From the IMG/VR virus record IMGVR_UViG_3300007516_000182, positions 1-21,649 of that record: 21,649 nucleotides of DNA, one strand, 5' to 3'. The stretch is from a virus. Below the pieces are notes generated by a model. It saw nothing but the letters and a program-made list of their open reading frames with translations. It did not search any database and had not been told where the DNA came from. Below are positions 1-21,649 of this stretch, piece by piece. The number at the start of each line of letters is the position of its first letter. Within the stretch, counting starts at the first letter, position 1. A program made the position numbers and the translations under genes.

Positions 1-2
1 CT

Positions 3-497
3 TTACCACAGAGCAAAGCAATTTGGTATCGGATGCACCCTGACGAAAGAAAAAAAAGATCTGAAAAATTACTTGAATACTTACAAGGAAAAGCATTGAG
101 AGAAGTTGGGTCACTAGCTGAGGCAACACCAAAAATGCGACAACAACTATTAGCTCCAAAAATGCAACGAGGCGGTCTTATTAATAATTCTAGTAAATCG
201 AAACCAAAAAACGAAATTATTCAACCGCAACCAAGAAAAGGTGTAAGAGAAAATCTTGATGGGTCCTTTTCAACACACTTAATGGAATGGGGTTCAGTTG
301 ATAATGGGTTTGTTGCCTATCCTACATTATTCCAAGAGGCAAACGGAAACTGGACCGAACTCAATTCAAATGATGCTTTTGAACGAAGTAAACAATCTGG
401 TGAGCTTGTATTTTTTGAAACAAAGAATGCTGCTAAAAAATGGGCTGAAGGTTCTTGGAAAGGCAATTGGAATCAAGATTACAAATATGGATTTTAA
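3..497 (+). CDS. C-terminal part of a virion-associated protein (5' partial)
   Basis: The frame is open from the window edge, reading LPQSKAIWYR before the first ATG at 33, so this is probably the tail end of a longer gene rather than one starting at 33. The middle is charged and Lys/Gln/Pro-rich, which looks like a linker. The C-terminal block from about base 261 (DGSFSTHLMEWG, then VAYPTLF, FFETKNAAKKWAEGSWK) is a compact cassette. I recall similar cassettes at the ends of phage virion proteins, with the order STHLM.WG, YPT.F, and a final A..FAEGSWK. Its enzymatic or binding role is not known to me. In crAss-like genomes large virion proteins lie near the packaging genes, which would fit an internal or ejected protein. 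The family resemblance is from memory and the upstream domains cannot be seen. Confidence 0.7.
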   Translation, partial: LPQSKAIWYRMHPDERKKRSEKLLEYLQGKALREVGSLAEATPKMRQQLLAPKMQRGGLINNSSKSKPKNEIIQPQPRKGVRENLDGSFSTHLMEWGSVDNGFVAYPTLFQEANGNWTELNSNDAFERSKQSGELVFFETKNAAKKWAEGSWKGNWNQDYKYGF

Positions 498-503
498 TAA
501 GTA

Positions 504-522
504 CTTGAAGTACAAGATTTTT
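504..522 (+). terminator. Weak terminator-like hairpin after the first gene
   Basis: CTTG (504-507) pairs with CAAG (513-516) across AAGTA and is followed by TTTTT. The stem is only 4 bp. An overlapping DNA palindrome, GTACTTGAAGTAC (501-513), allows alternative pairing. It lies 7 bases after the stop codon, which is the right place for a terminator, but the stem is weak. Confidence 0.25.
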
Positions 523-536
523 CAACTAAATTTTAA

Positions 537-544
537 TAACTTTG
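537..544 (+). promoter_or_regulatory. Candidate Bacteroidota-type -7 box (TAACTTTG)
   Basis: TAACTTTG fits the Bacteroidota -7 consensus TAnnTTTG exactly and lies 54 bases before the ATG at 599, in the only gap ahead of the two-gene unit 599-2288. A clear -33 TTTG partner is missing; the expected area has only a T-run (518-522). Such a short motif can occur by chance in AT-rich DNA. Confidence 0.4.
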
Positions 545-598
545 ATATAATAGAAAATAACGACTATGAATGTTTAAATCTTTTTTAAAATTATAAAT

Positions 599-1387
599 AT
601 GAATAAATACTTATATGACATATCATTTGATGTCATTAATCAATTTCGTGCAAATGAATTAAAAATTGTCGCTACACATTTTTTAGACAAAAATACACAA
701 ACGTGGAGCGAACAATTTAATGAAGGGCCAGCTACATATTTATTTGACAATGTGAAATCTATTACAGCAGCTAATGGAGGTTATAGATTAAATTCTAGGG
801 CATTTATTGAACCTTGCACTGACGGAATTGATTATCGATTTTATAATAATATAGATCCGTCTTGTGCTACACAAATGTTAGAATTAGTAATAGGCGACCC
901 AACGGTAGATATTATACAATTCAATCCTGGTATGAAAATTACTCTTCTTGAAGGTAATAAAACTGTTTTATTAGAAAATATTAGTCAAATCAATAATGGT
1001 CTCTGGGTTAATGCACCTCTTAATAAAGAGTTCCAGAGTTATGGCGTTATGTACTCAATTAGTAATGTGCGTGATGGAGATTTAGGTAGTGTCCGAATGA
1101 TTGCGGATTATTATGAAGGTTCCAGAACAATAGACTGGAATCGCGGTTCTGGTCGTCGGGCCTTTTGTAAACTTTCAATTGATCCATCCTGTGCGTTAGA
1201 CATGAACGTCCAAAATGAAGATAGATTTGATCCAAAGATTGCTGACTATATTTTTAAAGAAGCCGATATTTTGGATGCAAATATTGAAGGTTTTGCAATG
1301 ATTACTTACACAGGGATGAAACAGACCGAAACTGGGAGTTTTACTTTGTCAATAAACGAATTATTTAATGATTTAACAACTGTTTAA
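599..1387 (+). CDS. Unrecognised protein, probable virion component
   Basis: A 262-residue acidic protein that I do not recognise. It has no signal peptide, membrane segment or coiled coil, and its alternating short hydrophobic stretches suggest mostly beta structure. The hexapeptide IDPSCA occurs twice, at residues 85-90 and 194-199, followed by a Met three residues later each time (ATQM and ALDM). This hints at two related domains about 109 residues apart. The gene starts after an AT-rich leader with a possible promoter box at 537-544. It ends one base before the next gene, so the two are probably translated together. Its place just upstream of the terminase genes makes a structural or assembly role plausible but unproven. 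Confidence 0.75.
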   Translation: MNKYLYDISFDVINQFRANELKIVATHFLDKNTQTWSEQFNEGPATYLFDNVKSITAANGGYRLNSRAFIEPCTDGIDYRFYNNIDPSCATQMLELVIGDPTVDIIQFNPGMKITLLEGNKTVLLENISQINNGLWVNAPLNKEFQSYGVMYSISNVRDGDLGSVRMIADYYEGSRTIDWNRGSGRRAFCKLSIDPSCALDMNVQNEDRFDPKIADYIFKEADILDANIEGFAMITYTGMKQTETGSFTLSINELFNDLTTV

Positions 1388-1388
1388 T

Positions 1389-2288
1389 ATGATCAGAAAA
1401 CTTGATATGATAGCGGAGTTAAGCGAAATTTTAGGTTTTGACTCAACTCAAATAAAACAAAATAGTAGAAAATTAGTAAGCTGGGATAGCTCCACACAAA
1501 AAGCAAATAGCATCAGCCAAGTCAAAAATAATACAACTTTAACTGGAATGATTGGTGATTGTGATTCTATTAGTGGATCGAATGGTGCAATAGTGATATT
1601 AGAGCAAAGTCTGGCACATGAAATTGTAAAAGGATTACGAAAAAAAGTCGCATATACTTCCGAATGGGTTATTAATTTCAGTGGTACACCAGTAACAAAT
1701 GATTTTGTTATGACAGCAAAATTTATGTTTGGTGTACACAAAGCGTTATTTTTGAAAAATCTAGTTGCAATTAAAAATCAACTTAATTGGACTTCATTGG
1801 TGACTATTTATGGAATTGAGGATTCAGATACTGATGAAACAGTTGCAACAAAGTTAGCTACCCAATATTTTACTTATTGGTATGACCAACCTGAGTTTGA
1901 GGAAAGTCAAGTAGAATTTAGTATCCTTCATGGTCCAGTGGTTGATGGTTATCGTGTAAAATTACAACTAGTGGTAAACAATCAAAATATTGTACCACAG
2001 AATGTAGTTTTAGAAATCACCCCATTAGATAACGAATTTACTTTAAGGAAATATGGGTATTATGGTAATGAGCACGAAATTCTATTACAATCTGACTACA
2101 GAATGCGTGGTAATAAGTTTCGTCACATAAGAGATCCACGTAATTTACGAATTTTTGCTAAATGTTCTTATAAAGAAGCAGGGACTGGTATAGTGCGATC
2201 AGTTACTACAACAATTAATAATATACCAGTTCAAAACACACTTCTGCCCTTTGATTATAAAGGTGATTATGTGAAAAACAAACCCTAA
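1389..2288 (+). CDS. Unrecognised protein, partner of the preceding gene
   Basis: A 299-residue protein of unknown function. The first 30 residues look helical (MIRKLDMIAELSEILGF). The centre and C-terminal half look beta-rich, for example VEFSILHGPVVDGYRVKLQLVVN. No catalytic motif, membrane segment or signal peptide is visible. It begins one base after the stop of the 262-residue gene and is followed after about 25 bases by a rho-independent terminator, so these two genes form a closed transcription unit. A virion or assembly role is inferred only from position beside the packaging genes. A minus-strand open frame inside it is a shadow. Confidence 0.75.
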   Translation: MIRKLDMIAELSEILGFDSTQIKQNSRKLVSWDSSTQKANSISQVKNNTTLTGMIGDCDSISGSNGAIVILEQSLAHEIVKGLRKKVAYTSEWVINFSGTPVTNDFVMTAKFMFGVHKALFLKNLVAIKNQLNWTSLVTIYGIEDSDTDETVATKLATQYFTYWYDQPEFEESQVEFSILHGPVVDGYRVKLQLVVNNQNIVPQNVVLEITPLDNEFTLRKYGYYGNEHEILLQSDYRMRGNKFRHIRDPRNLRIFAKCSYKEAGTGIVRSVTTTINNIPVQNTLLPFDYKGDYVKNKP

Positions 2289-2313
2289 TATTAAAGTAGC
2301 ATTATTAATGATT

Positions 2314-2337
2314 AGCCCCTTAACTTTTGGGGCTTTT
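2314..2337 (+). terminator. Rho-independent terminator after the 599-2288 unit
   Basis: AGCCCC (2314-2319) and GGGGCT (2329-2334) form a 6-bp GC-rich stem with a 9-base loop, followed by TTTTCTT. It lies 25 bases downstream of the stop at 2288 and separates that unit from the small gene at 2366. Confidence 0.75.
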
Positions 2338-2365
2338 CTTGTATTATACACAATATAATTGCAAA

Positions 2366-2623
2366 ATGATGGATGAAAGAATTTATTTTAATCCTGGTGA
2401 TATTGTCCAGGTTAGACATACAGAACTAAAATATAGACCAATAATGGTTGTTCTTGATAAGAAATCTATGTTAATTCGGGATTTTAAACCAGCACTTGGT
2501 TCAGCAGCTGAGTCGATTACCGGAGGAAAAGGACGACTTTTAGGAATAGAATGCTTTTGGTTTGATCAGCACGATCGTTATTGTAAAGAAGTCTTCAATA
2601 CAAAAGATTTAATACACTTTTAA
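2366..2623 (+). CDS. Small YodC-like (DUF2158-type) protein
   Basis: An 85-residue protein starting MMDERIYFNPGDIVQV. The pattern is a hydrophobic-GD-h-V-h opening, a central MVV strand, then GIECFWFD and a C-terminal F.TKDLI. This resembles the small YodC/DUF2158 family of SH3-like beta-barrel proteins (F..GDVV.L ... M.V ... C.WF ... F....L). That family has no firmly known biochemical role. I chose the ATG at 2366 (2369 is equally possible); an in-frame TTG at 2327 lies inside the terminator hairpin and is unlikely. The gene stands alone between a terminator and the possible promoter at 2630, so it may be controlled separately. The family call is by eye. Confidence 0.65.
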   Translation: MMDERIYFNPGDIVQVRHTELKYRPIMVVLDKKSMLIRDFKPALGSAAESITGGKGRLLGIECFWFDQHDRYCKEVFNTKDLIHF

Positions 2624-2629
2624 TAATTT

Positions 2630-2637
2630 TTACTTTG
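2630..2637 (+). promoter_or_regulatory. Possible -7 box (TTACTTTG) before the terminase genes
   Basis: TTACTTTG differs by one base from TAnnTTTG and shares ACTTTG with the sites at 537-544 and 16116-16123. It lies 26 bases before the ATG at 2664, in a 40-base gap. No convincing -33 element is visible. Confidence 0.25.
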
Positions 2638-2663
2638 TAGTCATGTTAATAAGAATATAAGAT

Positions 2664-3275
2664 ATGTTAAAATTTATTCTCCATCAAGATAGAATTATTC
2701 TTGATATTAATATTACGTTATTAGAGGAATTTAAAGTAATTATTGAATATGGTAAGAAAAAAGCTGATGAAGAGCTGTCTCATCGTATGTTACTTTATGT
2801 TTACTGGTGTTGCGATTTAAGTAATGATAATCCAATGCGAGATATTGATTATCGCTTAAAGCCTGAGCAAGCATTAAGTCGGGCCTTAGCTCGTTCCAAG
2901 AAAAAAGTTTTTTCTGCAACAGAAATAAAATTAATAGAAGCAGCAATGGATGCTTATAATTTCTTTAATGAATCCGCGTTAGAACGTGTTGCTCTAGCTT
3001 ACGACAAAAAGATTGATGATTTAAGAACCGCTTTTGAGGAGATGGAGTTTGAAGTATCACGAGTTATTGATGAGGTAGGTCAAACTATTAGAATTGTTTC
3101 CAACGAAAAAATTATTGATAATCTTGGTAAACAAATTGTAGCTATGGCAGATTACAAAATCAAAGCGTTAGATGCTGCCAAAAAAATTGAAAACAAAGGC
3201 CGAGTAAGAGGAGATAAAGGATCATCATTAATTGAACGTGGTGTTTTTTTAAGGGATAATAAGACACATGAGTAG
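2664..3275 (+). CDS. terS: Probable terminase small subunit
   Basis: A 203-residue, mostly alpha-helical, charged protein ending 8 bases inside the large terminase gene, so the two are translationally coupled. In tailed phages the small subunit recognises the packaging site and regulates the large subunit. The N-terminal part (LEEFKVIIEYGKKKADEELSHRMLLYVYW, roughly residues 20-50) and the following DNPMRDIDYRLKPEQALSRAL resemble the protein commonly encoded immediately before TerL in crAss-like and related phages, as I recall it. Residues about 100-180 are a long helical segment that could oligomerise. Small terminases diverge strongly and no clear DNA-binding helix-turn-helix is visible, so the call rests mainly on position, size and helical character. 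It is the only gene here ending in TAG. Confidence 0.6.
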   Translation: MLKFILHQDRIILDINITLLEEFKVIIEYGKKKADEELSHRMLLYVYWCCDLSNDNPMRDIDYRLKPEQALSRALARSKKKVFSATEIKLIEAAMDAYNFFNESALERVALAYDKKIDDLRTAFEEMEFEVSRVIDEVGQTIRIVSNEKIIDNLGKQIVAMADYKIKALDAAKKIENKGRVRGDKGSSLIERGVFLRDNKTHE

Positions 3276-5592
3276 TCGAGTAATACGATATCGGGATGCC
3301 AATTCAGCACCTACGTTAACTGGCGTAGTGCAAGATTATGATCCATTTGATTTAAATTTCTTAGTTAAAAAATCGGGGAAAATATTTAATGACACTTTTG
3401 ATGTAACTGATGCTCCACTAAAATTAATTGGTGTACCAACGGGACGTGAAACCATAAAACTTTCGGATTATTTAGTTTATAGACCAGTTCCCAAAGAATT
3501 ATTAGCTTGGCGAAATGTGCCTGCCTATCATCCAGATTCTTTAGATATGGAACTGTGGTATCAAGATCTGATAACATATGCTGATGAAGGTGTGTGGGTT
3601 GATGGTGAATATTGGAATCCATTCATGGTCTATTGGTTAAATATCTTTGTATTTCCTGTTTATAAGCTTGATGGTAACGGCAATCCCCTTGAAGATTTTG
3701 AACCAACACATCCCTATTATTGTAATATTGACAGATATATACTTGATGTAGCTTGGAAAGCTGAGATCAAAAGAAGTGATGTTAGTATAATGGGTGGTCG
3801 AGGAATTGGTAAATCTTATTTATGGGGCAGTATCCTTGATAGAGAATATAGACTTAAACCCGGTAGCTGGTGTATTGTTTCGTCTACTGGCGAGGAAGAA
3901 ACAAATGAGGCTTGGAATAAAATCGAAGAATGTCTGGATGTTATTGAAAAGAAGCATAGAGGTCTTAAACATAAACGACAGGGCGGAGATAGCGGAGAGT
4001 TTAAATATGCTTCCGAAAAGTTTGAATTATCGGACGGAACAATCGAGTATCGAGGTTATTTATCCAAAATTGAAAAAATTATATATGGACGCAAACCTGG
4101 AAAAACACGAGGTAAACGTCCGACAAAGCAATTAGTTGAAGAATTTGCCGCTTTTCCACCAAGTGGTTCAATGGGAAATTTACGTTCTTGCATTCGTGAA
4201 TCGAAAGGTTCTTGGTTTGTTGGTGGTTCCATAAAAAAATGCACAGTGTTATATTCTGGAACAGGCGGTACTGTGGCAAACGATGAGGCCGAAGGAATTT
4301 TTACTAACCCAAAAGCACATAATATAGAACCAACATACGATTGGCCGGAAGCTGGTGCAAAAGGATGTGGGATATTTATACCAACTCATATTAAGCGATC
4401 TGGAACTTGGGAAAAAACTGGGTGTCCTGATATTCTCTCTGCTAGAATATTGGTAGAAGAGGAACGTTTTGCTGCAAAAGATGATCCACAATCTTTTATT
4501 GGTTTATTACAAGAATTTCCAATGAATCTCAAAGAGGTTTTTATGCGATCGGGAGCTAATATTTTTAATCAGGAAAAAATAGCGTCACAGCGTGCTGAAT
4601 TAAAATTTAATCAAGAGCTTCCAAAACCCGGTCGCGGATTTTTAAAATTTATTAGATCTGAGTCTGGTCGTATTATTGATGTTGAATGGGATCCCAATCC
4701 AGCTGGTGATATTGATATATTGGAACATCCACATTGGATTTTAGAACGAAATAAGGGAGAATTAGGAAGACCAGAGGAAAAAGAACCAATATCTGATTTA
4801 TATATTTCTGGACTTGATTCAATTGACCAAGGTTCGTCTGATTCAGCTTATGCTACAAATGATATCTTAGGATCTAAGCTTGCAATGGTGGTAAAAAAGC
4901 GAATATTAGATAAAGCATATACACGTTCAAGTAATAATGTTTATGTAGCTAAATACGTCAAAAGGTCACAAAATGTTATGGATGACTATAAAAACGTGTT
5001 GAAATTAGCAATATACTATTGTTCTAAAGTTAACTTGGAATATACAAAAATCAGTATTGTTGCATATTTCCGTGATGAAGGTTTTTATCATTTGTTTACC
5101 AAGAGACCAACAATTGCTTTGGCCGGTGGTGACCCAAAGAAACATTCTAACCTTATTGGAACCCAAGCTTCCACGCCTGTAATTGATCACATGGATATGA
5201 AAGTTAAAGATTACATTGATGAATATTATGATCAAATTTTCTTTGATGATATTTTAGAACAGTGCCAAGATTATAATCGTGATAACCGAACCAAGTTTGA
5301 CCTTGTAATTGCAATGGGCTTATGTGAATTAGGCGATGAAGACTTAATGGGAAAACCGGCTAGATCAGATCGACGTGAGTCCGAAGATTTTCGAGATATA
5401 GGATATTACACTGATAGTTCTGGTATTAAGCGGTATGGTGTTATTCCTACAATGAAAAGTGCTGGATTAAGTGATATGGAAGAATTAATTAAAAAAGAAA
5501 AAGAAAGATTTTCTTTATCTGGCGGAATTAGATGGATAGATATGTCAGATCCAATTAATCCACGCATCATGAGAGGTGAGGAAAATGAATAA
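3268..5592 (+). CDS. terL: Terminase large subunit (packaging ATPase and nuclease)
   Basis: A 774-residue protein that pumps DNA into the prohead and cuts it. The N-terminal ATPase shows a Walker A loop, GGRGIGKS (176-183). A Walker B-like strand, KQLVEEF (287-293), supplies E291/E292, and a coupling motif YSGTGG lies at 329-334. The C-terminal RNase H-like nuclease shows the expected acidic positions: D517 in YISGLDSIDQG, D603/E604 in VAYFRDEGF, and D678 in KFDLVIAMGLCELG. The length suits crAss-like large terminases, which are longer than the lambda or T4 types. Walker B reads LVEE rather than the common hhhhDE. The start overlaps the preceding gene by 8 bases, and a 47-base gap precedes the next gene. 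The short C-terminal stretch after about residue 690 is charged and probably exposed. Confidence 0.95.
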   Translation: MSSRVIRYRDANSAPTLTGVVQDYDPFDLNFLVKKSGKIFNDTFDVTDAPLKLIGVPTGRETIKLSDYLVYRPVPKELLAWRNVPAYHPDSLDMELWYQDLITYADEGVWVDGEYWNPFMVYWLNIFVFPVYKLDGNGNPLEDFEPTHPYYCNIDRYILDVAWKAEIKRSDVSIMGGRGIGKSYLWGSILDREYRLKPGSWCIVSSTGEEETNEAWNKIEECLDVIEKKHRGLKHKRQGGDSGEFKYASEKFELSDGTIEYRGYLSKIEKIIYGRKPGKTRGKRPTKQLVEEFAAFPPSGSMGNLRSCIRESKGSWFVGGSIKKCTVLYSGTGGTVANDEAEGIFTNPKAHNIEPTYDWPEAGAKGCGIFIPTHIKRSGTWEKTGCPDILSARILVEEERFAAKDDPQSFIGLLQEFPMNLKEVFMRSGANIFNQEKIASQRAELKFNQELPKPGRGFLKFIRSESGRIIDVEWDPNPAGDIDILEHPHWILERNKGELGRPEEKEPISDLYISGLDSIDQGSSDSAYATNDILGSKLAMVVKKRILDKAYTRSSNNVYVAKYVKRSQNVMDDYKNVLKLAIYYCSKVNLEYTKISIVAYFRDEGFYHLFTKRPTIALAGGDPKKHSNLIGTQASTPVIDHMDMKVKDYIDEYYDQIFFDDILEQCQDYNRDNRTKFDLVIAMGLCELGDEDLMGKPARSDRRESEDFRDIGYYTDSSGIKRYGVIPTMKSAGLSDMEELIKKEKERFSLSGGIRWIDMSDPINPRIMRGEENE

Positions 5593-5617
5593 TCTTGAAA
5601 GTTAATTTAATTTTTAG

Positions 5618-5637
5618 TATTATTGTATAGAATAATA
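5618..5637 (+). promoter_or_regulatory. Inverted repeat just before the GroES-like gene
   Basis: TATTATT (5618-5624) and AATAATA (5631-5637) are perfect 7-bp arms around GTATAG, ending 2 bases before the ATG at 5640. The left arm belongs to TTTTAGTATTATT (5612-5624), which recurs exactly at 16137-16149 in a similar inverted repeat. It could be a DNA operator, a promoter -7 region, or an RNA hairpin at the ribosome landing site. Confidence 0.35.
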
Positions 5638-5639
5638 AA

Positions 5640-6269
5640 ATGTTAATGAATATGAAGAACTTTAAGTCAGAGCAAATTATTGCTGCCGGGCACCATGTTG
5701 CTATTGGAGTGGAATTGGATAGATTTAACTCACCAGAGAATAGTCTTGAGCGTGAAGAATTATATATGTGTTTAAATGGATCATTTCACATTGGTGAGAT
5801 ATTAAATTTTGGAGAAAAAGCAACAGATGAAAACTGGTGTCCAGAGTTAAAAGATCCAGAAAATAAATATGCAATTATTGGAGATTTCGATGGTTATACC
5901 CCGCCGACACAAGATAAATATCTTAAGGTCGTTCCTGCACACTCAATAATTGCTATTACAACAAAATATAAAGATATGACAATTGAAGATATTAAACCAA
6001 CTAGTTCCCGAATATTAGTTAAGATTCTTGAAGAAGATTCTATTGTTAATGGTTTTCAAATAACCGATAATGAAGATCCAAGAAACGCACAAGTGCAATC
6101 AGGTATAATTTTAAAAATTGCTGATAGTGCACAGATCCAAAATTCAAATTTGAAAGTTGGGATGATGGTGAGTTTTGATCCTTATGTTGGTAATTTAATA
6201 GTTCATACATCTGAAAATAAGATTAAGACATTAAATATTAATGATGTTTTGTATTACACGACAGAATAA
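5640..6269 (+). CDS. Tandem GroES-like (co-chaperonin-like) protein
   Basis: A 209-residue protein whose two halves each follow the GroES pattern. The C-terminal half (about 118-209) reads IKPTSSRILVKILEE, a loop with NGFQI, GIILKI, VGMMVSF and KIKTLNINDVLYY. These match the GroES order P..dRvlVK, mobile loop, G.VL.vG, vGD.V.F and I...DiLa. The N-terminal half (about 16-107) shows HVAIGVELD, GEILNFGEKA, AIIGDFDGY and DKYLKVVPAHSIIAIT in the same order. Two fused GroES domains recall chloroplast Cpn20; phage T4 gp31 is a single-domain phage example. The likely role is folding or assembly help for virion proteins, perhaps with host GroEL, but this is inferred. Alternative starts at the third and fifth codons are possible. 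It lies 6 bases before the portal gene. Confidence 0.6.
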   Translation: MLMNMKNFKSEQIIAAGHHVAIGVELDRFNSPENSLEREELYMCLNGSFHIGEILNFGEKATDENWCPELKDPENKYAIIGDFDGYTPPTQDKYLKVVPAHSIIAITTKYKDMTIEDIKPTSSRILVKILEEDSIVNGFQITDNEDPRNAQVQSGIILKIADSAQIQNSNLKVGMMVSFDPYVGNLIVHTSENKIKTLNINDVLYYTTE

Positions 6270-6275
6270 AAATAA

Positions 6276-8621
6276 ATGCCCAGTACCGAAAATTTCTTAT
6301 ATCTAGATGATATTCATTTCACTGAATCCGAAAAAAATGATTTTTCGTATATTCAAAGAAAAATGGATTATTTTATTCATCATTTAGTACATGACCGTGA
6401 GCGTATTAAAAAAGCGCGAAATTTGTATGATGGTATACGAGATAAAGAAGAGTACCAATATTTAGAAAATGTATTTGGTATTGAACAACCAATAAGTTTA
6501 AAAATGACTCCGCTTATAAAAACACGAGTGGATATTTTGATTGGTATATTTTTAGATGAAAATCGACGATTCTTAGTTTCTGTAAATGATGAAGGAACAC
6601 ATGACAAAATCAATAATGAAAAAAAGAATGTTCGCATAAAGCGGATTATAGATAGATACAATAAAGCGCTACATGGTTCAATTATTGATGCTAATAATGG
6701 TAAAGAACCTTCCCAACCCAATCCAATTGATGAAGAATTTCTAAGGAAAATGGAAATTAGTATCAATGATGATTTTATTTCGGAGTTCGAAGTTGCAGCA
6801 CAGGTACTCATAAAATATTTTGAGCAGAGTAATGATGTTGATTTAGAACAAAAATTAAAAATTTTATTTCTTGATTTACTAATTACTGGAGAATGCTATT
6901 ACAGAGTTAATATTAATTATCTTGGTGACGATCCACATTTAGAGCCGTGCAAACCGGAAAACATATTTTTTAATAAAAATACCAGTGAACAATATTTAAA
7001 TACTGACGCTGTAGTTCATAGAAGATTTTTAAAACGTAATGAAATTTTGGCCAAGTATGGTCATTTGATGGATGACGATATAAAAACAGAACTTTTTGGC
7101 TCACGAGCTGGATTAGCTGGGCAACATATAGTAAGATCGGGGTTTGAAGTTGAATATGTTGCGGGAAATCACGATAACGAATATATATCTACACATCAAC
7201 AATATACATATGCAAATAATGACATTTTGGAAGTTTTTGAAGTCGAATGGATTGCAAATAATGAAATTTCCCTTTCTGAAGAAGAAATAAAATATTTGGA
7301 CCAAGTTGAAAAAATTACTGTAAGTAAAAATAATTCAATTGGTATTAAGCGTGTTGGTTCACAAGTTAAAAAATCTGGTATTAGACAGGATCGCTATTTT
7401 GGTGTACGTCTTGGACAGTATATTTATTTGGGCTGCGGAAAAGCAAAACATCAAATACGTTCCCAACATAATCCATTTAAAACCAAATTAACATTTAATG
7501 GAATTGGTTATAATGAAAGAAATAATGGGAAAGCTGCGTCGCTTGCACTTGGTTTAAAAGATCTACAAGACTTATATGATATTACAATGTTTCATCGTGA
7601 TAATTTTATTGCTAATTCAGGAGTAAATGGATCACGTATAAATTTAGCTGGTATTCCAAAAATCTTAGGGAATAATTTTGTTGAAAGAATCCAAAAATTT
7701 ATTGCATACCGTAAACAAGGATTAGAACTCATTGACCCAACTGAACCTGGTGCACAATTATTTAATCATCATGGCGATTTCAAAGCGTCTATTGATGGAA
7801 ATGTAATAACTTCTTTAGAAGTTGTTTTGCAATCTATTGAACGACAAGCTGATATTGTATCAGGAGTAAATAGATTTATGTACCAAGCTGCTCAAGAACG
7901 TGATGCAGTATCGAATGTAGATACAGGTATTCGACAAACCTCATTAATAACAAAAGATTTATTTGAATTAATGAATGTAAATATTGTACATATATTTACA
8001 GATTTAATTAATTCAGCAAAAATTACTTATAAATACGGTAAAAAAGGTTCTTATATTTTAGGGCATAAAACATATTTATTTGACATATGTCCCGAACAGT
8101 TTGCCTTTACTGATTATAATATTAATATCGTAAATTCACAAAAAGAGACTGTCAAACTTGAAAAACTTTATAATACGACTAATGAGTTAGTTAGAGCGGG
8201 AATTATGTCTCCTGAATTAGCTTTAATGGTAACTACCACCGAATCTAGCACAGATATTTTAAGAATGGTTAGATCTAGTATTGCTTCAGTTAAAGAAGAG
8301 AACGGTCAGTTACAAAAAATGTCCGAGCAACTTCAACAATTAGATACAGCTTTAAAAGAAGCACAAAAGCAATTACAGACCTATGATAATCAAATTAAAA
8401 CATTAGAAAAATCGTCAGGACAATTAGAACAAAATAAGTTTGAATTTGAAAAATACAAGTTTGAAAAGGAATATGATGTAACATTGAAGGACAGTGAAAC
8501 TTCTCAAAAACTTACAACTAGCGAAGTAATAAAAGATAAAGCAGTTATAGATTTGGAGCGTGAGCAAATAATTGCTGAAAATGCACGCGGAAGCTCTCGC
8601 GAAGTAAAAAATGATTTATGA
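6276..8621 (+). CDS. Portal protein
   Basis: A 781-residue protein placed directly after the terminase block, as expected for the dodecameric portal through which DNA is packaged and ejected. The N-terminal segment (about residues 70-102: PISLKMTPLIKTRVDILIGIF then DENRRFLVSV) fits the typical portal start, where a helix with a conserved Gly leads into a strand. A helical stem region lies around 425-560. The C-terminus is unusual: from about residue 668 to the end it is a Gln/Lys/Glu-rich coiled coil (SEQLQQLDTALKEAQKQLQ onward), which would form a long barrel or internal helical crown. It ends in TGA, overlapping the ATG of the next small gene by four bases. No start ambiguity; the upstream gap is 6 bases. 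Confidence 0.88.
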   Translation: MPSTENFLYLDDIHFTESEKNDFSYIQRKMDYFIHHLVHDRERIKKARNLYDGIRDKEEYQYLENVFGIEQPISLKMTPLIKTRVDILIGIFLDENRRFLVSVNDEGTHDKINNEKKNVRIKRIIDRYNKALHGSIIDANNGKEPSQPNPIDEEFLRKMEISINDDFISEFEVAAQVLIKYFEQSNDVDLEQKLKILFLDLLITGECYYRVNINYLGDDPHLEPCKPENIFFNKNTSEQYLNTDAVVHRRFLKRNEILAKYGHLMDDDIKTELFGSRAGLAGQHIVRSGFEVEYVAGNHDNEYISTHQQYTYANNDILEVFEVEWIANNEISLSEEEIKYLDQVEKITVSKNNSIGIKRVGSQVKKSGIRQDRYFGVRLGQYIYLGCGKAKHQIRSQHNPFKTKLTFNGIGYNERNNGKAASLALGLKDLQDLYDITMFHRDNFIANSGVNGSRINLAGIPKILGNNFVERIQKFIAYRKQGLELIDPTEPGAQLFNHHGDFKASIDGNVITSLEVVLQSIERQADIVSGVNRFMYQAAQERDAVSNVDTGIRQTSLITKDLFELMNVNIVHIFTDLINSAKITYKYGKKGSYILGHKTYLFDICPEQFAFTDYNINIVNSQKETVKLEKLYNTTNELVRAGIMSPELALMVTTTESSTDILRMVRSSIASVKEENGQLQKMSEQLQQLDTALKEAQKQLQTYDNQIKTLEKSSGQLEQNKFEFEKYKFEKEYDVTLKDSETSQKLTTSEVIKDKAVIDLEREQIIAENARGSSREVKNDL

Positions 8622-8767
8622 TAACACAGATAAAAAAATACCGAATTCAATTAGACAGTAAAACAACAGCGACTGTAAATGAACAACAAATAGTGAAACC
8701 TAGTTGGGTAGCTTTTTTTGGTTCATTAGAAGCTGTGGAAAATTTTATACAAAATTACCATGAATAA
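8618..8767 (+). CDS. Small 49-residue protein between portal and next gene
   Basis: A short open frame beginning MITQIKKYRIQLDSK and ending FIQNYHE. Its ATG overlaps the portal stop (ATGA) and its end overlaps the next gene start by 8 bases, the arrangement expected of a real translationally coupled gene. It fills the only gap in an otherwise gapless run. The protein has a basic N-terminus, then VKPSWVAFFGSLEAVENFI, probably a short strand followed by a helix. I recognise no family. Confidence 0.6.
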   Translation: MITQIKKYRIQLDSKTTATVNEQQIVKPSWVAFFGSLEAVENFIQNYHE

Positions 8768-9881
8768 AAGAGTAGTAGAAACATTTCCCACATCAGGAGC
8801 TATGCAAGGCCCGGAATATAGAATTGATAGCGATATTGAAAATATTAGTTTAATTTGGGATATTGCTGATCGATCTTTAACATTAAGCGATGTAAATTTA
8901 GATTATTCGCAATTACCCTATCAAATGGAAGAGCAGTTGGTTAAAAAAGTTTTTGTTACATATAATGGGTTATCCTCACAAAATGGCATGCTTTTAGAAA
9001 CTGTAGTAATGACATCAGGTAGCGAAGAAAATCTTGACCAAGACCCAGGCTATGCAAACTCAAATGAGTGGGGATATCAACCAGGTTATTTCAGAATATT
9101 AAATAACCCAACATTAACGGATCCAGCAGATTGGACACAATATCCTTATGATGTTTCACAGGGTATTACTGTAGTGAAAGAATTTTTAGGTGCTGGTTCA
9201 GGATTTGAAGGACCTTTATATACTGCTTTTTATCGTGCACCTCAACGAACCGTAGTAGAATTCACAAATGTTGAATCAAATACTGTATATACTGATGGTT
9301 GGTATACCTCTTATGTGATTGCTGTAAAAAAGTTTGTTGTTATGACTGGGACTTTATCTAATGGTGACGTTATTCCCAACTTGGCCATAGGTCATATATA
9401 TTGGGATAATGATGCATTTTATAAAAATATTACTGGTTCTGCAAATGTTTATGATGATATTGCATTTACTCATCTACCATCCAATGATATTATTAATTGG
9501 GGTGCTCCGTTATTTACAGATTGGGTTGCACTCATGCAAAACCATGTTGACGGAGATGGTCAAGTCCAAGGTGAAGTAATATATTATATTGAAAATCAAC
9601 ATTTAGTAACCGTTGATTTATCTGCTGCCATTGAACGCGAATTTTTAAATATTTGTAATTGTTGTGTTCATAAAGATTTTGGACTTTCGTCTATTGATTT
9701 ACATGTTAAACTTGTATCAAAATGGAATGGTGCATTTTATAATTTTCATAACTGTTTTTTCAAAGATGCACAATGTATTTTAGAGTCAGCACGACCAATT
9801 TGTGCAGAGTGTTCAGTACATAAAAATGAAAACTTACCTTTATTGGGAACATTAAATAATAATAACAAATATGATACTTAA
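8760..9881 (+). CDS. Cys-rich virion-type protein of unknown family
   Basis: A 373-residue protein. The first 290 residues look beta-rich and aromatic (GYQPGYFRIL, WTQYPYDVSQG, WYTSYVIAV), typical of structural virion proteins. The last 75 residues hold all visible cysteines. Two related motifs, ICNCCVHK (298-305) and ICAECSVHK (347-355), flank a helical stretch with C328 and C336. They could bind a metal or form disulfides. I recall that proteins coded between portal and capsid in crAss-like phages can have a C-terminal helical block of the form A.Y.F..G.F..AQ..IE....IC, and AFYNFHNCFFKDAQCILESARPIC (320-343 region onward) is similar. Function is unknown; a head or connector component is plausible. 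It overlaps the genes on both sides. Confidence 0.75.
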   Translation: MNKRVVETFPTSGAMQGPEYRIDSDIENISLIWDIADRSLTLSDVNLDYSQLPYQMEEQLVKKVFVTYNGLSSQNGMLLETVVMTSGSEENLDQDPGYANSNEWGYQPGYFRILNNPTLTDPADWTQYPYDVSQGITVVKEFLGAGSGFEGPLYTAFYRAPQRTVVEFTNVESNTVYTDGWYTSYVIAVKKFVVMTGTLSNGDVIPNLAIGHIYWDNDAFYKNITGSANVYDDIAFTHLPSNDIINWGAPLFTDWVALMQNHVDGDGQVQGEVIYYIENQHLVTVDLSAAIEREFLNICNCCVHKDFGLSSIDLHVKLVSKWNGAFYNFHNCFFKDAQCILESARPICAECSVHKNENLPLLGTLNNNNKYDT

Positions 9882-10149
9882 TTATAAAGAAGATTTTAGA
9901 ACCGCCATGTTAAACGGTTTTAATCTTCTTGGAACTATCAATAAGGTAATATGTCAACGAGAACAGTACTTGGGAAATTCCAAAGAATTAGATATATTAT
10001 ATGCGAGATCTTATATTGTTTCTATTTTGATAGAAAGATTATTATACTCAGATGGCACTACCCCGGAATATGATAGGGAATTATTATTATGCTTGAGAAA
10101 AATGGTTAGTAATAAACACACTTTTTGTACAACTAAAAAATATTGTTAA
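9871..10149 (+). CDS. Small helical protein, unknown function
   Basis: A 92-residue protein, mostly alpha-helical by eye (FRTAMLNGFNLLGTINKVI, then DILYARSYIVSILIERLLY). It overlaps the Cys-rich gene by 11 bases and is followed directly by the next gene, whose ATG comes at the base after the stop. The end is Cys-containing (HTFCTTKKYC), which is notable next to the Cys-rich neighbour. The hydrophobic segment at about 45-58 contains Arg and Glu, so it is not a membrane span. I recognise no family. Tight coupling on both sides suggests it belongs to the head or connector set. Confidence 0.65.
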   Translation: MILNYKEDFRTAMLNGFNLLGTINKVICQREQYLGNSKELDILYARSYIVSILIERLLYSDGTTPEYDRELLLCLRKMVSNKHTFCTTKKYC

Positions 10150-10572
10150 ATGGCAAACGGGTTAGATTTAATATTAGGGCAAAATAAACGCAAAAAGACT
10201 TCTTGGAGATCTACTGCGGCACCTGATACAGATAGTAATATTATCAATTTAACAAGTCAAGGAACCAATGTTATTCCTGATTTAGAATTTTCGCACAATT
10301 TTTTAAAATATATTTCACCGGTTGGAAATGCACAAAGTGTGGCAATTCAATCACCGGTGCGATGGGAAGATAGATCACTGCAAGTGTTAAAACTTGATAA
10401 TTCAAATAACACTTCTCCAAAAACTTTCACTTTTTCTGCAGCCTATGACTTTTTGGATGAACCGGGGGTGTTAATATACACTCTTAGCCCTGGCTCAGTA
10501 AAAGTGTGGTATGGTGCAGTGTTCAATGGACGAATTTGTTTTCGGGTATCAGTAGATACTTCGCTTTTATAA
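10150..10572 (+). CDS. Small beta-rich protein, probable virion component
   Basis: A 140-residue protein with no gap to the preceding gene. The N-terminus is basic (GQNKRKKTSWRS) and probably flexible. Residues about 60-140 look like a beta sandwich: VAIQSPVRW, LQVLKL, KTFTFSAAYDFL, GVLIYTLSPGSVKVWYGAVF and RICFRVSV in succession. A compact beta domain with a basic tail before the scaffold and capsid genes would fit a head decoration or head-completion protein, but no specific family is recognised. A 42-base AT-rich gap follows before the scaffold gene. Confidence 0.65.
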   Translation: MANGLDLILGQNKRKKTSWRSTAAPDTDSNIINLTSQGTNVIPDLEFSHNFLKYISPVGNAQSVAIQSPVRWEDRSLQVLKLDNSNNTSPKTFTFSAAYDFLDEPGVLIYTLSPGSVKVWYGAVFNGRICFRVSVDTSLL

Positions 10573-10614
10573 TGAATATAAATAAATGTTTAATAAGTAT
10601 ATAAATTTAATGTT

Positions 10615-11682
10615 ATGGGTATAGAAAAAACAATGGATGAGTTACATTATGACTCACCAGTACAATTGGACAACAATGATCCAATTGATCCTTCAGTAGA
10701 TCTAGTTACTGATCCTGATTACGACAACAGTAATGATATTGATCCTGAGATTGCAGATGGGACTGAACAATTTTTAGCCCAATATGGAATTGTAGGGGGT
10801 CTTGTGTCTTTACAAAACGAAAGCGGGGAAATTGAAGATCGTCATTATCATGAATTAACACCTGAAGAACAATTTAATGTTTTAACAAGTTTAGCACAAA
10901 AGGGTCGAACGAGTGAAGAAGAAAAATATGCGCTTACTCCAGAAGAAATTGCAGTAATTAATAGTGGTCGTAAGTCCAAAAAACCTATAACCGAAATAAT
11001 CGAAGAGCTTGCGACAAGAAGAGCAAATGAATTATTGGCTTTTAAACAAGTTGCAACACTAAGTTTTAAAGATATGGATGACGATGCAATATATCTTCAT
11101 TCTTTAAAAGATGCAAATCCTGATGCTGACACAGATACATTAAGAAATGATTTAGATATTGCAAAACAACTTAGTACGTACAAAAACAATGTTATTTCTT
11201 TACGTAAGCAATTTGAAAAAGACCAAATTCAGCTTGCATCTGACAGAGAATCAGCGGTATATAATGCGAGTATGGCACAAATTGATAATGATCGAAAACT
11301 AATTGTTCAAGCTGTTGCTCCATTGACCGAAATTGCTGGGTGGGAACTAACTAATGACGAAAAAAATGTAGTGCTTGAGCAATTATTAGAAATTAATGAC
11401 CAGTTCGATTCATTATTTGTTAGCGAAGTTTTCAGTGACCCTTTAAAAATGTTTAAAGCCGCATGGATGTACAATAATGCTGAAGAAAAATTTGATCAAA
11501 TGGCTAATTATTACAAAGGTCAAATTAATGAAGCATATTTAAAAGGAAAAAATGATGCACTTGGTACTACAAATTCTAATAATGTAACACAAAATCGCAT
11601 CGTGGACAAGAAAAAATCTACAGTTCCAGTTCGAAAAGAAAATACAAAGGTGAAAACCTTAGATGAGCTACATAATGACTAA
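10615..11682 (+). CDS. Probable head scaffolding protein
   Basis: A 355-residue, highly charged protein immediately before the capsid gene, the usual position of the scaffold that templates prohead assembly and is then removed. Residues 8-50 are very acidic and Asp/Asn-rich (DPSVDLVTDPDYDNSNDIDP). Residues about 85-260 are largely helical with coiled-coil character (LSTYKNNVISLRKQFEKDQ). The C-terminal tail is basic and unstructured (DKKKSTVPVRKENTKVK). A short motif appears at both ends: KTMDELHYD (5-13) and KTLDELHND (347-355). It may be a docking motif for capsid or portal protein. There is no protease motif. The call rests on composition, position and length, not on recognised homology. 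Confidence 0.65.
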   Translation: MGIEKTMDELHYDSPVQLDNNDPIDPSVDLVTDPDYDNSNDIDPEIADGTEQFLAQYGIVGGLVSLQNESGEIEDRHYHELTPEEQFNVLTSLAQKGRTSEEEKYALTPEEIAVINSGRKSKKPITEIIEELATRRANELLAFKQVATLSFKDMDDDAIYLHSLKDANPDADTDTLRNDLDIAKQLSTYKNNVISLRKQFEKDQIQLASDRESAVYNASMAQIDNDRKLIVQAVAPLTEIAGWELTNDEKNVVLEQLLEINDQFDSLFVSEVFSDPLKMFKAAWMYNNAEEKFDQMANYYKGQINEAYLKGKNDALGTTNSNNVTQNRIVDKKKSTVPVRKENTKVKTLDELHND

Positions 11683-11704
11683 TTATTTACCCTGATAGAT
11701 TCAA

Positions 11705-11724
11705 TGCAATTATATATAATTGCA
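11705..11724. promoter_or_regulatory. Perfect 20-bp palindrome upstream of the capsid gene
   Basis: TGCAATTATA followed by its exact reverse complement TATAATTGCA, 56 bases before the capsid ATG. A perfect symmetric site without a loop looks more like a protein-binding DNA operator or promoter element than an RNA hairpin. Its right half shares 13 bases (11714-11726) with 2353-2365, upstream of the YodC-like gene. Confidence 0.4.
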
Positions 11725-11745
11725 AATATAATTTAGTTTAACCAA

Positions 11746-11762
11746 GGGAGGGACTACCTTCC
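11746..11762 (+). promoter_or_regulatory. 5' leader hairpin of the capsid mRNA
   Basis: GGGAGG (11746-11751) pairs with CCTTCC (11757-11762) across GACTA, six pairs including one G-U. It is not followed by a T-run, so it is not a terminator. It stands out as a G-rich island in AT-rich DNA, 18 bases before the ATG. A hairpin in an unstructured A-rich leader could protect the messenger or keep the start accessible. Confidence 0.4.
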
Positions 11763-11780
11763 ATAAAACAAAAGAACAAA

Positions 11781-13187
11781 ATGAGAATTGTAGAAAGAAA
11801 CACAGTAGTACAAAACATGAGCAGCACAAAAACTGTTGAGCATTTTGGTACATTACTTGGTACTAAACCACACAAATTAGGCAAAGTGGTTACAATGTAC
11901 CCACACTTGTCCATTAGTTACTTAACTGATGCACTAAAAAATGTTTATTTCAATCCGAAAAAAACATCAGATTCATTTACCCCTATTAATTCAATGGCCA
12001 TCGAATGGAACATTGATGTTAATTACATTAAAAAAGTAAAAATTGTTGGTGCTATTTCTGGAAATGGAGCTGATAAGCGTGAAGAATCAATTGTATTAGA
12101 AGAACGATATTATGACAAAAATGATACGTTCACGTTGGAAAACAAACAACAATTGTTTGTGGTGCGTGTTCCTATTAAACTTGCGCAAAATCGTTGGAAA
12201 TATATAGTTGTACTTGTTGGTGATGGTACTAAAACGATTAACGTAACTTTTGGTGCAGCAAACCGAAATACACGCTACCGATCTAACTATTACCCTGAAT
12301 TATCAGAACGCGGTTACACAAAGTTTCATTCAAATGCTGAAACACACCGAAATTACATTTCTCGTCATAGAGCTTCTGTAGATTGGTCGGCTGATTTTGC
12401 AATGGGTGAAGAAATTTTTATTCAACAAGCAAAGGGAGAAAAAGATTCAGCTGAGTTCTTTAAAATGAACAAAAAAGAAAAAGAATGTGTTGATCACTTT
12501 TTAATTACTCGTGAACAATCATGCATTTTCTCACTAACAAACTACGATGTAAACGGAAAATGTCAAGACCAAGATGAACATGGAAGAGACATTCCAATGG
12601 GCGATGGTGTAATACCGCAGATTGAACGTTACTGTGATAAATTTTTATTCTCAGTTTTAACGTCCAGCACACTAAATGATGTGTTGTCATCTATGACCGA
12701 AAAGTCGGATGAACCAATTGGTAATATTTATGCTGTTATTTGCAATGAGCGATTGTATCGTTTATTTGGTGAATTAATGCAAACTGACTTAAGATTCCAA
12801 ACCCCAAATGATGGATCCTATTTCTATTCAAAGGTTGGCGGAAAAGTTAAAGTTGGTGCTGAGTATGTATCCTATACATTACAAGGAAACACAATTACTT
12901 TTATGCCAAATCGTGCATTAAGTCAAGAATACCCAGATCATGGATATGGTATTTTCTTAGACACTACTGCTGATTTAACTTCTGGTCGTCCAAACGTTGC
13001 AATGTTTACATTAAATGGTTCTGAGATGATTACCGGTAACTTAAATGGTATGGGTGGAGCAGATGGTCAAACATCTGGCACCGTTTCGACTGGTGTACAT
13101 GGATCACAATATCACCTTATAGGTTATGCTGGAGCATGTGTATTCAATCCTTATAAATCTTTTATTTTGGAAGAATCACGTATCTAA
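11781..13187 (+). CDS. Major capsid protein (crAss-like, HK97 fold)
   Basis: A 468-residue protein forming the icosahedral shell. The order of blocks follows crAss-like capsid proteins as I recall them: KLGKVVTMYPHLSISYLT near residues 32-49, ERYYDKNDTF and the following VRVPIK, RSNYYPELSERGY, FFKMNKKEKECVDHFL, GDGVIPQIERYCDKF, DTTADLTSGRPNVAMFTLN (394-412), and the closing FNPYKSFILEE (455-465). It follows the scaffold gene and has its own leader with a palindrome and a hairpin, plus a strong terminator 19 bases after its stop. That suggests a separate, abundant transcript. The ATG at 11781 is chosen because coding character continues to it; the Met at codon 13 is an alternative. No sign of truncation. 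Confidence 0.93.
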   Translation: MRIVERNTVVQNMSSTKTVEHFGTLLGTKPHKLGKVVTMYPHLSISYLTDALKNVYFNPKKTSDSFTPINSMAIEWNIDVNYIKKVKIVGAISGNGADKREESIVLEERYYDKNDTFTLENKQQLFVVRVPIKLAQNRWKYIVVLVGDGTKTINVTFGAANRNTRYRSNYYPELSERGYTKFHSNAETHRNYISRHRASVDWSADFAMGEEIFIQQAKGEKDSAEFFKMNKKEKECVDHFLITREQSCIFSLTNYDVNGKCQDQDEHGRDIPMGDGVIPQIERYCDKFLFSVLTSSTLNDVLSSMTEKSDEPIGNIYAVICNERLYRLFGELMQTDLRFQTPNDGSYFYSKVGGKVKVGAEYVSYTLQGNTITFMPNRALSQEYPDHGYGIFLDTTADLTSGRPNVAMFTLNGSEMITGNLNGMGGADGQTSGTVSTGVHGSQYHLIGYAGACVFNPYKSFILEESRI

Positions 13188-13205
13188 AAACAAATTATTA
13201 ATAAG

Positions 13206-13234
13206 AAAGGGAGTTTTTAATTCCCTTTTTTATT
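13206..13234 (+). terminator. Rho-independent terminator after the capsid gene
   Basis: AAAGGGA (13206-13212) and TCCCTTT (13222-13228) form a 7-bp stem with a 9-base loop, followed by TTTATT. It begins 19 bases after the capsid stop codon. Confidence 0.8.
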
Positions 13235-13286
13235 GCAGCTATTTTTTTATTATTACGAGATAACAAATAATGTTAAATAAGAAACA

Positions 13287-14144
13287 ATGACAAAAGAAGA
13301 AATTAAACGATTTGAGACTACCTACGGAGCACAAAATGATTCAAGAATCATTTTAAAAGCAGTATTTAAATCTGGCAAGCACACGGTACAACCTGCAAAG
13401 GATGAAGCATCAGGATGGTATGCCGGAGTGGCAAGACTTTCTGATGAAGAAAAAAAGCAACATCCTTATTATGTTGATCCCACCACGACAAAAATTGTAT
13501 TGCGAAATAATTATGAATTTAATTTGGATGCTGAACGTGATGAAATAAATTGGAAATGGGTGCGCGAACTGCCAATTATTTCTTCCTCATGGGGAGATGC
13601 ACAAATGTCGCCATCAGCAATGTTTTACGTACATATTGAAGGACGTGAAACAGAAAAAAATATTGCTAAGGCTGATAAAAAATATGTTGCTCTGAAATAT
13701 ATTTTTGAAGATAACCCAACTAATTATTCAGACAGAGCACTTATTCTTGGCCAAGATTTTACAACTGAACATCCAAATAGTATTAAAGATTGGTTACTAT
13801 CCCGTGCAGAAGCCAATCCACAGGATATTATTAATTTATACCAATCGAAAAACACTGGTATACAATTGTTATATTTAAAAGCAAAAGCAGCGGAGTTTAT
13901 TAAACTTACAAGCGAAGGTGTTGTTAAGTTTGAAAACAAAGTTTTAGGACTTGGTGATGATGGCGCACTAGCTTATTTGATGAGCGCTGACGCAAAAGAA
14001 ATCGTTGAACTCCTTCGCCGTCGAGTTTATCCGGAATATAGTAAAAAGCTGCTTGATTTAGATTCTGATAATTTAGATACTAAAAGTAGTGACCTTGAGG
14101 ACCCCTCTTCGGCAATTAATGATTTAATTCAAGGATCAAAATAA
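13287..14144 (+). CDS. Post-capsid structural protein, unknown family
   Basis: A 285-residue protein encoded directly after the capsid terminator. The N-terminal part (about 15-140) looks beta-rich: DSRIILKAVF, then YYVDPTTTKIVLRNNYEFNLD and EINWKWVREL. The C-terminal part is helical (residues about 145-265), with LYLKAKAAEFIKL and AKEIVELLRRRVYPEY. It ends in an acidic Asp/Ser tail. The pattern of a short beta domain stating I.L.N...F.LD....W.W, followed by a helical domain, recalls proteins encoded after the capsid gene in other large phages, but I cannot name a family. A neck or head-completion role is plausible from position. A loose inverted repeat, ATTATT/AATAAT (13249-13271), precedes the start. 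Confidence 0.72.
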   Translation: MTKEEIKRFETTYGAQNDSRIILKAVFKSGKHTVQPAKDEASGWYAGVARLSDEEKKQHPYYVDPTTTKIVLRNNYEFNLDAERDEINWKWVRELPIISSSWGDAQMSPSAMFYVHIEGRETEKNIAKADKKYVALKYIFEDNPTNYSDRALILGQDFTTEHPNSIKDWLLSRAEANPQDIINLYQSKNTGIQLLYLKAKAAEFIKLTSEGVVKFENKVLGLGDDGALAYLMSADAKEIVELLRRRVYPEYSKKLLDLDSDNLDTKSSDLEDPSSAINDLIQGSK

Positions 14145-14152
14145 TTTAGATA

Positions 14153-14932
14153 ATGGTTACTGTAAGACAAGTATACGAAAGAGTTTTAATAGAATTGCGA
14201 AAATATAAATCGCCACATTTACATCTTGATCAATTTGTTTATTATATAAATAAAGGTGTTCAAGAGTTTTTAAATGAGACGTACAATATTTATGATACTA
14301 GTCAACAAACAAGTGATGCATTAAGTTCATTGTCCATACCAGGCACAATAACTTTAGATTGGGTTACTCTTTCGTATACTTTAGTTATACCAGGTGGCAC
14401 CACTACTTTGCCGTTTATTAGCGGAAACAAATTTGGTTATGATTTTGTAAGATTTGGATTGCCTAGCAATTATTGGCATCTCTTAAACTTCATGGTTTCC
14501 ACACAAACTAAACAACATTATAAGTGCTTCCCACCCGGTTATTTACACACCAATTATGCTAAACGATTAACAGCAGATCAAAAAGTGGCAATTTCCAATA
14601 ATGCTTTTTTGTCTCCTGATTTAAAAAGACCCTATTTTTTCGCACAAGATAATATTTTAGCACCTAATGGCATCCCAGATATTGAAGTATATTACGGTAG
14701 CTTTAATGCACTAAAAGTTATAAAATGTGAATTTGATTATTTAAAAAAACCGCTAGTGCTTACTTTGACTGTTTTACAACGGGATGCAATAGTCGATACT
14801 TCACAGAGCATGGAATTTCCCGATTATATTGTTAATGAAATTATCAAAAAAATTGTAACACTTATGTTGGAAAACTCAACAGATCCAAGATTACAAACAA
14901 TGCCATTAGTTAACCAATCTATAAAAGGGTAA
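14153..14932 (+). CDS. Ring / gp4-like head-to-tail connector protein
   Basis: A 259-residue protein with the features of the first crAss-like ring protein: the N-terminal VRQVYERVLIEL (4-15), then FVYYINKGVQEFLNETYNIYD (28-48), then QQTSD. A middle beta domain follows, with RPYFF and PDIEVYYGSF, and then a C-terminal helical end with SMEFPDYIVNEI and a TLMLENSTDPRLQT segment. The architecture of an N-terminal helical pair, a beta domain and a C-terminal helix corresponds to gp4/gp6-type connector proteins, which sit beneath the portal and extend the DNA channel. It follows the post-capsid gene by 8 bases. Its stop codon lies inside a hairpin (14925-14942). Family assignment is from recalled crAss-like sequences, not a search. 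Confidence 0.8.
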   Translation: MVTVRQVYERVLIELRKYKSPHLHLDQFVYYINKGVQEFLNETYNIYDTSQQTSDALSSLSIPGTITLDWVTLSYTLVIPGGTTTLPFISGNKFGYDFVRFGLPSNYWHLLNFMVSTQTKQHYKCFPPGYLHTNYAKRLTADQKVAISNNAFLSPDLKRPYFFAQDNILAPNGIPDIEVYYGSFNALKVIKCEFDYLKKPLVLTLTVLQRDAIVDTSQSMEFPDYIVNEIIKKIVTLMLENSTDPRLQTMPLVNQSIKG

Positions 14933-14942
14933 AAGTACCCTT
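14925..14942 (+). terminator. Hairpin spanning the stop codon of the ring gene
   Basis: AAGGGTA (14925-14931) and TACCCTT (14936-14942) form a perfect 7-bp stem with a 4-base loop, AAAG. The stop codon TAA is at 14930-14932. The downstream tract (GTAATTTAAATT) is a poor T-run, so it may be a weak terminator, an attenuator or a 3'-end stabiliser. Confidence 0.45.
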
Positions 14943-14981
14943 GTAATTTAAATTAGAATTTCGATTATTATCACTATAAAC

Positions 14982-15047
14982 ATGGGGATACCAGCCCTGG
15001 TTAATAAAAACCGAATGTTGCTACACTGGTACAAGCTTCATTCATAA
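14982..15047 (+). CDS. Possible 21-codon upstream ORF (leader peptide)
   Basis: An ATG at 14982 in an AT-rich start context (CACTATAAAC) opens 21 codons beginning MGIPALVNKN and ending HWYKLHS, with TAA at 15045-15047. This is 14 bases before the ATG of the 333-residue protein. The peptide is basic with a Trp-Tyr pair. The segment is less AT-rich than the surrounding DNA and also folds (see the leader structure at 14989-15031). It could be a leader peptide controlling the downstream gene, or a chance frame in a structured leader. Confidence 0.25.
   Translation: MGIPALVNKNRMLLHWYKLHS
14989..15031 (+). promoter_or_regulatory. Structured mRNA leader before the 333-residue protein
   Basis: TACCAG (14989-14994) pairs with CTGGTA (15026-15031). 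Inside, GGTT (14999-15002) pairs with AACC (15009-15012), extended by a T-G wobble, and a minor TGT/ACA stem (15016-15018 with 15023-15025) is possible. ACCAG also has a second partner at 14997-15001, so the strand could switch. Together these suggest a small branched leader. Confidence 0.3.
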
Positions 15048-15061
15048 ATAAAATATAAATT

Positions 15062-16063
15062 ATGTTTACATTAGGAGAAAAAATTCGTGTTATAAACACA
15101 AGTGCTGAAGTAGTCTTTAGAGAATTAGACGGTACTCCAGTAACTGCAGCTGCAAGTATAGCAGCTGATGCAGATATTATTGATATTAATGGCTACGGAA
15201 AGTTTTTTGTAGAGGATATCACTGATATTAAAATGCGTCGTGCGGTACCTCGTGCTGTTGAGGTAGGTACTTACTTATTAGTTGCCCCCACCGGTATTGC
15301 TATAGGTGATATTATCGAAGTTAGAATTTTTGGAAGAACAAGTCGTTATCAATCGGAATTGCAAAACAATTTTATTGGTGCACCTCGTGCTCTTACTTTT
15401 GGTACTGCACCATTAACTGGCATTACAATTACTGATATTGGTGCTGCAATTGCTGCTGCTTGGTTAACTTTTGTGAACGCATTTAATATGGGAGACTTCC
15501 CTATTGCTTCAATTGTTAACGCTGCTGGCACTTTAACAGTAACCGTTGCAACGGGTTATGAATCATACACTATTGCTAGAATTGATATTCTGCGTACTCA
15601 ACAGGGACTTGCTCCACAACCAATAACGCCAACAACACAAACTATAACAACTATTGGTACTGAAGGTGCTGGTCTAGGTAAGTTTTTGGAAGAGTCAATT
15701 CGTATGTCAACTTGGGCTAATGAAAACCCATTTGGTATTGATAATCGTGACTCACAAATTGATCTTCGAGGATCATATACTGAAATTAGCTTTACTATTT
15801 CAAAACCATATACTGAAAATCTATCAACGCTTGCCGCCGATCATGGTCCATTGCCAGCTTTTCACCGATTTGTAATTTTCATGAACGAAAATTCAATTGC
15901 TGCTAACAGTGCAATTCATTTATTTGCAGCTCAGGTTGTTGATCTTGCGGCGTCTCTTGCGTCAGTTATCGTAACTGTTGATGCTACGCCAGATGAAGAA
16001 TTAGAAGGTTTAATTATAAATGATGGAACATCGGTAGCTACTGCTGCTGCCTTTATTGCATAA
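15062..16063 (+). CDS. Probable abundant virion protein, Ala/Ile/Thr-rich, unknown family
   Basis: A 333-residue protein whose composition differs from its neighbours: very rich in Ala, Ile, Thr and Gly, poor in Lys, with many GCT, ATT and ACT codons. The N-terminal 90 residues look beta-rich (KIRVINTSAEVVFREL, YLLVAPTGIAIGDIIEVRIFG). A Gly/Ala segment lies at about 120-170. A more conserved-looking block then follows: EGAGLGKFLEESIRMSTWANE with IDLRGSYTEISFTISKPYT and HRFVIFMNEN. It is alone between a hairpin and leader upstream and a 12-bp terminator downstream, like the capsid gene, which suggests strong separate expression. Candidates are a head decoration, collar or tail component. I do not recognise the family; the virion role is inferred from position and expression signals. 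Confidence 0.75.
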   Translation: MFTLGEKIRVINTSAEVVFRELDGTPVTAAASIAADADIIDINGYGKFFVEDITDIKMRRAVPRAVEVGTYLLVAPTGIAIGDIIEVRIFGRTSRYQSELQNNFIGAPRALTFGTAPLTGITITDIGAAIAAAWLTFVNAFNMGDFPIASIVNAAGTLTVTVATGYESYTIARIDILRTQQGLAPQPITPTTQTITTIGTEGAGLGKFLEESIRMSTWANENPFGIDNRDSQIDLRGSYTEISFTISKPYTENLSTLAADHGPLPAFHRFVIFMNENSIAANSAIHLFAAQVVDLAASLASVIVTVDATPDEELEGLIINDGTSVATAAAFIA

Positions 16064-16086
16064 TCTTTAAACGACAACTACAATTG

Positions 16087-16117
16087 AAAAGACTATCCTT
16101 TATGGGATGGTCTTTTT
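16087..16117 (+). terminator. Strong rho-independent terminator
   Basis: AAAAGACTATCC (16087-16098) and GGATGGTCTTTT (16105-16116) form a 12-bp stem with one wobble pair and a 6-base loop, ending in a T-run. It lies 23 bases after the stop of the 333-residue gene. Confidence 0.85.
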
Positions 16118-16123
16118 ACTTTG
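16116..16123 (+). promoter_or_regulatory. Possible -7 box (TTACTTTG) for the tail unit
   Basis: TTACTTTG is identical to 2630-2637 and one base from TAnnTTTG. It directly follows the terminator, 48 bases before the ATG at 16172, where a promoter for the tail gene unit would be expected. Overlap with the terminator T-run lowers confidence. Confidence 0.25.
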
Positions 16124-16142
16124 TTATTACGTATAATTTTAG

Positions 16143-16164
16143 TATTATTTTTATTGAAATAATA
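16143..16164 (+). promoter_or_regulatory. Inverted repeat before the second ring gene
   Basis: TATTATTT (16143-16150) and AAATAATA (16157-16164) are perfect 8-bp arms around TTATTG, ending 7 bases before the ATG at 16172. It shares TTTTAGTATTATT (16137-16149) and the arm sequence with the site at 5612-5637, suggesting a common signal. Confidence 0.35.
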
Positions 16165-16171
16165 GACGAAT

Positions 16172-16882
16172 ATGACACTTTACGAAATGGCATCTACTAT
16201 AAGAAATCATGTGGCAGATGGACTCTCTGGAGCTATAGCTAATCATGCCTATAGTATTGAACAACTAGAGAAGGAAATTGATTTGCTACGTGCTAAATTA
16301 CTGTATGAATACATTGGTAGTATTGGCACTAAAAAAGTTAATCTTAAATATCATATGCAGTTAATGCCGGCTCTGACAATAGTTTGTTTAGATCCTGCTT
16401 TAGTTCCTTCCGAATGCGCTATCCCATCTGGTATTGAAATACCAGCTATTAAAATGCCAAAAATATTAGCGACACCGGATGATAGCGCATTAGGTTATAT
16501 TGGTTATATTGATCATAGTCTAAATTTTTCTTTTTATAGTAACATTGACGATGTGTATGTGCATAATCATCGTGTTTACACAGCAGGTACTCCATACGCT
16601 TGGTCAGACATGACAACTGATGAAAATGGTATGATGACGTTATATTTATTTAATTTAGGAGAACTAAATCCGTTAAAAAAACTTACTGTGCGAGCGGTAA
16701 TCGAGAAGCCATATTCGTTATTATCATTAGATCCTGATGCACTAAATAAAGAATATCCCTCACCAGCAGGGTTTCAAGAAGATATTATAGCAAGATTGAC
16801 ATACCGATATATTGAATTTTATCGTAAGTTAAATATTGTCCCACAACAAGTACCAAATACACAATCTGATCCAATAACTTAA
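16172..16882 (+). CDS. Ring-like tail/neck protein
   Basis: A 236-residue protein whose start, TLYEMASTIRNHVADGLSGA (2-21), followed by YSIEQLEKEIDLLRAKLL, fits the crAss-like ring/connector proteins encoded before the muzzle. Such proteins stack under the portal to form the neck channel. The centre is beta-rich (LGYIGYIDHSLNFSFYSNID, then LYLFNLG and TVRAVIEKPY). The C-terminus is helical (EDIIARLTYRYIEFYRKL). It opens the last transcription unit, behind the terminator at 16087-16117, with a possible promoter and an inverted repeat in the 108-base gap. It is followed after 4 bases by the next ring-like gene. The assignment comes from recall of the conserved N-terminus and from gene order. 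Confidence 0.75.
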   Translation: MTLYEMASTIRNHVADGLSGAIANHAYSIEQLEKEIDLLRAKLLYEYIGSIGTKKVNLKYHMQLMPALTIVCLDPALVPSECAIPSGIEIPAIKMPKILATPDDSALGYIGYIDHSLNFSFYSNIDDVYVHNHRVYTAGTPYAWSDMTTDENGMMTLYLFNLGELNPLKKLTVRAVIEKPYSLLSLDPDALNKEYPSPAGFQEDIIARLTYRYIEFYRKLNIVPQQVPNTQSDPIT

Positions 16883-16886
16883 GTTT

Positions 16887-17642
16887 ATGCAAAATCAAGA
16901 AGCAAATCCATTTTTAAGTTTTTTATCAGCAAAATATTTAGTGTCCGAATTATTTGATATATCAATGAATGAAAATGATTTTGTTGAAAAAGCAATGAGA
17001 ATTTGGCGAAGTATGGGTAATATTGCAGTCGCATTGCATGAGTATGAAGTGATAATAGACAATACGTGCAAAGTTATATTACCGTGTAACTTTGAACAAA
17101 TGGAGGCAGTAACAAATGCGGCTTCTTGTAATGAGCATAATGATAACTTAATTTTTATTCATGATGCATCTAATCGCAAGTTATATGTTGGTCAATATTA
17201 TGCCGATACGCTCACGCACCGTGCAGCAACTTATAACTTATCCAAACAACAGATACATCCAAAAGGGCAATATATACACTATGAGCTTCTTGGGTCTAAG
17301 GGATCATATGTCGCACAGTTTGACAATAGGTTAATTGGCCATACAGTATATATTTTATACCGAGCTATTATTGTGGGTGATGACGGATTGCCACTTATTA
17401 CTCCAAAAGAACAAGAAGCTATAGCTTATCGTGTCGCTTACGAAATGACTCAAAAAAATGCTTTTAAAGGTGATCAATTAGCAATTAATTTACTGCAGAT
17501 TATTGAATTACAATCTGGTATCAAAATGGCGGCAGCAAAAATTCCTGAATATGTTAGTCAAAATGCATGGGATTCGATTCTTAGAGCTATGGTTAGACAC
17601 GATAGAAAACAATATGGTTTTAATTATAAACCAGTAACTTGA
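16887..17642 (+). CDS. Ring-like tail/neck protein
   Basis: A 251-residue protein. The N-terminal block, FLSAKYLVSELFDISMNENDF (14-34), then AMRIWRSMGNIAVALHEYEVIID and CKVILPCNFEQMEAVTNA, matches the pattern of a second crAss-like ring protein (AKD.V.E.yD...E.DF, IWR.IGNIA, V.LPCN...IEAVT). The middle is beta-rich, with a GSYVAQFDNRLIGHTVYILYRAI stretch that looks like paired strands. The C-terminal third is helical (PLITPKEQEAIAYRVAYEM and on), which is usual for proteins that assemble in rings beneath the portal. It ends in TGA, 8 bases before the next gene. Confidence is good for the family and lower for the exact ring position. Confidence 0.77.
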   Translation: MQNQEANPFLSFLSAKYLVSELFDISMNENDFVEKAMRIWRSMGNIAVALHEYEVIIDNTCKVILPCNFEQMEAVTNAASCNEHNDNLIFIHDASNRKLYVGQYYADTLTHRAATYNLSKQQIHPKGQYIHYELLGSKGSYVAQFDNRLIGHTVYILYRAIIVGDDGLPLITPKEQEAIAYRVAYEMTQKNAFKGDQLAINLLQIIELQSGIKMAAAKIPEYVSQNAWDSILRAMVRHDRKQYGFNYKPVT

Positions 17643-17650
17643 TATGATTT

Positions 17651-18400
17651 ATGGCAATTATAGCAAAAAAATATGGTAAAAATGTTAGAGTTTCAAAGTA
17701 TGAAACTGTAGGAATGATGACATTAAAAGATATTTATCCCGGTAATAAAGTCACAAATAAAGAATATTTAATTAAAACTAAATCTGCCCCATCGGGTGCT
17801 TTTAAAGATCTATATCATGTCCAAGACAATTCTTCTTTAGTAAGAAAGATTTTTCGCGAATATTTATTTTCAGTTTTAGAAGTTATTTCTACTGGAAAAT
17901 GTGCATTCAAAATGCCAAATAAAAGTGGTAGTTTGATTTATTTAGGTTACATGAATGACAAAGCTGTACAATATAAAGCACAAAAAGGACAACTAAAAGA
18001 TATTGATTTATTAGCGAGTGGATTTAAAGTTCCATATTTGACTTATTGTATTTCTAAAACAGTGAAAAGACAAGAATTAAAAATCTTTGTACCACAACAA
18101 ATCTACCAAAATATTTTAGAAGTTGCTAACGAAAATAAAAAACCATCTAAAATACCTTATGAATTTAAATATTTTTTGGAACCAATATTTACTAAATATA
18201 ATGAACTAGAGCAACATGGAATTCAAAAGCTTATATTAGACTTATTACGAACAATGGGAAAATATATAACCCGTGGACAAGAAATAAGAATGGTATTTAA
18301 TAGCGGTGAAATTAGATTTTTCCGTCCATTAGGTAATGTTCATGACAGAGTGATGCGTGAACTTAATAAAAAATATAACAAATGTCTCAAAAAAATATAA
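17651..18400 (+). CDS. Conserved-context protein before the muzzle, unknown function
   Basis: A 249-residue basic protein (high Lys) whose position between ring and muzzle genes suggests a tail or regulatory role. Residues about 65-100 (VRKIFREYLFSVLEVISTGKCAF then KMPNKSGSLIYLGY) follow a pattern I recall from small proteins in Bacteroidota phages: FR.f...vl..i..G..f.LP...G.l.i. The centre and C-terminus (FLEPIFTKYNEL, LILDLLRTMGKYI, then IRFFRPLG and a Lys-rich helical tail) give no clear motif. No enzyme residues or membrane segment are visible. Its end overlaps the muzzle start by 19 bases, so the two are probably translationally coupled. The basic charge would allow nucleic-acid contact, which is speculation. 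Confidence 0.7.
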   Translation: MAIIAKKYGKNVRVSKYETVGMMTLKDIYPGNKVTNKEYLIKTKSAPSGAFKDLYHVQDNSSLVRKIFREYLFSVLEVISTGKCAFKMPNKSGSLIYLGYMNDKAVQYKAQKGQLKDIDLLASGFKVPYLTYCISKTVKRQELKIFVPQQIYQNILEVANENKKPSKIPYEFKYFLEPIFTKYNELEQHGIQKLILDLLRTMGKYITRGQEIRMVFNSGEIRFFRPLGNVHDRVMRELNKKYNKCLKKI

Positions 18401-21400
18401 ATAGCTTTTCTGAATTAAATAGCGACGCTCATGTGTTGAATACACAAAGAACGGTAATGACAGATGCTATGAATGCTACTCTTACTACTCAGGGCGAAAA
18501 CGAGCTTATTTTACAAAATTTAACCGGAAATGAATTAAAAGGATTAGTAACTCCTGGTTTTACACCAGTAGCAACTAAAGTTTTTAGAAATATTGCTTAT
18601 ATTATTTCAGCTCAATTTGATGACGACAATAATTTTGTTCAAGGTGAAATTGGAACATTTCCTTCCCCAAGATGGAATGACTTGTTAGTTGCTAGCGATC
18701 CTGAAGTTTTTATCCCCCTTATTGAAGCTTATCAACCGCTAAGAAACTTTCATAGTACTTATCTTGACACTAATGTAGAATTGGAAGACGATTTGAATTA
18801 TACAGATCCATTCCGAACTCCACAATTAAATTTGCCTGATCGCTTAATTGAATTAGAGCTTCAGCCATCTTACGATGGGTCTTTAAATTTGATTTTTTCC
18901 GATGATAAAAATCCTATTCGATTAGTAAATTCAAGATTTAAACTTTCCGAAGATGGAAAAAGTGCGGCAATTGCAGATCGTCGACAGCTAAGAGATACTA
19001 ATACTTATAGTAACGCACGATTTTTAGCTACACGATTATTTAAAGTCTCTGGTAAAATTCTGGATTTGGAATTTCTAGGGTTAGTAGATGGTGGATCGTT
19101 CTTAGGGGGAGGTTACAGATTTTATTTTTTATATCTTGACAGCGATGGTTCTTTATCGCAAGTTATTGAAGAGTCCAGAACAGTTGCTATGTCTTTCAGT
19201 GACCATGGTGCTCGAGCATCTCAAGATACTAATAAAGCTGTAAGATTTAGATTATCCAATTTGGATAAACAATTTAGTGGTGTGAAAGTATATTTTAGTT
19301 ATTCTTCTGGTGAAATTTCTACTACCTCAGTCGTTTACGAAATTGCTAACATTTATGATATTCCAATTGCTGAAAATGATTTTGATATTACCATTACAAT
19401 TTATGGGAATGAAACTGTTTTTGAAGTATCTCGGGATGTGTTAAATTTAAATCATTATCCAATTGACCGTGCTAAAACGATAACTCAATATGATGATATG
19501 TTACTAATTGGTAACACAACACATGAGTTCACAGATTTTAAAGAATTTCAATTTTATGCTTCTAAAATTAAAATTAATGAAGTAATTCAAACTTTAAATA
19601 TAAGAGAATTAGGAAATGGTTATGCAGATCCTGAAAATGTTTATCATCGCTTAGGTGTTTGGGCTGGAGAAACATACGAATTAGCAATTGTATGGATTTT
19701 AAAAGATGGATTAGGAATAACACCAGCTTTCCCACTGAGGGGGTATGATTATTATAATGGAGTTAATGATAATGGTTATCAAGATTATGGAAATACCGAG
19801 ATAGAAGAAGCGGATGGTTTTATTTTAAATACTTCTGAAAATAGACTAGGTGCATATAGGACTAGAAAACAGCGTAATTTGTTAATTGGAGATCCAATAT
19901 TACCGGACACTGAAGTTGACGCGGAACCAGCATATACTGAAATTCGTGGATTAGTGGCTGATATGTCAGCAATTATTAATAGTGCTTTTCTTAATGAAAA
20001 AGTATCCGGTTACTTTTTTGTTCGACGACCACGCCGTAAAGATGCTTTAATACAAGGTATGTTAACAAATACTGCAAAAATACCTGTTCGACAAACAATT
20101 AAATCAAGTACACCATTTCAATGGGAAACTGGCGACGATATATTTAATGGCGGATTATTCAATGGTATGATGCGATATAAAGTGTCAATTGCTAATAAAG
20201 GTTGGATTGGTCCATATTTTCCTGAAAAACAATCTCACCTTGGATTAAAAATTATTCCTTCAGTGGGTCGTACTTTTGAAAGCACAATTGTAAAATCAAT
20301 AGCAGGATTTAATAATCCAACTATTCCGCAACTTCCGGGTCAATTTGTTTCCTTTCAGGGCGCAGTTTATCCACCGCCAAATGATGAAGCATTACAAAGG
20401 GATGATATGAAATTAGCTTTTTATAGTTCCGATTTGTTATGCTCCCCAGCTGAGGGCGCTGCATTATTTAATGGAATTGAATTTGGTGTCCTCACGGATA
20501 CACAACCAATTCACGGGTTCCAGCGTCAATCTCAATTAACTGTTGGTGCAGACGTTACTGAGGATGGTACTATTTACGCATTTTGTAGTGCTGGTCGTGC
20601 GGAATTTGATCAATATGTAAATTTAAATGATGGCGCCCAAGTCCCAGGATTTTATAGTGCTTTCAGTGTTTGGTCTTTGTTAGCTGTCGAATGTAATGGC
20701 ATTTTTGAACTTGGGTCACCAACTGTGATGACGGGAACATGTGAAGGTTCATTAGATATGTATGGTTATTTTACACAATTTGATAATCTTACAATTTCTA
20801 ATGGTATATTTGGCCCACCATCTTCTTATTTTTCAGGGTCCTTTAGTTTTGATACCGCATCCAACCTTTTAATTTGCAATGTCTCTTGGCCGGGTATTTA
20901 TGCACCTACAAGTGATAACACTTTTGCTTTAACCGCAGTAATTACAATATATGTGGACTCTTTTATCCAAGGTGTTAATGGATCTATGACATGGTATAGT
21001 ATGCAACTTGTATGGGGATCATTAACAAGTGTTCCCCCTGAACTCATAGTTGCTTTTCAAGAACTGAATTTTAATCCTGTATCTGACCCTAGTGGACCAC
21101 CAAACGATTTTAATTATACTGATTACCCTGAATTTTCGTTACACGCCGGGAGTTATGGAAGTTTTTATAATGCGGTTGATGCAACATTAAATTTATTATC
21201 TAATATTACTCAACAAACTGTTGACCCTATCCAAAACCTAGTTTATAATCCATTTGGATTTAATCCAGAATATAAATTAACAGAATTTACGGAAGATCGA
21301 TTAGCTGAATTTCAATATGTCAATCGAGGAAATAATGCTTTTTCTGCTAATCAATTTTCATCATTAGCAGATAGAAATTTATATCCAATATATACTAATT

Positions 21401-21649
21401 TTATAGATACCGAAGATCTTAATTTACGTCAATTATCGGAAGATCATATTGAATTTGGTGACTATATAGGAGTAAGTTTGGATAAATATTCTCCTGTAAT
21501 TGGTGAACTTTTAAAAAATGATAGTCACTTAGTCTATAGTGTTGCATGTAGTAATACGATTTTGCATGATTATAAAGATTTGCAAAGTTATGCAAATAGA
21601 ACTCATAATTTAGGTTTTTCTGTTGGTCTAATGGCAAATATTTATAAAA
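18382..21649 (+). CDS. Muzzle / tail-stub protein, crAss-like (3' partial)
   Basis: An open frame of 1089 codons from MSQKNINSFSELNSD to the window edge with no stop. The N-terminal block (residues 57-98: TPGFTPVATKVFRNIAYIIS, then GEIGTFPSPRW) follows the crAss-like muzzle pattern L.PGY.P.G.K...gi.YI.S...GEIG.FPSP. Internally, GYFFVRRPRRK (543-553) fits the G.FFVRQ.R motif that I recall from the same family. The muzzle caps the short tail, closing the DNA channel until ejection. Much of the rest looks beta-rich with many aromatic residues, as expected of a virion protein (SFQGAVYPPPN, GIFELGSPTVMTGTCEG). It overlaps the preceding gene by 19 bases. Family members are over 1000 residues, so the missing part may be modest. 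Confidence 0.88.
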   Translation, partial: MSQKNINSFSELNSDAHVLNTQRTVMTDAMNATLTTQGENELILQNLTGNELKGLVTPGFTPVATKVFRNIAYIISAQFDDDNNFVQGEIGTFPSPRWNDLLVASDPEVFIPLIEAYQPLRNFHSTYLDTNVELEDDLNYTDPFRTPQLNLPDRLIELELQPSYDGSLNLIFSDDKNPIRLVNSRFKLSEDGKSAAIADRRQLRDTNTYSNARFLATRLFKVSGKILDLEFLGLVDGGSFLGGGYRFYFLYLDSDGSLSQVIEESRTVAMSFSDHGARASQDTNKAVRFRLSNLDKQFSGVKVYFSYSSGEISTTSVVYEIANIYDIPIAENDFDITITIYGNETVFEVSRDVLNLNHYPIDRAKTITQYDDMLLIGNTTHEFTDFKEFQFYASKIKINEVIQTLNIRELGNGYADPENVYHRLGVWAGETYELAIVWILKDGLGITPAFPLRGYDYYNGVNDNGYQDYGNTEIEEADGFILNTSENRLGAYRTRKQRNLLIGDPILPDTEVDAEPAYTEIRGLVADMSAIINSAFLNEKVSGYFFVRRPRRKDALIQGMLTNTAKIPVRQTIKSSTPFQWETGDDIFNGGLFNGMMRYKVSIANKGWIGPYFPEKQSHLGLKIIPSVGRTFESTIVKSIAGFNNPTIPQLPGQFVSFQGAVYPPPNDEALQRDDMKLAFYSSDLLCSPAEGAALFNGIEFGVLTDTQPIHGFQRQSQLTVGADVTEDGTIYAFCSAGRAEFDQYVNLNDGAQVPGFYSAFSVWSLLAVECNGIFELGSPTVMTGTCEGSLDMYGYFTQFDNLTISNGIFGPPSSYFSGSFSFDTASNLLICNVSWPGIYAPTSDNTFALTAVITIYVDSFIQGVNGSMTWYSMQLVWGSLTSVPPELIVAFQELNFNPVSDPSGPPNDFNYTDYPEFSLHAGSYGSFYNAVDATLNLLSNITQQTVDPIQNLVYNPFGFNPEYKLTEFTEDRLAEFQYVNRGNNAFSANQFSSLADRNLYPIYTNFIDTEDLNLRQLSEDHIEFGDYIGVSLDKYSPVIGELLKNDSHLVYSVACSNTILHDYKDLQSYANRTHNLGFSVGLMANIYK

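Follow-up and report, generated by a model that had tools for sequence, protein, structure and literature searches.

Gp31 of bacteriophage T4 is a single-domain co-chaperonin that forms a homoheptamer and folds gp23 together with GroEL; its gene presumably does not lie between those of the terminase and the portal protein. In chloroplasts, tandem co-chaperonins form seven-domain hetero-oligomers with Cpn10, artificial lids of six or eight domains are also functional, and the tandem Cpn10 co-chaperonin has been reviewed as unique to chloroplasts (PMC5780408). GroEL genes have been reported earlier in Bacteroidota phages of the phi38:1/IAS-virus group (PMC5332604). Single-domain genes annotated as '10 kDa chaperonin' are widespread in Steigviridae and their relatives (50 records), and in Steigviridae they occur near the terminase.

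In this work we have analyzed a gene of a 21.6-kb IMG/VR virus fragment, taken at its full length of 21,649 nucleotides (the window), whose product holds two head-to-tail GroES-like domains. Its sequence, its predicted model and its analogy with known systems suggest that it is probably a lid for GroEL.

Two head-to-tail GroES-like domains in one protein

The open reading frame starts with ATG and is intact up to its stop codon (Table 1). It is separated by 47 bp from the terminase ORF and by 6 bp from the portal ORF; the PHROG matches of both neighbours bear out the position given for it in a preliminary description, and every motif quoted there is present in the translation. The window terminase shows approximately 25% identity to the terminases of Crassvirales. 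Further downstream, nine head/tail ORFs between 8760 and 18400 match no PHROG family at E 0.01, the one at 11781-13187 being the likely major capsid protein, and a long ORF at 18382-21648 (at least 1089 amino acids, continuing past the record end) probably encodes a large tail or structural protein.

Table 1 Features of the window and of one relative
Feature	Coordinates	Strand	Basis
Terminase large subunit, upstream neighbour	3268..5592	+	PHROG 6681, 7.5e-47
Tandem GroES-like (Cpn20-type) protein, 209 aa	5640..6269	+	Pfam Cpn10, profiles, predicted model
N-terminal GroES-like domain, residues 1-116	5640..5987	+	Relatives-only profile, 59.6 bits; N-half-alone model; N-halves of relatives pass Cpn10
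N-domain mobile loop position, residues 27-47	5718..5780	+	Low model confidence; without the glycine-plus-hydrophobic signature of most relatives
C-terminal GroES-like domain, residues 117-209	5988..6266	+	Pfam Cpn10, 1.6e-5 (C-half alone); GroES structures, 3e-7
C-domain mobile loop, residues 131-154	6030..6101	+	GFQI (138-141) at the place of GroES GIVL, then family motif DPR
Portal protein, downstream neighbour, probably translationally coupled	6276..8621	+	PHROG 6547, 2.4e-40
GroEL of a window relative, 523 aa	L046:4211-5782	-	Contig IMGVR_UViG_3300033233_000033

The Pfam Cpn10 family (PF00166) was matched by the window protein at residues 118-204 with 25.1 bits (hmmscan; curated cut-off 21.1). 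When the two halves were searched separately, as the preliminary description had proposed, only the C-half of the window protein gave a match, its N-half giving none, whereas the N-halves of relatives exceed the cut-off by themselves (41.8 bits in L036, 35.5 in L002, 31.6 in L035 and 28.7 in L010). Cpn10 was matched by all 11 members of the alignment of relatives (A1), at best with 3.8e-14. HMM profiles built from the relatives, with the window protein left out, scored its halves at 59.6 bits (N) and 90.1 bits (C); among 4,000 shuffled halves no score exceeded 11.0 (N) and 9.7 bits (C). Since the shuffled sequences stay at or below 11 bits, the Cpn10 cut-off is passed and all aligned relatives match, the GroES-like match is not due to chance. 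The profiles of the N- and C-halves also align with each other (hhalign probability 97, E 5.6e-11), so the protein contains two homologous domains.

Among solved structures the profile of the whole family matched Cpn20 best (4e-6), with GroES chains next, and Cpn20 came first for each half as well: N-half 3e-6, followed by GroES 3nx6 (2e-5); C-half 2e-7, followed by Thermus GroES (3e-7). PHROGs gave weak matches only for the window protein and a clear one for its relatives, to co-chaperonin GroES (phrog_3188). A family search of the window record returned no match for the tandem gene although hmmscan finds Cpn10 in it, which marks the sensitivity limit of that search.

The AlphaFold model of the whole protein (pLDDT 79.5, pTM 0.78) was aligned over its full length by Foldseek with Cpn23 (1e-7) and then Cpn20 (6e-7), as the preliminary description had guessed. 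The best full-length match in VIA-align was Chlamydomonas Cpn23 (Z 14.0, rmsd 3.4, 181 residues); individual chains of GroES and of gp31 came next with Z about 6-9, T4 gp31, which has the GroES fold, reaching 8.6. For the N-half predicted alone (pLDDT 78.7, pTM 0.71) the best 15 structures were all co-chaperonins (gp31, Z 7.6; GroES 3nx6, Z 7.5), and GroES-like domains of alcohol dehydrogenase relatives followed. These Z values are middling if taken alone and agree with the profile evidence. A GroES beta-barrel is thus predicted for both halves, each of which matches GroES/gp31 structures best. With each half tested separately, profiles and models uphold the GroES-like nature claimed for both of them.

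The C-domain lacks almost all of the roof segment of GroES, of which the N-domain has a shorter version, and the N-domain loop falls below pLDDT 50 in the whole-protein model. In the alignment the N-domain loops of relatives keep the signature (DGIYIG, ESGLYVG and SGIITG versus GGIVLTG of E. coli GroES), and their C-domain loop usually reads GIYDD followed by DPRxAxTQxG, with an acidic residue within the tripeptide in most of them. The arrangement in the window is swapped, with NSLERE in the N-domain loop and GFQIT in the C-domain loop: the usual GroEL-binding signature has been lost from the former and one (GFQI) is kept in the latter. Which domain carries the GroEL-gripping loop may therefore be specific to the lineage. 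As the N-domain loop of the window and the C-domain tripeptide of most relatives are degenerate, a standard GroEL may not be held by one of the two domains.

Relatives of the tandem gene and a phage-encoded GroEL

Scanning viral sequences with the single window sequence yielded nothing, and terminase- and alignment-based scans were needed. The former recovered 13 contigs, each with a homologue of 195-206 amino acids directly between terminase and portal; further members came from the latter, bringing the total to about 26 IMG/VR contigs in which the tandem gene immediately precedes the portal gene. One scan of bacterial and archaeal genomes revealed no tandem relative. The sole named-phage tblastn match of the window protein, MT835856 (E 0.1), was rejected, as it reads as a bacterial chromosome; this record (MT835856.1, locus L001), labelled Bacteriophage sp. 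in GenBank, carries genes for lipid A, ribonuclease H and ribonucleotide reductase.

The tandem gene was found directly upstream of the portal gene in every locus read. The gap between them is below 12 bp in nearly all loci (56 bp in L036), and in several loci its stop codon and the portal ATG share one base; these short gaps and overlaps suggest translational coupling with the portal. In genome G010 the terminase gene is located approximately 4.7 kb upstream, yet the tandem gene still touches the portal gene.

In a portal tree with long branches and an unsure deep order, the carriers group with MT835470, apart from Steigviridae, Suoliviridae and Fpv1 (Fipvunavirus). MT835470 encodes an unannotated protein of 183 amino acids that has a single GroES-like domain and is extended at its N-terminus (L038:3278-3829), and an unannotated gene of the same build is present in MT835539 (L039:1-444); both genes lie upstream of the terminase in human-gut crAss-related phages. 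An N-terminal leader resembling M(I/L)LRKYQxGG is common to several neighbouring ORFs (L074:311-4798, L037:1864-3693, L019:5521-6138) and could be a signal by which virion or cargo proteins are targeted or cleaved. Some terminases of relatives have apparent intein or homing-endonuclease insertions (L019:3-2492, L014:2510-5845, L039:3386-5754), with a LAGLIDADG-like YILGCLLGDGG in the L019 insert and approximately 1 kb extra in L014.

A GroEL of 523 amino acids is encoded by one relative of 69 kb (G007, the contig of locus L027), within a replication module that contains DNA ligase-like and DNA polymerase-like genes. GroEL was found on 1 of the 14 related contigs examined, which are probably fragments. 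The protein is 31% identical to E. coli GroEL, its closest PDB entry is an ancestral Fibrobacteres-Chlorobi-Bacteroidetes chaperonin, and the ATPase residues D52, D87, T89-91 and D398 are conserved. In the groove for lid and substrate Y203, F204, L237 and L259 are kept, and L234 and V264 are replaced by lysine. With one such GroEL known, it is only an idea that the groove lysines pair with the acidic lid loops. The broader proposal, that this crAss-related lineage evolved its own lid of two unlike domains, which some members would pair with a phage GroEL altered at L234 and V264 and whose acidic loops would fit only the phage chamber, we regard as doubtful. If true, the phages would possess a folding machine of their own for head proteins, one that faces the same seven-versus-two symmetry problem as Cpn20.

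Function of the tandem protein

We consider the protein, with a probability of roughly 0.77, to be a phage co-chaperonin of the Cpn20 layout, acting as a ring of about seven barrels that caps GroEL for the folding of head proteins. It would be made together with terminase and portal, presumably late in infection, and would stay outside the virion; the ring would cap the host GroEL, or in some relatives the GroEL of the phage, and so adapt it to head proteins, for instance the portal or the major capsid protein. That the clients would be head proteins is suggested by the gene position and by the T4 gp31 precedent. A ring of seven barrels cannot be built evenly from chains of two, which counts against the proposal, as do the possible failure of one domain in each chain to hold a standard GroEL and the presence of GroEL on only 1 of the 14 related contigs. 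Since lids of six, seven and eight domains work (PMC5780408), varied stoichiometries are possible, and the assembly might be built from three chains alone, from three together with a single host GroES, or from four.

The place beside the portal also counts against a co-chaperonin, as it would equally suit a structural protein, and the preliminary description had left the choice between a phage co-chaperonin and a GroES fold reused as a virion part. Under the latter reading the protein would serve, for example, as a portal-vertex ring or portal-assembly factor that no longer works with GroEL. This would agree with the constant linkage to the portal gene, which holds even in G010 with its distant terminase, with the frequent one-base overlap of the portal start codon, and with the degenerate loop signature in one domain of most members. 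However, GroES-like loop signatures persist in the relatives, whose scores are well above the Pfam chaperonin cut-off, and one of them encodes a phage GroEL. No chaperonin-like protein is mentioned in the available text of the paper on the phiCrAss001 structure (PMC10172136), though that group has the single-domain gene, and gp096 of Cellulophaga phage phi18:3, a probable parallel discussed below, carries no mark of detection by virion MS/MS. We therefore find a virion part unlikely and the co-chaperonin the better supported of the two functions. A further reading is a decoy or inhibitor that would reprogramme the host by occupying its GroEL or blocking its GroES, since in each pair one domain has a degenerate loop, which could permit binding without a normal folding cycle; the gene is located in the head module, not in an early take-over module, and one relative has a GroEL of its own, which makes such a role highly improbable.

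Comparison with known co-chaperonins

The best full-length match of the phage protein by both profile and predicted structure, Cpn20/Cpn23 (tandem Cpn10; 7ekq chains R and Q), likewise consists of two head-to-tail GroES domains in about 200 amino acids, at approximately 15-17% identity. An independent duplication seems more likely than descent from a plastid Cpn20 gene. The shortness and divergence of the domains preclude a reliable tree. With two homologous domains in its chain, the window protein is not a single-domain analogue of the gp31 type; its job is likely to be similar to that of T4 gp31. The putative 10 kDa chaperonin of Steigviridae (phiCrAss001 group) is GroES-like and encoded in the head module of Crassvirales, as is the window gene, but has one domain only (about 130 amino acids); in cr85_1 its gene is located three genes before the terminase. 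Elemovirus gp60, annotated as co-chaperonin GroES (180 amino acids), is encoded by a gene that immediately precedes terminase and portal; Pfam Cpn10 does not recognize it at full length or in either half, and a tandem structure is only a reading of its sequence.

Our literature searches retrieved no description of a tandem phage GroES co-chaperonin, and the preliminary description had called such a form unusual, phage co-chaperonins being single-domain. A tandem phage form is, however, not without precedent in view of gp096 of phi18:3 (Pachyviridae), a protein of 200 amino acids annotated as co-chaperonin GroES by similarity only (in that genome an MS/MS note is attached to the portal and several structural genes). 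Its C-half passes Cpn10, its BFVD model gives a whole-length match, and it is probably tandem. A direct comparison with the window protein family gave no significant alignment. The gp096 gene lies two genes before the terminase and three before the portal, whereas the window gene stands between the two, and phi18:3 encodes a second, single GroES as well (gp080).

A clade of crAss-related phages thus conserves the tandem layout, which probably has parallels in further phages of Bacteroidota, and the presence of this layout outside chloroplasts suggests that it arose more than once. It points to chaperonin-assisted head assembly among crAss-like phages and offers a small system in which to study the fit between a lid of two-domain chains and a chamber of seven-fold symmetry. 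The layout is new as a conserved gene of this clade, and an annotated, probably tandem phage co-chaperonin already exists in phi18:3.
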